Assembly: GCA_030729925.1 (NCBI GenBank)
Contig: JANQWK010000093.1
Location: 1 to 64,000, forward strand
Length of the DNA stretch: 64,000 bases
Direction: 5' to 3'
Source: Saprospiraceae bacterium
GTDB lineage: Bacteria > Bacteroidota > Bacteroidia > Chitinophagales > Saprospiraceae
Positions 1 through 64,000 of this stretch are shown piece after piece (position 1 is the first letter of the stretch; each line of letters begins with the position of its first letter). The notes beneath the pieces are model-generated. The model was not told where the DNA came from and did no database searches. It saw only the letters and a list, made by a program, of their open reading frames with translations. The position numbers were made by a program, and so were the translations under genes.

Positions 1-1005
1 ATGTTTCGCAACCACCCCTATCAATCCGTCTATTTCAACGAGGCTTTTGGGGGTGCAAAGGCTGCTTATGGCCACTATGAGATGGACTATTGGATGAACA
101 GCATGAAGGAAATGTGCGAGTGGTTGGTGGAGAATGATCCAGATATTAAGGCGGGTAAGGAAAAAACGATTTTGACGAGCAGCATGGATCCTGTGTCTTA
201 TTACATGCGGCAACTTGCCCCCAACGTGAAAGTCGAGTACGTGCGCTATACCGATCGCCATGCCAAAGCAGGGGATTATTTTTTCTTCTTCAACCGCTTT
301 GTGGACAGAGGCTTGCTACTTTCCGGCGCCTGGCCTCCGGGTGATTTGGTATATGAGGTAAAGGTGGACGATACTCCGATTGCAGCGATTACCCGCACCG
401 AGCCCAATGGCTTTTCTGTTAAGGGAAAAGCTAGTGCGACACAACAAGATACAGATGGCGCCATTCAATGGTATGCACAGGCCGTTGCAGTAGATCCGAA
501 AGATGAATTGGCCTGGAATGGATTGGCGCAGGCTTACCTGGACAGGCAGCGTTGGGCTGAGACAAAACAAGCCCTGGATCAGTTGTTTACCCTTTCTGAT
601 TCCGAATTTGGTACCTGGTACCTTTTGGGACAATACCATTACAATCAAGGACAGGTAGAGGAGGCAAAAAAGGCATTTGAAATGTGTAAGTCTCTGAATT
701 ACAAGCAAAATTTGACTTATTATTTTCTAGCTGCGATTGCCGGAAATCAGAATGATCCGGCAGCAGTTGTACGGCATATTGAGGATTATGACCGCAATGG
801 TGGGAATTTAGGACAGGTGTTTGACTTGGGGATCGCTGCAGCGGGTCAATTATCCCTTCCCGCGCCAGCTCGCTATTTCGAAGCGAAAAAGGCATTGTTC
901 AGTGGAGATGCTCAGCGTGCCTTTCAGTTAATGGGGGAGGCTTTGGCTCGGGATCCCAACTACGAGCCTGCATTATTGTTGCGCAATCAGTTTCAAGCAA
1001 ATTAA
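1..1005 (+). CDS. C-terminal part of a glycosyltransferase-like membrane protein with a TPR tail (5' truncated)
   Basis: The window opens inside this gene, so the ATG at base 1 is probably an internal Met. The first 50 residues (HPYQSVYFNE, then EMDYWMNSMKE) resemble the C-terminal region of GT39/ArnT-type integral membrane glycosyltransferases, where an HPYxxxYFN stretch precedes a DYW motif; this is from memory of the family. Residues about 150-235 form TPR-like helical pairs (WYAQAVAVDPKDELAWNGL, then WYLLGQYHYNQGQVEEA), and the helical pattern continues to the end. A TPR tail after a GT-C membrane domain is common in Bacteroidota. The next gene starts 7 bases after the stop, so the two are likely co-transcribed. 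The sugar donor and acceptor cannot be told. Confidence 0.6.
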   Translation: MFRNHPYQSVYFNEAFGGAKAAYGHYEMDYWMNSMKEMCEWLVENDPDIKAGKEKTILTSSMDPVSYYMRQLAPNVKVEYVRYTDRHAKAGDYFFFFNRFVDRGLLLSGAWPPGDLVYEVKVDDTPIAAITRTEPNGFSVKGKASATQQDTDGAIQWYAQAVAVDPKDELAWNGLAQAYLDRQRWAETKQALDQLFTLSDSEFGTWYLLGQYHYNQGQVEEAKKAFEMCKSLNYKQNLTYYFLAAIAGNQNDPAAVVRHIEDYDRNGGNLGQVFDLGIAAAGQLSLPAPARYFEAKKALFSGDAQRAFQLMGEALARDPNYEPALLLRNQFQAN

Positions 1006-1012
1006 ATAACGA

Positions 1013-1756
1013 ATGGACTTAAAAGAACTCGAAAACGGCGTTGACCCTTCTTCGCATTGGTACTATCGCTCTAAATATTTACCGCTCAAACGCTATTTTG
1101 AGGATTTGCACAGCAGCACTGGGGAACGTGCGCTGACTACCATTATTGATTTTGGTTCGGGTTCCGGTTTTTTTGCAGAGCGATTGCTGCAAGATTTCCC
1201 CGAAAGGATAAAAAAGGTGTATCTGGTGGATATCGGTTACCCGGAGGATATGGTTGCGGCTTCCAAGGGGAATATAGTAGAGAAAAGCCATGTAGTGCCG
1301 GAGGGAATCAGCAATGCGCTGATCCTGATGATGGATGTCCTGGAACATTTGGAAGACCCGGCAGGGGTTTTGGAGACGGTGAAGGCAAGACTAGGGGAGG
1401 AGGTGTTTTGCTTCGTGACCGTTCCGGCATTTATGAGCGTTTGGTCCACCCACGATGTTTTCTTGGGGCATTACCGCCGTTATACCCTGGATACCCTCTC
1501 GGATTTACTACACGCCATGGGAACCCGCATAGATAAAGGCTATTATATTTACTTCTCCATTTTTCCTTTGGTTTGGCTACTCCGAAGGCTAAAACGCAGT
1601 GCTGCTGAGATGAACAACCCGTCTTCTTCCGATATGCAGCCAACAGCTGCTCCGGTTAATGCCATCTTGTTAGCTTTTCATAGCCTGGAGATGAAATTAA
1701 CCCGGAACAACCGCTGGTTTGGTTTGACTTGCGTGGCAGAAGGGAAAATGAAATGA
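1013..1756 (+). CDS. Class I SAM-dependent methyltransferase
   Basis: A 247-residue protein. Motif I is visible as IIDFGSGSGFF (residues 44-54), followed by an acidic strand end LVDIG (71-75) and the later MMDVLEHLEDP stretch typical of type 11/12 methyltransferases. FLGHYRRYT is a motif seen in methyltransferases that sit near glycosyltransferase genes and act on lipid-linked or surface saccharides; that role is inference. It starts 7 bases after the upstream glycosyltransferase-like gene. Its TGA ends at 1756, exactly where the stop of the convergent aminotransferase begins (1757), so no untranslated space separates the two. The substrate is not identifiable. Confidence 0.8.
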   Translation: MDLKELENGVDPSSHWYYRSKYLPLKRYFEDLHSSTGERALTTIIDFGSGSGFFAERLLQDFPERIKKVYLVDIGYPEDMVAASKGNIVEKSHVVPEGISNALILMMDVLEHLEDPAGVLETVKARLGEEVFCFVTVPAFMSVWSTHDVFLGHYRRYTLDTLSDLLHAMGTRIDKGYYIYFSIFPLVWLLRRLKRSAAEMNNPSSSDMQPTAAPVNAILLAFHSLEMKLTRNNRWFGLTCVAEGKMK

Positions 1757-2962
1757 TTAATTTTCCAATTTTGCCAGGGCTGCTTTAATGCGGTCTGCTG
1801 CCTCCAGAATTTCATCTTCTGCGTTGGCGTAAGACATGCGGATGCACTCAGGTGCGCCGAAGGGAATGCCCGAGACCAAAGAAACATGCGCTTCCGACAG
1901 CAAATACTCACTGAGGTCGTCGGCATCGTTAATCTGTATGTCTCTATACTTTTTGCCAAAAAAAGTTGACACGTCCGGAAAGACATAAAACGCGCCCTGG
2001 GGCTGATTGACTTTCAGTCCCGGTATGGTCCGAAGCTTGTCAAGGAACAAATCGCGCCGGGTAAGAAAAACGTCCCGCATAGCTGTACAGGCACTTATTT
2101 CGTGCAAGATGGCGTGGGCAGCTGCTTTCTGACTGAATGCGTTGGCACCGGAGGTAAACTGTCCCTGCACCTTGGAACAGGCCTCAGCCAGCCAACCTGG
2201 TGCCCCGATATAACCCAGTCTCCACCCCGTCATCGCAAATCCCTTGGAAAAACCATTGACCGTCACCGTGCGGTCTTTCATAGCGGGCAGACTGCCAATG
2301 CTGAAATGCTTTTCCCCAAAATTGATGTACTCGTATATTTCGTCTGAAACGATGACAATATCCGGATGCTTTTCGAGGACTTCAGCAATAGCCGCTAGTT
2401 CTTGTCGGGTATATACCGAACCCGTTGGGTTACAAGGCGAGGAAAACAAAAGCATCTTTGTTTTATCGGTAATCGCAGCTTCAAGTTGCGCCGGATCTAC
2501 TTTAAAGTCTTGTTCGATGCCGGCATGCACCATTACGGGCACTCCCTCGGCCATTTTCACCATTTCCGGATAGGATACCCAAAAAGGAGAAAAAATAATG
2601 ACCTCGTCCCCGGGATTTAGCAAGGCCAAACACACATTGGCGATGGATTGCTTTGCACCATTGGATACGACAATTTGCTGGGCTTTGTACTCGAGCCCGT
2701 TGTCGCGCTTGAATTTTTCGGCGATAGCCTGGCGCAGTTCCATGAGCCCTGGAACGGGGGTATAATGGGTAATACCTTGATCTAAGGCTTCTTTTGCTGC
2801 GTTCTTGATGTTTTCAGGCGTGTCAAAATCAGGTTCCCCCACACTGAGATTGATCACGTGAATGCCTTGTGCATTGAGGTCTCTGGCTCGCTGCGCCATT
2901 CGTATGGTGGCCGATTCTTCCATTTGTTGCACACGGTCTGACAATAGCCGGCTTACGTTCAT
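1757..2962 (-). CDS. aspC: Class I aminotransferase, aspartate/prephenate type
   Basis: A 401-residue PLP-dependent aminotransferase that moves amino groups between aspartate (or a related donor) and 2-oxoglutarate. Visible landmarks: [10 protein letters not shown] near the N terminus, CNPTG (177-181) with the Asn that contacts PLP, SDEIYE (206-211) with the Asp that binds the pyridine nitrogen and the following Tyr, the Schiff-base Lys240 in NGFSKGF, and the phosphate-binding Arg in GWRLGY. All active-site positions are intact, unlike the second aminotransferase at 9320-10471. Length and motifs fit subgroup Ib aspartate/aspartate-prephenate aminotransferases. The ATG at 2962 lies 72 bases from the divergent carboxylase start. 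Confidence 0.88.
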
Positions 2963-3034
2963 GGTTTGCTGGATTTAATATTTGAAAAAGGATGCGTAAA
3001 TTTAGTTTTTTGTTGCAAAATTAAACCCCAAGAT

Positions 3035-4576
3035 ATGCAGAGAAAACTGGATTTACTACAAAGAAAAAAAGAAGCAGCACTCGCAGGCGGCGGTGATACC
3101 CGCATTGCAGCTCAGCACGAAAAAGGCAAACTTACGGCGCGTGAACGCCTGACCCTGCTGCTTGATCCTGGCTCTTTTGAAGAATTGGGCATGCTGGTAG
3201 AGCACCGGTGTACCGATTTTGGTATGGATACCCAACAATTTCCTGGCGATGGGGTGGTTACGGGATATGGTACCGTCAATGGACGCCTGGTGTATGTTTT
3301 TTCTCAGGATTTTACTGTTTTTGGGGGATCTTTGTCCGAAACCCATGCCGAAAAAATCTGCAGGGTCATGGATATGGCCATGAAAAATGGGGCACCCCTG
3401 ATCGGGCTGAACGATTCCGGCGGGGCGCGGATACAGGAAGGGGTGAAGTCCCTGGGGGGGTATGCCGATATTTTTTACCGCAATGTACAGGCATCCGGTA
3501 TGATTCCCCAGATTTCCGCGATTATGGGGCCTTGTGCCGGGGGAGCAGTTTATTCTCCTGCCATCACAGATTTTACGATCATGGTGGAAGAGAGTTCTTA
3601 TATGTTTGTAACCGGACCTAATGTCGTGAAGACGGTCACCAATGAATCTGTGAGTGCCGAAGAACTGGGGGGTGCCCATACCCATGCAGTCAAGTCGGGC
3701 GTGACCCATCTGACGGCAGCCAACGACCTCGAAGGGATTCAACTGATCAAAAAATTGTTGTCGTACCTGCCCCAAAATTGTGAAGAAAAGGCGCCTGTCC
3801 TTCCTTTTGAGGCTGGGACAGAATATCGCCCCGAACTCCGCAATGTTATTCCGGAAAACCCTCAGCAGCCTTATGATATGCGCGCTGTCGTGTCCGGGAT
3901 CGTAGATGCAGATTCTTTCTTTGAGGTTCACCCCCTGTATGCCGAAAATATCATTGTTGGATTTGCCCGGATCGGCGGACGAAGTATCGGCGTGGTGGGG
4001 AATCAGCCCTTCTCCTTAGCGGGCGTATTGGATGTAAATGCTTCCAAAAAAGCAGCTCGATTTGTGCGGTTTTGCGATTGCTTTAATATTCCCCTGCTGG
4101 TGCTGGTTGACGTTCCCGGTTTTTTGCCGGGTACAGACCAGGAGTGGAACGGGATCATCACGAACGGTGCAAAATTGTTGTATGCTTTTAGCGAAGCAAC
4201 CGTTCCTCGCATTACCCTCATTACGCGGAAAGCGTATGGAGGGGCTTATGATGTTATGAACTCCAAGCACATCGGAGCCGATCTTAATTTTGCCTGGCCG
4301 GATGCTGAAATTGCCGTAATGGGCGCAAGAGGGGCTTCCGAGATCATTTTTAAAAAAGAGATCACTTCCGCAGCTAATCCCGCTGAGATGTTGTCCAACA
4401 AAGAGGCCGCTTACGCGGAAAAATTTGCCAATCCCTACAGCGCTGCGGCAAGGGGCTTTATTGATGAGGTAATTGATCCTGCGGAGAGCAGGCGAAAATT
4501 GATAAAAGGTTTTTCGATGTTGGAAAAAAAAGCAACCCGCCTGCCACAGAAAAAGCACGGTAACATCCCTCTGTAG
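3035..4576 (+). CDS. pccB: Acyl-CoA carboxylase, carboxyltransferase (beta) subunit, propionyl-CoA type
   Basis: A 513-residue carboxyltransferase of the crotonase fold. It transfers CO2 from carboxybiotin to propionyl- or acetyl-CoA. Signature stretches: [18 protein letters not shown] near the N terminus, [40 protein letters not shown], and in the C-terminal half [12 protein letters not shown] and [10 protein letters not shown]. The ATG at 3035 is chosen because the family starts at this point ([16 protein letters not shown]); an in-frame extension to 2966 would add an unrelated, T-rich N terminus. No biotin carboxylase or biotin carrier gene lies nearby, so the partner subunit must be encoded elsewhere. 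Acetyl-CoA versus propionyl-CoA preference is not settled by sequence reading. Confidence 0.9.
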
Positions 4577-4617
4577 GGCGGCAGTATCTCAAAAAAGATT
4601 AATTTTAACAAATTTTA

Positions 4618-7600
4618 TTGCCATTGCAACCCCTTCATCCGATTCCTGATTTTATCAAAGCACTTGCTGACAAAGGGTTTGACACCAGCAAGGTCACTCC
4701 TTTCCAGGTATGGGAGGCATTAAGAGGAGTGAAAAAAAATTCGGATGCCAATCAGTTGAAAGCCGGATTAGAGCCTTTATTTTGTACATCCCCTGAAGAA
4801 ATTGCAATTTTTTCCGGGGTTTTCGAGGCTTGGTTGCCGGCTTTGTCCAAAGTTGCAGGACAGGATATTCCTCGCTTCGGAGGAATTTTGTTGATCCTCT
4901 TGGTTTTTGCTACCCTGCTTTCAGGGGTAGTTTACCAGTGGGTACTTCCTTCCGCAACGGGCTGTACCAATCCCGGATCCAGCAATTATGATCCTTTTGC
5001 GCGAAGGGCTTGCGAAGATTGTTGCAGGGAAAACCCCTACAAAGGGTTGGTGGCCTGTATGGATACTTCCGCCATCAATTTCAATCCGAATGCAAGAGTG
5101 CCTTGCGAGGATTGTTGTTCTTACAGGGGCTGTATGGATCAAAAAGCGCTGAACTACAATGTTAAAGCGCGTATTTCCTGCACTTCCTGCTGCGAATATC
5201 CCGGTTTTGCCGCACTGGCCGACCAATCAGATCGTTCCTTTGCGGCTTTCAAAACAAAATTGGAACCGACAGTTATAGACCTTCCACCAGGACTTGAAGT
5301 GATCCCCACCAATGGTTGGTTTTTTTGGTACAAGTGGAAAATACTACTGGCTACCCTGGGCTTATCTTGGTCCCTTGCGTTTGTGACGGCGCGAGTGGTT
5401 TTCCTTCGGCGCAAGCAAAACCTTATCCCCCTGGTTTCACCGACTACAGCTGTTCCCGGACTGCGAATCCCTGCAAAGACCCGTCTTCATTTTGAGAAGC
5501 ATCCCGGTTTTGCCGATGTAAAAGGCCTTTTTCTAAAAGAAAAATCGAGGTCAAAAGGAGCCAAAACAAACAAATATTTATTTTTCCTTGAAAAGGAGCA
5601 CACCCAGGCGCATTTCTCGGTATGGTTAGACCAATTGTTTTTGGAATTAAAAACAGCAAAGGTTGCCATAGAACGGTTCTTGGTGGACACTAGTACCGGG
5701 AAGGTGTACAACGAACAGCACCAGGAAGGAACAACAATGGATGCCTTGTTCCGCGATCATGGTGGTGCCATTGCTTTGTTGTTTACTTCCGAAGAGACAA
5801 GGATCTTGCCCCGACTGCCCTGGAAGGATCAGGCTGTATTGACGTGTTTGTCTCCAAGGGATTGGGACGACAGTGTGTTGCAATTGGGATCTGCTACCGT
5901 ATTGGCGCCGGCTTCGCTGGAGGGCTTACAGGCGGTATTAGAGGGTTTTAGGGGGAAATTTACAGTTCGCCCAGAGGAATGGATGGCAGAAGCCGAAAAA
6001 TTTCCGGCTACATTTGCTCCTAAGCCTGGATTGATCCTGGAGGAATTGGATCGGTGCTTTTCGGAGGATATCCGCAGGTGGATAGCAGCTTGTGCGCTCG
6101 CGCCTGAATTGAGCTGGGAGTTTACGCTGGCAATCGGAAAGGCTTTGTTTCAGAATCGCTGGGAAACGCTGAGCCACGAGTCCTTGCTTCGCGTGTTCCA
6201 GTTGCCTTGGTTTGCCGAAGGCCGAATACCGGAAGAGGCTCGATTGCTTTTAGCCAAACACCCTTTACTCACAGAGGATGTCAGGAAAAAGACCCATGCA
6301 GCGATTGCCGGGGTGTTGCGCGATTATCCCACTTCGGGGTCTCAGACAGCTCGGGCAAAAGATCTGGCTAAGATCCATGAATCATGGTCTCGGAACGGTG
6401 CTATTGCAGCAGACAAAGAAGCAGCCAGACTGCAAAAAAAAGAGATGGTGGCTCCCAAAAAACTTCCCTTAGACGCTTCTGTTGTTACAGGTAGCGTATT
6501 AGCCATTCTTTTCTTGTTATTGACCCAGGTAAAAATTGCCATTTTCGACACTGCTTTTTTACTTCCAGGTTCTCCCGTTTTGTATAGCTGGTCCGATGAT
6601 AACGCTCAACGTACCCTGAATGAATCAGAAGACCTCTACCGTTTTTTAAGGTACTTGGAATTATATGCCTTGGATGAGGCCGCGCTTACCTTGGAGACCC
6701 TATTTTTAAATGATCCTTCCGACAGTGTGTCTTTGCAGCAGCTGGAAAAAGGCTTGGAGTTGGCTTATGCAGGAATTTATAACCAGGCGCTGGAATTGCA
6801 CAGGAATGAATACTATAACTTGTCGGTGTCCCTGGTCAATCGCATGCACCAGTCTATTCAAAAGTCCCTCGCCGGACACGGCATAGCCCTTTCCTCTCTT
6901 TATGATGGTTTCGAACCGTTGTCACTGCAACCTATCCGCTTGTGGTATTTGATGGGCTTAAATTTTTTCCAACTCGGAGACCCCATTACTGCAGGAATGT
7001 ACCAGGAAGCCATCGAGCGCAACAGCCTTCCTGCAGGAGCCGAAGAAGTTCGCATTCCAAATTTGTCTCACCTGCTGACCTATGACGCGGTGGATACCTT
7101 TTCTCAAGGGCGATTGAGGGTGAAAAGTAATGGAAAGTACGGGTTCCTCGACGAGCAGGGGCTTCCTGTGCCCGATAGCTTGGGGGAGGCTTTTGTTTTT
7201 GACTTTGCCTATAATTTTTTTAACGGCAAGGCTTTAGTAAAACAAGACAACCGTTTCTCCTTTGTAGATAAAGACCTCAGGGTATTGCAGTCCAATAATT
7301 TTGTGACCTGGAACCCCGCTATGGATAGCCTGAGTGGCCAATTTGGTTTCAAGGATGAAAATGACAATTGGGTGATTGCGCCCCAGTATCTCGAAGTATT
7401 TCCTTTTTCAGGGGATCTGGCAAGGGTGCGACGGCCCGATGGTCGGATGAGCTGGATTCAGCGGAATGGTCGCTGGTTTACACCTTATTCCTTTGATGAG
7501 GTGCGAGATTTTTCTTTTGGGTACGCAGCAGCGCGAATGGGGAATCAATGGGGGTATGTAGATTTGTCGGGCGATTTGAGGATAGCGTGTCGCTTTGACG

Positions 7601-7947
7601 CAGCGGGCGATTTTGAAAGGAATTATCGTGCCTCGGTAAACTGGAAAGACAGGACGTTTGAAGTTAATGTCAATGGCTTATGTACTTCACGGGAATGCCC
7701 GGAAAAAGTGTTTTCTGTGCTGGTGTTGGATGCGGAGCGACTTACCCCCGTGCCAAGGGCGAGGTTTTACAATGCCACCTGGGGTACCTATTATACCGAT
7801 AAGGAAGGTGACTTTACGCTGAATATGCCCGAATTGAATTTGCCCCTGTCTGTTCGCTTTTTCGTGGTTGCAGATGGATACACCGGAGGAACTTATCTGA
7901 TTCATTTTTCGGAGGCCGAGAACGCTCTGAGAATATTACTGGAGTGA
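4618..7947 (+). CDS. Large three-pass membrane protein: CoxE-like helical N terminus, Cys-repeat loop, soluble middle domain, WG repeats
   Basis: A 1109-residue protein. Residues 8-76 (DFIKALADKGFD... CTSPEEIAIFSGVFEAW) look like the helical N-terminal part of CoxE/VWA-type proteins. TM segments are at about 88-110, 236-263 and 622-646. The first loop (116-193) carries three Cys repeats of the type CMDxxAxNxNxxAR followed by C-E/T-D/S-CC. Residues 285-610 form a soluble domain with LPWKDQAVLTCLSP, DIRRWIAACALAPELSW and LPWFAEGRIPEEAR. After the third TM come a helical TPR-like stretch (650-800), WG-type repeats (830-1000: GKYGFLDEQG, NQWGYVDLSG) and a C-terminal beta domain like a carboxypeptidase regulatory fold. 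Predicted topology puts the Cys loop and the WG region outside the membrane. The start is a TTG at 4618; no in-frame ATG fits the N-terminal domain. Function unknown. Confidence 0.75.
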   Translation: MPLQPLHPIPDFIKALADKGFDTSKVTPFQVWEALRGVKKNSDANQLKAGLEPLFCTSPEEIAIFSGVFEAWLPALSKVAGQDIPRFGGILLILLVFATLLSGVVYQWVLPSATGCTNPGSSNYDPFARRACEDCCRENPYKGLVACMDTSAINFNPNARVPCEDCCSYRGCMDQKALNYNVKARISCTSCCEYPGFAALADQSDRSFAAFKTKLEPTVIDLPPGLEVIPTNGWFFWYKWKILLATLGLSWSLAFVTARVVFLRRKQNLIPLVSPTTAVPGLRIPAKTRLHFEKHPGFADVKGLFLKEKSRSKGAKTNKYLFFLEKEHTQAHFSVWLDQLFLELKTAKVAIERFLVDTSTGKVYNEQHQEGTTMDALFRDHGGAIALLFTSEETRILPRLPWKDQAVLTCLSPRDWDDSVLQLGSATVLAPASLEGLQAVLEGFRGKFTVRPEEWMAEAEKFPATFAPKPGLILEELDRCFSEDIRRWIAACALAPELSWEFTLAIGKALFQNRWETLSHESLLRVFQLPWFAEGRIPEEARLLLAKHPLLTEDVRKKTHAAIAGVLRDYPTSGSQTARAKDLAKIHESWSRNGAIAADKEAARLQKKEMVAPKKLPLDASVVTGSVLAILFLLLTQVKIAIFDTAFLLPGSPVLYSWSDDNAQRTLNESEDLYRFLRYLELYALDEAALTLETLFLNDPSDSVSLQQLEKGLELAYAGIYNQALELHRNEYYNLSVSLVNRMHQSIQKSLAGHGIALSSLYDGFEPLSLQPIRLWYLMGLNFFQLGDPITAGMYQEAIERNSLPAGAEEVRIPNLSHLLTYDAVDTFSQGRLRVKSNGKYGFLDEQGLPVPDSLGEAFVFDFAYNFFNGKALVKQDNRFSFVDKDLRVLQSNNFVTWNPAMDSLSGQFGFKDENDNWVIAPQYLEVFPFSGDLARVRRPDGRMSWIQRNGRWFTPYSFDEVRDFSFGYAAARMGNQWGYVDLSGDLRIACRFDAAGDFERNYRASVNWKDRTFEVNVNGLCTSRECPEKVFSVLVLDAERLTPVPRARFYNATWGTYYTDKEGDFTLNMPELNLPLSVRFFVVADGYTGGTYLIHFSEAENALRILLE

Positions 7948-8000
7948 GGCTTCCAAAAATAAATTTACAGGCACCATCGTTATGCCCGCAAAAAAGAGTG

Positions 8001-8804
8001 ATGCAGAAAATTATGTTGGTAGTTTTGGTGCTGGGGACGCTCCCCCTGCTAGGTCAGCAAAATCAGAACAGAGACACCTTGCCAAATGTCGGAGTGATGA
8101 CCTACGATGAAGTAGAGGCACTGATGCCCTGGGTCGAAGGCGTGGGCAAAACATCCAGGGAAATGTTGGAGGGGCAAAGCGTGAAGTCATATTTGATGCC
8201 CGTTCGTAGAACAACCAATCCAGGCGAGGAATGGGCCTATATTCTGACTGCCTGTCTGGAGTATTATGTCAACTTGGACAACAACTACAAGGTCAACCTT
8301 AGCCCCGATTACCTGATGCTGAATTTGATGAATGGCGGATATGATACCCGCCTGCAAACGGCTTTTTCCTACCTGGCCGGTGACGGTACGGTAAGTGCTG
8401 CAATTCTCCCTTACGGCGCTACTGCGCTTACCAGTGCGGTGTATGCGACTTATAAGTATCGGATTTCAAATTATTTACACCTTTTCAGGGAAATTACGCG
8501 TCCCAGCCAACGCTCCTATGAGACCAGAAAGGCATTGATGCGGGGCAACCCGGTAGTGGTAGAACTAAAAACGGATCCTTCTGTGAAAAACCAAGAGGGG
8601 CGCCGCTTGTTGGAGGTGCCTGAGGGCAATGTATTGCTTCCTTTTTTGGTGGTCGGATACAACGATGTGGACAAAACTTTCGAGCTGCTGGCTTCTTGGG
8701 GTCGTTCCTGGGGCGATGGGGGCTACATGAAAATTAGTTTCGATGATTTTGAAAATTATGTAGAGAATGGTTTTGTATTGGTACCAGTATCCCAAAGTAA
8801 CTAG
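8001..8804 (+). CDS. Secreted papain-fold (C1-like) protein without catalytic residues
   Basis: A 267-residue protein with signal peptide MQKIMLVVLVLGTLPLLGQ. The ATG at 8001 is preferred over an upstream in-frame GTG (7944) that overlaps the stop of the preceding gene, because it places the signal peptide at the N terminus and is preceded by AAAAAGAG. The papain outline is clear: WAYILTACLEYY matches the Cys-helix, LSPDYL and AFSYLAGDGTV match the following segments, and LVVGYND plus SWGRSWGDGGYMKIS match the His and Asn strands. The catalytic Cys, His and Asn are replaced by Glu77, Leu213 and Ala231. A binding or structural partner of the upstream WG-repeat protein is the likely role (inference from gene order and shared periplasmic location). 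Confidence 0.7.
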   Translation: MQKIMLVVLVLGTLPLLGQQNQNRDTLPNVGVMTYDEVEALMPWVEGVGKTSREMLEGQSVKSYLMPVRRTTNPGEEWAYILTACLEYYVNLDNNYKVNLSPDYLMLNLMNGGYDTRLQTAFSYLAGDGTVSAAILPYGATALTSAVYATYKYRISNYLHLFREITRPSQRSYETRKALMRGNPVVVELKTDPSVKNQEGRRLLEVPEGNVLLPFLVVGYNDVDKTFELLASWGRSWGDGGYMKISFDDFENYVENGFVLVPVSQSN

Positions 8805-8812
8805 AAGCGATT

Positions 8813-9316
8813 ATGCGTAAAATAGGTTTGTTGTCCGATACGCATGGCTACCTGGATCCTACTGTTTTTGATCATTTTGCAGACTGCGATGAGCTGTGGC
8901 ACGCTGGCGATATCGGCAACAGTAAACTCGTTGCTCAGTTGACCGAGTTTAAACCCTTACGGGCAGTGTATGGCAATATTGATGGAGAGCCCCTGAAGTG
9001 GGAGTTGCCGGAGACGGTAAGGATGACGGTGGAGGGGGTGGATATATTGATGATCCATATTGCAGGGGCTTTTGGGAGATACACCCCGGCACTTCGAAGC
9101 TGGGTGGCCGAAAAAAAACCCGATATCCTGATTTGCGGACATTCCCATATTTGCAAGATTGCCCGGGATGAAAAGTTTGGCTGGATTTACCTGAATCCGG
9201 GTGCTTGCGGCCGACATGGTTTTCACCAAGTAAGAACGGTTGTGCGCATGACGCTGGATGCCGGAAGGATAGCTGGGCTGGAGGTCATTGAACTTGGAAA
9301 GCGCGCCTCCTTGTAG
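8813..9316 (+). CDS. YfcE/MJ0936-family metallophosphoesterase
   Basis: A 167-residue protein of the small calcineurin-like phosphodiesterase family. The two-metal site is visible as LLSDTHG (6-12), WHAGDIGN, VYGNIDG, MIHIAG and CGHSH, with the NPGACGRHG loop near the C terminus. Family members hydrolyse phosphodiester or phosphomonoester bonds with Mn2+; the physiological substrate is usually unknown. It begins 8 bases after the papain-fold gene and probably belongs to the same transcript. It ends 3 bases before the convergent aminotransferase-like gene. Confidence 0.85.
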   Translation: MRKIGLLSDTHGYLDPTVFDHFADCDELWHAGDIGNSKLVAQLTEFKPLRAVYGNIDGEPLKWELPETVRMTVEGVDILMIHIAGAFGRYTPALRSWVAEKKPDILICGHSHICKIARDEKFGWIYLNPGACGRHGFHQVRTVVRMTLDAGRIAGLEVIELGKRASL

Positions 9317-9319
9317 TGC

Positions 9320-10471
9320 TCACCCAAAGGTTGCCCGAAAGCGTTCTCCCAAGGTACTCAGCCGTTCCTGCGATTCATTGCTGAATACCAAACGAATGTA
9401 TTGCGTACTGTTTTCCCGACCCCAGTGGGTCATTGGGGTGACTGCTACCTTTCCTTTCGCCAGTAGAAGGTCTGCCGCTTCGCTTGCCTGTAAGCCCAGT
9501 GGAGTGACATCTAACAGTTGCGACCAGCCACCTGCGGCAGGGATACAGGTGTATTTGTCGAGCTGGGCGATGGTTGTATTTCTTCTGGCTTCCCAGGTTG
9601 CAACACTTTGCACAAAGGATGCTTCTGCTTCGGCAGAAAATGCGTGGATCAGCGCACTTTGTGCAAAACCACTACTGGTTACAGCGTTGTAAATATGGGT
9701 GCGTGCTATGGCTTCTACGACCGATTCGGGAGCGACAACCCAACCCATGCGCCAGCCTATCATCCGGAATTCTTTCGAGGCAGAACCGATGATAATGGTT
9801 CTGTCTTGCATCCCGGGTAGGGCAGCAGGGTGAAGGAATGGCCGCTTGTCGTACAAAATGCGCTCCATAGCAGCATTGTAGAAAAGCCAAAGGTTATGGG
9901 TGTGGCAAAGGTCTGTAATGACTGCCCATTCTGTCGAATCAAGTACAGCACCGGAGGGCATGGAAGGGTTCATGATAAAAAGAGCCTTGGTGCGCGGTGT
10001 AATGGCCGCGCGCAGCTGCTCGAGATCAAGCCGCCATTCCTGATGGTGATGCCTAAAAGGAACCAGAACTGGTACTGCGCCTGCCAGCTTTACCCGGTAA
10101 ATCATCCCGGCATAGGTTGGATCGGTGAGGATGACTTCGTCGCCGGGATCCGTCAGTGCGAGCAACACATCGAACATGCCTTCTGTGCCTCCATTGGTAA
10201 TCACCACCTGGTTTTCTGAATAGAAATGACTGGTTTGCCGACTAATATACTGGCTGATGACCCTTCTGAGGTCTTGTTTTCCCGTAAAGGGGAGATAACT
10301 ATTATTGTCGTCCTGCCAAATGGCTTGTTGGGTGGCTTCCAATACGGCAACCGGGGGTGGCAGATCGGTATCCAGATTTTCCAAACGGAGCACATCAGGG
10401 TCCGTTCCGGCCTTTTCGGCTACTTTGTCAATAGAAAACCCCGGGATATCCGATAATCTTTTAGAAGTCAT
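9320..10471 (-). CDS. Aminotransferase-fold protein with altered PLP site
   Basis: A 383-residue class I/II aminotransferase homologue. The Schiff-base Lys233 in GSASKEFRMIGWRMG and the phosphate-binding Arg eight residues later are present, as are GGTEGMFD and the C-terminal IRLVFSNES Arg. Three other canonical positions differ: NPSMPSG has Met where the family has the Asn of NPTG, and FYNAAMERILYD has Asn in place of the Asp that contacts the PLP ring nitrogen and Met in place of the following Tyr. These readings are by eye against the aspartate aminotransferase pattern. PLP may still be bound through Lys233, but ordinary transamination may be weak or changed. The stop of the upstream membrane-protein gene lies 2 bases before this ATG. 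Confidence 0.75.
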   Translation of the reverse strand: MTSKRLSDIPGFSIDKVAEKAGTDPDVLRLENLDTDLPPPVAVLEATQQAIWQDDNNSYLPFTGKQDLRRVISQYISRQTSHFYSENQVVITNGGTEGMFDVLLALTDPGDEVILTDPTYAGMIYRVKLAGAVPVLVPFRHHHQEWRLDLEQLRAAITPRTKALFIMNPSMPSGAVLDSTEWAVITDLCHTHNLWLFYNAAMERILYDKRPFLHPAALPGMQDRTIIIGSASKEFRMIGWRMGWVVAPESVVEAIARTHIYNAVTSSGFAQSALIHAFSAEAEASFVQSVATWEARRNTTIAQLDKYTCIPAAGGWSQLLDVTPLGLQASEAADLLLAKGKVAVTPMTHWGRENSTQYIRLVFSNESQERLSTLGERFRATFG

Positions 10472-10473
10472 AC

Positions 10474-11079
10474 CTAAAAATTCATACTGAATAAAATGCT
10501 GTTGCCATTGAACCGAACCTGGCCTAAGAGTTCATCAAAATGCTTATTGTCTGCCGCATGGATGGCAAAATTGGCAATGTCAAAAACGAGTAGGAAGGCT
10601 CCCTGAAGTACTAATGAACGACCAAAGCCTTTTAGTCTTTCCGGATGCTCAGTTGCACTTTTTGCTTTTTCCTGCATCCAAAATCCTCCGGCCATATAGG
10701 CAAGGTCAAGGCCTGTATTGAGGAGCAGGATTTTTTCAAGATTGTAATTGCGACGGATACTCTCTGCGAGCGACCAGGTGTCGGGATCTGCCGTAACTGC
10801 CTGGTAATATCCCAGCGCTGCTATGCCGAGGTTGACGGCATTCCATCCGATGTTCATCTGGTGAAAATAGCGTTGGGCGCCCTCTGTCTTGCCGGCAAAA
10901 ATACTTCCACTAAGGATATTGGCTACTGCCCAGCCTCCCAATACCAGCATGCCTTTTTGCTGATGCTCCAGGGAACTGAGGTTGATATCAGCTAAAGGTA
11001 TCCCCTGGGCTAGCAAAAACCCGGCGCATACGAATAGAAAAGCGGTGACAAGTACAATCTTTTTCATGTTTTTCTTCAT
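10474..11079 (-). CDS. Small polytopic membrane protein of unknown function (DUF6992-like)
   Basis: A 201-residue protein with an N-terminal hydrophobic signal or TM segment ending in FLLAQ, then three or four further hydrophobic stretches (MLVLGGWAVANILSG, WNAVNLGIAALGYY, LNTGLDLAYMAGGF, LQGAFLLVFDIANF). This outline recalls a Bacteroidota family I remember as DUF6992; that name is tentative. ATG starts exist at 11079 and 11067, and a GTG at 11088; 11079 is chosen as the first ATG. It lies between ggt (28 bases upstream) and the aminotransferase-like gene (2 bases downstream), so all three are probably one transcript. No catalytic motif is visible. Confidence 0.6.
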   Translation of the reverse strand: MKKNMKKIVLVTAFLFVCAGFLLAQGIPLADINLSSLEHQQKGMLVLGGWAVANILSGSIFAGKTEGAQRYFHQMNIGWNAVNLGIAALGYYQAVTADPDTWSLAESIRRNYNLEKILLLNTGLDLAYMAGGFWMQEKAKSATEHPERLKGFGRSLVLQGAFLLVFDIANFAIHAADNKHFDELLGQVRFNGNSILFSMNF

Positions 11080-11107
11080 AGAATGCACTTGTCACCAAAT
11101 TGTTCAT

Positions 11108-12820
11108 TTAGTAGCCTTCAGCGTGATCGTCCCCCCTTGGATCCGCTCCACCCTCGAGTTTGCCCTCGGGCGTGACCAAAATGGCATCTACCCGGCCAAT
11201 TCCGGAGCGTTCGTCAAAGATATGCCCCATAGAGAGGAGCAATTTTCGCGTAGTAGAATCTATGGCAGTTGGCTCTACGCCTACGACTTCCGGCAACCAT
11301 TGGTGGTGAAAGCGGGGTGCTGCCACGGCATCTGTCATATTCATACCGAAGTCAATGACATTCACAATCGTTTGAAAAACAGAGGTAATGATTGTAGAGC
11401 CGCCGGGGGTGCCCACTACCATAGCCAGTTTGCCGTCTTTCTCCAGGATGGTAGGGGTCATGGAACTAAGCATGCGTTTGCCTGGTTCAATTTTATTGGC
11501 TTCTGCACCTATCAAACCAAACATATTGGGTTCACCTGGTTTGGAGCTGAAATCGTCCATTTCGTTGTTGAGTAAAAAGCCGGCATCTCCAACGACCACA
11601 TAGTTGCCGTAGCCTCCGTTGATGGTAGTCGTTACCGAAACAGCATTTCCCTCCTCATCCACAATAGAAAAATGGGTGGTCTGATCGCTTTCTTTGGGAG
11701 GCTGAATAGCCCCTGCCTGTACTTCACTGCTGGGGGTTGCGCGTTCGGGGTTGAAATCCGACATTCTTTCCGTAAGGTAATCGGGATGGGTGAGTTCGGA
11801 CATAGGTACCGGGTAGAAGTCGCTGTCTCCCAGGTAGGTGGCGCGATCGGCATACACCCTGCGCTCTGCTTCTACCATCAAATGAACGCTTTGGGCGGAT
11901 TGGAAACCATACTCGCCCAGCGGAAACGGTTCTACCATTTCCAACAATTGCTGGAGCGCGATTCCTCCGCTGGAAGGAGGCGGCATCCCAATAACTTTAT
12001 AATTGCGGTAATCTGAAACCACCGGGGTTCTCCAGCTTGCCTCATAGGCTTTAAGATCTTCTTTGGAAATGATGCCATTCCCTCTTGTCATTTCAGCTAC
12101 GATTTTATCAGCGGTCTCGCCTTCGTAAAAACCAGCTTTCCCAAGGTCCCGAATCAGGGTCAAGGTACGCGCCAGATCTTGCTGGACCAGCAAGTCTCCC
12201 GCTTTCCATGCTTCTTCCCTGACCAAAACAGTAGGGCGGGTATTGTATTTTTCAAATCGCGCTTTTGCCCGGTTAAGCCCATTAGCCTGTTGTTCGGTCA
12301 AGGCAAAACCCTTTGCAGCCAGGTCAATGGAGGGCTGGATCAGGTCTTTCATATCCAGTTTTCCCAGCTTTTCGTGCGCTGCAAACATACCCGCAACGCT
12401 GCCGGGAACCCCTGCAGCCAGGTGACCGGCGCGACTAAGCCCGTCAATAATCTGACCGCTACTGTCCTGATACATGTTTTCGGTCGCTAAAGCCGGAGCT
12501 TTCTCCCTGTAGTCCAAGGCGTAATTCTCACCGTCGTTGGTTCGAATAACCATAAATCCACCACCACCGATATTTCCGGCAACGGGATAGGTCACAGCAA
12601 GCGCAAACTGTACAGCAACCGCTGCATCAATGGCATTACCTCCCTTCTTTAAGATATCAACACCTACTTTGGTAGCAGCCGGGTGTGCGGAGACCACCAT
12701 GGCTTTGTCTCCGGTTGCACTTTTTTTTAATTCCAAAACTCCTTGATAATTAGATTCTTGTTGGCAATTGTACAAAAAAAGTGACAAAAAAATCAGCAAA
12801 AAAATGGATACCTGCTTCAT
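11108..12820 (-). CDS. ggt: Gamma-glutamyltransferase lipoprotein
   Basis: A 570-residue gamma-glutamyltransferase, an Ntn hydrolase that hydrolyses or transfers the gamma-glutamyl group of glutathione in the periplasm. The N terminus [19 protein letters not shown] has a lipobox-like end (LYNC), so the protein is probably lipid-anchored. [16 protein letters not shown] and [10 protein letters not shown] are the large-subunit signatures, and MPPPSSGG follows further on. The autoprocessing site is [11 protein letters not shown]: Thr381 becomes the N-terminal nucleophile of the small subunit. [12 protein letters not shown] matches the small-subunit glycine-rich loop. It is the first gene of the minus-strand set with the DUF6992-like and aminotransferase-like genes. 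Confidence 0.93.
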
Positions 12821-12869
12821 ATTGGTACGATAGTTGTAATGATATAATTGTATTTGGGTAGCAGCGAGC

Positions 12870-13071
12870 GTAAATGTTTAATTTCAGCCAAACAAGGTAA
12901 GTTTTTTGTGGAAATTTTAGATTCCTGCGGGCAATTATCTTTTGGTTGGAGGGTACAGCGCGGAGTGGTTTTATGGATAGCAGCTGTACCCGTTAAAAGG
13001 CTTTTTCATTAGGGATATATTTACTGGCTTATTTGAGTGCTTTTTGCGAAGGCAAAAGGCACTTTTTTTTT
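12870..13071 (+). ncRNA. Candidate structured RNA with its own intrinsic terminator
   Basis: No coding gene occupies 12821-13121. On the plus strand, distant segments can pair: GTAAAT (12870-12875) with ATTTAC (13019-13024), TAAT (12879-12882) with ATTA (13008-13011), and AGCC (12886-12889) with GGCT (12999-13002), which makes a long interrupted closing stem. Inside it GGGTACAGC (12951-12959) pairs perfectly with GCTGTACCC (12983-12991). A strong terminator follows at 13037-13071 in the same orientation, although both flanking protein genes read on the minus strand. No good promoter was seen: TTG at 12834 and TATTTGGG at 12851 only loosely match the Bacteroidota motif. The general shape recalls 6S-type RNAs, but I cannot assign a family. 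Confidence 0.3.
13037..13071 (+). terminator. Intrinsic terminator, plus-strand orientation
   Basis: GTGCTTTTTGC (13037-13047) pairs with GCAAAAGGCAC (13052-13062) around a GAAG loop with a single G-T pair, and is followed by nine T (13063-13071). On the minus strand the hairpin is not followed by a T run, so it does not serve the acyl-CoA dehydrogenase gene ending at 13122. It has no plus-strand protein gene upstream. Confidence 0.75.
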
Positions 13072-13121
13072 CCCTGGCCTAAAGGTAGCAAGAAAAACAG
13101 TAAACACAATACCCCATTTTT

Positions 13122-14264
13122 TTATCCCTGCATCAAGTTTTTGGCAATCACTAACTTTTGAATTTCCGAAGTTCCTTCACCAATGGTGCACAACTTTGCA
13201 TCGCGATAATATTTTTCAACGGGAAAGTCTTTGGTGTAGCCATAGCCTCCAAAAATTTGTACGGCATCGTTGGCAACGGAAACGGCTGTCTCAGAGGCAT
13301 AGTATTTGGCCATGGCGGCAATCTGAGTGGCTTTTCCCCCTTGGCTTTTCAGGTAGCCTGCCTTTTGGGTCATTAATGCTGCTGCTTCTATTTGGGTGGC
13401 CATCTCTGCCAATTTGAAACTAATGGCTTGAAACTGGCTTATGGGTTTTCCGAATTGCTGTCTTTCTTGGGCATAAGCTCGGGCTGCCTGAAATGCTCCT
13501 TTGGCGATGCCCAGGGAAAGTGCGGCTATAGAGATGCGTCCGCCATCCAGTATTTTCATAGCCTGAATAAAACCTTCTCCTTCTTCTCCCAGGATTTGAT
13601 CTTTGGATACCCGGCATTGATCAAAAATCAATTCCGCTGTTTCAGAGGCGCGCATCCCGAGCTTGTTTTCTTTTTTTCCCGACGTAAAGCCGGGCGTGCC
13701 TTTTTCTACGATAAAGGCGGTCATGCCCCTGCTATCGAGTAGTTTTCCGGTTCTTGCAATCACAACTACGACGTCACCGGACTGGCCGTGGGTGATAAAA
13801 TTCTTGGAACCATTAATGACATAATCATCTCCATCTCTTTCGGCCACACATTGCATGCGTCCTGCATCACTACCCGTATTGGGCTCGGTCAAGGCCCAGG
13901 CGCCAATCCATTGCCCACTTGCGAGGAGCGGCAGGTAATGCTGTTTTTGCTGAAGGGTGCCAAATTCCAGTATGTGGTTGGTGCAGAGAGAATTGTGTGC
14001 AGCTACGGACAAGCCTATGCTGCCGCAGACCTGAGCAATTTCGTCAATGATGGCGATGTATTCTGGGTACGACAAACCCGATCCGCCGAAGGCTTCGGGG
14101 ACCAGTACCCCCATAAATCCCAATTCTCCGAGCTTTGAAAAAAGGGGTCTTGGGAAATGTTGATCTTCATCCCATTCCATGAGATGGGGCCTGATGTGGG
14201 TCTGCGCAAAATCCCGGGCACTTTGCCGGATGAGTTCGATGTTTTCCGTGTTTGTTGTCAACAT
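13122..14264 (-). CDS. Acyl-CoA dehydrogenase
   Basis: A 380-residue FAD-dependent acyl-CoA dehydrogenase that makes the 2,3-trans double bond in beta-oxidation or branched-chain amino acid catabolism. Visible features: N-terminal helical domain with RQSARDFAQTHIRPH, the FAD/substrate segment WALTEPNTGSDAG, the loop MRASETAELIFD, RQQFGKPISQFQ, and the C-terminal QIFGGYGYTKDFPVEKYYRD, with the catalytic base Glu in IGEGTSEIQ, where short-chain enzymes carry it. Length is normal for the family. Chain-length preference is not readable. It stands alone on the minus strand, 66 bases downstream of the alkaline phosphatase start-side neighbour's end. Confidence 0.92.
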   Translation of the reverse strand: MLTTNTENIELIRQSARDFAQTHIRPHLMEWDEDQHFPRPLFSKLGELGFMGVLVPEAFGGSGLSYPEYIAIIDEIAQVCGSIGLSVAAHNSLCTNHILEFGTLQQKQHYLPLLASGQWIGAWALTEPNTGSDAGRMQCVAERDGDDYVINGSKNFITHGQSGDVVVVIARTGKLLDSRGMTAFIVEKGTPGFTSGKKENKLGMRASETAELIFDQCRVSKDQILGEEGEGFIQAMKILDGGRISIAALSLGIAKGAFQAARAYAQERQQFGKPISQFQAISFKLAEMATQIEAAALMTQKAGYLKSQGGKATQIAAMAKYYASETAVSVANDAVQIFGGYGYTKDFPVEKYYRDAKLCTIGEGTSEIQKLVIAKNLMQG

Positions 14265-14330
14265 GATGGATTTTTTGGTTTTATAGGTATATCATCATAA
14301 CAACAAACTGCCCGCCAGGTTTTATCCTGT

Positions 14331-15461
14331 TTATTGCTCATCCAGGCCTAGAGCCTCCCGCATTTTCTGATGAATGGCGGTATTTTCATAGATGCCTGTA
14401 AAAAGATCGGCACCTGGGCCAAAAGCGAATACGGGAACAAGGCTGGCGGAATGTCCGTTGGTGGTGAAAGCTGCCTTGATATTGCCCATCCTCGATCCGG
14501 GTTGAAGCGCCATGCCGCCCGTCTCGTGGTCGGCTGTCACAATTACCAGGGTGTCTCCTTTGCGTTTGGCATAATCCAAAACCCGGCTGACAGTTCGATC
14601 AAAATCAAGCATTTCCTTTTTGAGCATGTACCCATCGTTGGCATGCCCTGCCCAGTCTATCTGCGACCCTTCGATGAGTAGAAAAAACCCCTTGGTGTCG
14701 TGTAATTCCAAAAAATTCAGCGCGAGCGTTGCAGCGGCCGGCAGATAATTGCGCCCTCCTGTTGCTGCAGCGGGATGGTTACCAGCCGTGAAAAAAGCGA
14801 AATTTTTTTCCGGATTGAATTTTTTGGGGATAAAGCCGTTGTAGTCTTGCAGCACCACATAGTTGTTTTTTCGCAACTCTTCAACCAGGTTTCGCTTATC
14901 TGTAACCCGACTTTCAAAATAGTCCTGCCCGCCTCCCAGAAAAAAATCAATTTCTGTGTTGAGAAAATCAGCAGCGATGGCCTCGTACATGGTTCGCATC
15001 GGCTGGTGTGCAATGAACGCAGCAGGGGTGGCGTGAACGATGGATGCTGTTGCTACCAGACCTGTTGACATGCCCGCTTGTTCGGCTTCTTCGAGTATAG
15101 ACAAAACCCGCTGCGTATCTTTGTTCATACCAATCGCATTGTTGAAGGTTTTTACCCCACAGGCAAAAGCCGTTGCTCCCGCAGCCGAGTCGGTGATTAA
15201 GTCACTCCAGGAATGGGATTTATGAAACCCCACCGAGGTAAATTGCTCAAAACTGCTCGGCTCTTTTTGCGAATAGACCAAAGTACTGATCTGCGATAAG
15301 CCCATGCCGTCTCCAATAAGCAAAACAATATTTTTGGGCCTTTCAGAAAAAACAGGCACCGCTTCCAAGGAAGGAATATCCATACTTCTGCACGAAGTGA
15401 TCAGAATAGCTCCAATGACCAACCAAACCAGCTGTTTGTCTCTAAGAATAAGGTTATACAT
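14331..15461 (-). CDS. Alkaline phosphatase (PhoA family) lipoprotein
   Basis: A 376-residue phosphomonoesterase. Metal and catalytic positions are visible: Asp51 in LLIGDGMG, nucleophile Ser92 in ITDSAAGATAFACG, EGSQIDWAGHAND, TADHETGG, and a final His in TTNGHSAS. The N terminus has a hydrophobic run ending LVIGAILITSC (Cys24), a lipobox, so it is likely anchored facing the periplasm or cell surface. The ATG at 15461 is chosen; an in-frame TTG at 15491 would put ten extra polar residues before the signal. It is divergent from the gene at 15646; the shared intergenic DNA holds a 22-base A/T palindrome and a plus-strand promoter. Confidence 0.9.
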   Translation of the reverse strand: MYNLILRDKQLVWLVIGAILITSCRSMDIPSLEAVPVFSERPKNIVLLIGDGMGLSQISTLVYSQKEPSSFEQFTSVGFHKSHSWSDLITDSAAGATAFACGVKTFNNAIGMNKDTQRVLSILEEAEQAGMSTGLVATASIVHATPAAFIAHQPMRTMYEAIAADFLNTEIDFFLGGGQDYFESRVTDKRNLVEELRKNNYVVLQDYNGFIPKKFNPEKNFAFFTAGNHPAAATGGRNYLPAAATLALNFLELHDTKGFFLLIEGSQIDWAGHANDGYMLKKEMLDFDRTVSRVLDYAKRKGDTLVIVTADHETGGMALQPGSRMGNIKAAFTTNGHSASLVPVFAFGPGADLFTGIYENTAIHQKMREALGLDEQ

Positions 15462-15520
15462 ATAAGCAAAAGAATATTTCTTGAATTTCAATGCCGAATT
15501 ATTTAATTTGTTTTTTGGGT

Positions 15521-15542
15521 AAAAAATAAAATTTTATTTTTT
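15521..15542. repeat. Perfect 22-base A/T palindrome in a divergent intergenic region
   Basis: Bases 15521-15542 read AAAAAATAAAA followed by its exact reverse complement TTTTATTTTTT, with no spacer. It lies between the divergent alkaline phosphatase and the gene at 15646, 26 bases before the plus-strand promoter. It could be a protein-binding site or simply A/T-rich promoter DNA. Confidence 0.6.
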
Positions 15543-15567
15543 GTTTGAGCTATTTTTAGGGCTCCTG

Positions 15568-15598
15568 TTGAAATAAAATTTTAGCTTCCTTAGTTTTG
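15568..15598 (+). promoter_or_regulatory. Bacteroidota-type promoter for the gene at 15646
   Basis: TTG at 15568-15570 (the -33 element), a 20-base spacer, and TAGTTTTG at 15591-15598, an exact match to the TAnnTTTG -7 element used by the primary sigma factor of Bacteroidota. It lies 47 bases upstream of the ATG at 15646. Confidence 0.6.
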
Positions 15599-15645
15599 TC
15601 ATTGTAATTCAAAGACTTGGATAATCAAGCTTGCAACTTCAAAAT

Positions 15646-16713
15646 ATGGCTAAAATTAACAATAAATTTATGTTGTGTTTGGGCATTACTGCAAAATACC
15701 GTTTTATCAATGGACTTATCGGCCTGTTACTGCTTCCTGTTTGGAGTGGTGCTCAGTCAGTAGGGAGTATTTTTGACCGACTATCGGGGGAAGAGATTTT
15801 GGAGGTAGAACTGAGGGGCGATTTCGCTAAGCTACTGGAAGACAAGCATTCAGGGGAGGCGATAGATGCTGTTTTTACAGTGGAACAACGGGGGGAGCGC
15901 ACTTCCCGCAACGTGGAGTTGTCGCTTCGGGGAAGGTTTCGACGCATGACCTGCGATTTTCCACCCCTGATGATGCGATTTAAAAAGAAGGAGCTCCGAC
16001 GGGAAGGTCTATCCGAACACAATGATATCAAGTTGGTAACGCATTGCTTGGAAAGTTCTTCTGTAAGTAAAAAAAATATTCTGAAGGAATACCTGGCCTA
16101 TAAGCTGTTGTCTCTACTTACAGATTACAGTTTCCGGGTACAGCTGGCAAGGATAACCTATGTGGATACTTCCGGACTGGTTTCAGATACCCGCCGTTAT
16201 GCCATTTTGGTGGAAGATGAAGATGAGCTGGCAGAGCGGCTTAACGCGAAAGAATGTAAGGATTGTTTGAATCCCGATATCACCCGCATGGATTTGGCCG
16301 ATCTGGCGCTGGTTTCGGTGTTTCAATACATGATTGGCAACACAGATTGGAGTGTGCTGATGAACCGAAATGTTAAATTGTTCGAGGAAACCACTGATGG
16401 CACCTTATTATCCGTACCTTACGATTTCGATTATAGTGGTTGGGTAAATGCTCCTTATGCCAAGCCTAACCCAGATTTGGGGCAAGTTGCTTTAACCGAT
16501 CGCATTTATGTTGGCATTATGCTGAATACCAGCTTAAAAGAACAAACTTTTTCCGCGTTTCGCGAACGCAAAAATGCAATGTACGAGCTGGTGAGGGGAT
16601 TCAAAAAATTAGATGCAACATCCCGGAAAGCCTTGGTGGCCTATTTGGATAGTTTTTACGAACACCTGGAAAATATAGATATGAAGTTTGCTAATCGTGC
16701 CATGATTTGGTAG
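15646..16713 (+). CDS. Secreted protein with a CotH/kinase-like outline
   Basis: A 355-residue protein with a hydrophobic N-terminal segment (about 20-37, ending WSGAQS), so probably exported. The middle and C-terminal parts recall CotH-type spore-coat kinase folds: KEYLAYKLLSLLTDYSFRV followed by a strand and acidic segment (AILVEDEDELAERL), then IGNTDWSVLMNRN and VPYDFDYSGW. In CotH proteins an N-x-D...N-R stretch followed by a PWDxDxS-like motif forms the nucleotide and metal site. The match is partial and from memory, so the kinase assignment is a hypothesis. The ATG at 15646 is chosen over a TTG at 15631; it follows the promoter at 15568-15598. It is followed after 61 bases by the metalloprotease. 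Confidence 0.55.
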   Translation: MAKINNKFMLCLGITAKYRFINGLIGLLLLPVWSGAQSVGSIFDRLSGEEILEVELRGDFAKLLEDKHSGEAIDAVFTVEQRGERTSRNVELSLRGRFRRMTCDFPPLMMRFKKKELRREGLSEHNDIKLVTHCLESSSVSKKNILKEYLAYKLLSLLTDYSFRVQLARITYVDTSGLVSDTRRYAILVEDEDELAERLNAKECKDCLNPDITRMDLADLALVSVFQYMIGNTDWSVLMNRNVKLFEETTDGTLLSVPYDFDYSGWVNAPYAKPNPDLGQVALTDRIYVGIMLNTSLKEQTFSAFRERKNAMYELVRGFKKLDATSRKALVAYLDSFYEHLENIDMKFANRAMIW

Positions 16714-16774
16714 TTCTTCCGCTTCTTTTGCCTTGTGCAATCTTAAGTTTAAAAAAATCACAAAAGCCTGAGCT

Positions 16775-19700
16775 ATGTCGAACAATTTACAAAAATTCTT
16801 CCTTCTCGCGATTGTTCAAGTCGCTTTTGCAACAGTCAGCTTTGCGCAATTGCTTCCTTCAGAACGCAATTTGTTGATGCATGCACTGGAACCTTATCAG
16901 CCTCATCCTGAGGCCAGGAGTTGTGGGATGAACGACCACATGGTGTCTTTGTTGCAAAACATGGAATACCAATTAGCTTTTCGAGAAAAATTGACGCGCT
17001 TGCAGTCGGTAGGTGGCCCCAGAGCCGCGTGTAGTTCTCCGGTAAAGGTACCGGTGGCCGTGCATTTTGTCGGGTTGACCAGCCCAAATGCATCGTGTCT
17101 GACTACCTTGGCAATTGGTCAGATAGCGGCATTGAACAACGATTATGCAGGTACCAATTCAGATATCAGCATTTGGAATGGTTCAGCTGCCAGTTATTTC
17201 CCGGGGGTGTCCAATGGCAATTCTTGTTTGCAGTTTGAGATTGCCACCCGCAACCACCCTGCAGGAACCGGCTTGTCGGATGGCGACCTGGCTATAACAA
17301 TCAATCAGGTCACCGGCGATTTTTCGAGTACCTGGGCAAATTACCTCAATATTTTTGTAATCAAAAATACAGGTTATCTGGGGTATTCCCCTCTTGGTGG
17401 TCGTGGTAATGGTGATGGGGTAGTGGTGGATGCTGCTGCTTTTGGAGTGGGCGGAAGTTGTGGTGAGGTGTATTCTACTTCCCCGTACAACAAAGGACGC
17501 ACCTTAACGCACGAATTAGGGCATTATCTGTTATTGGATCATATTTGGGGCGGAGGCTCGAGTTGTTCGGACAGTGATAATGTTGCAGATACACCCAACC
17601 AGGATGATGAGTATTATGGGTGTCCTTCTCTGGGGGCAGCGAGCTGCGGTTCTACCGATATGCACATGAGCTACATGGATTATACCAATGATGCTTGTAT
17701 GTACATGTTTTCTGCAGGACAGGTGGCCAGGATGGAAGCTTATACTGCCACTTTTTTGAGCAGGATTACTTCCAATGCAGCAAATGTACTGGGTACAGGC
17801 GGCGGATCTCCTCCTGCGCCTACTTGTAACGATGGGATCCAAAACCAGGGTGAGACTGGCGTGGATTGCGGCGGACCTTGTACGGCTTGTGCTACTTGTA
17901 ACGACGGTATCCGAAACCAAGGCGAGACGGGCATTGATTGTGGTGGACCTTGTACAGCTTGTGCTACTTGTAACGACGGCATCCAAAATCAAGGTGAGAC
18001 GGGTATAGATTGTGGTGGTCCTTGCACGGCTTGTGTTTCTTGTACAGATGGTATTCAGAACCAAGGTGAGACCGGTGTGGATTGTGGCGGTCCTTGCGCC
18101 CCTTGTGGGACATGTACGGATGGGATCCAGAACCAAGGTGAGACCGGTGTGGATTGTGGCGGTCCTTGTACCCCATGTCCTTCTTGTGAGGATGGTATCC
18201 TAAACCAAGGTGAGGAAGGGGTGGATTGCGGTGGCCCTTGTGCGCCATGTCCTACCTGTGAAGATGGTATCCAAAATCAAGGCGAGACCGGCGTGGATTG
18301 CGGCGGCCCTTGTGCCCCATGTCCGACTTGTGATGACGGCATCCAAAACCAAGGTGAGGAAGGTATAGATTGCGGTGGTCCTTGTAGTGCAATATGCCCA
18401 ACCTGCGATGATGGGGTGCAGAATGGTACTGAGGAGGGGATAGACTGCGGTGGCCCTTGCGAAGTGTGTCCATCTTGTGAAATTCCAACCAACCTGACGA
18501 TATCCGGTCTGGAGAAAAATAGAGTAACCCTGAATTGGGATACGGTAGCCAATGTTATTCATTATGTGGTGCAAATCAGGTTAGAGGGAAGTGAGTCTTG
18601 GTACAGTTTCCAAAGTCAAAATAATTCCTTGACTATTCGCGGTCTTTCCAAGGAAACTATTTACGAATGGCATGTGATGACAGATTGTGAGCGTAAGGAT
18701 AGCGATTGGTCATTACTTTGCAGCTTCAATAGCAGCGACCCCAATAGTGGCTCTTGCGAAGAACCACCCGTGACTGCGACTTGCGAAGATGGCATTCAAA
18801 ACGGCGATGAGACGGGGGTAGATTGTGGGGGAGCTTGTGCGCCTTGCGAACAGACCGAACCGGATCCGACCTGTGAAGATGGTGTCCAGAATGGTGATGA
18901 GACCGGTATAGATTGCGGTGGTTCCTGCGCGCCTTGCGATCAAACTGAGCCAGATCCGACCTGCGAAGATGGCATTCAAAACGGCGATGAGACCGGCATT
19001 GATTGCGGCGGTGCTTGCGATCCTTGTCCTACTTGCGACGATGGCATCCAAAATGGTAACGAAGAGGGCGTGGATTGCGGCGGAACATGTGCACCTTGCA
19101 GCAGCTGTCAGGCTCCGGATGGCTTATTGGTGACTAATTTTGCCAGAGGCAGGGTTACCCTAAACTGGAATGCGGTAGAAGGTGCTAATGCTTATAACAT
19201 TCAAATCCGCTTGCTAGGATCGGAAACTTGGTATGATTTCCGCACGTTGAGTACTTCCCAAACTATCCGCGGATTGAGCCGCAATAGTGATTACGAATGG
19301 CGCTTGTCCACCGAGTGCTCCGATGAAACAAGCAATTGGTCGGCAATATGTGTGTTTAACAGTGATGATCCCGATAGTGGACAATGTAGCACGGAACCAG
19401 ACCCGACTTGTGATGATGGTATCCAGAACGGCGATGAGACGGGAGTGGACTGCGGCGGTTCTTGTGCCCCCTGCGAACAAACCGAACCGGAGCCAACCTG
19501 CGAAGATGGTATCCAAAACGGTGATGAGACCGGTGTGGATTGCGGCGGTTCTTGCACCCCTTGTGGACAAACCGAACCGGACCCGACTTGCGAAGATGGT
19601 ATCCAAAACGGCGATGAGACGGGAGTAGATTGCGGTGGTTCTTGTACCCCTTGCGGACAAACCGAACCGGATCCGACCTGCGAAGATGGTATCCAGAATG

Positions 19701-20302
19701 GTGATGAGACCGGTGTGGATTGCGGCGGCTCCTGTATTCCTTGTGACGATACTTGCCCTACGCCTACAGATCTGGTTCAGGTGGCGCTTGTAACCAATGC
19801 CATCTTAAGCTGGTCAGGTTTTAGCGAAGCTGATGAATACTTGCTCCAAATTCGTTTGAGCGGTGCTACAGACTGGACAACCTATCGTTCTCGAAACAAC
19901 AGGTACGTGGTTTCCCGCTTGAGAAGAGGTGAAACCTACGAATGGAGAGTGCAAACCGTGTGTGGTGAAAACGCTTCTACTTGGTCGGCAGCTGCGTTTT
20001 TCGTAGCAGGTACTTCCGGTAACACAAGTGGCAGAAAAGGCGCACCGATTAACTCGGGTACTGATTTCCAAATGTACCCCAACCCGGTAAGCGATATCTT
20101 GACCTTGCTTATACCTGTATCCGATAGCGGAGTCTCCCATATCCGTCTGCTTGATCTGAACGGAAAAATCCTGATTAGTCAACCCATGGAAGCGGGTATG
20201 CGTACGATGGAACTCAATGTGTCAGGGCTGCCTAAGGGGCTGTACTTTGTAAAATTGGAAAGCAAGGGTAAAGTAAATCTGAAAAGGTTGGTGATTCAAT
20301 AA
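16775..20302 (+). CDS. Secreted M43-type metalloprotease with 17 Cys-rich repeats, three FN3 domains and a T9SS sorting tail
   Basis: A 1175-residue protein. A signal peptide (ending VSFAQ) is followed by a pro-region and a zinc metalloprotease domain of the pappalysin/cytophagalysin type: HELGHYLLLDH at 246-256 with Glu247 as catalytic base, and a Met-turn SYMDYTNDACMYMF. The usual metzincin Gly (HExxHxxGxxH) is Leu here. From residue 350 there are nine, then four, then four copies of a 24-30-residue repeat (C-x-DGIQN-x-x-E-x-G-x-DCGG-x-C-x-x-C). Each block is followed by a fibronectin type III domain of about 100 residues. The last 75 residues are a type A T9SS sorting domain (FQMYPNPVSD...GLYFVKLESKG), so the protein should cross the outer membrane and be attached or released there. 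The natural substrate is unknown. Confidence 0.88.
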   Translation: MSNNLQKFFLLAIVQVAFATVSFAQLLPSERNLLMHALEPYQPHPEARSCGMNDHMVSLLQNMEYQLAFREKLTRLQSVGGPRAACSSPVKVPVAVHFVGLTSPNASCLTTLAIGQIAALNNDYAGTNSDISIWNGSAASYFPGVSNGNSCLQFEIATRNHPAGTGLSDGDLAITINQVTGDFSSTWANYLNIFVIKNTGYLGYSPLGGRGNGDGVVVDAAAFGVGGSCGEVYSTSPYNKGRTLTHELGHYLLLDHIWGGGSSCSDSDNVADTPNQDDEYYGCPSLGAASCGSTDMHMSYMDYTNDACMYMFSAGQVARMEAYTATFLSRITSNAANVLGTGGGSPPAPTCNDGIQNQGETGVDCGGPCTACATCNDGIRNQGETGIDCGGPCTACATCNDGIQNQGETGIDCGGPCTACVSCTDGIQNQGETGVDCGGPCAPCGTCTDGIQNQGETGVDCGGPCTPCPSCEDGILNQGEEGVDCGGPCAPCPTCEDGIQNQGETGVDCGGPCAPCPTCDDGIQNQGEEGIDCGGPCSAICPTCDDGVQNGTEEGIDCGGPCEVCPSCEIPTNLTISGLEKNRVTLNWDTVANVIHYVVQIRLEGSESWYSFQSQNNSLTIRGLSKETIYEWHVMTDCERKDSDWSLLCSFNSSDPNSGSCEEPPVTATCEDGIQNGDETGVDCGGACAPCEQTEPDPTCEDGVQNGDETGIDCGGSCAPCDQTEPDPTCEDGIQNGDETGIDCGGACDPCPTCDDGIQNGNEEGVDCGGTCAPCSSCQAPDGLLVTNFARGRVTLNWNAVEGANAYNIQIRLLGSETWYDFRTLSTSQTIRGLSRNSDYEWRLSTECSDETSNWSAICVFNSDDPDSGQCSTEPDPTCDDGIQNGDETGVDCGGSCAPCEQTEPEPTCEDGIQNGDETGVDCGGSCTPCGQTEPDPTCEDGIQNGDETGVDCGGSCTPCGQTEPDPTCEDGIQNGDETGVDCGGSCIPCDDTCPTPTDLVQVALVTNAILSWSGFSEADEYLLQIRLSGATDWTTYRSRNNRYVVSRLRRGETYEWRVQTVCGENASTWSAAAFFVAGTSGNTSGRKGAPINSGTDFQMYPNPVSDILTLLIPVSDSGVSHIRLLDLNGKILISQPMEAGMRTMELNVSGLPKGLYFVKLESKGKVNLKRLVIQ
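17822..18469 (+). repeat. Cys-rich coding repeat, block 1 (nine units)
   Basis: Nine tandem units of the pattern TC-x-DGIQNQGE-x-G-x-DCGGPC-x-x-C inside the metalloprotease. Six Cys per pair of units are strictly kept, and the spacing is nearly constant (24 residues). The high DNA similarity between units points to recent expansion. Such repeats probably form small disulfide-linked stalk modules. Confidence 0.85.
18779..19099 (+). repeat. Cys-rich coding repeat, block 2 (four units)
   Basis: Four units of TCEDGIQNGDETG-x-DCGG-x-C-x-PC, the first two joined by an acidic QTEPDP linker. The block sits between the first and second FN3 domains of the metalloprotease. The units differ from block 1 by NGDE in place of NQGE, so blocks 2 and 3 share a more recent common unit than either does with block 1. 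Confidence 0.85.
19406..19744 (+). repeat. Cys-rich coding repeat, block 3 (four units)
   Basis: Four units of TCEDGIQNGDETGVDCGGSC-x-PC, separated by QTEPDP or QTEPEP linkers. The units are almost identical to each other at the protein level. The block sits between the second and third FN3 domains of the metalloprotease. Confidence 0.85.
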
Positions 20303-20321
20303 CTTCCAGCTGATTTGCAAT

Positions 20322-20359
20322 AAAAAAAGGGAACGATCATCTGATTGTTCCCTTTTTTT
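20322..20359. terminator. Bidirectional intrinsic terminator between convergent genes
   Basis: A run of seven A precedes GGGAACGATCA (20329-20339), which pairs with TGATTGTTCCC (one G-T pair), followed by seven T ending at 20359. A-run and T-run on either side let it end both the metalloprotease transcript and the minus-strand sugar operon. Confidence 0.9.
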
Positions 20360-20370
20360 GTCTTTGAAAA

Positions 20371-21078
20371 CTAAAGGCTTCGTTTGAATCTAATCAGCTC
20401 AAGCTTGACCTTAAGCATTTCGCGCATGACCGCTATTAGGATAAAAAAGCTAGAACCCTTAGAAGTGCCAAATTTTCTTTCAAGATAATGACTTTCTATT
20501 TCTATCATATTACGCTTAAGAAACAACAACTTAGCGCACAATTCAGTTTCGATGAGGGAGCTTTGTAGTACGGGGGCCGCCAATTGAATATCAGCAGTAT
20601 AATATACCTTTGTCCAGTTTATGTCATTGCAGGTGATACCTAAAAAAAATTTGTTAAAGTAATAATTTAGTGCACTCAACAGATTCCTTTTTAGCGTGTA
20701 ATAAGAATTTTCCTTGCGAAAAAAAGAAATGAAGGAATTTTCGGGAATATCCTTAATTTTTAAGTAGTCAGCAGGGTCAAACTGTCCGTCTGCAGGGATA
20801 TTAGCTACCAATTCCTTTTGAGCATTCAGATAAATGCTTCGCAGGGTTTGCCCAATACCGGCATTTCCTTGGTGAAAAATAAACCTTACTAGACTGTTTT
20901 CGAGTGCTATTTCTTGAATTTTTTCTCTGGATCCATCAGTACTTCCGTCATCTACGATCAAAATTTCATAATCGGTTGTGATTTGTTCAGCGATGTTTGC
21001 AACGGCCTTTACAACTGAACCAATGCTGTTGACTTCATTAAAACACATTATCCCGAAAGTCCATGATTTTCCCAGCAT
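20371..21078 (-). CDS. Family 2 glycosyltransferase
   Basis: A 235-residue GT-A fold transferase. The N-terminal nucleotide-sugar binding strand reads FGIMCFNEVNSIGSVVKA, then EILIVDDGSTDGS and IPADGQFDPADYL, the last resembling the metal-binding segment of dolichol-phosphate-mannose-synthase-like enzymes. No long TM segment is evident. It is the last gene of a four-gene set: the upstream aminotransferase stop lies 1 base before this ATG. The set would make an amino-sugar nucleotide that this enzyme may transfer onto a surface polysaccharide or lipid carrier; donor and acceptor are inferred only from neighbours. Confidence 0.85.
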   Translation of the reverse strand: MLGKSWTFGIMCFNEVNSIGSVVKAVANIAEQITTDYEILIVDDGSTDGSREKIQEIALENSLVRFIFHQGNAGIGQTLRSIYLNAQKELVANIPADGQFDPADYLKIKDIPENSFISFFRKENSYYTLKRNLLSALNYYFNKFFLGITCNDINWTKVYYTADIQLAAPVLQSSLIETELCAKLLFLKRNMIEIESHYLERKFGTSKGSSFFILIAVMREMLKVKLELIRFKRSL

Positions 21079-21079
21079 G

Positions 21080-22174
21080 TTAATATTGGTTCAGGCATTT
21101 GATAACCGCATCTACATTGTCGCTTGTCAATTCGGGATACATAGGAATGGAAACACAATTGTCGGCCAGATATTCCGCATTGGGAAAATCTCCTCTGCGG
21201 TAACCAAGATGAAGATAGGCCTTCTGTAAGTGACAAGGCACGGGGTAGTGGTAGGCGGCAATAATTCCATGTGCATTCAAATGTCGGACAAAAGCATCCT
21301 TATCTTCCGGAATTACCACAAACAAATGGAAAATACCATCCGCCCATGACGGTTTTTCTTGTATTTGAATACGGGGATTGTTGATTTCGTTTTGGTACCG
21401 ATTTGCTATTGCTTTTCTGTTGTTGTTCCAGCCTTCCAGATATTTTAGCTTTACCGACAAAGAAGCCCCTTCCAGGCCACCCATTCGATAATTATAGCCT
21501 ATTTCGTCGTGAAAATACCTTTGGGTACTTCCATGATTGCGAAGGGAACGTAGTTGGTCGGCATAGCTTTTGTTCTGGGTCGTGATACCTCCTCCTTCTC
21601 CACAGGCCCCCAAGTTTTTGCCCGGGTAGAAACTATAACAGGCCATTTCTCCGAAGGACCCTACCCTTGTACCTTTATACCTTGCCCCTTGTGCCTGGGC
21701 AGCATCTTCTACTAAGAAAAGCCCATATTGGTCGCAGATAGCTTTGACCGCATCAACATCAAAAGGCTGTCCATACAAATGGACACCTATGACGGCTTTG
21801 GTTTTTTTCGTAACAGCTGCGGCTATTTTATTTGGATCAATATTCCAAGTTGCATCACAGTCAACAAAAACTGGCGTTGCGCCTGCGTGTGACACTCCCC
21901 AGGCCGTGGCAATAAAAGTATTGGCAGGAATGATGACTTCATCACCTTCTCCGATACCCAGTGCTAACATAGCCAAATGCAAAGCAACAGTACCATTAGA
22001 GACTCCCACGCAATATTCGGTTCCTACAAATTCAGCAAAAGACTTTTCAAATGCTTCCACAAAGGGGCCACCTGAAAATGCTGTCTGGTCGTACACCTGT
22101 TCAAATGCTGCAAAGATTTCTTCTTTGATCTGTTGGTGTTGGACTTTAAGATCGAGACAGGGGATTGAGTGCAT
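21080..22174 (-). CDS. DegT/DnrJ/EryC1-family sugar aminotransferase (WbpE/WlbC-like)
   Basis: A 364-residue PLP enzyme that aminates a keto-sugar nucleotide. Motifs: GVSNGTVALHLAMLALGIG, GDEVIIPANTFIATAW, VEDAAQAQGARY (with the PLP-contacting Asp), the Schiff-base Lys in SFYPGKNLGACGEGG, and the dimer contact RNHG. In this context, next to an NAD-dependent sugar dehydrogenase and a hexapeptide acetyltransferase, it would install the 3-amino group on UDP-3-keto-N-acetylglucosaminuronic acid, as WbpE/WlbC do. The exact substrate is inference. Spacing is 1 base to the glycosyltransferase and 12 bases from the acetyltransferase. Confidence 0.88.
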   Translation of the reverse strand: MHSIPCLDLKVQHQQIKEEIFAAFEQVYDQTAFSGGPFVEAFEKSFAEFVGTEYCVGVSNGTVALHLAMLALGIGEGDEVIIPANTFIATAWGVSHAGATPVFVDCDATWNIDPNKIAAAVTKKTKAVIGVHLYGQPFDVDAVKAICDQYGLFLVEDAAQAQGARYKGTRVGSFGEMACYSFYPGKNLGACGEGGGITTQNKSYADQLRSLRNHGSTQRYFHDEIGYNYRMGGLEGASLSVKLKYLEGWNNNRKAIANRYQNEINNPRIQIQEKPSWADGIFHLFVVIPEDKDAFVRHLNAHGIIAAYHYPVPCHLQKAYLHLGYRRGDFPNAEYLADNCVSIPMYPELTSDNVDAVIKCLNQY

Positions 22175-22186
22175 GAAATATAACTT

Positions 22187-22675
22187 TTATAAGTATTTTA
22201 TGATTTTGGCTGGGTTCCCAGCTACTACTGCATTTGCAGGTACATCTTTGGTGACCATCGCTCCAGCGCCCACCAGTGCGTTTTCGCCAATGGTAACGCC
22301 ACACAAAATAGTCGCATTGCTACCAATGGAGGATCCCTTTTTGACATAGGTTTCAATGAGCTGCCAATCGGCGTCCGTTTGTGGGGTGCCGTCCTGATTT
22401 GTTGCTCGTGGAAAAAGGTCGTTGGTGAACATTACCCCATGGCCGATAAACACTTGGTCTTCGATGTGAACGCCCTCACAGATAAAACTGTGGCTGGATA
22501 TCTTGCAGTTTTCCCCTATGGTTGCCCCTTTCTGGATTTCGACAAAAGTACCTATTTTGGTGCCACTTCCGATGCGGCAATGGTAGGCATTGACAAAATC
22601 AAATATCTTCACATTTTCTCCAAGGGCGACCTGGTTCAAACTCTTTTTTTCAGTTTGAAGCGTAACTATTTCCAT
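22187..22675 (-). CDS. Hexapeptide-repeat sugar N-acetyltransferase (WbpD/WlbB-like)
   Basis: A 162-residue left-handed beta-helix acyltransferase. Isoleucine/valine-patterned hexapeptides run from about residue 17 (VALGENVKI) to 155 ([13 protein letters not shown]). The loop [14 protein letters not shown] carries the His and Asn expected at the acetyl-CoA/sugar site, and the C terminus [13 protein letters not shown] is typical of NeuD/WlbB-type enzymes. It would acetylate the 3-amino group made by the neighbouring aminotransferase. It lies 2 bases downstream of the dehydrogenase. Confidence 0.88.
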
Positions 22676-22677
22676 GA

Positions 22678-23685
22678 TTACTTAATTAGAACTTCTTTAC
22701 CCTGATGTTTAATGGATTCTTGAGATGCCTCTAGGATTTTTACGACTTCGAGGCCAAGTTTGGCATTTGAAATGGGTATCCTATTTTCGAGAATGGAATT
22801 GATGAAATCTTCTGCTACCCCTGCCAGCGCTTCCCGGTTAGAGATTTTGGGGATCAATACATCGCCCATCCGATAATCTACCCGTATGTTAAACTTGTCT
22901 TGTTCTGTGATATGGCTATAACTGGTATCATACACGCGAACTTTTTCAGAGGCTTCCAGGTCGTTATAGACAATCATTTTGGAATCTCCTCCAATAAGCG
23001 TTTGGCGAATTTTTACCGGAGATGTCCAGGAACAGTTGAAGTGGGCAATAAAGTCATGTTCGTAGTTTACCGTGAGGTAACCAATATTTTCAATGCCGTT
23101 CCGGGTATGAGAAATCCCAGTAGCATTAATACTATAAGGACGTTCAGCAATTAAAAAAGATAAAATGGAGATATCGTGTGGGGCAAGATCCCATAATACA
23201 TTGATATCCGGCTGAAAAAGCCCAAGGTTGATCCGGGTCGAGTCGAAATAACGCGGCTTTCCAATGGCGTTGCCGTCAATGAGTTCCCTGATTTTTTGTA
23301 CTGCTCCGGTGTACAGAAAGGTGTGGTCCACCATCAAAACCAGGTTTTTTTGCTCAGCCAGATTAAGGAGTTCTTCCGCTTCTGCTGTGGAAGCCGCCAT
23401 TGGTTTTTCAATCATAACATGCTTGCCATTGAGCAAGGCAGCTTTAGCTAATCCATGGTGGGTATAAACAGGGGTTGCAATGACAACGGCATCTATGTTG
23501 GGATCGTTAATGATTGCTTCACCTTGGTTGACTGCCCGTATTTCTGGGTAATTTTTTTGGAGGAGTGCCAGTCTGTCTTGCCGGTTATCGGCTACTTTAC
23601 TAACATTACAACTATCCTGGCTGTTGAAGTTACGAACCAGATTTACCCCCCAATATCCATAGCCTATTATTCCAATATTTAGCAT
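22678..23685 (-). CDS. Gfo/Idh/MocA sugar-nucleotide dehydrogenase (WbpB/WlbA-like)
   Basis: A 335-residue NAD(P)-dependent oxidoreductase. The Rossmann motif is [17 protein letters not shown] at the N terminus, followed by [17 protein letters not shown] and the catalytic Lys in HVMIEKPMA, with a C-terminal alpha/beta domain. In the WbpB-WbpE-WbpD pathway this enzyme oxidises C3 of UDP-GlcNAc-uronic acid. The gene order dehydrogenase, acetyltransferase, aminotransferase fits that pathway, but related Gfo/Idh enzymes act on other sugars. The ATG at 23685 is chosen over a TTG at 23703 because it begins the Rossmann strand directly. It lies 59 bases downstream of rarA on the same strand. Confidence 0.85.
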
Positions 23686-23744
23686 GATAAATGGTTTTAT
23701 CAAAACTCAAAGCTACCAATTACCCCCGCATTTGGATAGTTTTT

Positions 23745-25013
23745 TTATGCCTTTTTTCCCCACTTCCCTTCCATCCACTGCTTTATTTTTTCCTCGGCAG
23801 GATTATTACCAGGTTGGTAAAGATCCTGCCGAGGAATTCCTTCGGGAAAAAATTCTTGCAAGACAAAGTTTTCAGGGTAGTCATGGGCATATTTGTAATT
23901 GCTGCCATAGCCCAATTCTTCCATTAGCCGAGTGGGTGCATTTCTGAGATGCAGCGGTACAGGTAGGTTGCCGGTATTTCGGACGACTTCTTGCGCTTTG
24001 TTGATGGCCAGGTAGGCCGAGTTACTTTTGGTTGAAGTGGCAAGGTAAATGGTAGCTTGGGAAAGAATAATCCGCGCTTCAGGCATGCCGATTTTACTGA
24101 CCGCATCGAAAGCAGTATTGGCCATCAGCAGGGCGTTGGGGTTGGCCAGTCCTATGTCTTCTGCTGCGGCAATGACCAGCCTGCGGGCGATAAATTTCGG
24201 ATCTTCTCCGCCTTCCAGCATGCGGGCAAGCCAATAAACAGCTGCGTTGGGATCGCTGCCCCTGATGGATTTGATTAAGGCAGAGGACATATCGTAGTGC
24301 TGCTCACCGGATTTGTCATACCGAAGCAGGTTGTTTTCGGCAATTTGCCGTACCCTATCATTGGTGAGGGCAAGCTCTTCCGATTCCCCGATCTGATCTG
24401 CCAGGATTTCAACGAGATTGTACAGTTTCCGTGCATCCCCTCCGGAGTAGAGCAACAGGGCTTCCCATTCCAATACCTGAATGCGCTTCTTGTTGAGGTA
24501 TTCGTCTTTGAGGAGGGCAGTTTCTACGAGATGCTGAAGCACAGATAGGGATAGGGGTTCTAGGGTATAGACCTGACAGCGGGACAGCAAAGCGGGGATA
24601 ACTTCAAACGATGGGTTTTCAGTAGTAGCTCCAATGAGGGTGATGACTCCCTGTTCTACAGCTCCCAATAAAGCATCCTGCTGGGATTTGCTGAATCGGT
24701 GAATTTCGTCAATGAACAAGAGTGGACTGGGGGAGTCGAAAAAGTGCTGCCGCTTGGCTTTTTCAATGACTTCCCGTACGTCTTTGACACCGGAACTGAT
24801 GGCACTGAGCAGGTGGTAAGGACGCTTTAGTTCTGCGGCAATGACCAACGCAAGGGTGGTTTTGCCTACTCCCGGAGGACCCCAAAAGATGAGCGAGGGG
24901 AGCTTGCCGGAACGGATGCTCTGGTACAACAGACTACCTTCGCCAATCAGGTGCTGTTGGCCGGCATAGTCCTTTAAATTTGTGGGGCGCATCCGCTCTG
25001 CAAGAGGTTTCAT
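23745..25013 (-). CDS. rarA: Replication-associated recombination protein A (AAA+ ATPase)
   Basis: A 422-residue clamp-loader-like AAA+ ATPase of the RarA/MgsA/WRNIP1 family that acts at stalled replication forks. Walker A is GPPGVGKTT (45-53), Walker B is [19 protein letters not shown], sensor 1 is [10 protein letters not shown], and the family-specific [15 protein letters not shown] and [11 protein letters not shown] motifs are in the C-terminal helical region. The ATG at 25013 is chosen; a TTG at 25052 would overlap the divergent gene. The two divergent start codons are only 33 bases apart. A 12-base inverted repeat lies inside the 3' end of the gene (23792-23834). Confidence 0.93.
23792..23834. 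repeat. 12-base perfect inverted repeat inside rarA
   Basis: CCTCGGCAGGAT (23792-23803) is the exact reverse complement of ATCCTGCCGAGG (23823-23834). The 19-base loop contains a second, nested inverted pair TTACC/GGTAA (23806-23810 and 23816-23820). The coded residues (near the C terminus of RarA) look normal for the family, so the repeat is not an insertion. No T-run follows on either strand. Confidence 0.7.
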
Positions 25014-25046
25014 AGCGAATTTTTTATATCTTGTAAAGAAAAAACG

Positions 25047-25730
25047 GTGCAAGCTGCTGAGTTTTTAGTCCATCTTATTCAAAGATACACTGCTCATGCG
25101 AATAATGAGCGGGCTTCCGGTATGAAGCGGTATATGAGAGATCAGTTTCCTTTTTTCGGGATTGCTTCCCCCCTGCGCAAAGACTTATCCCGGCAGGTGA
25201 TCCGGGAATTTGGCCTACCCGAAAATACAGCACTGATGCAGCTTTGTCAGGATTGTTTTGCTCAGGAACATCGTGAACTTCAGTATTTTGTGCAGGATGC
25301 ACTCCGTCCACTTGCCGCTAAACGCTTATCGCCCGATTGGCTTCCGGTACTCGAACAGCTAATCCTGACCCGATCCTGGTGGGATACCGTTGACTTTCTG
25401 GCTCCAAAGCTGGCAGGCCCCATTTTATTGCGCTTTCCGGATCAGGCACTGGACTGGCATGAACGGTGGATTGCCTCCGATAATTTTTGGCTCCAGCGGT
25501 CAGCCATTTTATTGCAGTTGGACTATAAAGCAAAGACGGATCCCGATCTGCTGTTTTCCCATATTCTGTGGCGTAAGGATAGCCAAGAGTTTTTTGTGCA
25601 AAAAGCGGCCGGCTGGGCACTCCGCCAGTATGCGCGCACCAATCCTCATGCCGTTCGGAGTTTCCTGGAGGCACATCCGGATCTTCCTCGACTCACCCTT
25701 CGCGAGGCTGCTAAACACTTAAGTCCGTAA
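25047..25730 (+). CDS. AlkD-like DNA alkylation repair protein (HEAT-repeat glycosylase)
   Basis: A 227-residue all-helical protein. YMRDQFPFFGIASPLRKDL and the motif WWDTVDFLAPKLAG match the ALK/HEAT-repeat family, in which the Trp and Asp of W-W-D-x-V-D line the DNA-binding groove. AlkD removes N3- and N7-alkylated purines without base flipping. The GTG at 25047, preceded by AAAGAAAAAAC, is taken as start; no ATG occurs before the conserved region. It is divergent from rarA, so two DNA-maintenance genes share a 33-base control region. Its last 12 bases overlap the end of the convergent SDR gene. Confidence 0.85.
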   Translation: MQAAEFLVHLIQRYTAHANNERASGMKRYMRDQFPFFGIASPLRKDLSRQVIREFGLPENTALMQLCQDCFAQEHRELQYFVQDALRPLAAKRLSPDWLPVLEQLILTRSWWDTVDFLAPKLAGPILLRFPDQALDWHERWIASDNFWLQRSAILLQLDYKAKTDPDLLFSHILWRKDSQEFFVQKAAGWALRQYARTNPHAVRSFLEAHPDLPRLTLREAAKHLSP

Positions 25731-26477
25731 ATAGGAGGCGCCATTGATATCCAATATGCCCCCTGTCATGAATTCACTGCCCTCTGATGCCAAAAACAAT
25801 ATGCCATGCGCCACTTCTTCGGGCTGGGCAACCCTTCCCAGGGGGCTTTGGTTTTTAATGGATTGCCCCAGAGGGCCTTCAAGCGATTCCTTTGCCATGT
25901 CTGTGGCAACAAAACCAGGAGCTACCACACCAACATAGATGCGGTATTTGGCAACGTATTGTGCCAGCGACTGACTAAATGAGTTCAACGCAGCTTTACT
26001 GGCGCCGTAGGCAGGGTATTCGGGTTCCCCCCTGAAAGCTCCCCGAGAGGAGACATTCACGATGCGGCCTCCGCCATGGTCTTTCATGTAATGCACCGCC
26101 CAATAACACAAATTGGCGATGGCGTGCAGGTTGATATCCATGATGGTACGCCAAGCTTCTTGCCAGCTTTGATAGTCCACCTCGTCTATGCGGTGTGGGA
26201 CGAAAATTCCGGCATTGTTGACTACAATATCCAGCCCGCCGAGGTCTTCCACCGCTCGGATCACGAGTTTTTCGGCGGCAGCCGGATCGCTCAGGTCTGC
26301 TGCGATGGCGGTATGTCCTTTACCGGGCAATTCCGACAGAGTTTGCAAGGCCGCTTGGGCATTGTCTTTATATACGATCGCTACTGTAGCGCCTTTTTCG
26401 GCGAAAGCCAGCGCTGTCGCTCGGCCAATTCCTCTGGATCCTCCGGTAACGATTACTTTCTTGTGAGAAAAGTCCAT
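25719..26477 (-). CDS. Short-chain dehydrogenase/reductase (FabG-like)
   Basis: A 252-residue classical SDR. The NAD(P) motif is VIVTGGSRGIGRATA at the N terminus, NNAG follows, and the catalytic residues are in NVSSRGAFRGE and YGASK (Tyr-x-x-x-Lys). The C-terminal FMTGGILDINGA is typical of 3-oxoacyl-ACP-reductase-like SDRs. The substrate is not readable. The ATG at 26477 is preferred to a TTG two codons upstream. It is the last gene of a minus-strand run (29805 to 25719) and overlaps the convergent AlkD-like gene by 12 bases. Confidence 0.87.
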   Translation of the reverse strand: MDFSHKKVIVTGGSRGIGRATALAFAEKGATVAIVYKDNAQAALQTLSELPGKGHTAIAADLSDPAAAEKLVIRAVEDLGGLDIVVNNAGIFVPHRIDEVDYQSWQEAWRTIMDINLHAIANLCYWAVHYMKDHGGGRIVNVSSRGAFRGEPEYPAYGASKAALNSFSQSLAQYVAKYRIYVGVVAPGFVATDMAKESLEGPLGQSIKNQSPLGRVAQPEEVAHGILFLASEGSEFMTGGILDINGASYLRT

Positions 26478-26504
26478 GTGCAAGGGTTGTGTGCAATGAA
26501 AAAA

Positions 26505-27230
26505 TCAAAGCGATTCAAACAAGCGCTTTTTTTGCGCTTCGTATTCTTCCAGGGTGAGTATGTTCCTGGCTTTTAAGTCTTCCAATAAGTCAAATTGGGG
26601 ATTCCCTTCACCCCGTATTTTTCGGACAAACGATTCGAAGTCAGGATGTTGCCGCAAAGTGTGAAAGGCGGGGTGGGTGTGAAGCTTGTCGGCATCTGAA
26701 AAGCCGTGCTGGAAGGCCAGCCCGAGGTGCCGGAAAGCGGGTGCGGGTTCTTCCAACTGCGCATAACAACAGGCCAGGTTAAAATGAAGTCCGGGATCTT
26801 CCGGGCGGTAGGACAGGGCTGCCTCGAAAGCTGATAAGGCGAGTTCATAATTTTCCAGCCTATACGCCTGAATGCCTTTTTTGCGGTAGTCATCTGGTTC
26901 CGTCAAAGGATCCGAGAAGGTGCTGGTTTGCGCTGGCGCGAAAACCGGTTCTGCCAAGGGGCCTGCTGCGCTGCGAGTCTTGTGGGTATTGTATTTTTGG
27001 TCAAAGTCTTCTTGGGGCATGACCACAAACAGAATGGCATCAATAAACCCGATTAGGGCGGGTACAATGATGATAGGAACTGGGTCAGGGGGAGCTGCCA
27101 TCATTAAAATCCCTAGCATGGCAGCTAAAAACATCAGGATGCCCCAGACCTGTTGACCGAGGTAAAAACGGTGTACGCCGAACACACCGAAGGTGAGGGC
27201 TAAAAAAGCAGTGACAAGTTTGTTCTTCAT
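26505..27230 (-). CDS. TM2-domain membrane protein with TPR and SHOCT-like tail
   Basis: A 241-residue protein. The N-terminal TM2 domain has two hydrophobic segments with the GVFGVHRFYLGQ motif between them; a third hydrophobic stretch precedes FVVMPQEDFDQKYN. Residues about 115-220 contain a TPR-like helix pair (GIQAYRLENYELALSAFEAALS, only its pattern is cited) and a longer helical region. The C terminus LLEDLKARNILTLEEYEAQK is a SHOCT-type short helical motif. Start at ATG 27230; a TTG lies four codons upstream. TM2 and SHOCT domains are common in small envelope proteins with no known activity. It is 39 bases downstream of the dynamin-like gene. Confidence 0.75.
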   Translation of the reverse strand: MKNKLVTAFLALTFGVFGVHRFYLGQQVWGILMFLAAMLGILMMAAPPDPVPIIIVPALIGFIDAILFVVMPQEDFDQKYNTHKTRSAAGPLAEPVFAPAQTSTFSDPLTEPDDYRKKGIQAYRLENYELALSAFEAALSYRPEDPGLHFNLACCYAQLEEPAPAFRHLGLAFQHGFSDADKLHTHPAFHTLRQHPDFESFVRKIRGEGNPQFDLLEDLKARNILTLEEYEAQKKRLFESL

Positions 27231-27269
27231 AGCAATGGGCAATTGCGCAGTTTTTCAGAGAACAACCTT

Positions 27270-29000
27270 TTACAAAGGCAATTTAGGCAGCTCCTGCTCG
27301 ATAGCATGCAGCCTGTCTTGTATGCCGTTGTGTTGCTGTTCCAAAATTTTTAATTGGGTATCTTCTTTGGCCAGCATCTGGTCAAAGGCATCAAAATTAT
27401 GATCTATTCTGTTTTTTAGGTGATGGATATAAGATTTTAATTTTTGATCAACGGTTTGCTGGATGCGGTTTCTGCCTTTGTCGAGTTCTGCGCTGAAGGA
27501 TTGCATGATTTTTTTGCGCTTGATCGAACTGCTTACTCCGGCAAATACCAATCCGATAGTAGTCAGTACGCCGCCGGTGATGTCAAAAACCATACCCTGG
27601 GTAACGGCTGCGAGTATGATACCGATGGCCGCCAGACCACTTCCCGTGGCGATATTGGGGCTGATGGCCTGTTTTTCGGGAAACAGGTTGTCATCGAAGA
27701 AACTGTCGGTTTTATGAATAAAGCTGGCAAAGGCAGTCTGTAATTCCTCGAGGACTCGCAAGCGCCGCTCTGCGATATCGCTGAACACGGCATGGTCGTT
27801 GCGCAGGATGGTTTCGCTGTTGCGGATTTTCAGGTCAATGAGCTTGGCCATTTGCTGGATGCTGTCTGCAAGGTCAATGACGCCGGTTTGCAGGCGCTGC
27901 CCCAAACTTTCTGTCAGTTCTGCTTCGAGAGAGCGGATCAACTGGTCGAGCCATTCCCGAACCGAGGATTTGGAGCTGAAAATAGCAGAAAAAGAACGGC
28001 GCAGGAGGGAGGGAAAAGAAAGCCCTTGTTGGAGTTCCCCCGTTTTGAGCCGCACGGTCTGGTCAAACGAAGCCAGTAGGTTTTCGACAAAAAGATCTAC
28101 CTGCTTGAAGGATCTCGCTTCCTGCTCGTCGAGCGTCTGGTGGATATCCTGGCGGAAATGGCGATCGGCCTCCAATTGTTTGTGGCGATCCTGCAAGCCG
28201 GAACCTATTTTTTGGTGAATGTGTATGGCCGTATGGACATTATTGGTGAGCTTCAACAGGGGAGCCTTCCCCCCGGTGATGTGTTCCCGGATATACGTCC
28301 GCAGCGACTCAAATCCACTGGTTTCGCTTTGTCCGGCAATCTCTTCCTTGGCAGATAGGGCAAAAATCCGAGGACTTGTTATTCCTTTTTGCTGGGCGAA
28401 GTCCTTAAGTCCTGCGATATTAACCTGCAAATCTGCTTCAGACATGAGGTCTTTTTGCTGCAGGACAAAGATGATTTTTTTCTGCCAGTCTTTGTGGATA
28501 TACTGGAAGAAGTCCCATGCGCTCTGCCGATAGGGGTTTTTGGCTTCGAAAACAAAAACGATGAGGTCGGATGCAGGAATGTAACTTTCGGTGATTTCCT
28601 GATGATGGGCGACAATGGTATTGGTGCCGGGGGTGTCCACAATACCAATTTCCTTCAGAATGGGTATGGGAAGCTGCACTTGTTTGAGGTAAGGATTGAC
28701 CCTTATCTCTTTAGCCTCCTCGCCATAGGTGATCTGCTGGATCATGTCGGTAATGGGCTGGGGACCTGTTTTGGCAATCTCTTCTCCCGTATCCAGGAGC
28801 GCATTGATAAAAGAACTTTTGCCAGCCTTTACTTCACCCACCACGACAAAAAGGAAAGGCTCGTGGATCCGATTGCGCAAATCACTCACGATAGCTGCCA
28901 GCTCCTGATGCCGGATGGTCATGGTCAGCTCGTGAAGGTCTTTAATGATTTCGTCGAGATGTGCCCGATGCGATTGTATGTCCTGGTTGATGAGTTCCAC
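27270..29000 (-). CDS. Bacterial dynamin-like GTPase
   Basis: A 576-residue large GTPase. G1 is GEVKAGKSS (55-63), G3 is DTPG (122-125) and G4 is QQKD (181-184). A long helical region follows, with a hydrophobic double segment near residues 450-490 (ATGSGLAAIGIILAAVTQG, then GGVLTTIGLVFAGV) that would insert into or span the membrane. This G-domain plus helical bundle plus membrane paddle matches bacterial dynamin-like proteins, which bind and remodel or protect membranes. The start codon is GTG (29000). It lies between wbqC (11 bases upstream) and the TM2 protein gene; a membrane-maintenance operon is plausible. Confidence 0.85.
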   Translation of the reverse strand: MELINQDIQSHRAHLDEIIKDLHELTMTIRHQELAAIVSDLRNRIHEPFLFVVVGEVKAGKSSFINALLDTGEEIAKTGPQPITDMIQQITYGEEAKEIRVNPYLKQVQLPIPILKEIGIVDTPGTNTIVAHHQEITESYIPASDLIVFVFEAKNPYRQSAWDFFQYIHKDWQKKIIFVLQQKDLMSEADLQVNIAGLKDFAQQKGITSPRIFALSAKEEIAGQSETSGFESLRTYIREHITGGKAPLLKLTNNVHTAIHIHQKIGSGLQDRHKQLEADRHFRQDIHQTLDEQEARSFKQVDLFVENLLASFDQTVRLKTGELQQGLSFPSLLRRSFSAIFSSKSSVREWLDQLIRSLEAELTESLGQRLQTGVIDLADSIQQMAKLIDLKIRNSETILRNDHAVFSDIAERRLRVLEELQTAFASFIHKTDSFFDDNLFPEKQAISPNIATGSGLAAIGIILAAVTQGMVFDITGGVLTTIGLVFAGVSSSIKRKKIMQSFSAELDKGRNRIQQTVDQKLKSYIHHLKNRIDHNFDAFDQMLAKEDTQLKILEQQHNGIQDRLHAIEQELPKLPL

Positions 29001-29011
29001 AAGCGTTGTTT

Positions 29012-29671
29012 TTAGCGGTTAAAGGAACAGGCTGACTCCAGCAGGAGCGTAGCCTCAGGTCCTGTGCAAAACAGCAGATCCAATATGCTAAGATCGGGTA
29101 AAAATCCGTGTTTTTCCATAAAAACCTGCGGATAAACAGGTGGCTGGTAGTTCCAACTGAAAGTGGAACTGGTTTTTTTGGGCAGGATCTGGTTGCGCGC
29201 ATCGAACCAACCAGGATCACATTCGGTTTGGTAATTTTCGGTAAAGGCAAGAGAAAAATCGAGATGCAGCAGGGTTTTGATTTTTTCCAGCAAGGCCAGG
29301 TTCCAGTCGAACAGCCAAGTGTAGGACTTTCGGTAGAAGGGTTGAATTTCCGGGGCGTAATCGTCAAAAAACGGGGCATTCCCATAGGCCGACTGTATGC
29401 TCTGCCAGTGCTGGTTTTGCCAGGGTAGCTGGTAAGCTATCCTGGTCTCCCGAATGGGCTGTCGCTGGTGTTTTCCCTTTTCCAAAGGGATACCCAGCAC
29501 CAGCTCCCCATTGGCTGCGGCGAGGATGGTCTTATTGCGAAAACTGCGTTTTTGGTAATTTTCGCATTGTTCAAGCACCAGCTCTCGACTTCCGGCAAGC
29601 AGTGCCAGATAGGGAATGCCCGGTAAGTAATGGAGTTCTATGCAAATGTTCGGTTTGTACAATTCCGACAT
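29012..29671 (-). CDS. WbqC-family protein
   Basis: A 219-residue protein with the WbqC outline: ELHYLPGIPYLALL at the N terminus, CENYQKRSFRNKT, LVLGIPLEKGKHQRQPI, and PEIQPFYRK further on. WbqC proteins are found near O-antigen and glycolipid genes, and their reaction is not well defined. The ATG shares one base with the TAA of the 44-residue gene upstream (TAATG at 29669-29673), which suggests coupled translation. The dynamin-like gene starts 11 bases downstream. Confidence 0.85.
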   Translation of the reverse strand: MSELYKPNICIELHYLPGIPYLALLAGSRELVLEQCENYQKRSFRNKTILAAANGELVLGIPLEKGKHQRQPIRETRIAYQLPWQNQHWQSIQSAYGNAPFFDDYAPEIQPFYRKSYTWLFDWNLALLEKIKTLLHLDFSLAFTENYQTECDPGWFDARNQILPKKTSSTFSWNYQPPVYPQVFMEKHGFLPDLSILDLLFCTGPEATLLLESACSFNR

Positions 29672-29805
29672 TAAAAAGAGCTTCGATACACCAAAAACAT
29701 CAGAATGACCAATACGACTGTGGCTATTACAATGACAGTTAAGACTTTCTTGGCTTCTTTTTGTTCTTTAGCGGCTCGCTTTATTCGTTGTTGGTGCTTT
29801 GCCAT
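29671..29805 (-). CDS. 44-residue single-pass membrane protein
   Basis: A short gene found by reading the gap between the Gfo/Idh gene and wbqC. It begins MAKHQQRIKRAAKEQKEAKK, a very basic N-terminal stretch, followed by one hydrophobic helix VLTVIVIATVVLVILMFLVY and a short SSF-type tail. Positive residues before the helix predict an N-in, single-pass inner-membrane protein. Its TAA overlaps the wbqC ATG by one base, and it is in the same orientation as wbqC and the dynamin-like gene. Function unknown. Confidence 0.65.
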   Translation of the reverse strand: MAKHQQRIKRAAKEQKEAKKVLTVIVIATVVLVILMFLVYRSSF

Positions 29806-29857
29806 TTTCGTTGGTTTTTAGTGAAAAAAGAAGATACTTGCTTCAAGATAATGGGTT

Positions 29858-31303
29858 TTACACCGGCAGGGTGAATCCTTCCCGGTATTTTTTTGTGACA
29901 AAATCATTGATCTCGGGCAGATTGGTGATTTTCATGGACTTGCCATCCCAGTATAGTTTCTTTCTGCCAAAATAGTCATAACTGACTTCGCCGTTATATT
30001 TTCTGGATTCATTTCTCACCTGGTACGCTCGGATAGCGAGATTGCCCATGAGAACCGTTTCCGTAAACGGACCCGCATAATCAAATGAAGAAGCGAGTGC
30101 CAGGTGCTCTTTGGACCCGTAACCCGCTTTACAGGCTTCTGTCCAGGATTGGTTGTGGATGAGATCCAGGTTGCCGGCCTGACTGGTGTCCAGTGTATCT
30201 GCTTGCTGGCCTCCAATATAGAGTTTTGGGTTGTCGCCGTAGGTATCCACCGTGATAATCCCTTTTTGTCCCATCATGATGGCACCTCCACTCCAATCGG
30301 GCTTGAATTTGTCCGCTATTTCGTCCGGAATGACCGGCATAATACCCCCATCTGTCCATTCAATGACGACGCCCTCCGGATTATTGGCATCCTTGGGGAA
30401 GTCAATGCTTACGCGAGAGGCTACCGGGCACCCTTCGGGCACATAATCAGGCGACCACATCCGAGAATACATGTCCGCTACACTGGCTTGTACTCCCGTC
30501 GGGTATCCTAATTTTAGGGCTTTGTAAGGGGCATCAAACAAATGACAGCCCATGTCGCCCAACGCTCCCGTGCCAAAGTCCCAAAATCCGCGCCAGTTAA
30601 AAGGATGCAGGTTGGGGGTAAACGAACGGCTGGATGCAGGCCCCAACCAGAGGTCCCAAGCCAGGTCATCAGGCTTGGAAGCAGGATCTGCTTTTGGAAA
30701 GCCTATTCCTTGTGGCCAGACCGGGCGATTGGTCCAGATATATACTTTAGTAATGGTTCCGATGCGTTTTTTGTCCACCCAGTCAATTACTTTTTGAACT
30801 CCAGGATTGGATCCTCCCTGGTTGCCCATTTGTGTGACTACCCGCTGGGAAGCGGCGGTCTCGGTAAGCAAACGTGCTTCTGCCAAGGTATGCGTGATGG
30901 GTTTTTGCACATATACATGGAGCCCTTTCATCATAGCGTTGTAGGCGATCACGGCATGGGTATGGTCGGGCGTACTGATGGTAACGGCATCCAGACCGTC
31001 TTCTTTGTCCAAAAGCTCCCTGAAGTCTGAATAAAACTTAGCATCCGGAAATCGTTTGACGGAGGTAACGGCTTGTTTGGGATCCACATCGCAAAGGGCA
31101 ATCACCCTGTTTTTGCCATTGTTCCACGCGTTCCTAATGTCGCTGTTCCCTTTGCCACCGGCTCCAATAGCTGCAATGGCCAGTTGGTCAGAGGGAGCGG
31201 TGTATCCCGGACCGCCCAGGACGTGTCGAGGTACCAGGAAGAACCCCGCACCGGCTACTGTGCTTGTTTTCAGGAAATCCCTTCTGTTTTTTTTGTTTGT
31301 CAT
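29858..31303 (-). CDS. Tat-exported Gfo/Idh/MocA-family oxidoreductase
   Basis: A 481-residue protein. The N terminus NKKNRRDFLKTSTVAGAGFF is a twin-arginine signal (RRDFLK), so the folded enzyme is exported to the periplasm with its cofactor. The Rossmann motif follows as IAAIGAGGKGNSD, with CDVDPKQA at the second strand, TISTPDHTHAVIA and the catalytic Lys in HVYVQKPITHT. The C-terminal part has many Trp and Gly residues, as in the long periplasmic members that are frequent in Bacteroidota and Planctomycetota and are thought to act on carbohydrates. The substrate is unknown. It sits 52 bases upstream of the 44-residue gene. Confidence 0.88.
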   Translation of the reverse strand: MTNKKNRRDFLKTSTVAGAGFFLVPRHVLGGPGYTAPSDQLAIAAIGAGGKGNSDIRNAWNNGKNRVIALCDVDPKQAVTSVKRFPDAKFYSDFRELLDKEDGLDAVTISTPDHTHAVIAYNAMMKGLHVYVQKPITHTLAEARLLTETAASQRVVTQMGNQGGSNPGVQKVIDWVDKKRIGTITKVYIWTNRPVWPQGIGFPKADPASKPDDLAWDLWLGPASSRSFTPNLHPFNWRGFWDFGTGALGDMGCHLFDAPYKALKLGYPTGVQASVADMYSRMWSPDYVPEGCPVASRVSIDFPKDANNPEGVVIEWTDGGIMPVIPDEIADKFKPDWSGGAIMMGQKGIITVDTYGDNPKLYIGGQQADTLDTSQAGNLDLIHNQSWTEACKAGYGSKEHLALASSFDYAGPFTETVLMGNLAIRAYQVRNESRKYNGEVSYDYFGRKKLYWDGKSMKITNLPEINDFVTKKYREGFTLPV

Positions 31304-31375
31304 GTAAGCTTGTATTTGAAACTAAAATAGTTAAAAAAGCGAATTCATGAAATATTTTTTGCGATAGCAAGTACT

Positions 31376-32668
31376 TTAACCGATGAAGTTGGACTCATAA
31401 AAAGCGACAACGGTCTCATCTATCATGATATCTGCGAATCGTATGGGATGCTTGAGCAAAATGCCTTCCAAGGTTCGACAACGGCTGAGGGCTACATAGG
31501 TTTGCCCCCGTTCAAATGCCCCACCCCCCATGTCAATGATGACTCGGTCGAAGGTTTTTCCTTGGGACTTGTGAATCGTGATGGCCCAGGCCAGGCGGAG
31601 GGGATACTGGGTAAACGACCCCAAGACCTCGGTTTCGAGTTTCCCGCTGCTGAGGTCGGTCTTGTAGCGGATGATCTCCCAGTCATGCGGTTGGACTTCT
31701 ATGGTTTGGGTACCTCCTTTTCGGTCACTGACCCTGACCAAGATATGCTCCTCCTGGTCTAAATCAATAACTTCCCCTATGGTGCCGTTGACGTATTTTT
31801 TTTCGGGGTCGTTTTTGAGAAACATCACCTGCGCACCGACTTTTAGTTGCAGGATTTGGTCGGTGGGATAGGACCTGGGGTCGAATTGCCCATATATGCC
31901 AGCCTGAAACAATTGGGGTTTACCGGGCAGCTCGGCGAGCTTTTTCATATTGAGGGCATCCACGCTGTAATTTCTGGCGGATAAGGTCAGATAGGGGCCC
32001 TCTGCAGGCTCGCGAACCTTGGGCAGGTGCCGCTGGTTGAGTTCCTCCAGCTCCTCCGGATCAATCCGGTTGAGCCGAATAGCGTCCAGTAATTTCAAAA
32101 AGTGGATGTTGTCCTGGCGATAGACCTTACTGAGTTCTACAAAGTCCATATCCAGCGATTGAAACGCCGCTGCCGCGAAAAAAAAAGGGTTTGGGTATCG
32201 GGCATAAAAATAGGGGCTTTCCTGGTCGGAAACCACCGGAGGTAATTGGAACAGATCCCCGAACAAGATGAGCTGCAAGCCCCCAAAAGGGCGGTTGTTT
32301 TCCCTGTTCCTGCGGAGAAACAGGTCAATATGATCGAAAATGTCCGCCCGAACCATCGAAACCTCGTCAATGATGAGCGCATCGAGGGATTTGTACAAGC
32401 GATGACTTTTCTTTTTTCGGATTTCACCGGGGTCAAAGAGCCTGGGCGGGAAGCCAAAAAAGGAGTGTATGGTCTGACCCTTTACGTTGAGCGCAGCAAT
32501 GCCGGTAGGAGCCACAACAGCAACCTTTTTGGCGGTGGTTTGGCGGAACAACTGGAGTAGCGTGGATTTTCCCGTACCGGCACGTCCGGTAATGAATACA
32601 TGCCGGTGCTCTTTTTCCAGACAGTCCAGAATGTACCTGAACTCCGCATTCAATTCAAGTGGCTGCAA
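31376..32668 (-). CDS. PIF1-like / RecD-like AAA ATPase helicase
   Basis: A 430-residue superfamily 1B helicase. Walker A GRAGTGKST (28-36), motif Ia APTGIAALNVKGQTIHSFFGF, Walker B LIIDEVSMVRAD, motif III FGDLFQLPPV, and the C-terminal motifs ITIHKSQGKTFD and YVALSRCRTLEGI are all present and in PIF1 order. It unwinds DNA 5' to 3', probably in repair or replication. The start is a TTG at 32668; no in-frame ATG occurs before Walker A. It is divergent from trmN6. Confidence 0.9.
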   Translation of the reverse strand: MQPLELNAEFRYILDCLEKEHRHVFITGRAGTGKSTLLQLFRQTTAKKVAVVAPTGIAALNVKGQTIHSFFGFPPRLFDPGEIRKKKSHRLYKSLDALIIDEVSMVRADIFDHIDLFLRRNRENNRPFGGLQLILFGDLFQLPPVVSDQESPYFYARYPNPFFFAAAAFQSLDMDFVELSKVYRQDNIHFLKLLDAIRLNRIDPEELEELNQRHLPKVREPAEGPYLTLSARNYSVDALNMKKLAELPGKPQLFQAGIYGQFDPRSYPTDQILQLKVGAQVMFLKNDPEKKYVNGTIGEVIDLDQEEHILVRVSDRKGGTQTIEVQPHDWEIIRYKTDLSSGKLETEVLGSFTQYPLRLAWAITIHKSQGKTFDRVIIDMGGGAFERGQTYVALSRCRTLEGILLKHPIRFADIMIDETVVAFYESNFIG

Positions 32669-32692
32669 AAAGATAGATTTAAATGAGTATAA

Positions 32693-32720
32693 TTGTTCTG
32701 CTAAAGTTAAACTAATTTTG
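32693..32720 (+). promoter_or_regulatory. Bacteroidota-type promoter for trmN6
   Basis: TTG at 32693-32695, a 17-base spacer, and TAATTTTG at 32713-32720, an exact TAnnTTTG element, 33 bases upstream of the ATG at 32754. The downstream leader also has AGGAGA (32737-32742), an unusually good Shine-Dalgarno for this genome. Confidence 0.6.
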
Positions 32721-32753
32721 TTCCCTGAAAGTCAACAGGAGAATTTTATTTCC

Positions 32754-33482
32754 ATGGGAAAAACAAAAAAAACGGAGCCTTTCAGGTTCAAACAGTTCGC
32801 AATTAACCAGGATAAATGTAACATGAAAGTCGGTACAGATGGGGTACTGCTGGGAGCCTGGGCTACTGTGGAGCTGGACGGATTGGCGCTGGATATCGGA
32901 ACCGGAACAGGTCTCATTGCACTGATGTTGGCTCAACGCAATCCCGAGTTGAGGGTGCATGCCGTAGAAATAGATCCAGCGTCCTGCCATCAGGCCGCTG
33001 AGAATTTTGCAACTTGCCCCTGGTCAGATCGCCTGGATTTGTTCGATTCTTCCATCCAGGATTTTGCCGCGCAAACCAGCCAAACCTACGACTTGATCGT
33101 CAGCAATCCGCCGTTTTTTAGCGGGGGGACATTTACTTCTCCTGCCAACCGCCAATTGGTTCGACACACCGTTAAACTGCCGCACGGAGATTTGTTGAAG
33201 GCAGTTCAAAAATTGCTTTCTCCAGCCGGGAGCTTCTGCGTGGTTTTGCCGGTGATGGAAGGCCTGCGCTTTATCGAAATGGCCGGGCATTACAACTTGC
33301 ACTGCGTGCGAAAGACGAATGTCCGACCCAAGCCGAACAAGCCGGTAGAGCGTTTGTTGATTCAACTGGAACGACAGCATCATCCGCTCGTAGAAGACGA
33401 ACTGGTTATCCAACAAGGGGAGCCAAACGAGTGGACACCCGATTACAAAGCCCTAACGGGCGAGTTCTACCTGGATTTTTAA
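32754..33482 (+). CDS. trmN6: tRNA1(Val) adenine-37 N6-methyltransferase
   Basis: A 242-residue N6-adenine methyltransferase. FRFKQFAINQDKCNMKVGTDG (its N-terminal region) is typical of TrmN6/YfiC, the SAM motif is DIGTGTG (47-53), and the catalytic NPPF is at 118-121. The enzyme methylates A37 of tRNA1(Val). The ATG at 32754 is chosen from the AGGAGA 12 bases upstream and from family length; the reading frame stays open further upstream but overlaps the divergent helicase gene. It ends 12 bases before the convergent barrel gene. Confidence 0.9.
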   Translation: MGKTKKTEPFRFKQFAINQDKCNMKVGTDGVLLGAWATVELDGLALDIGTGTGLIALMLAQRNPELRVHAVEIDPASCHQAAENFATCPWSDRLDLFDSSIQDFAAQTSQTYDLIVSNPPFFSGGTFTSPANRQLVRHTVKLPHGDLLKAVQKLLSPAGSFCVVLPVMEGLRFIEMAGHYNLHCVRKTNVRPKPNKPVERLLIQLERQHHPLVEDELVIQQGEPNEWTPDYKALTGEFYLDF

Positions 33483-33494
33483 CCTTCGCTCTTG

Positions 33495-35132
33495 CTAAAA
33501 CCTTGCCCGGATCCCCCCCAGCGCATTGACACCAAATACGGGGTACCCCGTCCAGCGCTGGCGCCGATTGTTTGCTAAATTGTTGACATTCAAAAATAAA
33601 CCTATATTTTCGGCAAATTGATATTCCGCTCCCGCAGAGATATCAAAAAGGGCATTGAGGCGCTGAGCTTGTCCCTCCGCATCTAAGTAAGGCAACCCAT
33701 TTTCTGCAAAGAGGTTGGCGCGGAGCGAGAGTTTATCGTCCAACATCCGGTAAACAGCACCGACTTGTAGGGAAAAAGTGGGCAGTAACCACGCTTTTTC
33801 CTGATTTTCCGGGCGATAAACCTGTTGGTTTAGGGTGCCATGGAGGGATAAGTTGTCAAAAATTTGTCCGCTGAGCCCTACGCTGAGCTGGATGATGTTG
33901 ACGTTATCGTATAGTGCCAGAAATCGGGGTATGGTATCGTGGTTGGGCTGAAAAAGCGCGAGGTCTGTCGTTGCTTTGTACCCTAACTGCGCGTGGTAAT
34001 CCAGCCCGGAAAAAGCTCCTTTGGCGCCGGCATAGAAATGATAATAGCTGGTGTTTCTGAGCTCAGGGTTGGAAACCAGAAAGGGATTGTAATCACTCAG
34101 GGATCTGAAGTTGTTCTGCACGAGGTTACCTTCTGCCCCGGCAAACAAATGCACCAGATTGCCCACTAGTCCAAGGGAGGCTTCCACTGCCGGGAAAAAG
34201 AAAAATTGATCGGCGCTGGAGGCTACCCGGGCACCTAACTTTACCCTAAGGGCATCGGTATGGAGCGTATAAGAAGGACTGAAAGAAAAATTGTTCAGTT
34301 TTTGGGTAGTGGTATCGCGGAAGCGAGTCAGGTCTGCCACGAGCTGAAGTTCGAGGGGGTTCTTTTTTTGCAACCATTTTTTGGCCCGTACATCCAGGGT
34401 GAAGTTGTTTTCGCTGGAAGCGTAATTGTCCCGCATAAAATAACCATCCAGGTTGACGTCATAGTTGAGATCGCCAATGGTTTGTTCGCCATTGGACACT
34501 CCGGCATGAAGATCGAGTACGGAGAACCGTTGCCGGACGGCTTCCCGGTCAAAGGCAAGTAGGTTGGAACTATCCCGATCCTGGTTTTGATCGTGGTAAC
34601 CATAAAAGTGTACCTCGTCACGGGTGTAAGTGGCGCCACCTTTCACTGCAATTCCCTGATCCAGAAACAATTTTCCATTGAGGGAACCTTGCGAGTACTG
34701 AAAACGCTGATTGGCCAACCTGCTGTCGTTGTTGGCAGCGTGATGCCGGATGGCAATTCCCACATCCGATTTGTCGGTGGTGCTGAGTTGGTAGCCCCCG
34801 TCCAAGTAGAGGGAAAGCGGATAACCAGCCCCTGCTTGCAAAAAACCGGCATATTGTTTGGCCTGTTGGTCGGTGGCATAGGCTAAAGGTTTGATGCGGG
34901 GAGCGGGATATGCGATGCTCGGCACCCGGGATTGAATCAAATAATCGAGCCGTTTGCTGCTGGAATCCAGCGGGGGGAGTTTGGGATTGAGCCGAAAGCG
35001 TTCCGAATCCGCCAAACGGGCATCAAAATTTTTGATCACATCCACCTGTTCGGTGGCGAGGTTCTGTGCGCTGAGAAAGTTACAGCAAAAAACAAAAGGA
35101 AGGAGGGCAGCGCTGAGCTTATCTATTCTCAT
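33495..35132 (-). CDS. Outer-membrane beta-barrel protein, TonB-receptor-like, no plug domain
   Basis: A 545-residue protein with signal peptide ending CCNFLSAQ. After an N-terminal region of about 100 residues, alternating amphipathic strands run to the end, and the C terminus (GAEYQFAENIGLFLNVNNLANNRR, pattern cited only in part, then FGVNALGGIRARF) has the last-strand aromatic ending of outer-membrane barrels. The region resembles the barrel half of TonB-dependent receptors, but no plug domain or TonB box is visible. Its start lies 9 bases after the upstream TPR gene, so the two probably work together in the envelope. Transported substrate unknown. Confidence 0.75.
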   Translation of the reverse strand: MRIDKLSAALLPFVFCCNFLSAQNLATEQVDVIKNFDARLADSERFRLNPKLPPLDSSSKRLDYLIQSRVPSIAYPAPRIKPLAYATDQQAKQYAGFLQAGAGYPLSLYLDGGYQLSTTDKSDVGIAIRHHAANNDSRLANQRFQYSQGSLNGKLFLDQGIAVKGGATYTRDEVHFYGYHDQNQDRDSSNLLAFDREAVRQRFSVLDLHAGVSNGEQTIGDLNYDVNLDGYFMRDNYASSENNFTLDVRAKKWLQKKNPLELQLVADLTRFRDTTTQKLNNFSFSPSYTLHTDALRVKLGARVASSADQFFFFPAVEASLGLVGNLVHLFAGAEGNLVQNNFRSLSDYNPFLVSNPELRNTSYYHFYAGAKGAFSGLDYHAQLGYKATTDLALFQPNHDTIPRFLALYDNVNIIQLSVGLSGQIFDNLSLHGTLNQQVYRPENQEKAWLLPTFSLQVGAVYRMLDDKLSLRANLFAENGLPYLDAEGQAQRLNALFDISAGAEYQFAENIGLFLNVNNLANNRRQRWTGYPVFGVNALGGIRARF

Positions 35133-35141
35133 GGATCAGGA

Positions 35142-38100
35142 TTAAAGATTATTGTTGTTTTTTACCGGAATACGAGGTTTCTCTTCTTCCATTTCGAGCA
35201 GGGAGCTACTGTTGATGTTCAGATTGAGTCTGCTGGCCGCTTTCATTTGGTTTTCCAAGCGCAGCAGCTTCGAACGGGCTTCCGAAATAATGGCCGGATC
35301 TTCGGTGTAATTTTCCAGGAGTGCTTCGAGCGCAGCTCTGGCATTGGTTAAGTCGCCGGATTCGGCTAAAATATCCGACAACAGAATAACGCTTTTGGCT
35401 ACCCAGCGAGGGTAGGCAGAACTTTCCGTATTGGAGTTGATGCAAAGGGACTTGGCCGTTTCGAGATCCCGACGCAGGTAATAGATATAGGCTTTCAGGT
35501 AACGCGCTTCAGCAGTTTGTTCGTTGTCGCTGAGTCGGATCACTTCGTTCATCAAAAATAGCGCCTCATCGTAATTCTTCTGGTCGAATGCAATTTTGCC
35601 CATGAAAAAGCTGGCGGTAGCCTTGTGGATAGGCAAAGCGTTGGGGTGCATACTCACCTTATTGGCCAGGGTAGTCACGGCTCCGGTATTGCCGCTGCGG
35701 TAGGCACTTTGCATGGCACCCAGTTGCGCATCAAAACGCTGATCTTCACTGGTTGCTGCCGTTTCGAGTTGCTGGTACAGCGAATAGGCCGTTTCAAAGT
35801 CCTCTTCGTGGTTGTAGGCAATCACCGCGGCTTTTTGCAGGGCTTTCTGGTAATACCTGCTGGCTCCTTTTTGCGATACGGCAATGTAATCGGGCAGCGC
35901 TTCGCTGTATTCTTGCATGACGGCATGACTTTCCCCCCGGAAATAGGTGGCTTCCAGGGCAAATCGGCCGTTGGGGAATTTGCGCAGGTATTCGCTGAAA
36001 GACAATACCGCTCGCTCGTAGTTGCCGTTTTCAAATTGGGTTTCTGCTACCTGGTAACTGATGGAGTCCTTGGCAAAGTTGTCCACCCGATAGCCGGGGA
36101 TGGTCTCGAGGAAACTAAAATAAGCGTCGGCCTGTCCGAGATCATCTACATAGATTTCTTCCAGGGCAGCCAGCGCCAGTCCTGATTCCTCAGTATCCGG
36201 GTTGTTGGAAAAGACCTGCTTGTAATAGGTAATGGCCTTTTCCAGGTCGCCGAGGTTGTATTGAATCAAGCCCAGTTTCATAAGGGCAGGATTCATAAGA
36301 TCGGTGCTGGTTCGGTAAGATTCGATTAAACGCAGCAGGGGGGGAACGGCCTTGGATAATTGCCCGATTTCCTGGTAGGTAGCACCCAGTGCAAAAAGGG
36401 CGTCGTCGGTATAAGTGGATTGCGGGAAGCTGCTGATGAGTTGCTCCAAGGCTAGAATTTTCTCGGTAACCCTGCCCCGAAGACCCTCAATCAATGCTTT
36501 TTGGAAATAGGCATACTCATAACCGGTATAGCGCCGGGCAATTGCTTCTTCGTAAAAACCTATAGATTCGTTGTATTTGTTTTGCTTAAACAGACAGTCT
36601 CCGGCGCGCAGGGTAGCATCCCCGAGCATGGTACCCGTAATTTCGGGATTGCGTAAAAAGCTGGCATTGCGTTTGATGCCATCCACGGTTTCTCTGAAAT
36701 AAGTGTAGGCCGGGGAATAGTTTTCAAGCTTGAGGTAATTGTAACCTTGAAGGTAATTACCGGTAAACAGCGATGCTTCGTCCGGGAGGTTGCTGACCGT
36801 CTTAGCCAGGGTCAGAAATTCATTGGCATACCGGATACTTTTGTTGTAGTCGGCCTTCAAATGGGCAATATCGGCAAGCCAATAGGTGGCCAAGGCTTTG
36901 GTCCCCGCATCTATGGGGTATTGAAGGGACAACTCAAAGTGCTTACCCGCTTCGTCGTATTTGCTTTCCTGATACAGTTGCAGTCCCCTCAGATAGACCA
37001 CCTGCTGGTAACTCCGTTGAATGGCAGGCGTTTTTACGGGTAATTGTTCAATGACTTCCATGGCCTGCTTATAATTGCGATAGCTCAGAAATATCTTGGC
37101 CATCAAGTCCTGCGCTTCACCATAATAGGGCGAAGCAGGCTGTAGTTCCTGAAGGGAGGCAATGGCTTCTGTGGGGTCGTTGAGTTCGTAGGACAGTTTT
37201 GCGTAACTAAACAGGGCATCTTCCCGGATTATCGGGTCGTAATCCAAGCGCTTGGCATAGCCAAAAGCAGAACGTGCAGAGGTCTTATCTCCGATTTTGA
37301 GGTAGCAGTCAGCCAGGTAATACATGGCAAACTGGCCCGTTGGGGTGGTAATCCCGCTGAGTTCCCTGAGGTTGCGAATGGCATCCGGATATTTTCCGGC
37401 CAGGTACTGGACGTACCCCAGTTGGTAAAATTCCTCCTCGCGCAGGGTGCCACTGAGGTTGGCATAGGTTTCGAGATAGGGAAGGGCTTGGTCGAAGGCT
37501 TTTAGTTCAAAGTAAGACTGACCCACCAATTGGTTGATTTCTTTGCTGTTTTTTAGCCCTTTTTGTTGCAATTTCGGAGTGGCATAGGTGATCAGGTTTT
37601 GGTATTGCGCTTGCGCAAAATAAATCTGCGCCAGATAGTAAGGAACGTAAGGGCTGTATCGCGGCGAGGCTTCTACCGCTGCAAGCGCCGCAGCGGCTTC
37701 CGGATATTTGCCTTCAAAAAAATAACAGAGCCCCAGGTAGTAATTGGTGGCAGCGTAGTTGTCGTTGCGCACAGCTCGTACCTGTATCAACAAATCCCGT
37801 GCTTTGTCAAACTGCTTGCTGACAAAATAGGAATATCCCAGTCTAAACTTGAGGTTCGCCCTTTGCTCCTGACTGAGGTTGCCCTTGTCTGCTTCGGTGT
37901 AATTGGCGATCGCCTCCGTATAGTTTTTTTCTTGGAAATAGTAGTCGGCCAAGTCAATCAATGCTTCCTGTGCCAAAGGGTCGGGCTGGTTGGAGCGGAT
38001 AAAGTCCTGGATGAGTTTTTCTCCTTCGGGTAGGCCCAATTGGACAGCACAGCGAGCCAAGTAAAGTTGGGCTTTTTTTCGCAGGAGGTCATTGTCCTGC

Positions 38101-38294
38101 TCAGGATGAAGATCCAGCATTTGATCCAGGCGGGCAAACTCCTCGCGCGCCTGCGCGATCAATCCTGCATCATAATGCGACAAACCTTTTTCAAAGAGCT
38201 GTCCGGCAGCCGTAAATACTGCCGTTTGCTGGCTGTATAGGGGAGTATGCCAGCTATAAAATAGAAAAACAAGGAGTGCAATAGGGTACTTCAT
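35142..38294 (-). CDS. Large periplasmic TPR protein
   Basis: A 1050-residue protein with signal peptide MKYPIALLVFLFYSW ending near LYSQQ, followed almost entirely by tetratricopeptide-like helical pairs (for example FRLGYSYFVSKQFDKARDLL and YYLADCYLKIGDKTSARSAF). The architecture resembles a periplasmic scaffold of the type often found next to outer-membrane proteins in Bacteroidota. The ATG at 38294 is chosen; the longer frame to 38369 would place 25 polar residues before the signal. It lies 9 bases upstream of the barrel gene. A large hairpin (38322-38371) sits in the DNA just upstream of the start. Confidence 0.8.
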   Translation of the reverse strand: MKYPIALLVFLFYSWHTPLYSQQTAVFTAAGQLFEKGLSHYDAGLIAQAREEFARLDQMLDLHPEQDNDLLRKKAQLYLARCAVQLGLPEGEKLIQDFIRSNQPDPLAQEALIDLADYYFQEKNYTEAIANYTEADKGNLSQEQRANLKFRLGYSYFVSKQFDKARDLLIQVRAVRNDNYAATNYYLGLCYFFEGKYPEAAAALAAVEASPRYSPYVPYYLAQIYFAQAQYQNLITYATPKLQQKGLKNSKEINQLVGQSYFELKAFDQALPYLETYANLSGTLREEEFYQLGYVQYLAGKYPDAIRNLRELSGITTPTGQFAMYYLADCYLKIGDKTSARSAFGYAKRLDYDPIIREDALFSYAKLSYELNDPTEAIASLQELQPASPYYGEAQDLMAKIFLSYRNYKQAMEVIEQLPVKTPAIQRSYQQVVYLRGLQLYQESKYDEAGKHFELSLQYPIDAGTKALATYWLADIAHLKADYNKSIRYANEFLTLAKTVSNLPDEASLFTGNYLQGYNYLKLENYSPAYTYFRETVDGIKRNASFLRNPEITGTMLGDATLRAGDCLFKQNKYNESIGFYEEAIARRYTGYEYAYFQKALIEGLRGRVTEKILALEQLISSFPQSTYTDDALFALGATYQEIGQLSKAVPPLLRLIESYRTSTDLMNPALMKLGLIQYNLGDLEKAITYYKQVFSNNPDTEESGLALAALEEIYVDDLGQADAYFSFLETIPGYRVDNFAKDSISYQVAETQFENGNYERAVLSFSEYLRKFPNGRFALEATYFRGESHAVMQEYSEALPDYIAVSQKGASRYYQKALQKAAVIAYNHEEDFETAYSLYQQLETAATSEDQRFDAQLGAMQSAYRSGNTGAVTTLANKVSMHPNALPIHKATASFFMGKIAFDQKNYDEALFLMNEVIRLSDNEQTAEARYLKAYIYYLRRDLETAKSLCINSNTESSAYPRWVAKSVILLSDILAESGDLTNARAALEALLENYTEDPAIISEARSKLLRLENQMKAASRLNLNINSSSLLEMEEEKPRIPVKNNNNL

Positions 38295-38321
38295 GCCGGA
38301 CACATTTAGAGCGTACATAAT

Positions 38322-38371
38322 AATTGGATAAGGGTCGGATGCCATAATAAATTGCCGACCCTGTTCCAATT
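38322..38371. repeat. Large interrupted inverted repeat between rocD and the TPR gene
   Basis: AATTGGA (38322-38328) and AGGGTCGG (38331-38338) pair exactly with CCGACCCT (38355-38362) and TCCAATT (38365-38371), separated by TA/GT mismatches. This gives a 15-pair stem around a 16-base loop. Transcribed on the minus strand it lies 27 bases before the TPR start codon. There is no T-run on the minus side, so it looks more like a leader structure or a protein-binding site than a classic terminator. Confidence 0.65.
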
Positions 38372-38390
38372 TATGAAAAAATTAACACAG

Positions 38391-39629
38391 TTACATCCCC
38401 TTAATGGTATTGATGATGATGGCGAGACTTTCTCGCAACTGTTCTTTATTGATGACCAAGGGTGGTGCAAAACGGATGATGTTCCCGTGGGTGGGCTTGG
38501 CCAGCAGGCCGTTTTCGGCCAGTTTAAGACAAATGTTCCAGGCGGTTTTGCTGTCCGGGGTGTCGTTGATGACAATGGCGTTGAGCAGACCTTTGCCCCT
38601 GACTTCCGCAACCAGCGGGCTTTTCCCGATCAGGTTGTCTCTGATCTCCTGACGGAACATTTCTCCCATAATCCGGGCATTTTCTGCAAGGTTTTCATTG
38701 ACGACTACCTCCAACGCAGCTTGGGCTACTGCACAGGCCAGCGGGTTGCCTCCGAAAGTAGATCCGTGCTGGCCGGGCTTGATGCACAACATGACTTCGT
38801 CGCTGGTCAGAATGGCCGATACCGGCAGGACGCCGCCACTGAGGGCTTTGCCTAAAATAAGGATATCAGGTTTTACGTTTTCATGGTCACAACAGGTCAT
38901 TTTTCCGGTACGGGCAATGCCAGTCTGGACTTCGTCCGCAATAAACAATACCCGGTGCTGGCTGCACAGCTCCCTTACTCGAGTTAGGTATCCTTCATCC
39001 GGTACGACAACACCCGCCTCGCCCTGGATAGGTTCTACCATAAACCCGGCTACGTTCGGATCCTGCAGCGCTTTTTCCAACGCAGTGATGTCGTTGTAGG
39101 GGATGATGTCATACCCCGGCATGTAGGGGCCAAATCCAACTTTACTCTCCGGATCCGTGGAGGAGGAAATAGCCGCAAGCGTTCTTCCCCAGAAATTGCC
39201 GCCGGCAAAAATGATACGGGCTTGATTTTCAGGGATCCCCTTTATTTCATAGCCCCATTTTCGACACAGCTTGATGGCAGTTTCACCACCCTCAACACCG
39301 GTATTCATGGGCAGGACGCGGTCGTACCCAAACAAGCGGGTGATGAATTGTTCGTAAGGACCAAGTTTGTCGTTGTAAAACGCCCGCGAGGTAAGGGTGA
39401 GGGTTTGGGCTTGTGAAGTGAGCGCCTGGATGATATGCGGATGGCAGTGTCCTTGGTTAACAGCCGAATAAGCAGAAAGGAAGTCGAAATATTGCTTGCC
39501 GTCCACATCCCACACATAAACGCCTTGTCCTTTGCTGAGGACAACAGGGAGGGGGTGGTAGTTGTGTGCACCGTGATCGGCTTCCAGTTGCATGAGCTGA
39601 GCGGCGCTCAGTTGGGTAATTTGTTCCAT
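38391..39629 (-). CDS. rocD: Ornithine--oxo-acid aminotransferase
   Basis: A 412-residue class III (omega) aminotransferase that converts ornithine to glutamate-5-semialdehyde in arginine and proline metabolism. Visible: [28 protein letters not shown] near the N terminus (only its first part is a fixed signature), [34 protein letters not shown], the Schiff-base Lys in [17 protein letters not shown], and [14 protein letters not shown]. The combination [11 protein letters not shown] and NTGVEGGE is typical of ornithine rather than acetylornithine enzymes. A nicotinamidase-fold gene lies 12 bases upstream on the same strand. Confidence 0.92.
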
Positions 39630-39641
39630 GTTGATCTCGAT

Positions 39642-40256
39642 TTAAGCTGGGTTTAATGCTTTGGTTAGTATGATGGTTGCACCTGCAGCTTCCAGTTGGC
39701 GCAGGGTTTCAGATTGCTGTTCGGGTTGTAGCGGGAAGCAGGCGTCCCGCAGGACAATGGTTTTTAGGCCGAGTTGAAGCGCATCGAGTGCCGTATGCAG
39801 GATTTCATACTCCAGGGGCATGCCCATGAGATAGAGGCCGCTTATGGATTGGGCACTGAGGTATTCAGACAGCCCGGAAGGTTCCTGGTGCTCGCTGTTC
39901 CAGAAAGCACTGTAGCTCTCTCCAGAGGGGTCGGTGCCCTTCTGGCAGGTAAAGGTAATCCTTTCGGTGTTCAATCCCGGCGCAATTTCCGCGCCAAAAC
40001 TGCCCTTTACACAGTGCATATCCCACAACAAACGAGGCTGATCCGCAATTGGTATGGTTTGCCCGGGTCTTCTCCACAAATGATTAGCGGCGAAGCTGCT
40101 GTGGTCAGCCGGATGCTGGTCCAGACATAAAACGACCTCCGAGAACAGCGGCATATAGGTATTGGCCAATGGCACAGCTCGTCCGGAATCGGGTATGGAT
40201 AGGCTGCCTCCCGGCAAAAAATCTATCTGAAATCCAAGCAGCAGCAACGCTTTCAT
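39642..40256 (-). CDS. Nicotinamidase-fold protein lacking catalytic Asp and Cys
   Basis: A 204-residue isochorismatase-superfamily protein that aligns along its length with nicotinamidase PncA. The metal-site residues are kept (DQHPADH: Asp46, His48, His52) and so is the catalytic Lys106 in CQKGTDP. The catalytic Asp, normally in the VDxQxDF motif, is Gly8 here (LLGFQIDF), and the nucleophilic Cys, normally in DYCV, is Glu151 (LEYEILHTALDALQLG). A nicotinamidase reaction is therefore not expected. The ATG at 40256 is chosen as it starts the core strand; upstream frame continues without a family match. It lies 12 bases upstream of rocD. A metal-binding or regulatory role is only a guess. Confidence 0.75.
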   Translation of the reverse strand: MKALLLLGFQIDFLPGGSLSIPDSGRAVPLANTYMPLFSEVVLCLDQHPADHSSFAANHLWRRPGQTIPIADQPRLLWDMHCVKGSFGAEIAPGLNTERITFTCQKGTDPSGESYSAFWNSEHQEPSGLSEYLSAQSISGLYLMGMPLEYEILHTALDALQLGLKTIVLRDACFPLQPEQQSETLRQLEAAGATIILTKALNPA

Positions 40257-40267
40257 GTTTTTTTTTG

Positions 40268-40275
40268 CAAATATA
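40268..40275 (-). promoter_or_regulatory. Possible -7 promoter element for the nicotinamidase-fold gene
   Basis: CAAATATA on the plus strand reads TATATTTG on the minus strand, an exact TAnnTTTG match, 11 bases before the ATG at 40256. No TTG is seen at the expected 17-23 bases upstream, so support is partial. Confidence 0.3.
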
Positions 40276-40380
40276 GGCAAACGCGAGCAGGTTTTGCCGA
40301 CAGGCAGGTGGCCGAAGCGATAGGAATCTTGAGAAAAAAAATATAATTTGCGCATATTATTTCACTTAAGTATTCCGATT

Positions 40381-41064
40381 TTGATCAGTGCCAGAAATAT
40401 TCAGAAGTCTTACGGAAATTTAAAGGTGTTGAAAGGGGTAGATCTCGACATTGGAGCTGCTGAGATCGTTTCCATTGTCGGGAAGTCAGGTGCGGGAAAA
40501 AGTACACTGCTACATATCCTGGGAACCTTGGATCGCCCGGATTCGGGCTCCCTTCGCATTGGGGATGCCGAGACGAGTCAACTCAGCGGCGACAAACTGG
40601 CCGATTTCAGAAACCAGCATATCGGATTTGTGTTTCAGTTTCACCACCTGCTGCCTGAGTTTACGGCATTGGAAAATGTGTGTATTCCTGCTTGGATCCG
40701 GCAAACGCCGGAGCAGGAGGCCCGCAAACGGGCATTGGAACTGCTCGATTACCTGGGACTTTCGGAAAGGGTCAGCCACAAGCCTACCCAGCTTTCCGGC
40801 GGAGAACAGCAGCGCGTGGCCATAGCAAGGGCATTGATCAACCGACCGGCTGTGATTTTTGCGGACGAGCCCACCGGTAATCTGGATTCTGCCAGTTCTC
40901 AGGATTTGCACCAATTGCTGTTTCGCCTGCGCACCGATTTTGGACAGACTTTTGTGATCGTGACCCACAACAACGAACTGGCAGGCATGAGCGACCGTGT
41001 GCTTGTGATGAAAGATGGGATTTTGATCAACGATCAAGCAAAAAGTTATGTCCACGGGGCCTGA
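40381..41064 (+). CDS. lolD: ABC transporter ATPase, LolD-like
   Basis: A 227-residue ATPase of the LolD/MacB class, which drives lipoprotein release from the inner membrane or related transport. Walker A is GKSGAGKST (34-42), the signature is [15 protein letters not shown], Walker B is VIFADEPTG, and the H-loop is FVIVTHN. The start is a TTG at 40381 that gives the family-typical [12 protein letters not shown]; an in-frame TTG at 40348 would add an unrelated stretch. No membrane subunit (LolC/E) lies beside it, and its last 17 bases overlap the DUF389 gene. The role as LolD is by family; other MacB-type exporters look alike. Confidence 0.8.
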
Positions 41065-42493
41065 ATGGGAAAAACCGGCGGCACGGATCAAGGTGCTGTT
41101 CAAGGATTTGCTGCAAGCCGTAGGGGCTTGGTTCGGTGATTTTTTTGATCTCCAACAGGGGGTGGATCGGGAGGGTACCCTGGTAGCGATCCGATCCAAT
41201 AAAAAAATGATCGGCACCAATGCCTGGATGCTGCTTTGCTCTACCCTGATTGCCAGTCTCGGACTGGATCTGAATTCTCCCGCTGTGATTATTGGTGCAA
41301 TGCTGATTTCTCCTCTGATGTCGCCTATCCTGGGTATTGGTCTGGGGGTTGGTACCAACGATCGGGAGGCACTGACGTCTTCGCTGCGCCATTTTGCGAT
41401 AGCGATATTGGTTTCCCTGCTGACCAGTACTTTGTATTTTACCATAACGCCTCTGGGCGATTATACCGCCGAAATACGGGCGCGTACAGCACCCACTTTG
41501 CTGGATGGCCTGGTGGCTATTTTTGGGGGCTTGGCCGGTATGATTTCGATCAGCCGAAAGGACAAGGGCAATGCCCTTCCGGGAGTAGCTATTGCGACCG
41601 CTCTGATGCCGCCTTTGTGTGTGACAGGCTATTTTATTGCCAATGGGCGCTGGAATTTGGCGCTGAATCCTTTTTACCTGTTTTTCCTGAACTCTTTTTT
41701 TATTGCCCTTTCCGCTTATATCATCATCCGGCTGCTGGATTTCCCGATGCGCACTCCGGTTGATCCCGCAGAGGCACGCCGCTCGCGAATGATGCTGTAC
41801 TTTTTTAGTCTATTGGTGATCGTGCCCAGTGGCAAGATTTTATATGATTTGTATGAAGAACGCCAGGAGGAGCTTCGGATAGAGGCTTTTATTGATGCGT
41901 TTTTTGGGGTGGACTCTCCGACGCGATGTATTGATTACGAACTTATTGAGCGGGATTCGAGCAAGCAGTTGGTGTTGGAGCTGCTCGGCGCTTCTGTGCC
42001 CCAGGATTCGATGGAGTTTTACTTTTCTGCCCTGCAAAGCTTTGATCTGCCCGGTATTTCCCTCTCCCTGATCCAGGATTCGGATGTGGAGCTGGAGAAG
42101 CTCAAAAGCCTGGAAACGGAAATTTCTTCCTTGGGCTCTCTGGCTGAGCGCCTGGTGAGCGTAAACCAGGCCAAGACTTCCCAGGATTTGAAAGTGGAAC
42201 GACTACAGCGGCTGGTAGATAGCTTGATGCGGGCTCAGCTGCCTTTTGAGGATATCGTTCGGGAAACAAAAATTGTATTTCCCGAACTTAATAGTCTGGC
42301 TTTCGCAAAAGCCGAGCGTTCTGATTTCCAAGGCACCATTTCTTATATGCCGGTTTTTCTGGTAGAATGGATCCCGGGGAAAAGCAGAACCCAACGCCGA
42401 AAGGAGGAGACGATGTTGGCTGATTTTCTGAAAATACGAACAGGATTGGATTCTATTCAGCTTATTCCTTTTACCGAATCATTGAAACGTTGA
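41048..42493 (+). CDS. DUF389 polytopic membrane protein
   Basis: A 481-residue protein. The core matches DUF389: [41 protein letters not shown], SIGxx-like [32 protein letters not shown], each cited in part. About six TM helices cover residues 55-265, followed by a long soluble C-terminal region with a coiled-coil-like stretch ([16 protein letters not shown], then [15 protein letters not shown]). The function of the family is not established. Its ATG lies inside the last 17 bases of the LolD-like gene and its stop overlaps the photolyase-related ATG (TGATG at 42491-42495), so the three are translationally coupled. Confidence 0.88.
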
Positions 42494-44046
42494 TGTCTAA
42501 AGAGAGCGTCGTCCGCCTGGTCCTCGGGGATCAACTCAATCCCAATCATTCCTGGTTTGCAGCGCCTTCTAACGAAGCGCATTGGTATGTGATGATGGAA
42601 CAATTGTCCGAGACCAATTATGTCCGGCATCATGTTCAGAAGGTAGTGGGCTTTTTTCTGGCGATGCGCCATTTTGCGGAACACCTGCAAGCCCAGGGAA
42701 AAAATGTGCTGTACCTCCAATTGGACGACCCGCGCAACCGGCAGCAATTTGCGGATAATTTGTCCTGGATCGTGCAGGAACTGGGTGCCACAAGCTTGGA
42801 ATACCAGTTGCCCGACGAGTACCGACTCGACCAGATTCTCAAGCGCCTCGCAGATCAGTTGCCCGTGCCGGTGGCGGCAGTAGATACCGAACATTTTCTC
42901 AGCGAGCGACAGACCGTTAAGGAACTTTTCAAAGGAAAAAAACAATATCTGATGGAGACTTTTTACCGCGCTATGCGGAAAAAGTATGCCATTTTGATGG
43001 AGCCTGACGGCAAAAACCCACTTTCCGGAAGGTGGAATTACGATGCGGAGAACCGCAAAAAAATGCCTGAACATGTTGCCATTCCGCCCATTTCCGAGCT
43101 GGATTCCCAACCCGTGGGGGAAATCGTAGCGATGCTGGAAAAAATGGAGGTGCAAACCATCGGGGCTATTGACCCGCAAAGGTTTATTTGGCCTGTGACT
43201 CCACAAGCGGCAGAAATAATCCTGGACGATTTCCTCCGACATCGGCTGCGCTCTTTTGGCGATTTCCAGGATGCCCTGACCAGCCGGGATCCCTTTTTGT
43301 TCCATTCCCGTTTGTCTTTTGCCCTGAATACCAAGTTGCTTCACCCCATGAAGGTCATCCAAAAAACGCTGGAAGTCTGGGACAATGGCGGCTCAGGTAT
43401 TTCACTGGCTACGGTTGAAGGATTTATCCGCCAAATTCTGGGCTGGCGGGAGTTTGTTCGCGGCATTTACTGGGCAGAGATGCCGGAATACGGAACCCTC
43501 AATTTTTTTGCCCACGGGGCAGCACTTCCCGATTTCTATTGGACCGGCAACACCCGTATGGCTTGTATGAAGCAAGCCATCGGTCAAAGTCTGGATCACG
43601 CTTATGCCCACCATATCCAGCGGCTGATGGTAACCGGCAATTTTGCCCTTCTGCTGGGGGTGCATCCCGATGCTGTAGATGCCTGGTACCTGGGGATTTA
43701 TATTGATGCGCTTGAATGGGTAGAAATGCCCAATACGCGTGGGATGAGTCAGTTTGCCGACGGTGGTATTGTGGGCACCAAACCCTACGTCAGCAGTGCC
43801 AATTATATCCACAAAATGGGGGATCACTGCAGTCAATGCTACTACCAACACAAAGAAAAAATTGGCCCTAAAGCCTGTCCATTTAACAGCTTATACTGGG
43901 ATTTTTACCACAGACACCGCGAAAAACTCGAAAAAAACCCCAGGATAGGGATGATGTACCGGGTTTGGGACAAGATGAGTCCGGAGGACAGGGAGCAACT
44001 TCTGGCGCAGGCAGCACACATCAAGTCGAATAGCGAGTCATTGTAA
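42493..44046 (+). CDS. Photolyase/cryptochrome-related protein with iron-sulfur motif (PhrB-like)
   Basis: A 517-residue protein of the deoxyribodipyrimidine photolyase-related family (prokaryotic (6-4) photolyases / FeS-BCP). It opens VVRLVLGDQLNPNHSWF. The C-terminal part has TGNTRMACMKQAIGQSLDHAYAHHIQRLM-type FAD-binding residues (cited in part) and the Cys set for a [4Fe-4S] cluster: one Cys in TRMAC, then C-x2-C-x12-C in GDHCSQCYYQHKEK...ACPF. WGLYxxEMPEY-like WAEMPEYGTLN is also present. It would repair UV (6-4) photoproducts using FAD and light. The ATG at 42493 overlaps the DUF389 stop; a TTG one codon earlier is less likely. Confidence 0.87.
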   Translation: MSKESVVRLVLGDQLNPNHSWFAAPSNEAHWYVMMEQLSETNYVRHHVQKVVGFFLAMRHFAEHLQAQGKNVLYLQLDDPRNRQQFADNLSWIVQELGATSLEYQLPDEYRLDQILKRLADQLPVPVAAVDTEHFLSERQTVKELFKGKKQYLMETFYRAMRKKYAILMEPDGKNPLSGRWNYDAENRKKMPEHVAIPPISELDSQPVGEIVAMLEKMEVQTIGAIDPQRFIWPVTPQAAEIILDDFLRHRLRSFGDFQDALTSRDPFLFHSRLSFALNTKLLHPMKVIQKTLEVWDNGGSGISLATVEGFIRQILGWREFVRGIYWAEMPEYGTLNFFAHGAALPDFYWTGNTRMACMKQAIGQSLDHAYAHHIQRLMVTGNFALLLGVHPDAVDAWYLGIYIDALEWVEMPNTRGMSQFADGGIVGTKPYVSSANYIHKMGDHCSQCYYQHKEKIGPKACPFNSLYWDFYHRHREKLEKNPRIGMMYRVWDKMSPEDREQLLAQAAHIKSNSESL

Positions 44047-44157
44047 AGCCTTTCTTCTAAATTTTGTCAGCTTCAATCGAATAATATTTTGAAGGTAAAA
44101 ACCATTTACTATCTATCGGTGTATTATTCCAAATTTTTGTAATCAAATCCTGTAAAT

Positions 44158-46911
44158 ATGAATTCATTCAAAACACTGCGTTTGCTGGCTTTGGGCCTTG
44201 TGCTGACCTTCACGCTCAGCGCACAGGAGGCCATACAGCTGCCTGAGGGTGTCACCAAAGGAGTTTCCGCAGAGGGAATTTCTGAATACCAATTGGACAA
44301 TGGACTAAAAGTCCTCTTGTTTCCGGATCCTTCCAAACCTCAAATTTTGGTTAATGTAACCTATTTGGTAGGTTCCCGGCACGAAGGTTATGGGGAAACG
44401 GGCATGGCGCACTTGCTCGAGCACCTTGTTTTTAAAGGTACGCCCCGTCACCCCAATATTCCACAGGAGTTGACGGAGCATGGCGCGCGACCCAATGGTA
44501 CCACCTGGTACGATCGCACCAATTATTTCGAGACATTCTCCGCGACAGAGGAAAACCTGCGCTGGGCACTCGATATGGAAGCAGACCGCATGATCAATTC
44601 TTTCATTAAGAAGGAAGACCTGGAAAGCGAAATGACTGTGGTGCGGAATGAGTTTGAAATGGGGGAAAACAGTCCTTCGTCTATCCTCATGGAACGGGTG
44701 ATGTCCACTGCGTTTTTGTGGCACAATTACGGGAAGTCAACCATCGGCGCTCGTGCAGATATCGAAAATGTTCCCATCGAGCGACTTCAGGCGTTTTACC
44801 GCAAGTATTACCAACCCGATAATGCGGTGTTGTTGGTTGCCGGAAAAATTGATGAGGCAGAAACGCTTGGTATGATCGCAGAATATTTCGGCGCTATTCC
44901 AAAACCCGACAGAATCATCTACGAAACTTATACCCGCGAACCTGTTCAGGACGGCGAGCGCAATGTAACGCTGAAGAGAGTAGGAGAGGTGCAGGTGGTT
45001 TCGGCCGGCTACCATATCGCACCGGCGGCACACCCTGATTTTCCTGCCCTGGATGTGTTGAGTGAAATCCTGACCAATACTCCTTCCGGTCGTTTGTACA
45101 AAGCACTGGTGGAAACAGAAAAAGCGACTTCTCAGTTTGGTTTTGCTTTTCCGCTAAAAGAGCCCGGCTATGCTTACTTCTCTGCCGATGTGCTTAAGGA
45201 TAAGTCCGTAGAGGAGGCCAAAGCGGCCATGCTTGGGGTGTTCGACAGCCTCGCTTACCATCCGCCTACAAAAGAAGAGGTGGATCGCGCCAAGACAAAA
45301 TTGTTGAAAGATTTTGAGTTGCAGTTCTCCAATACCAACACGGTAGGGCTCATCCTGAGCGAGTTTATTTCCAAAGGCGACTGGCGTTTGGCCTTTTTGT
45401 ACAGAGACTACCTCGAGCAGGTTACTGTAGAGGATGTGATCCGCGTGTCCAAGTTTTATTTCAAACCAGCCAACCGAACCGTGGGTGTTTTTGTGCCGGA
45501 AGCAGCTCCAGACCGCGTTGAGGTGCCTGAAATTGCCGATATCGCAGTGCTGCTGAAAGATTTCAAAGGGAAGGAGGCTGTTGCACAGGGCGAGGCTTTT
45601 GAGCCTACTCCTGAAAATATCAATGCCCGCACCCAGCGCTTTAATGCTGATAATAAGGGACTGGAGGTTGCTTTGCTTCCCAAAGAAACCCGTGGCGATA
45701 TCGTGGTGTTTAATATGGTACTCCGACTGGGCGACGAAAAGAGCCTGGAGGGCAAGTCTGCCATCGGCAGCTTGACCGCTTCCATGCTGGACAAGGGTAC
45801 CGCTAATTTTACCCGCGAGCAACTCGCCGAGAAATTCGACCAGCTCAAGGCTAATGTGCGCCTGGGCGGCGATGCTACTTCTGTGAGTGTATCGGTGCAA
45901 ACCGAACGGTCACGCCTGATTGAGGTGATGGATGTATTGGCAGAAGTCCTCAAACAGCCTACTTTCCCGGAAGAGGAGTTGAAAAAATTGAAGGATGCAC
46001 AGCGGGCACAGCTTGAAGAGGCCAGCGCTGATCCTATGGCCCTCGCTCAGAATGAGTTTATGCAGGTGATGAGTCCTTTCCCCAAAGGACACGTGAATTA
46101 CAGCGGCTCATTTGCCGAGGAGCTGGAGGAGATCAATGCGGTGACGATTGACCAGATCCGACAGTTTTATGCCGATTATTACGGTGCAAATGCCGCAACG
46201 CTTGCCGTAGTGGGTGATTTTGACGATGCAGCCGTGAAAGCAGCGATAGATAAGCACTTTGCAGAATGGAACAGCGCCAAAACCTACAAAAGAATTGAGG
46301 TTCCGTTTGTAGCGCCGACTGCGCTGAACAAAAACATCGAGACTCCCGATAAGGCCAATGCGATGTTCTTTGCAGGGATGAAGGTGCGCATGACCAACAG
46401 CGATCCGGATTATGCCGCTATGGTGATGGGCAACCTGATCCTGGGTGGCGGTTTCCTCAACTCGCGCTTGGCCACCCGCATTCGCCAGCAAGAGGGTCTG
46501 AGCTACGGCGTAGGTTCTTTCTTCAACGCCCATCCGGTAAATGAAGATGCCATGTTTGGAGCTTATGCGATCTATGCCCCGGAGAATGTCGAGAAATTGG
46601 AAAAGGCCTTCAAGGAAGAGGTGGAGCGTGCCGTGAAGGAAGGTTTTACCGCCGAAGAACTGGAAGCGGCCAAGACGGGCTGGTTGCAGCAACAACAGCT
46701 CACCCGATCTCAGGATGGCAGTCTGGCCGGAATCTGGAATGGCTACCTGTTTTTCAACCGCGATTTCACTTGGGATCAGCAATTGGAAGACAGTGTCCGC
46801 AACCTGACTGTAGAGGATGTGAACCGCGCTTTCAGCAAAAATATTGACGTGGAAAAACTGGTCATGATCAAGGCCGGTGATTTTGCTAAATTGAAGCAGA
46901 CCAAGCCTTAA
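44158..46911 (+). CDS. M16-family zinc peptidase, two-domain
   Basis: A 917-residue periplasmic insulinase-like peptidase. Signal peptide ends LTFTLSAQ. The first domain holds the inverted zinc motif HLLEH (85-89) in GMAHLLEHLVFKG and the third ligand Glu165 in VVRNEFEMGEN. The second half repeats the fold (LPKETRGDIVVFNMVLRLG, ending with SRLATRIRQQEGLSYGVGSFF) but lacks the zinc motif, as in bacterial M16B/C proteins that form a clamshell. Such enzymes degrade peptides in the periplasm. It stands alone, downstream of the photolyase operon by 111 bases, and ends at a shared terminator. Confidence 0.92.
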   Translation: MNSFKTLRLLALGLVLTFTLSAQEAIQLPEGVTKGVSAEGISEYQLDNGLKVLLFPDPSKPQILVNVTYLVGSRHEGYGETGMAHLLEHLVFKGTPRHPNIPQELTEHGARPNGTTWYDRTNYFETFSATEENLRWALDMEADRMINSFIKKEDLESEMTVVRNEFEMGENSPSSILMERVMSTAFLWHNYGKSTIGARADIENVPIERLQAFYRKYYQPDNAVLLVAGKIDEAETLGMIAEYFGAIPKPDRIIYETYTREPVQDGERNVTLKRVGEVQVVSAGYHIAPAAHPDFPALDVLSEILTNTPSGRLYKALVETEKATSQFGFAFPLKEPGYAYFSADVLKDKSVEEAKAAMLGVFDSLAYHPPTKEEVDRAKTKLLKDFELQFSNTNTVGLILSEFISKGDWRLAFLYRDYLEQVTVEDVIRVSKFYFKPANRTVGVFVPEAAPDRVEVPEIADIAVLLKDFKGKEAVAQGEAFEPTPENINARTQRFNADNKGLEVALLPKETRGDIVVFNMVLRLGDEKSLEGKSAIGSLTASMLDKGTANFTREQLAEKFDQLKANVRLGGDATSVSVSVQTERSRLIEVMDVLAEVLKQPTFPEEELKKLKDAQRAQLEEASADPMALAQNEFMQVMSPFPKGHVNYSGSFAEELEEINAVTIDQIRQFYADYYGANAATLAVVGDFDDAAVKAAIDKHFAEWNSAKTYKRIEVPFVAPTALNKNIETPDKANAMFFAGMKVRMTNSDPDYAAMVMGNLILGGGFLNSRLATRIRQQEGLSYGVGSFFNAHPVNEDAMFGAYAIYAPENVEKLEKAFKEEVERAVKEGFTAEELEAAKTGWLQQQQLTRSQDGSLAGIWNGYLFFNRDFTWDQQLEDSVRNLTVEDVNRAFSKNIDVEKLVMIKAGDFAKLKQTKP

Positions 46912-46927
46912 AATTTGGTTGATAAGT

Positions 46928-46970
46928 AAAAAAGGGTGGCCGGAGCATTTGCTCCGACCACCCTTTTTTT
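46928..46970. terminator. Bidirectional intrinsic terminator
   Basis: A-run, then GGGTGGCCGGAGCA (46934-46947) pairing with TGCTCCGACCACCC, then seven T to 46970. There is a single C-A mismatch in the stem. It lies between the convergent M16 peptidase and VPS10-like genes and has tails for both. Confidence 0.92.
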
Positions 46971-46985
46971 ATCCCAGACTCAATC

Positions 46986-49900
46986 TTATGGTTTAATAGC
47001 TTTTTTAGTCTGGATCAAATCAACCGTCATTTCCTTCACCTTTTGGTTAAAGGTGGGGATTTTTTCGACTTTGATCTGTTCGAAAGTCTCTAATTGTGCG
47101 TCAATTTTCACTTCCAAGTCCTGTTGTACCTCAATGGACTGCTTGGTAGGGCGATAATTGCCTCTGCCCATCAGGGAATTCAGGTGTGCCAGTTTGTTGG
47201 TCAGTTTAATCGGGAAGTTAAGCGGATCCTGGTTGCTCTGGTTTTGCGTCTGGTACAACTCTTCTTCCACCGCAGTCATTTCTTTGATGATTTCCTCACC
47301 GAGTGCAACGATATCCTTCATCTCGGGGTCGCTCTTAGCTCTGGCGTTGAAGGCCTTAATCTGAGCGCGGATGTCCCGAATTTCGATAATGGTTTCGTGG
47401 GCCTCGGTAATTTTATCTACGACAGCTTTGGTGAAGTCAAACTGTGCCTGAAGGTCTTCCAGGCTGGACTCTGACCGCGGATCCATAACGATTTCAACGG
47501 GTTGCTCTTGGTGCTCTTCTCCTACGGTCAGGCGCACGGTAAACTTACCGGGCACGGCAAGCGGTCCGGTCAAAGAACCTGCCCATAAGATCATACCCTC
47601 GAATGCTTTCCCATCTTCGTAGCGCATATCCCACACGAAGGTATTGCCACCGGCCACGACTTCGTCCATTTTGTGGGCGCGGTCTTTGGCAGCGGTAGAA
47701 AACTCCTTGATCAAATCGCCATCGGGTTCGTAGAACGAAAGTTTAACCACTTGGTCGGCTGCAGGTTTTTCTTTGAAATAGAAATTTACCATCACACCAC
47801 CGGGGTGGTTCTGTCCCACGGTCAGGAACTGGTTGCTGCTGCCGGGTCTCCATCTGCGGCCTGACCCCATGCGGTAGCTGGGCATGGGCTGGAACAAGTG
47901 ATAGTCGCTGTTGGCCACTTCCTCGCTCAATTGGTGTAGGGGAGTAAGGTCGTCAATCAACCAGAAACTTCTTCCCTGGGTTGCAGCAATCAGGTTGTCG
48001 TTTTTGATGGTCAGGTCGGTAATCGGAACGATAGGCAGGTTCAACTGGAACGGTTTCCAGCTCGCACCATCGTCGAAAGAAACGTACATGCCTGTCTCTG
48101 TACCTGCATACAACAATCCTGCGCGTTTTGGATCTGCGCGCACTACCCGGGTAAAGTGTTCTTTGTCAATACCACCGGTAATCAGGGTCCATGTTTTGCC
48201 GTAATCCTTGGTTTTGTACAGATAAGGGGTATAGTCTCCCAATTTGTATCGGGTTCCTGCCACATAAGCGCCACCTTTTACAAACGGATCGGGGTCAATA
48301 CTGTTGATCATCGTCCATTCCGGCATGCTCGGAGGAGTTACATTTGACCAGTTTTTGCCGCCGTCCTTGCTCACGTGGATCAAACCATCGTCCGAACCCG
48401 CCCATAGCAAGTCCTTTTCGTAGGGCGATTCACAGGCAGCAAATACCGTACAATAATATTCCACACCGGTATTGTCTTTGGTAATATCACCACCGGAAGA
48501 TACCAGTTTGGCAGGATCATTGCGGGTAAGATCGGGGCTGATCAGTTCCCAGGACTCTCCGCCGTCTGTACTCACATGCAGGTGGTTGGACGCTGCATAC
48601 AATTTATCGGATGCGTGAGGGGAAAAGAAGATGGGGAAGTTCCACTGGAACCGGTACTTCATCCCTTCTGCACCATAGCCCATGGGGTTGTCGGGATACA
48701 CGTTGATGCCTCGGTTTTGGCTGGTGCGGTGGTTCATGCGTTCGAGCAAGCCACCATAGCTGCCACCATAAACCACGTCGTTATCGGTAGGATCTACTGC
48801 CAGGTGAGCACTTTCTCCACCTGCAGAAGGTTCCCAATGATCTTCCGTGATAGCAAACCCATCGGTTCGGTGCAATACCCGGAGGGTACTGTTGTCCTGT
48901 TGGGCGCCGTAAATCCGGTAAGGGAAATTATTGTCGGTTGTTACGCGATAAAACTGTGCGGTCGGCTGGTTGTGGTAAGTCGTCCAGTTTTCGCCGCCGT
49001 CAAAGCTCACCTGTGCACCACCGTCGTCGGCAATTACCATACGCTGGTTGTTTTCCGGTGCAATCCACAGATCGTGGTGGTCGCCATGGGGAGCATTGAA
49101 AGACTTAAAGGTCCTTCCGCCGTCGGTTGACTTGTGGTAGCTCACATTCATCACATATACCACCTCTTCATCCTGGGTATCGGCGTAAATGCGGGAATAG
49201 TACCAGGCGCGCTGGCGCAAGTTACGATCGCTATTTACTTTAGTCCAGGTATCGCCACCATCATCAGAGCGAAACACGCCACCGTTGGCATTTTCAATGA
49301 TGGCAAAAACTCGGTTGGAATTGACAGGAGAAACAGTCACCCCGATAATGCCGAGCAATCCTTCAGGCATCCCTTTGTTGGCAGAAATATTCACCCAAGT
49401 GTCTCCACCGTCCGTACTTTTCCACAGGGCAGAACCTTCTCCGCCTGACTCCAGGCTGTAAGGTGTGCGGCGAACCCTCCAGGTAGAAGCATAGATCACG
49501 CGTGGATTTCCGGGATCCAAGATCAGGTCGCAACCACCGGCATCGGGGTTAACGAAGAGGATTTTCTCCCAGTTTTTGCCCCCGTCTTTGGATCGGTAAA
49601 TACCGCGCTCCTCTCCGGGCTTAAACAAATCGCCCAGGACAGCAGCATATACCAAATCCGGGTTTTGTGGGTGTACGCGGATACGAGGGATATGTCGGGA
49701 GTTTTCCAGCCCGATATGTGCCCAGGTTTTTCCGGCATCTACGGATTTGTACATACCATAGCCGTAGGAAACGTTACCCCTTACGGTGACTTCTCCGCCG
49801 CCCACATAAATCACATTGGGATCCGAAACGGCGACCTCAACGGCACCAATAGACCCTCCGAAGTAGCCATCGGAAATATTGCCCCAGGTCTGTCCCCCGT

Positions 49901-50138
49901 CCTCTGTTTTCCAGACACCACCACCAGTGGCACCCATATAAAACAGATTGGGTTTGCCGGGAACTCCCGTTACTGCCGCAGAGCGACCTCCTCTGAAGGG
50001 GCCAATGCTGCGCCATTGCAGTGAATTGTACAACGATTCGTCATAAGTAAGGGTTTTACCCGCTTTCTGTCCTGAAAGCGGCAGAACCATACCCACGACC
50101 ATCAACCATAAAAATAGTTTAAAGGTAGGTTTGATCAT
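46986..50138 (-). CDS. VPS10/sortilin-like secreted beta-propeller protein
   Basis: A 1050-residue protein. Signal peptide MIKPTFKLFLWLMVVGM... ends near LSGQ. About eleven Asp-box (BNR) repeats of the form S/T-x-D-G-G-x-x-W are visible, such as KTEDGGQTW, RSKDGGKNW, KSTDGGDTW and RSDDGGDTW, which define a ten-bladed sortilin-type propeller. The opening WRSIGPFRGGRSAAVTG is the common start of this family in Bacteroidota. The last 200 residues are charged and helical (coiled-coil-like). Family members are secreted, and a glycosidase role is often annotated without proof. The ATG at 50138 is chosen as it begins the signal peptide. The promoter at 50156-50185 reads toward it. Confidence 0.85.
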   Translation of the reverse strand: MIKPTFKLFLWLMVVGMVLPLSGQKAGKTLTYDESLYNSLQWRSIGPFRGGRSAAVTGVPGKPNLFYMGATGGGVWKTEDGGQTWGNISDGYFGGSIGAVEVAVSDPNVIYVGGGEVTVRGNVSYGYGMYKSVDAGKTWAHIGLENSRHIPRIRVHPQNPDLVYAAVLGDLFKPGEERGIYRSKDGGKNWEKILFVNPDAGGCDLILDPGNPRVIYASTWRVRRTPYSLESGGEGSALWKSTDGGDTWVNISANKGMPEGLLGIIGVTVSPVNSNRVFAIIENANGGVFRSDDGGDTWTKVNSDRNLRQRAWYYSRIYADTQDEEVVYVMNVSYHKSTDGGRTFKSFNAPHGDHHDLWIAPENNQRMVIADDGGAQVSFDGGENWTTYHNQPTAQFYRVTTDNNFPYRIYGAQQDNSTLRVLHRTDGFAITEDHWEPSAGGESAHLAVDPTDNDVVYGGSYGGLLERMNHRTSQNRGINVYPDNPMGYGAEGMKYRFQWNFPIFFSPHASDKLYAASNHLHVSTDGGESWELISPDLTRNDPAKLVSSGGDITKDNTGVEYYCTVFAACESPYEKDLLWAGSDDGLIHVSKDGGKNWSNVTPPSMPEWTMINSIDPDPFVKGGAYVAGTRYKLGDYTPYLYKTKDYGKTWTLITGGIDKEHFTRVVRADPKRAGLLYAGTETGMYVSFDDGASWKPFQLNLPIVPITDLTIKNDNLIAATQGRSFWLIDDLTPLHQLSEEVANSDYHLFQPMPSYRMGSGRRWRPGSSNQFLTVGQNHPGGVMVNFYFKEKPAADQVVKLSFYEPDGDLIKEFSTAAKDRAHKMDEVVAGGNTFVWDMRYEDGKAFEGMILWAGSLTGPLAVPGKFTVRLTVGEEHQEQPVEIVMDPRSESSLEDLQAQFDFTKAVVDKITEAHETIIEIRDIRAQIKAFNARAKSDPEMKDIVALGEEIIKEMTAVEEELYQTQNQSNQDPLNFPIKLTNKLAHLNSLMGRGNYRPTKQSIEVQQDLEVKIDAQLETFEQIKVEKIPTFNQKVKEMTVDLIQTKKAIKP

Positions 50139-50155
50139 AATATTTTGTTTTGATT

Positions 50156-50185
50156 CAAAATTAAAAAATAAGACTGCATGCACAA
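50156..50185 (-). promoter_or_regulatory. Bacteroidota-type promoter for the VPS10-like gene
   Basis: On the minus strand, TTG (plus 50183-50185), a 19-base spacer and TAATTTTG (plus 50156-50163), an exact TAnnTTTG element. It lies 17 bases upstream of the ATG at 50138, so the leader would be short. Confidence 0.55.
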
Positions 50186-50243
50186 GTTTTTAGGACATTA
50201 AATGCCGTTATAGGGGATAAAAACACAATACCCGGAGATGTTG

Positions 50244-50251
50244 TACCTTTG
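50244..50251 (+). promoter_or_regulatory. Possible -7 promoter element for the DUF4403 gene
   Basis: TACCTTTG matches TAnnTTTG exactly and lies 22 bases before the ATG at 50274. No clear TTG is seen 17-23 bases upstream. Together with the minus-strand promoter at 50156-50185 it makes a compact divergent control region. Confidence 0.4.
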
Positions 50252-50273
50252 TAACTCATTCAAGCCCCCAATC

Positions 50274-51641
50274 ATGTCAAAAAATCATTTTTTGTTGATC
50301 ATCAGTGTGTTATTGTTTTTTCAGGCTTGTACATCCACTCAAAAAATCGAGAAACCCTTGGAAAGCTATTTGCCGACTGCCGCTCCGGAGTCCCCGTCTG
50401 TGCTGAATATCCCCGTAGCCATTGATCTCAGGTCGCTGGAGACTTCGCTCAACCAGAATTTTTCCGGGGTTCTATACGAAGATAACGACCTGAATGATGG
50501 GGACAACATGATGTTGCGGGCAGAACGGATAGATGCGATTAAGATAGGTTTCCGCGAAGGGTTCATCACGTATTCCCTCCCCTTGTCCATCTGGGTGCGG
50601 TACAACCTGGGCATCAGCAAGGTGGAGGCAAAGGGAAGCATTATGCTTGATTTTGAGACGACTTACGATATCAATCCCGATTGGCAGTTTCAAACCAACA
50701 CCGTGCTGCTTCGCCACCAGTGGATTGTAAAACCCAGCGTCAAACTCATCGGGATACAGATTCCTGCCGGTTTTATCGCCGATATCTTGCTGAAATACAG
50801 CAAGGATAACCTGGCGGCTGCGATTGACGAACAGATTGCAGGGAGCTTTGACCTGAGGGGTACTATGGAGACCACCTGGAAGCAGATGTTTGAACCTATG
50901 CTGGTGTCAGAGACTTATCAGACCTGGTTGCAGGTGAACCCTGTGGACATTGGGATGAGTCCCCTGAAGCTCCGTGGAGATACCCTTACCGGAACCCTCA
51001 TGGTAACCTCCATGCCGACGGTCATTCTGGGAGAAAAACCGGCGCTGAGCACACCCTCTCCGCTTCCGGCATTTGATTACCGCCAACCCGATACCACAAC
51101 TTTTCAGCTGCACCTCAAAACAGCGGTCACCTATGCCGATGCGGAACAGTTGCTGAAGCAGGAACTGCTGGGGTCGGTGTTTTCCCAGGGAAGCAAATCG
51201 GTCACCCTGGAAGATATATCCCTTTACGGCAGAAACGACCGACTGGTGGTGGAGCTTACCCTCTCCGGCGCCTACCAGGGCGGCATTTACCTGGAGGGTA
51301 CTCCCGTTTTTAACAAAGCGCGAAATACCATAGATATTGACGGACTCGAATTTACGCTCAATACCCGAAACGTCTTGTTCAAAACAGGGAGCTGGTTGCT
51401 CAAAAGTACCATCAAAAGCGAAATTCAGGAAAACCTTGACTTTTTGCTCGCCTACAATCTGAATGACATGCGCGAACAAATCCAAATCCAACTTCAAGAC
51501 TACCCTGTGACCAAAGATGTCACGCTTCAGGGAAACCTGGATGCATTTGAAATTTCAGACGCCTTTCTTTCTCCTCAACAAATGGTAGTTTGGATGACCC
51601 TGAGAGGAAAGGCTCAAATTTTGGTAAAGGGACTAAACTGA
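50274..51641 (+). CDS. DUF4403 family lipoprotein
   Basis: A 455-residue protein. The N terminus has a lipobox (SVLLFFQAC), so it is probably a lipoprotein. LNIPVAIDLRSLETSLNQNFSGVLYEDND (cited as a family feature, read by eye) opens the DUF4403 fold, which is built of two similar halves and is related to lipid-binding TULIP-like or periplasmic lipid-transfer domains in some analyses; that relationship is not certain. Length fits the family. The ATG at 50274 is chosen over 50238 because it starts the signal peptide. It is convergent with the small lipoprotein gene, separated by 25 bases. Confidence 0.8.
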   Translation: MSKNHFLLIISVLLFFQACTSTQKIEKPLESYLPTAAPESPSVLNIPVAIDLRSLETSLNQNFSGVLYEDNDLNDGDNMMLRAERIDAIKIGFREGFITYSLPLSIWVRYNLGISKVEAKGSIMLDFETTYDINPDWQFQTNTVLLRHQWIVKPSVKLIGIQIPAGFIADILLKYSKDNLAAAIDEQIAGSFDLRGTMETTWKQMFEPMLVSETYQTWLQVNPVDIGMSPLKLRGDTLTGTLMVTSMPTVILGEKPALSTPSPLPAFDYRQPDTTTFQLHLKTAVTYADAEQLLKQELLGSVFSQGSKSVTLEDISLYGRNDRLVVELTLSGAYQGGIYLEGTPVFNKARNTIDIDGLEFTLNTRNVLFKTGSWLLKSTIKSEIQENLDFLLAYNLNDMREQIQIQLQDYPVTKDVTLQGNLDAFEISDAFLSPQQMVVWMTLRGKAQILVKGLN

Positions 51642-51666
51642 AAAAGATTTTTCCCGAAGGGGAGCA

Positions 51667-52062
51667 TCACCGTTTCACCAACGTAAGGGTTCTGGGGTTG
51701 CCATTGTCCACCATAAATATGCGCATGCTGTCCGAGGTAAGCAGACTGATGCTCACAATTTTTTCTGTGGAGGCGAGGTTGAGGGTGTCCAAAGTGTGTA
51801 GCAGATTCCCTTCCAGGAAAAAACTGCCGGCTTCTTTGTAGTTGAGGGTACTTTGATAGTTGTAAGCCATCTGCTTAGGGTCAAACCTAAAGTGGATCTC
51901 TTCCGGGTTGACCGGCAGTGGCTTGTCCTTTTCTGTGATGGCAACTGCCACCCAGTGACCGCCAAGCTCCGATGCGGTGATCGGAGCCTGACAGCCGCTA
52001 AGCAACAGACCATATAAACTGATTAGGATTCCAGATAAACTAAGGGTCTGATTCATTTTCAT
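51667..52062 (-). CDS. Small lipocalin-like lipoprotein
   Basis: A 131-residue protein with signal peptide and lipobox LLLSGC (Cys about residue 24). The rest is beta-rich: LGGHWVAVAI, IHFRFDPKQMAYNYQ, FFLEGNLLHTL, IVSISLLTSDSMRIFM, an order of strands like the lipocalin-like or DUF-type domains that begin with a GxW motif. No catalytic residues. It starts 6 bases downstream of the nhaD stop, so it is probably co-transcribed with the antiporter. Confidence 0.65.
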   Translation of the reverse strand: MKMNQTLSLSGILISLYGLLLSGCQAPITASELGGHWVAVAITEKDKPLPVNPEEIHFRFDPKQMAYNYQSTLNYKEAGSFFLEGNLLHTLDTLNLASTEKIVSISLLTSDSMRIFMVDNGNPRTLTLVKR

Positions 52063-52068
52063 AACTAC

Positions 52069-53445
52069 TTAACCTACCAAGCCGCTGATAATGGGTTGCA
52101 ACAACAAAAAGGCAATTCCGCCGGCAACAAAGCCCAATGCAGCAAGCCAGGTGATTTTTTTAAGGTACCAGATAAAGTCAATTTTTTCCATACCCATGGC
52201 CGCAACTCCTGCCGCCGATCCAATAATCAACATACTTCCGCCTGTACCGGCAGCAAAAGCAATGAAATGCCAAAGTTTCGCATCCATCGGCTCGGTGTAC
52301 ATCCCCATGGAAGCAGCTACCAGCGGTACGTTATCAATAATTGCAGAAGTTACCCCCAGCAGCATGATGACCAAATCCTGATTTGGAATGGTGGTTTGAA
52401 GGCCTTCAGCCAAAAACCGAAGCGTTCCTACGCCATTGGCTACTAAGGTCTCCAGGGCAGCCACGGCCATCAGGATCCCCAAGAAGAACAAGATACTCGA
52501 CATTTCAATTCTGGATAGAGCAACGTGCGCTGAATAGGTATGTTTGCGCTCTTCCGTAAAGTCTTCCTCCGGATGAATGTATTCCGAAACCAGCCATACC
52601 ACGCCCAAACCCAGCATCATGCCTACATAAGGAGGCAGGTGGGTAATGGTTTTGAAAAAGGGTACAAAAACAATCGCGCCAAGTCCCAAGAACAACATGG
52701 TTCGGCTGCTCAACAACTTTTGTGCATCCGGATCTTCGGCGTTTTCGTCAATGTTGATGTCCCCTTTGAAAGGAGAAAGGAAGGAAGCCACAAAAAAGGG
52801 CAGGGCAAAACACACGATTGAAGGAATAACCAAGTGTTCGATCAGACCGGCGGTTGAAACCTTCTTGCCAATCCACAACATGGTCGTGGTAACATCGCCA
52901 ATGGGCGACCAGGCTCCACCCGCATTCGCAGCAATAACCACCATGGCAGCATACCACAAACGCTCGTTGCGATCCGGAATGATTTTGCGCAGCAAGGTAA
53001 CCAAAACGATAGTAGCGGTGAGGTTGTCAATGATCGCCGAAAGGATGAAACCCAAAATACCCACAATCCATAGGAGCTTTTTCTTGCTTCTGGTCTTTAC
53101 CCAATTTTTCAAGACAGAAAAACCCCTGTGAAGGTCAATGATCTCCACAATAGTCATGGCTCCGATCAGGAAGATGAGAATTTCGGCAATTTTGCCCAGA
53201 TGGTGCAGCAAAGCTCCTGTGAAACCTTCCTCGGCTTCCAGGTGATCCCCGCCTCCCATTAAAGAGAAAATATGGTTGTGAGAATCAATGATTTCTACAG
53301 ATCCCTGGTAAAACCCGACAGCCAGAAGCGCCCACATGAACGCCCCCATGAGCAGGGCAGGTACGGTTTTGTCCAACTTTAGGGGATGCTCAAAAACAAT
53401 GGTTAAGTAACCAAGGATAAAAGCTAAAACGATTAGTGTAAACAT
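52069..53445 (-). CDS. nhaD: NhaD-type Na+/H+ antiporter
   Basis: A 458-residue inner-membrane protein with about 12 predicted TM helices. Family landmarks include LDKTVPALLMGAFMWALL, LIFLIGAMTIVEIID, FILSAIIDNLTATIVL, VVIAANAGGAWSPIGDVTTTMLW and ISAIIDNVPLVAAS-like TSAIIDNVPLVAASMG; the paired IIDN(L/V) motifs with Asp and Asn are likely ion-coupling sites. It exports Na+ or Li+ in exchange for protons. A small lipoprotein follows after 6 bases. The gene is divergent from dusB. Confidence 0.92.
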   Translation of the reverse strand: MFTLIVLAFILGYLTIVFEHPLKLDKTVPALLMGAFMWALLAVGFYQGSVEIIDSHNHIFSLMGGGDHLEAEEGFTGALLHHLGKIAEILIFLIGAMTIVEIIDLHRGFSVLKNWVKTRSKKKLLWIVGILGFILSAIIDNLTATIVLVTLLRKIIPDRNERLWYAAMVVIAANAGGAWSPIGDVTTTMLWIGKKVSTAGLIEHLVIPSIVCFALPFFVASFLSPFKGDINIDENAEDPDAQKLLSSRTMLFLGLGAIVFVPFFKTITHLPPYVGMMLGLGVVWLVSEYIHPEEDFTEERKHTYSAHVALSRIEMSSILFFLGILMAVAALETLVANGVGTLRFLAEGLQTTIPNQDLVIMLLGVTSAIIDNVPLVAASMGMYTEPMDAKLWHFIAFAAGTGGSMLIIGSAAGVAAMGMEKIDFIWYLKKITWLAALGFVAGGIAFLLLQPIISGLVG

Positions 53446-53590
53446 AAGGTTGGTTTTTCAAAAGGTTAGCTGTTCTGCGTAAAATTAAAATATTCTTGTT
53501 CTTCGCTGAATTTTTCCCAAAAAATATTTTTGCACGGTCAGAAAGTTAACACACCTCGAGGATGTAAATCGAAATTTGCCGAATATAACG

Positions 53591-53598
53591 TATCTTTG
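53591..53598 (+). promoter_or_regulatory. Possible -7 promoter element for dusB
   Basis: TATCTTTG, an exact TAnnTTTG match, 31 bases upstream of the ATG at 53630. No TTG occurs at the optimal distance (one at 53576 is 12 bases away). It fits the -7 elements seen elsewhere in the window. Confidence 0.4.
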
Positions 53599-53629
53599 GG
53601 GTTTAACAAAGACCAATCCGGAAATTGAT

Positions 53630-54622
53630 ATGGTTAAAATAGGCGACGTTGCACTGGGAGAGTTTCCACTTTTGTTGGCACCCATGGAGGATGTCAGCGA
53701 TCCCCCCTTCCGGGCATTGTGCAAGCAACAGGGCTGCGATATGATGTACACCGAATTTATCTCGGTCGAGGGGTTGATCCGCGATGCGGAAAAAAGTTTG
53801 CAAAAGTTAGACATCTATCCGGAGGAACGGCCCATAGGAGTGCAGATTTTTGGTGCCGAAATGGATGCTATGATGGAGGCAGCCCGGATTGTGGAGGAGG
53901 CCAAGCCGGAAGTGCTGGATATTAATTACGGCTGCCCGGTGAAAAAGGTGGTTTGTAAGATGGCAGGTGCAGGTATTCTGCAGGATATAGACCTGATGGT
54001 GAAACTCACCGAGGCGGTAGTGAAATCTACCCGTCTGCCGGTTACCGTTAAGACGCGGTTGGGTTGGGATGAAAACACGATGTTTATTGAAGAGGTGGCA
54101 GAGCGCCTGCAGGATGTGGGTATCCAGGGTTTGTCTATCCACGGCCGCACCCGCAAACAAATGTACAAAGGAGAGGCGGATTGGTCGCTCATCGCTAAGG
54201 TCAAAGAAAACCCCCGCATCCATATTCCTATTTTCGGCAACGGCGACATTGATAGCCCCGAAAAGGCAAAATTGTATAAGGAGCGATACGGGGTAGATGG
54301 CATCATGATCGGACGTGCAAGTATTGGGTATCCCTGGATTTTTAGAGAAATCAAACATTATATGGCTACGGGTGAGTTATTGTCTCCACCCGACATCCAC
54401 GAGCGGGTGGCCGCAGTGCGGGAACACCTGTCCCGCTCTATTGAGTGGAAAGGGGAGAAGGTGGGCGTGGTGGAGATGCGACGCCACTATACCAATTATT
54501 TTAAGGGGTATCCTGGCATAAAACCTTTCCGCTCGGTGCTGGTGTCAGAAATGGATCCCGGGGTTTTGTTTGATACACTGGATCAGATAGAAGAGCTGTT
54601 TGCGGAAGTACTCCTGCCCTGA
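53630..54622 (+). CDS. dusB: tRNA-dihydrouridine synthase B
   Basis: A 330-residue FMN-dependent enzyme that reduces uridine to dihydrouridine in tRNA. LLLAPMEDVSDPPFR (14-28) binds FMN, the catalytic Cys102 is in NYGCPVKKVVCKMAG, then VTVKTRLGWDE, LSIHGRTRKQMYKG, IFGNGDI and DGIMIGRASIGYPWIF follow in the standard TIM-barrel order. The C-terminal helical region GVVEMRRHYTNYFKG fits DusB. The ATG at 53630 starts the conserved region. cca follows after 25 bases, so two tRNA-processing genes are adjacent and probably co-transcribed. Confidence 0.94.
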   Translation: MVKIGDVALGEFPLLLAPMEDVSDPPFRALCKQQGCDMMYTEFISVEGLIRDAEKSLQKLDIYPEERPIGVQIFGAEMDAMMEAARIVEEAKPEVLDINYGCPVKKVVCKMAGAGILQDIDLMVKLTEAVVKSTRLPVTVKTRLGWDENTMFIEEVAERLQDVGIQGLSIHGRTRKQMYKGEADWSLIAKVKENPRIHIPIFGNGDIDSPEKAKLYKERYGVDGIMIGRASIGYPWIFREIKHYMATGELLSPPDIHERVAAVREHLSRSIEWKGEKVGVVEMRRHYTNYFKGYPGIKPFRSVLVSEMDPGVLFDTLDQIEELFAEVLLP

Positions 54623-54647
54623 TCCCACTGCTAAAAAAATTATTTTA

Positions 54648-56072
54648 ATGGTCTTTTCGCTGTCTGAGGAAGAACGCTACCTTTTTAACCTTATCGGATC
54701 AGTTGCAGAGTCACTGGGATATCCAGCCTACCTGGTAGGAGGTTATGTTCGCGATCGCTTGTTGGCTCGTCCCTGTAAAGATATTGATGTGGTATGCGTG
54801 GGCAGCGGTATCCGCCTCGCAGAGGAAGTAGCCGCTCAGCTTCACCCCATACCCCGGGTTGCCGTTTTTAAACGATTCGGAACAGCCATGCTGCGCTACA
54901 AAACCTGGGAGGTGGAGTTTGTTGGCGCGAGAAAGGAGTCTTACCGCCAGGATTCCCGTAAACCCAGCGTGGAGGAGGGGTCCCTCGAGGATGACCTGCA
55001 CCGCCGGGATTTCACCATCAATGCCATGGCCATCAGCTTGAACGAAAAAGATTTTGGCAGCCTCCTGGATCCGTTCAATGGCCTGAAAGACCTGGAGGAC
55101 CGAATCATCCGTACCCCACTCGAGCCAGGGAAGACGTTCTCCGACGATCCCCTACGCATGCTCCGGGGAATCCGTTTTGCGACCCAACTCAATTTTTCTA
55201 TCGAGGAGTTGACCTACGCAGCAATGAGTCAACACCATAAGCGGTTGCAAATTATCTCTAAAGAGCGCATCAGCATCGAGCTGAACAAAATTATCCTGGC
55301 TTCCCAGCCCTCTATAGGATTTAAGATGCTTTTCGAAACAGGCCTCCTCGGGCAGTTTTTCCCCGAGATGGTTCAACTCCACGGGGTCGAAACGATGAAC
55401 GGTCGCTCCCACAAGGATAATTTTTTTCATACCCTACAAGTACTCGATAATCTTAGCAGGTACTCCGACAAACTTTGGCTGCGATGGGCCGCTATATTGC
55501 ACGATATCGCCAAACCGGCAACCAAACGATTCGATGCGGAAGCCGGATGGACCTTTCATGGACATGATGCCGTTGGCGCCAATATGGTTCCCAAAATCTT
55601 CCGCCGACTTAAACTTCCCCTGGATCATCAGATGAAGTACGTGCAGAAATTAGTAGCCCTGCACCTCCGACCAATCAGTCTGACCAAGGAAAATATTACC
55701 GATTCCGCTGTTCGCCGATTGCTCTTCGATGCAGGTGAGGACCTGGATGACCTGATGCAGCTCTGTCGCGCCGATATCACTTCCAAAAATAGAGAAAAGG
55801 TGAAACGCTATCTCGAAAACTACGAGCTGGTGATGGAACGCCTCAAAGCTATAGAGGAGGAAGATCATATCCGCAATTGGCAACCTCCGGTGAGCGGAGA
55901 ACTGATTATGGAGACTTTCGGCATTCCACCCTCAAAGGAAGTAGGTATGATCAAAAATGCCATCAAAGATGCTATCCTGGACGGCGATATCCCCAATACC
56001 TTCGATGCAGCGTTTCATTTCATGCTGGAGAAGGGCGCAATGATTGGATTGTCATCAAAAAATAGTCACTAA
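54648..56072 (+). CDS. cca: CCA-adding tRNA nucleotidyltransferase with HD domain
   Basis: A 474-residue class II polymerase-beta-fold nucleotidyltransferase that adds or repairs the 3' CCA of tRNA. YLVGGYVRDRLL (29-40) and the metal-binding pair in KDIDVV (Asp45, Asp47) start the catalytic domain; RRDFTINAMA and DPLRMLRGIRFATQLNF follow. An HD domain in the C-terminal half is visible as LHDIAKP. The ATG at 54648 follows dusB by 25 bases; the frame is open back to 54600 inside dusB, but the family starts here. No terminator was recognised after its stop. Confidence 0.93.
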   Translation: MVFSLSEEERYLFNLIGSVAESLGYPAYLVGGYVRDRLLARPCKDIDVVCVGSGIRLAEEVAAQLHPIPRVAVFKRFGTAMLRYKTWEVEFVGARKESYRQDSRKPSVEEGSLEDDLHRRDFTINAMAISLNEKDFGSLLDPFNGLKDLEDRIIRTPLEPGKTFSDDPLRMLRGIRFATQLNFSIEELTYAAMSQHHKRLQIISKERISIELNKIILASQPSIGFKMLFETGLLGQFFPEMVQLHGVETMNGRSHKDNFFHTLQVLDNLSRYSDKLWLRWAAILHDIAKPATKRFDAEAGWTFHGHDAVGANMVPKIFRRLKLPLDHQMKYVQKLVALHLRPISLTKENITDSAVRRLLFDAGEDLDDLMQLCRADITSKNREKVKRYLENYELVMERLKAIEEEDHIRNWQPPVSGELIMETFGIPPSKEVGMIKNAIKDAILDGDIPNTFDAAFHFMLEKGAMIGLSSKNSH

Positions 56073-56609
56073 GACCCGGTTTTTATTTGTTTTGGTGATT
56101 TTGTTTCCATTTATTAAATTTTTGCTTTCATGAGTTATTCGCTTGCCCGTTGATATGGTGAGCGGCTGGGCTGCCGTTTGCCGATCTTCTTGCCTGGTGC
56201 TTGGCCTTGTTCAGGATTTTTTTTCTCAAATGCTTGATTTTGTTGGGTTTTCCTTGCACCTCTTTTTGTCTATCCTTTTTTTATTTATTGATTTTCAGAG
56301 GTTTATTTGCGTCCAAATTATCGATTTCGACGATGTAAATTTTAAGTTAAATCGAATTTTTTGTCAATCAAAACAAGCTTTTCAGCTTGCTTTGATGCAA
56401 ATAATTAAGAATTTCCTATCTTAGCATATCATCAGACTAAAGTATTGACTCCCCCAGAGTAAAAAACCAAATAACGATCTGATAGTCAGTAAAATCAAGA
56501 GAGCAATCCATTTTTTAACGCTTATTCGTCAAACCGTTAGAGTGCCATTTATTTTGCCATCTCAGCAGTTGAGTTGGTTTTGTATTTTTCATAACTTAAA
56601 ACTGGTTTT
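56073..56609 (+). other. Intergenic region upstream of the first SusC gene
   Basis: This 537-base gap is rich in T on the plus strand and shows no convincing gene. It contains a hairpin at 56368-56395 and, in its last 44 bases (56566-56609), a leader similar to the one before the second SusC copy: CAGTTGA, TGG, TTTTTCAT and TTAAAACT recur with changes. No exact TAnnTTTG element is present near the start; TATTTTTC at 56583 is one base off. Confidence 0.6.
56368..56395. repeat. Inverted repeat upstream of SusC
   Basis: TCAAAACAAGC (56368-56378) pairs with GCTTGCTTTGA (56385-56395) with one mismatch around the loop TTTTCA. It lies 214 bases before the SusC start and has no T-run on the plus side. 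It could be an operator or RNA structure. Confidence 0.4.
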
Positions 56610-59039
56610 ATGAACATCAAATTCAAGGTGCTTCTGAGTGCTTTGTTGTTAGTGTTGGGTGTGCAGGTTTCGTTTGCACAGTTCACGGCGACAGGTACAG
56701 TGAAGGACGATGCTGGTGAGCCATTAATTGGTGCCACAATTCAAGTAAAGGGTACTACCACGGGTACGGTAACGGATCTGGATGGTGGTTTTAGCGTTGA
56801 GGTACCGACGAACACGGCTACGCTGGTGGTTTCGTACACGGGTTACGAGACGCAGGAGGTTGGAATTACTTCCGCCAACAGGACGATTGACATTGTGCTG
56901 GCTACTTCGGCCGAGCAATTGGCAGAGGTAGTAGTGGTTGGTTATGGAGAGACGTCGAAGGAGGGTCTGACCGGTGCGGTGTCTTCGTTGAAGAGCGACC
57001 GTCTGGAGCAGGTTCCTTTGGCTTCGGTAGAGCAGACGCTGCAGGGTAACATTGCAGGTTTGCAGTCCAACTTGTCCAACGGTCAGCCGGGGTCTCAGGT
57101 GGAAGTCCGTATCCGCGGCCAGGGTTCTATTTCTGCATCCAGTGAGCCGCTGTATGTGGTGGACGGAGTGCCTTTGTTCAACCCGGGTGATGGGTTGACC
57201 AGCCAGTCGGAGACCGCCAACGTAATGGCGAGTATGAACCCCAATGATATTGAGTCGGTTACGGTGTTGAAAGATGCATCTGCGACGGCGATCTACGGAT
57301 CACGTGCGGCCAACGGGGTTATCCTGATCACGACGAAGTCGGGTAAGGCAGGTAAGCCCCAGGTGAAGTTCAGCGCACAGGTGGGCTTCAACGACTGGGC
57401 GGTTTCAGACAGCAAAAATGTGCGTAGTTTGGATGCCCGGGAGTACGTGGATTTGTTCATGGATGGTGAGTTGAACCGCGGTACGTCTATCGCTACGGCA
57501 ATCAGCCGTTTCAATAATAACTATCCGGATCCACAGACAGGTAGGCCGGCGGTGGATATTACTCCTGATGGTGCTGGTGGTTATACCGTTGGTGAGGTTA
57601 GAGTAGATACAGATTGGTTCAATGAGCTATCGCGCACAGGAATCAACCAGAGCTACGACATGAGCGTGAGCGGTGGTAATGAGACGCTGACGTATTTTGC
57701 GTCGGCTTCCTACTTTGACCAAGAGTCTCCGATCATCGGGGTTGGTTTGGATCGCTATTCTACCCGTGCCAACGTTTCTGTCCAGGCACTTCCCTGGTTG
57801 AAGTTGGTCAACAACCTGAACGTGTCGCGTACCTATCAATCAGGTCCGGATGATGATACGGCTTTCAGTAATCCGATCTATACCATGTATCTGCTTCCGG
57901 CGGTAATTCCTACAAAAGATGCGCAGGGTTTGTCCTACGATGGTCACAAAGGATTTTTTATGGGTGGTAACAACCCGGTGGGTTCTTTGAGCGGCGATGA
58001 TGATTTGTACTGGATCCTGAACCGTATTGTGGATAATGTCAGCGCAGAGGTGACGTTAGCTAAGGGCTTGAAATTCAAGTCTAACTGGGCGATTGACCTC
58101 TACGGCTACAACGAGGTGTACTACCGTAATGCCCGTTATGGCGACGGTCGTAACTCCAATGGTTTTGCACAGGAGACAACCCGTAATATCACCAACTGGA
58201 TGGGTTCACAGACATTGAACTATAACAAAACATTGGGAGAGGTACACAACTTTTCTGCCTTGGCAGGATACGAGGCCAACAAAGTAACGACTCGCTCTTC
58301 GTTTGTACAGGGTCAAAATTTCCCGCCAAGTCCACAGTTGCGCACCATCGAAAACGCAGCGGAGATTGTGGGTGGAACCAGCTCCTTGACCGGCTTTGCG
58401 TTTGAGTCATACTTCGGACGGATTTCGTACAACTACGATTACAAGTACTACATTTCAGCTTCATTGCGCCGCGATGGTTCTTCTCGTTTTGGTACAGAGA
58501 ACCGCTTTGGTAATTTCTGGTCACTGGGTGCATCCTGGCGATTGGATCAGGAGGCCTTTATTCAGAATATCGAAGCAATTAATGAATTGAAACTGCGCTC
58601 CAGCTACGGTATCACAGGTAATGCCGAGATCGGAAACTTTGCGTGGTTGCCTTCCGTGAGCTTCGGTATTGATTATGATGGTTCACCAGGGGGTACCTTC
58701 ACCAATATTGGTAATACCAATCTTACCTGGGAACAAAGTGCTGCGTTCAACGTAGGAGTGGACTTCCGAGTGTTCGACCGCGTGAGCGGTGTGGTGGAGT
58801 ATTTCTGGAGAGAGTCGGACAACCTGTTGCTCAATCTTCCGGTTTCCCGAACTACAGGTTTTACCAGTGCTACCCAGAACTTCGGTGCAATGGTCAACAA
58901 GGGTATCGAACTTACCCTGGATGTAGATCTGGTAAACACCGGTGATTTCAGCTGGACAGCAGGGGGTAACATTTCGTTTATTGAGAATGAAATTACCCGC
59001 TTGGCCGAGCCATTTGTGGATGGAACAGGTAACCGTTTC
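56610..59039 (+). repeat. Long direct repeat, copy 1
   Basis: The first 2430 bases of SusC copy 1 match 61571-64000 at an offset of 4961 bases. I compared the two along their length and saw no difference. The true end of the repeat is beyond the window. Upstream of both ATGs similarity falls to a short, partly matching leader. Confidence 0.9.
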
Positions 59040-59696
59040 CGCCGTGAGGAGGGAAGAGAGTACAATGAGTACTGGGTGTATGACTACGCCGGGGTGAATC
59101 CGGATAATGGTCTTCCCTTGTGGTACACCGACGAGACGCGCGAGGCTACAACCAGCGTGTTGGCTCAGGCACAGCGCTTCTATATCGGCAAATCAGGTAC
59201 ACCGGACTTCTTCGGGGGCTTCAATTCGAACTTGTCATGGAAAGGCCTGACCTTGGATGCGAATTTCTCTTTCACCTGGAACAACTACCTCTACGATGCT
59301 ACAGCATGGGTAACCCAGGGTGATGGTGCTTTCACGCCGCGAAGCCAAACGAGCCGCGTACTGAACCGTTGGAGAAACCCAGGCGATATTACAGATGTTC
59401 CTAAGTTCCGCTGGGGAGGCAACTCGAACAGTAACACACAGGGACAATCGCGACATATCTACGACGGAACGTTTATCCGTTTGAGAAATGTTACCCTGGC
59501 TTACCAAATGCCATCTGCGACGGTTAAGAAATTGGGCTTGGCTTCTGCACGGGTATATGCCAGAGGGATCAATTTCTGGACTTGGACCCGCGATCCAGAT
59601 TTGGGCGTGGATCCTGAGACGGCGGTCAATGGTTACCTGGGATCACCAGTACCCAATATGAAGACGCTTTCTTTTGGTATTGATGTTGGTTTTTAA
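56610..59696 (+). CDS. SusC/RagA-family TonB-linked outer-membrane transporter
   Basis: A 1028-residue nutrient importer. Signal peptide ends VQVSFAQ. Residues about 25-105 are a carboxypeptidase-regulatory-like domain (GTVKDDAGEPLIGATIQVKG, ending IDIVLATS). A plug domain follows with EVVVVGYGETSKEGLTGAV, the SusC hallmark IRGQGSISASSEPLYVVDGV and IESVTVLKDASATAIYGSRAANG, then a long beta-barrel to the C terminus ending SFGIDVGF. With the SusD lipoprotein it forms a pedal-bin transporter for oligosaccharides or peptides; the substrate is unknown, since no glycoside hydrolase or regulator lies nearby. Its first 2430 bases recur at 61571-64000. Confidence 0.95.
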   Translation: MNIKFKVLLSALLLVLGVQVSFAQFTATGTVKDDAGEPLIGATIQVKGTTTGTVTDLDGGFSVEVPTNTATLVVSYTGYETQEVGITSANRTIDIVLATSAEQLAEVVVVGYGETSKEGLTGAVSSLKSDRLEQVPLASVEQTLQGNIAGLQSNLSNGQPGSQVEVRIRGQGSISASSEPLYVVDGVPLFNPGDGLTSQSETANVMASMNPNDIESVTVLKDASATAIYGSRAANGVILITTKSGKAGKPQVKFSAQVGFNDWAVSDSKNVRSLDAREYVDLFMDGELNRGTSIATAISRFNNNYPDPQTGRPAVDITPDGAGGYTVGEVRVDTDWFNELSRTGINQSYDMSVSGGNETLTYFASASYFDQESPIIGVGLDRYSTRANVSVQALPWLKLVNNLNVSRTYQSGPDDDTAFSNPIYTMYLLPAVIPTKDAQGLSYDGHKGFFMGGNNPVGSLSGDDDLYWILNRIVDNVSAEVTLAKGLKFKSNWAIDLYGYNEVYYRNARYGDGRNSNGFAQETTRNITNWMGSQTLNYNKTLGEVHNFSALAGYEANKVTTRSSFVQGQNFPPSPQLRTIENAAEIVGGTSSLTGFAFESYFGRISYNYDYKYYISASLRRDGSSRFGTENRFGNFWSLGASWRLDQEAFIQNIEAINELKLRSSYGITGNAEIGNFAWLPSVSFGIDYDGSPGGTFTNIGNTNLTWEQSAAFNVGVDFRVFDRVSGVVEYFWRESDNLLLNLPVSRTTGFTSATQNFGAMVNKGIELTLDVDLVNTGDFSWTAGGNISFIENEITRLAEPFVDGTGNRFRREEGREYNEYWVYDYAGVNPDNGLPLWYTDETREATTSVLAQAQRFYIGKSGTPDFFGGFNSNLSWKGLTLDANFSFTWNNYLYDATAWVTQGDGAFTPRSQTSRVLNRWRNPGDITDVPKFRWGGNSNSNTQGQSRHIYDGTFIRLRNVTLAYQMPSATVKKLGLASARVYARGINFWTWTRDPDLGVDPETAVNGYLGSPVPNMKTLSFGIDVGF

Positions 59697-59748
59697 CTAA
59701 TTAAAAGACCAAGTAGCAAGTAGTTCATTCAAAAAAAATATTATCGCA

Positions 59749-61158
59749 ATGAAAATATTCAACAAATTAATGATTTTGGTGACGGTGTTCGGGCTAAGTG
59801 CCTGCGGGGATGATTTCCTCGACCTGTCACCAAGTAACGCGCTGCCGTTCGAGACGGCGATCCAGACGGTCAATGACCTGGATGCAGCTGTAAATGGATT
59901 GTATTCTCAAATGCAAAGCTCAGATTGGTACGGCCGCTACTTCATTCTGCTTCCGGATATCATGTCAGATGATGTGAAGCAAAACTCGAATGCCAACCGC
60001 GGTCGGGTATGGGCAGAATATACCGGAACGATCAACGATGTGCAGAATATCCCGCGCAATACCTGGACTGCCATCTATGTTGGCGTCAACCGCGCCAATT
60101 TTGTGATCAACTCAAACCTGGAGTTCCCGGCAGCGGTGCAAACCCAGGCCAACCAATTGATCGGCGAGGCTTACGCCGTTCGCGCCCTTGCTCATTTCGA
60201 TTTGGTGCGTTTGTATGCCCAACATTATGGCTTCACAGCGAATGCCAGCCATCCCGGTGTTCCGGTGGTGACCGAGTTCAACCAGGATGCACAGCCTGCC
60301 CGCAATACGGTTGCAGAGGTGTATGCGCAGGTGAAGGCAGACCTTAACCAGGCGATATCCTTGATGACGCTTAACCGCGGCAAAGGAAGGTTCACCAAAA
60401 ATTCCGCAAAGGCGATCTTGGCCAGGGTATCTTACTACCAGGGTGATCTTGCTGCTGCAGGTAGCCTTGCCAACGAGGTGATCACTTCAGGTGCTTATTC
60501 ACTTACTGCTGGTAGCAATCTGCTGGCACAGTGGGCAGATCTGGGTGACAGCCCGGATGCCATCCTGGATGTGGTGAACAATACCTTGGATAATGTTGGT
60601 TCAGAGTCTGTTGCAGGGATGTACAACGTGTCCGGTTATGGCGATTACCTGCCTTCTATGGACCTGGTGAGCTTGTACGATGATGCAGATATCCGCAAAG
60701 GCTTGTTTGTAGAGGACAACAAACTGGGTGGGGGTGTCCTCGGTAACTTGCGCCAGGCAAAGTATTTCCATCCTCGGGGCGAGGACAATTTCCCAGTGAT
60801 TCGCCTTCCAGAGATGTACCTGATCCGTGCAGAGGCGAGAGCTGTTTCTGGGGATACAGCAGGTGCTATCGAAGACTTGATGACGATCCGCCGTCGTGCT
60901 TGGGCAGCTGCTCCTGATGTGACAGCGACCGGTGCTGCTTTGGTGGAGGAGATTTTGTTGGAAAAACGCCTTGAACTGGCTTTCGAAGGACATCGTTTGT
61001 TCGAATTGACTCGCCAGAAGAAAGGTGTGGTTCGGGTGAACTGTACCGCTCCTGCGGGTTCTTGTACGATCAATTACCCCAACGATTTCTTTGTTCTTCC
61101 GATTCCAATCGAAGAAATTAACGCAAATCCAAGCATGACTCAAAACCCTGGTTATTAA
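59749..61158 (+). CDS. SusD/RagB-family substrate-binding lipoprotein
   Basis: A 469-residue outer-membrane lipoprotein, the lid of the SusC transporter. Signal and lipobox FGLSAC end at about residue 19, followed by GDDFLDLSPSN, the usual SusD opening. TPR-like helices carry IGEAYAVRALAHFDLVRLYAQHYG, and the C-terminal part has LPEMYLIRAEARAV and EEILLEKRLELAFEGHRLFELTRQ (each typical of SusD), ending in PIPIEEINANPSMTQNPGY. It starts 52 bases after SusC and ends before a terminator at 61197-61232. Confidence 0.94.
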   Translation: MKIFNKLMILVTVFGLSACGDDFLDLSPSNALPFETAIQTVNDLDAAVNGLYSQMQSSDWYGRYFILLPDIMSDDVKQNSNANRGRVWAEYTGTINDVQNIPRNTWTAIYVGVNRANFVINSNLEFPAAVQTQANQLIGEAYAVRALAHFDLVRLYAQHYGFTANASHPGVPVVTEFNQDAQPARNTVAEVYAQVKADLNQAISLMTLNRGKGRFTKNSAKAILARVSYYQGDLAAAGSLANEVITSGAYSLTAGSNLLAQWADLGDSPDAILDVVNNTLDNVGSESVAGMYNVSGYGDYLPSMDLVSLYDDADIRKGLFVEDNKLGGGVLGNLRQAKYFHPRGEDNFPVIRLPEMYLIRAEARAVSGDTAGAIEDLMTIRRRAWAAAPDVTATGAALVEEILLEKRLELAFEGHRLFELTRQKKGVVRVNCTAPAGSCTINYPNDFFVLPIPIEEINANPSMTQNPGY

Positions 61159-61570
61159 TAATTTAGGGACTTTAATTTAGTGTGGTTTAGATGAAAGGGG
61201 TGTCATGGTGTGCCGTGGCATCCCTTTTTTTTCACAATAATTTATTTGTAATTATTTTTTTTCAATCAATTATTTTTTTTGATTGGATTCCTATAATCTT
61301 ATTTCTTACCTCCCTTCTATTATCCTACTTTCACAATTTGCGTATTCTGGCAACAAATTGATGACCCAAAATCAGGATTTCTATACTTTCGTTCATCATC
61401 AAACAACAGGTGCCCTGTTCGGGGTGCGATGCATGAGAGCAATCCGGAATATTTGATTTTGCCAAACCCCACAGATATATAACGCCTTGACATACATTTT
61501 TTTGTGCGTCTCAAAGAGTCATTTCATACAGTTGATCTGGCGTTTTTTTTCATTCATTAAAACTAGATTT
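61159..61570 (+). other. Intergenic region between SusD and the second SusC
   Basis: A 412-base gap that opens with the SusD terminator. After it, an A/T-rich stretch holds a 7-base inverted pair CAATCAA (61263-61269) / TTGATTG (61279-61285). The last 42 bases (61529-61570) resemble the leader of the first SusC. No gene was recognised. Confidence 0.6.
61197..61232 (+). terminator. Intrinsic terminator after SusD
   Basis: GGGGTGTCATGG pairs with CCGTGGCATCCC (three G-T pairs) around a TGTG loop, followed by eight T. It reads on the plus strand, 38 bases after the SusD stop, so SusC copy 2 should need its own promoter. Confidence 0.85.
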
Positions 61571-64000
61571 ATGAACATCAAATTCAAGGTGCTTCTGAGT
61601 GCTTTGTTGTTAGTGTTGGGTGTGCAGGTTTCGTTTGCACAGTTCACGGCGACAGGTACAGTGAAGGACGATGCTGGTGAGCCATTAATTGGTGCCACAA
61701 TTCAAGTAAAGGGTACTACCACGGGTACGGTAACGGATCTGGATGGTGGTTTTAGCGTTGAGGTACCGACGAACACGGCTACGCTGGTGGTTTCGTACAC
61801 GGGTTACGAGACGCAGGAGGTTGGAATTACTTCCGCCAACAGGACGATTGACATTGTGCTGGCTACTTCGGCCGAGCAATTGGCAGAGGTAGTAGTGGTT
61901 GGTTATGGAGAGACGTCGAAGGAGGGTCTGACCGGTGCGGTGTCTTCGTTGAAGAGCGACCGTCTGGAGCAGGTTCCTTTGGCTTCGGTAGAGCAGACGC
62001 TGCAGGGTAACATTGCAGGTTTGCAGTCCAACTTGTCCAACGGTCAGCCGGGGTCTCAGGTGGAAGTCCGTATCCGCGGCCAGGGTTCTATTTCTGCATC
62101 CAGTGAGCCGCTGTATGTGGTGGACGGAGTGCCTTTGTTCAACCCGGGTGATGGGTTGACCAGCCAGTCGGAGACCGCCAACGTAATGGCGAGTATGAAC
62201 CCCAATGATATTGAGTCGGTTACGGTGTTGAAAGATGCATCTGCGACGGCGATCTACGGATCACGTGCGGCCAACGGGGTTATCCTGATCACGACGAAGT
62301 CGGGTAAGGCAGGTAAGCCCCAGGTGAAGTTCAGCGCACAGGTGGGCTTCAACGACTGGGCGGTTTCAGACAGCAAAAATGTGCGTAGTTTGGATGCCCG
62401 GGAGTACGTGGATTTGTTCATGGATGGTGAGTTGAACCGCGGTACGTCTATCGCTACGGCAATCAGCCGTTTCAATAATAACTATCCGGATCCACAGACA
62501 GGTAGGCCGGCGGTGGATATTACTCCTGATGGTGCTGGTGGTTATACCGTTGGTGAGGTTAGAGTAGATACAGATTGGTTCAATGAGCTATCGCGCACAG
62601 GAATCAACCAGAGCTACGACATGAGCGTGAGCGGTGGTAATGAGACGCTGACGTATTTTGCGTCGGCTTCCTACTTTGACCAAGAGTCTCCGATCATCGG
62701 GGTTGGTTTGGATCGCTATTCTACCCGTGCCAACGTTTCTGTCCAGGCACTTCCCTGGTTGAAGTTGGTCAACAACCTGAACGTGTCGCGTACCTATCAA
62801 TCAGGTCCGGATGATGATACGGCTTTCAGTAATCCGATCTATACCATGTATCTGCTTCCGGCGGTAATTCCTACAAAAGATGCGCAGGGTTTGTCCTACG
62901 ATGGTCACAAAGGATTTTTTATGGGTGGTAACAACCCGGTGGGTTCTTTGAGCGGCGATGATGATTTGTACTGGATCCTGAACCGTATTGTGGATAATGT
63001 CAGCGCAGAGGTGACGTTAGCTAAGGGCTTGAAATTCAAGTCTAACTGGGCGATTGACCTCTACGGCTACAACGAGGTGTACTACCGTAATGCCCGTTAT
63101 GGCGACGGTCGTAACTCCAATGGTTTTGCACAGGAGACAACCCGTAATATCACCAACTGGATGGGTTCACAGACATTGAACTATAACAAAACATTGGGAG
63201 AGGTACACAACTTTTCTGCCTTGGCAGGATACGAGGCCAACAAAGTAACGACTCGCTCTTCGTTTGTACAGGGTCAAAATTTCCCGCCAAGTCCACAGTT
63301 GCGCACCATCGAAAACGCAGCGGAGATTGTGGGTGGAACCAGCTCCTTGACCGGCTTTGCGTTTGAGTCATACTTCGGACGGATTTCGTACAACTACGAT
63401 TACAAGTACTACATTTCAGCTTCATTGCGCCGCGATGGTTCTTCTCGTTTTGGTACAGAGAACCGCTTTGGTAATTTCTGGTCACTGGGTGCATCCTGGC
63501 GATTGGATCAGGAGGCCTTTATTCAGAATATCGAAGCAATTAATGAATTGAAACTGCGCTCCAGCTACGGTATCACAGGTAATGCCGAGATCGGAAACTT
63601 TGCGTGGTTGCCTTCCGTGAGCTTCGGTATTGATTATGATGGTTCACCAGGGGGTACCTTCACCAATATTGGTAATACCAATCTTACCTGGGAACAAAGT
63701 GCTGCGTTCAACGTAGGAGTGGACTTCCGAGTGTTCGACCGCGTGAGCGGTGTGGTGGAGTATTTCTGGAGAGAGTCGGACAACCTGTTGCTCAATCTTC
63801 CGGTTTCCCGAACTACAGGTTTTACCAGTGCTACCCAGAACTTCGGTGCAATGGTCAACAAGGGTATCGAACTTACCCTGGATGTAGATCTGGTAAACAC
63901 CGGTGATTTCAGCTGGACAGCAGGGGGTAACATTTCGTTTATTGAGAATGAAATTACCCGCTTGGCCGAGCCATTTGTGGATGGAACAGGTAACCGTTTC
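61571..64000 (+). CDS. Second SusC/RagA-family transporter, 3' end outside the window
   Basis: An open frame from ATG 61571 to the window edge, coding for at least 810 residues. Every part read is the same as in the first SusC (56610-59696): signal peptide, carboxypeptidase-like domain, plug with IRGQGSISASSEPLYVVDGV, and the barrel up to EPFVDGTGNRF. Since it follows SusD and a terminator, this is the start of a second SusC-SusD unit; a further SusD is likely beyond the edge. Whether the barrel C terminus also matches cannot be told here. Confidence 0.93.
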   Translation, partial: MNIKFKVLLSALLLVLGVQVSFAQFTATGTVKDDAGEPLIGATIQVKGTTTGTVTDLDGGFSVEVPTNTATLVVSYTGYETQEVGITSANRTIDIVLATSAEQLAEVVVVGYGETSKEGLTGAVSSLKSDRLEQVPLASVEQTLQGNIAGLQSNLSNGQPGSQVEVRIRGQGSISASSEPLYVVDGVPLFNPGDGLTSQSETANVMASMNPNDIESVTVLKDASATAIYGSRAANGVILITTKSGKAGKPQVKFSAQVGFNDWAVSDSKNVRSLDAREYVDLFMDGELNRGTSIATAISRFNNNYPDPQTGRPAVDITPDGAGGYTVGEVRVDTDWFNELSRTGINQSYDMSVSGGNETLTYFASASYFDQESPIIGVGLDRYSTRANVSVQALPWLKLVNNLNVSRTYQSGPDDDTAFSNPIYTMYLLPAVIPTKDAQGLSYDGHKGFFMGGNNPVGSLSGDDDLYWILNRIVDNVSAEVTLAKGLKFKSNWAIDLYGYNEVYYRNARYGDGRNSNGFAQETTRNITNWMGSQTLNYNKTLGEVHNFSALAGYEANKVTTRSSFVQGQNFPPSPQLRTIENAAEIVGGTSSLTGFAFESYFGRISYNYDYKYYISASLRRDGSSRFGTENRFGNFWSLGASWRLDQEAFIQNIEAINELKLRSSYGITGNAEIGNFAWLPSVSFGIDYDGSPGGTFTNIGNTNLTWEQSAAFNVGVDFRVFDRVSGVVEYFWRESDNLLLNLPVSRTTGFTSATQNFGAMVNKGIELTLDVDLVNTGDFSWTAGGNISFIENEITRLAEPFVDGTGNRF
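61571..64000 (+). repeat. Long direct repeat, copy 2 (runs off the window)
   Basis: It matches 56610-59039 base for base as far as I could compare. The repeat begins at or a few bases before the ATG, since the sequence GATTTATG here against GTTTTATG in copy 1 already differs. Confidence 0.9.

Follow-up and report, generated by a model that had tools for sequence, protein, structure and literature searches.

A gene in the window, the whole stretch of 64,000 nucleotides of Saprospiraceae DNA analysed here, encodes a protein with the complete fold of a nicotinamidase (PncA) in which two of the three catalytic residues are replaced. It is best explained as the ordinary nicotinamidase gene of the organism's ancestors, dead and in its old chromosomal slot. 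Sequence comparisons across the family suggest that catalytic death followed the loss of PncB, the downstream enzyme, and that the protein was probably kept for a non-catalytic function, perhaps borne by its lid loop.

The window protein

The open reading frame, of 204 codons, runs from 40256 down to 39642 on the minus strand (Table 1), at the coordinates given, without a strand, by an earlier sequence-only reading. That reading had also proposed a nicotinamidase fold, which is borne out by an isochorismatase-type match to Pfam PF00857 (57.8 bits, cut-off 27) and by the AF2 model (mean pLDDT 95.7), whose nearest solved structure is the PncA of Acinetobacter baumannii, 2wt9 (Z 31.5, rmsd 1.6, 203 residues aligned). 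A phmmer search of the PDB returned seven sequences, each a nicotinamidase according to its name or family assignment, with 2wt9 as the best match (5.4e-36, residues 3-178). In common with 2wt9 and the NCBIfam family NF008623, the protein has the whole fold, the metal ligands, the lysine and a long lid loop with FAANH, and the SYSAF and TALDALQLG stretches picked out from the sequence are present. Unlike them, it has Gly and Glu for the Asp and Cys and Pro for the cis-alanine, and it falls below the NF008623 cut-off (145.4 bits against 174; an intact relative, L119, scores 280 bits).

Residues were mapped against 2wt9, 1ilw/1im5 and E. coli PncA. The Asp-Lys-Cys triad reads Gly8, Lys106 and Glu151, whereas the predicted metal ligands Asp46, His48 and His81 are present, so that the loss of the catalytic Asp and Cys with retention of the metal site stands as first described. 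Residue 149 is Glu where Asp is conserved, and Phe13, Trp78 and Tyr115 are retained; Pro147 presumably occupies the place of the cis-peptide alanine, this position and those of Phe13 and Trp78 being assumed from an alignment with M. tuberculosis PncA. For the latter enzyme, the published account describes a triad of Cys138, Asp8 and Lys96, the metal ligands Asp49, His51, His57 and His71, a cis peptide at Ile133-Ala134, a ring pocket lined by Trp68, Phe13 and His137, a loop between two metal histidines that forms a flap over the cavity, and undetectable pyrazinamidase activity in the mutants Cys138Ala, Lys96Gln and Asp49Gly (PMC3025910). By analogy with these mutants, the Gly-Lys-Glu arrangement would not be expected to support the known mechanism, and the window protein is very probably dead as a nicotinamidase. 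Its catalytic residues have been lost from a sequence otherwise of its family, as in a pseudoenzyme.

Homologues with Gly and Glu at these sites were sought and found in genus g49 (genera are given by our handles, g1 being that of the window) and in a sister species, a Saprospiraceae MAG (JALQTV010000234.1; L003/L032) whose protein is 60% identical to that of the window and whose gene also lies directly upstream of rocD. As the sister species carries the same changes, sequencing error is excluded. No second PncA-like protein was found in the window genome (99.8% complete); its one other PncA match (E 0.094) contains two stops and was rejected as a nicotinamidase.

Table 1. Features of the window, and loci of PncB remnants in other genomes
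Feature	Location	Strand	Basis
Degenerate PncA (pseudo-nicotinamidase), 204 aa	39642..40256	-	ORF, profile, structure matches
Gly8 (codon GGA), place of catalytic Asp	40233..40235	-	alignment to nicotinamidases
Asp46-x-His48, metal ligands retained	40113..40121	-	alignment
Lid loop, residues 55-66, FAANHLWRRPGQ	40059..40094	-	1st or 2nd most conserved stretch among dead copies
His81, metal ligand retained	40014..40016	-	alignment
Lys106, catalytic Lys retained	39939..39941	-	alignment
Glu151 (codon GAA), place of nucleophilic Cys	39804..39806	-	alignment to nicotinamidases
rocD, ornithine aminotransferase, ancestral neighbour	38391..39629	-	TIGR01885, synteny
TPR-repeat protein, conserved block member	35142..38369	-	synteny
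LolD-like ABC ATPase, conserved block member, inverted relative to pncA	40348..41064	+	synteny
DUF389 protein, conserved block member, inverted	41048..42493	+	synteny
PncB remnant, G002	L308:1279-2559		
PncB remnant, G132	L309:1441-1911		
Other PncB remnants	L318, L319, L310, L320, L321		

Degenerate PncA, its slot and PncB across the family

A search of 398 Saprospiraceae genomes with an eight-row PncA profile (A1) gave matches in 180 at 1e-5. Of these, 164 were classified after their copies had been fetched and aligned, and the 16 with weak matches only stand, unclassified, among the 234 genomes counted as having none. Intact Asp/Lys/Cys PncA is present in 109 genomes from 43 genera (including G009, counted as intact with its N-terminus lying off the contig), and degenerate copies only in 55 genomes from 17 genera. 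Two of the 109, both in genus g29, combine the two forms, a dead PncA (GVL/GTL) and a shorter intact one, and also have PncB (L075/L077 in G029, L076/L207 in G171). The degenerate triads are GKE in g1 and g49, NKD in g30 and g132, DKS in g32, DTS in g125, several N-initial types in g96 and g99, GM with a further residue in g94, D with R or K in g22, DR in g105 and g128, and CQC in g2, with NLA also among the types. This variation between genera therefore argues against a single new active site. In g32 (L070, L071, L072) Asp and Lys are intact and Ser takes the place of Cys; these copies could still be active, as a serine variant.

In the window, exactly 12 bases separate the pncA-like stop from the ATG of rocD, as had been read from the sequence, and rocD itself scores 670 bits against TIGR01885 (cut-off 378). 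Just downstream of the DUF389 gene lies a deoxyribodipyrimidine photolyase-related protein (DPRP, PF04244; 42490-44046, plus strand). The block of lolD, DUF389, pncA, rocD and the TPR gene is found, whole or in part, in many genera with intact PncA, and part of it surrounds the dead copies of g1 (with lolD and DUF389 turned round), g49, g125, g2 and g32. Gaps to rocD, taken from tblastn ends and thus displaced from the start codon by at least one base, are 20-231 bases downstream of intact pncA, 3-48 bases for the dead copies of g1, g49, g125 and g2, and 335 and 974 bases in two g32 genomes. In a second context pncB lies near pncA; 18 intact genera show it, and it was not found among degenerate genera within the fetched flanks.

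The sequence-only reading had tied the loss of the catalytic residues to a new role, such as metal or ligand sensing, in arginine and ornithine use. That a metal or nicotinamide sensor should control ornithine use via rocD is now very improbable: tight linkage, equally close in g49, and the retained pocket and metal ligands of the window protein would fit such a sensor, but PncA with its triad intact immediately precedes rocD in 21 of the 109 canonical genomes (12 of 43 genera), with identical gene order, a finding of the kind that the earlier reading had said would count against it, and rocD, found downstream of dead copies in 5 of the 17 degenerate-only genera, was not found in the fetched flanks of the other 12. 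The shared slot shows the rocD link to be long-standing and not confined to the dead form, and it was rejected as a clue to the new role. Of the earlier proposal, the loss of catalytic residues from a protein that was kept holds; the link to arginine and ornithine does not.

A clearer correlate of the dead form is PncB, counted in all 398 genomes as the PF04095 core domain of the non-NadV types (TIGR01513-like and TIGR01514-like). It is present in 103 of the 109 genomes with intact PncA, as against 5 of the 55 with dead PncA only and 3 of the 234 others. Among PF04095 proteins, the weak-scoring type is the nicotinate phosphoribosyltransferase TIGR01513 (confirmed in one example) and the short TIGR01514 type occurs in 3 genomes; the strong-scoring type matches NF006629, whose NCBI model name is nicotinate phosphoribosyltransferase, and is here called NadV-like. 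The six genomes with intact PncA and no PncB are 55-88% complete, and one of them (G209) carries a fragment of PncB where a contig ends. At the level of genera, PncB is found in at least one genome of all 43 intact genera and is absent from the degenerate genomes of 16 of the 17 degenerate-only genera; g17, g58 and g105 each hold species with intact PncA and PncB and species with dead PncA and no PncB. All five genomes with dead PncA only and PncB belong to g22 (L097, L098, L099, L144, L149), in which the dead PncA is accompanied by a full PncB and a NadV-like gene. The window genome, with no match to PF04095 or TIGR01513, differs in this from the setting of an active PncA.

The same association was met beyond the family. 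Among 295 genomes of the class, A1 matches 23 at 1e-15, two of them family members; 20 of the 21 outside have Asp/Lys/Cys, and the remaining one (G437, L295) has DTY. When PF04095 was subsequently searched, it was found in 20 of the 21, G437 being the sole genome without it. A search of 78 sampled genomes found NadA in 69, among them that of the window, and NAD can thus be made de novo. On the explanation favoured here, PncB would have been lost first, leaving nicotinate without a user and the hydrolysis of nicotinamide useless, after which the catalytic residues of PncA would have been free to change.

PncB itself has left traces. Open frames matching only part of it occur in 7 of the 55 degenerate genomes (G002, G132, G218, G139, G221, G329, G353; Table 1) and, where read, consist either of just the N-terminal part or of both terminal parts, lacking the core domain. 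An NrtR-like gene, with an NrtR_WHD domain identified in G002, lies beside the remnant in five (G002, G132, G218, G221, G139), and one pair of remnants gives dN/dS of 0.076/0.338 = 0.225. In the window genome, which has an nrtR gene of its own, no remnant was found by match to TIGR01513.

Selection and the lid loop

Dead pncA is under purifying selection in genus g49, where the 15 pairs among six Gly/Lys/Glu species, which share history and include one copy without its N-terminus, give pairwise NG86 dN/dS values of 0.083-0.171. For rocD of the same species the range is 0.021-0.076, and for intact pncA in genera g130, g21 and g113 it is 0.013-0.145. Other dead pairs give 0.173 (g125), 0.053 and 0.124 (g96) and 0.107-0.262 (g22, highest at dS 0.015). 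In g1, represented by two species, dN is 0.36 and dS is saturated.

These values bear on a slow-decay account, in which PncA, useless after the loss of PncB, is a relic whose catalytic site drifted first, with no function left and the gene to vanish. The g49 values, near those of most intact pairs (0.07-0.15), speak against decay, as do the occurrence of dead copies in many species per genus (12 genomes of g94, 7 of g96, 6 of g49) and the presence of both Arg62 and Phe55 in all 56 dead copies; an unlikely account, it would nonetheless suit the long branches and varied catalytic residues, the in-frame stops in two copies (G130 and G262), the persistence of PncB as core-less remnants in seven genomes and the absence of PncA from most PncB-less genomes of the family. 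Indeed, 231 of the 281 family genomes with neither PncB nor intact PncA have no classified copy; the role can thus be done without, and the dead copies may be in the course of being lost.

Conservation in the dead copies centres on the lid. Among 12-residue windows, residues 55-66 rank 65th in conservation in 100 intact copies (38 genera), whose best windows begin around 112 and 45, but 2nd in the 33 dead copies with both histidines kept and 1st in the 23 that have lost His48, His81 or both (0.79 against a mean of 0.48). These counts leave out G002 (CQC) and, from 110 intact copies, ten with short lids; the search profile contains the lid stretch and so favours lid-keeping copies, which may inflate the conservation. 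Besides Arg62 and Phe55, Ala56 is present in 54 and His59 in 53 of the 56 dead copies; of the 100 intact copies, 81 have Arg62, 76 Trp61 and 72 Gln66. These alignments suggest a shift of selection in dead copies, away from the active site and onto the lid. The metal site was rejected as the common kept feature, His48 or His81 having been lost in 23 of the 56, with the lid loop kept, and metal sensing, as earlier suggested, is accordingly not singled out.

A further alternative is that the metal, lysine and pocket serve another reaction needing neither Asp nor Cys. PhzD and EntB are isochorismatase-like hydrolases of the same superfamily that, like the window protein, are without the nucleophilic Cys; they keep the Asp and act on isochorismate-type substrates. 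A PhzD-type D38A mutant structure is among the fold matches of the window model, and the Asp mutated there is one on which these members rely for catalysis, whereas the window protein has Gly8 in its place. The retained metal ligands, Lys106, Phe13, Trp78 and Tyr115, together with the existence of such Cys-less relatives, would be compatible with a repurposed enzyme, which is nevertheless quite improbable given that the three catalytic places vary by genus and that a metal histidine is so often lost.

Retention of dead PncA for a non-catalytic role thus remains the reading we favour, as probably correct. The protein would be retained for a second task, dependent on the fold and especially on the lid loop FAANHxWRxPGQ; most likely it would bind a partner protein or a ligand non-catalytically. 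That this loop carries the retained role is put forward tentatively. The role probably pre-exists in active enzymes, because most active copies carry the same loop, and would have been exposed repeatedly and independently.

Origin of the dead copies and wider meaning

For an rpoB tree 80 genomes were searched, of which 75 matched; five fragmentary sequences were left out, and G171, on an aberrant branch, was dropped from the resulting 70 to give 69 rows. Mapped onto this tree, the degenerate-only state shows 14 changes and the lack of PncB 13. Of eight pairs that are independent on supported branches, seven agree, none is opposite and one shows no difference (sign test p 0.016), and forcing all degenerate genomes into one clade is 595 log units worse and rejected (p-AU 0.0005). 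Vertical descent would imply 11 changes of state at Glu149 and 5 at Pro147, repeated changes that would amount to convergence. Catalytic death of PncA has thus apparently been repeated many times in the family.

The tree of PncA itself conflicts with this. A first tree had 100 rows; a later one, of 70, took one row per canonical genus and up to three per degenerate genus, drew two outgroup rows from the order and left out 16 long or fragmentary copies and eight site columns. It groups most dead copies on long branches (19 rows, 97/78), with all except that of G002 on one side of a branch (support 47/86). This grouping could reflect the long branches, or else an old paralogue or transfer. Under the second alternative the dead form would have been inherited or spread, as an ancient paralogue or a transferred gene, in place of repeated death in situ; we regard it as somewhat unlikely. 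The clustering of g1, g30, g32, g132 and g29 (99/97) and the two copies of g29 would be expected of it, and placing g1 with its rpoB neighbour g24 is borderline in an AU test (p-AU 0.054); against it, the same kind of test does not reject g49 with g19 (p-AU 0.296), the dead copies of g1, g49, g125, g2 and g32 sit in the slot of the intact gene, and g17, g58 and g105 mix both kinds of species. It concerns origin only and is compatible with the function proposed here.

Pseudoenzymes are often paralogues beside an active sister. In general, as set out in a published review, a catalytic motif is lost and the protein kept (PMC10211241), and the window PncA conforms to this. It departs from the usual case in that a single copy has died in its original slot, apparently on repeated occasions and in line with the loss of a downstream enzyme. 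A literature search that was thin on subscription journals found no nicotinamidase described as a pseudoenzyme and, among the matches listed (titles and abstract starts), no second role for a bacterial nicotinamidase.

More speculatively, PncA throughout the family, active or dead, may possess a lid-borne non-enzymatic function that is laid bare with each loss of PncB as selection shifts to the lid; since some genera have retained a core-less PncB next to the NAD regulator NrtR, a dead salvage pathway may likewise persist as a binding or regulatory module. One bacterial family thus offers many apparently independent deaths of a sole-copy enzyme, linked with the disappearance of the following step in the pathway and pointing to one loop. 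With so many conversions, and intact relatives in the same slot, what keeps a dead enzyme becomes directly testable. Annotating such genes as nicotinamidases would wrongly credit their genomes with NAD salvage.

Follow-up and report, generated by a model that had tools for sequence, protein, structure and literature searches.

Gene conversion between duplicated genes in bacteria is a well-known process, familiar from tufA/tufB and from the rRNA operons. SusC-SusD pairs are the chief nutrient-uptake machines in Bacteroidota, whose genomes each carry many diverged copies. Members of these families in Bacteroides fragilis are reportedly subject to invertase-driven phase variation, as described by Nakayama-Imaohji in 2009 (cited in PMC11868660). 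Conversion rates determined in enterobacteria are 2e-8 per generation for tufA/tufB and 8.6e-6 per operon per donor for rRNA (PMC8022953), and a genome-wide survey collected 26 long-lasting prokaryotic cases, with neither SusC nor TonB in its main text (PMC6053082). The locus described here resembles tufA/tufB and the rRNA operons in that the paralogs are identical within a tract and diverged outside it, but it differs in concerning a transporter unit of two genes, arranged in tandem, from Saprospiraceae. With the invertase system of B. fragilis it has in common that recombination acts on genes of the SusC/SusD families; the repeats here, however, are direct and not inverted. We considered an invertase shufflon and rejected it, as the pairs are not surrounded by strong inverted repeats and the neighbours examined include no invertase. 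In the literature open to readers without a subscription, a search brought up no study of gene conversion between SusC-SusD pairs.

The window, i.e. the whole stretch of 64,000 nucleotides that was analysed, comprises bases 1-64000 of a contig (C93; 73,060 bp) that extends beyond the window end and belongs to a 3.74 Mb genome (G000) assembled in 104 contigs and 99.8% complete. Two SusC-SusD pairs, A and B, lie head to tail on this contig, pair B being truncated by the window end, and they form an isolated group bordered by a CCA tRNA nucleotidyltransferase gene on one side and by an SSS symporter gene on the other. Family scans placed an NhaD-type antiporter, DusB and the CCA tRNA nucleotidyltransferase upstream of the pairs, and the SSS symporter, a transketolase and a DPP5-like peptidase downstream. 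Elsewhere in the window, two long open frames (4618-7947 and 16775-20302; 1109 and 1175 aa) had no NCBIfam match at E 1e-15.

Both genes of the unit belong to the expected families. The SusC protein matches TIGR04056 over residues 26-1028 with 833.6 bits (cut-off 368.25), making it a full-length member of the SusC/RagA family; it contains the Pfam domains CarbopepD_reg_2, Plug and TonB_dep_Rec barrel, and its nearest solved chains are a SusC homolog (8aa4) and RagA (6sli). The SusD gene adjoins the SusC gene and its product matches SusD-like_3 and SusD_RagB (Pfam E 9e-29 and 8e-28), which places it in the SusD family. As in the known SusC/SusD (RagA/RagB) import complexes, a full-length SusC with plug and barrel is followed in the same unit by a SusD lipoprotein; unlike in those systems, the pairs here have no CAZyme and no sigma/anti-sigma regulator among the neighbours examined. 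Neither a carbohydrate-active enzyme nor a dedicated regulator was identified among the three genes upstream and the three genes downstream, so that the locus does not classify as a polysaccharide utilisation locus. The source genome contains 24 SusC genes above the family cut-off, among which the A/B pair is the only duplicate that looks recent: no other two of the 24 are alike in DNA, and the next SusC has 48% protein identity to that of the A/B pair. The nearest SusC relatives are found in Saprospiraceae MAGs.

The original prediction, made from the window alone, had pointed to two SusC genes without visible difference over 2430 bases, and we counted 0 differences in the 2,430 bases compared (56610-59039 against 61571-64000). 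The identity is thus real; the repeated unit, however, consists of two whole SusC-SusD pairs and not of two SusC genes. When the comparison was made on the full contig, copies A and B showed 0 differences over 4,486 bp, a tract that takes in the complete SusC gene (1,028 aa), the spacer between SusC and SusD, and the SusD gene as far as codon 447 of 469 (Table 1). It starts 3 bases upstream of the SusC ATG and runs on through the ends of both SusC genes, breaking off inside SusD, 66 bases before the stop codon.

Table 1. Coordinates of the features of the two SusC-SusD pairs (window positions, except where the contig is named)
Feature	Position	Strand	Description
SusC-A leader	56490..56609	+	weakly similar to leader B
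Identical tract, copy A	56607..61092		4486 bp: SusC, spacer and SusD codons 1-447
SusC-A	56610..59696	+	SusC/RagA-family TonB-linked outer-membrane transporter, 1028 aa
SusD-A	59749..61158	+	SusD-family lipoprotein, 469 aa, partner of SusC-A; Pfam SusD-like_3 and SusD_RagB
Diverged SusD-A tail	61093..61158	+	final codons and stop, outside the tract
Terminator-like hairpin and T run after SusD-A	61192..61236	+	GGGGTGTCATGG-tgtg-CCGTGGCATCCC-T8, fold z -5.95; absent from copy B
SusC-B leader	61450..61570	+	blocks common to leader A: CAGTTGA and TTAAAACT
Identical tract, copy B	61568..64000 in window, to 66053 on contig
SusC-B	61571..64000 in window, to 64657 on contig	+
SusD-B	64710-66119 on contig, beyond window		3' of SusC-B
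Terminator-like hairpin after SusD-B	66142-66176 on contig		fold z -7.5; differs from the hairpin after SusD-A

The contrast at the 3' edge of the tract lies within a single gene. The SusD tails differ at 9 of 66 bases, comprising eight synonymous changes and one V->I replacement, so that 8 of 22 codons have changed while 21 of 22 residues are kept. Set against the 0/4486 differences in the adjoining tract this is highly significant (Fisher p = 1.6e-17), and in terms of dS the values are below ~0.003 in the tract and ~1.1 in the tail. The locus thus has the sharp tract edge that characterises gene conversion or concerted evolution. On the 3' side of the stop codons, no alignable similarity was detected between the A and B flanks.

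A simple tandem event that duplicated one SusC-SusD pair recently, with later replacement of the leaders and the tail, would explain the total identity across 4,486 bp, as well as the absence of a second copy from the relatives inspected with 10-kb flanks. However, a duplication of this kind, in the order R-U-R, should place U also before the first R or after the second, and it was found at neither place: the spacer and leader B are single in the genome, the flanks are unrelated and no repeated flank is present. It had been argued in the original prediction that a recent tandem duplication would leave equal leaders, and here neither the full leader nor the 3' flank is repeated. Furthermore, the SusD-A tail is diverged at synonymous sites and conserved in protein, which requires an older resident SusD. 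We therefore regard a recent simple duplication as highly improbable. Two further origins of the locus were considered and ruled out: a duplicative insertion of the pair into intergenic DNA, by the diverged SusD-A tail already in place, and a donation of tail A by a further SusD gene, since the next closest one in the genome reaches only 45% identity.

At the 5' edge, leaders that had diverged apart from scattered common blocks were likewise predicted and likewise found: the final 27 bases before the ATG are ~78% identical between A and B, and farther upstream the similarity is weak (z ~3-4 against dinucleotide shuffles). The block closest to the ATG has a partial counterpart in the SusC leader of one other relative (L108) and may in part be a conserved leader element, for which reason the similarity of the leaders is on its own weak evidence of age. 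Rfam gave no structured RNA in either leader, and the Bacteroidetes-type promoter motif (TTG...TAnnTTTG) had no exact match in leader A or leader B.

The age of the duplication could be approached through a second genome of the same genus (G073; 88% complete), in which a single contig (C18) carries the end of SusC, SusD, SSS, transketolase and DPP5, matching the neighbourhood on the B side. Between the source species and this congener the SusD body has 77% amino acid identity and ~70% DNA identity, and the SusC-SusD spacer is diverged. Within the source genome, A and B are identical while SusD-B is at 77% amino acid identity to the congener; no counterpart of copy A turned up in the congener, whose genome is incomplete and whose contig ends inside SusC. 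A nucleotide-level constraint as the cause of the identity between A and B is ruled out by the ~70% DNA identity of the SusD stretch to the congener and by the diverged spacer. Over the 66 bases of the tail, the distances are 9 between A and B, 11 between A and the congener and 9 between B and the congener, which suggests that the A/B duplication goes back roughly to the genus split, i.e. the split between the two species, with the wide margin of an estimate dated on a diverged coding stretch of 66 bp only. Since 21 of the 22 residues are kept and the two tails resemble each other far more than they resemble those of relatives outside the genus, we take them as genuine paralog ends.

The last 66 bases of SusD are in themselves well conserved, with 86% DNA identity between the two species compared with a mean of 70% for 66-base SusD windows, and they match the conserved SusD C-terminal motif (LPIP..E..ANP...QNPGY). 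As for the congener contig (locus L107, G073:C18:1-8389), it breaks in the 3' end of SusC at 8223-8389, and the remainder of SusC is absent from the 88%-complete genome, in which the next best SusC reaches 38%. No congener contig overlapping this break was found. SusC could be repeated there also, or the genome could merely be incomplete. No other genome was found to carry both copies, and in an empty-site comparison the relatives did not keep the CCA transferase adjacent to SSS.

On the side of the assembly, no 16S rRNA gene was detected in the source genome despite its 99.8% completeness, and this, together with the 104 contigs, suggests a short-read metagenome assembly; contig-end overlap, examined as a sign of de Bruijn assembly, gave an 83% match. 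Short reads cannot span an exact repeat of 4.5 kb, and where the assembly graph forms a loop, one sequence is written out twice. Similar but non-identical copies could thus have been merged by a short-read assembler, in which case the perfect match, and perhaps the number of copies too, would be an artefact. Yet the repeat is linked to sequences that are distinct and each occur once, namely the two leaders, the two SusD tails and the spacer running from A to B, and this calls for no fewer than two copies. Had the interiors differed as much as the tails do (14% of bases), the copies would have assembled apart. Such an artefact is therefore quite improbable. The true number may be higher than two, and the assembler may have collapsed scattered differences in the interior, which would affect the figure of exactly 100% identity.

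Taken together, these observations make it very probable that the locus is an old tandem SusC-SusD duplicate in which homologous recombination within the genome, that is, gene conversion, has homogenised the interior. Conversion of an older duplicate was also the explanation offered in the original prediction, and it is the diverged paralog SusD tails adjoining the tract that now support it. The starting point would be an old tandem duplication of one SusC-SusD pair, after which, as read from the sequence, the copies would be transcribed separately, each from a leader and up to a terminator of its own. RecA-type recombination between the direct repeats would then copy the sequence of one pair onto the other and would end where homology fails, at the leaders on the 5' side and at the last 66 bases of SusD on the 3' side. 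The edges, having escaped homogenisation, would retain the old divergence, and the outcome would be a single transporter encoded by two units under different control, presumably with differential expression.

How often this copying has taken place is less clear-cut. The conversion had been called ongoing; zero differences date the last homogenisation only, and one recent event fits equally well. Cassette replacement, in which a resident older SusC-SusD paralog, either A or B, was overwritten once and recently by its neighbour's copy, with homology supplied by the start region at one end and by the conserved C-terminus of SusD at the other, departs from gene conversion of an old duplicate as described above only in the number of events, a single one instead of a recurrent process. 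The tract boundaries near both gene ends would suit it, and so does the fact that the data date the last event only. A single event of 4.5 kb is nevertheless hard to envisage if the copies were ~70% identical in DNA, as the orthologs are between the species, and we consider a one-off replacement possible but rather unlikely. Recurrent conversion is favoured over a single event solely on this reasoning, since one event of such a length across ~70%-identical DNA seems unlikely. It had also been proposed that the identity permits a swapping of SusD partners; this would be of little consequence, as SusD itself is part of the tract and a single residue separates the two SusD proteins.

The A/B pair is, in this respect, a fresh example of a known process, and the conversion rates measured in enterobacteria are enough to keep a pair of 4.5 kb alike. 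One may go further and envisage a long-lasting concerted evolution under selection, in which recombination would maintain two identical transporter units under different leaders, one substrate system would thereby respond to two regulatory inputs, and the direct repeats would permit a reversible change of copy number, but this extension we regard as doubtful.

For studies of these transporters, the locus illustrates that identical SusC-SusD copies can vanish or be miscounted in short-read genomes, and that identical copies are not necessarily recent ones. A homogenised whole SusC-SusD pair with dated edges indicates, furthermore, that duplicates can stay identical while their control regions diverge.
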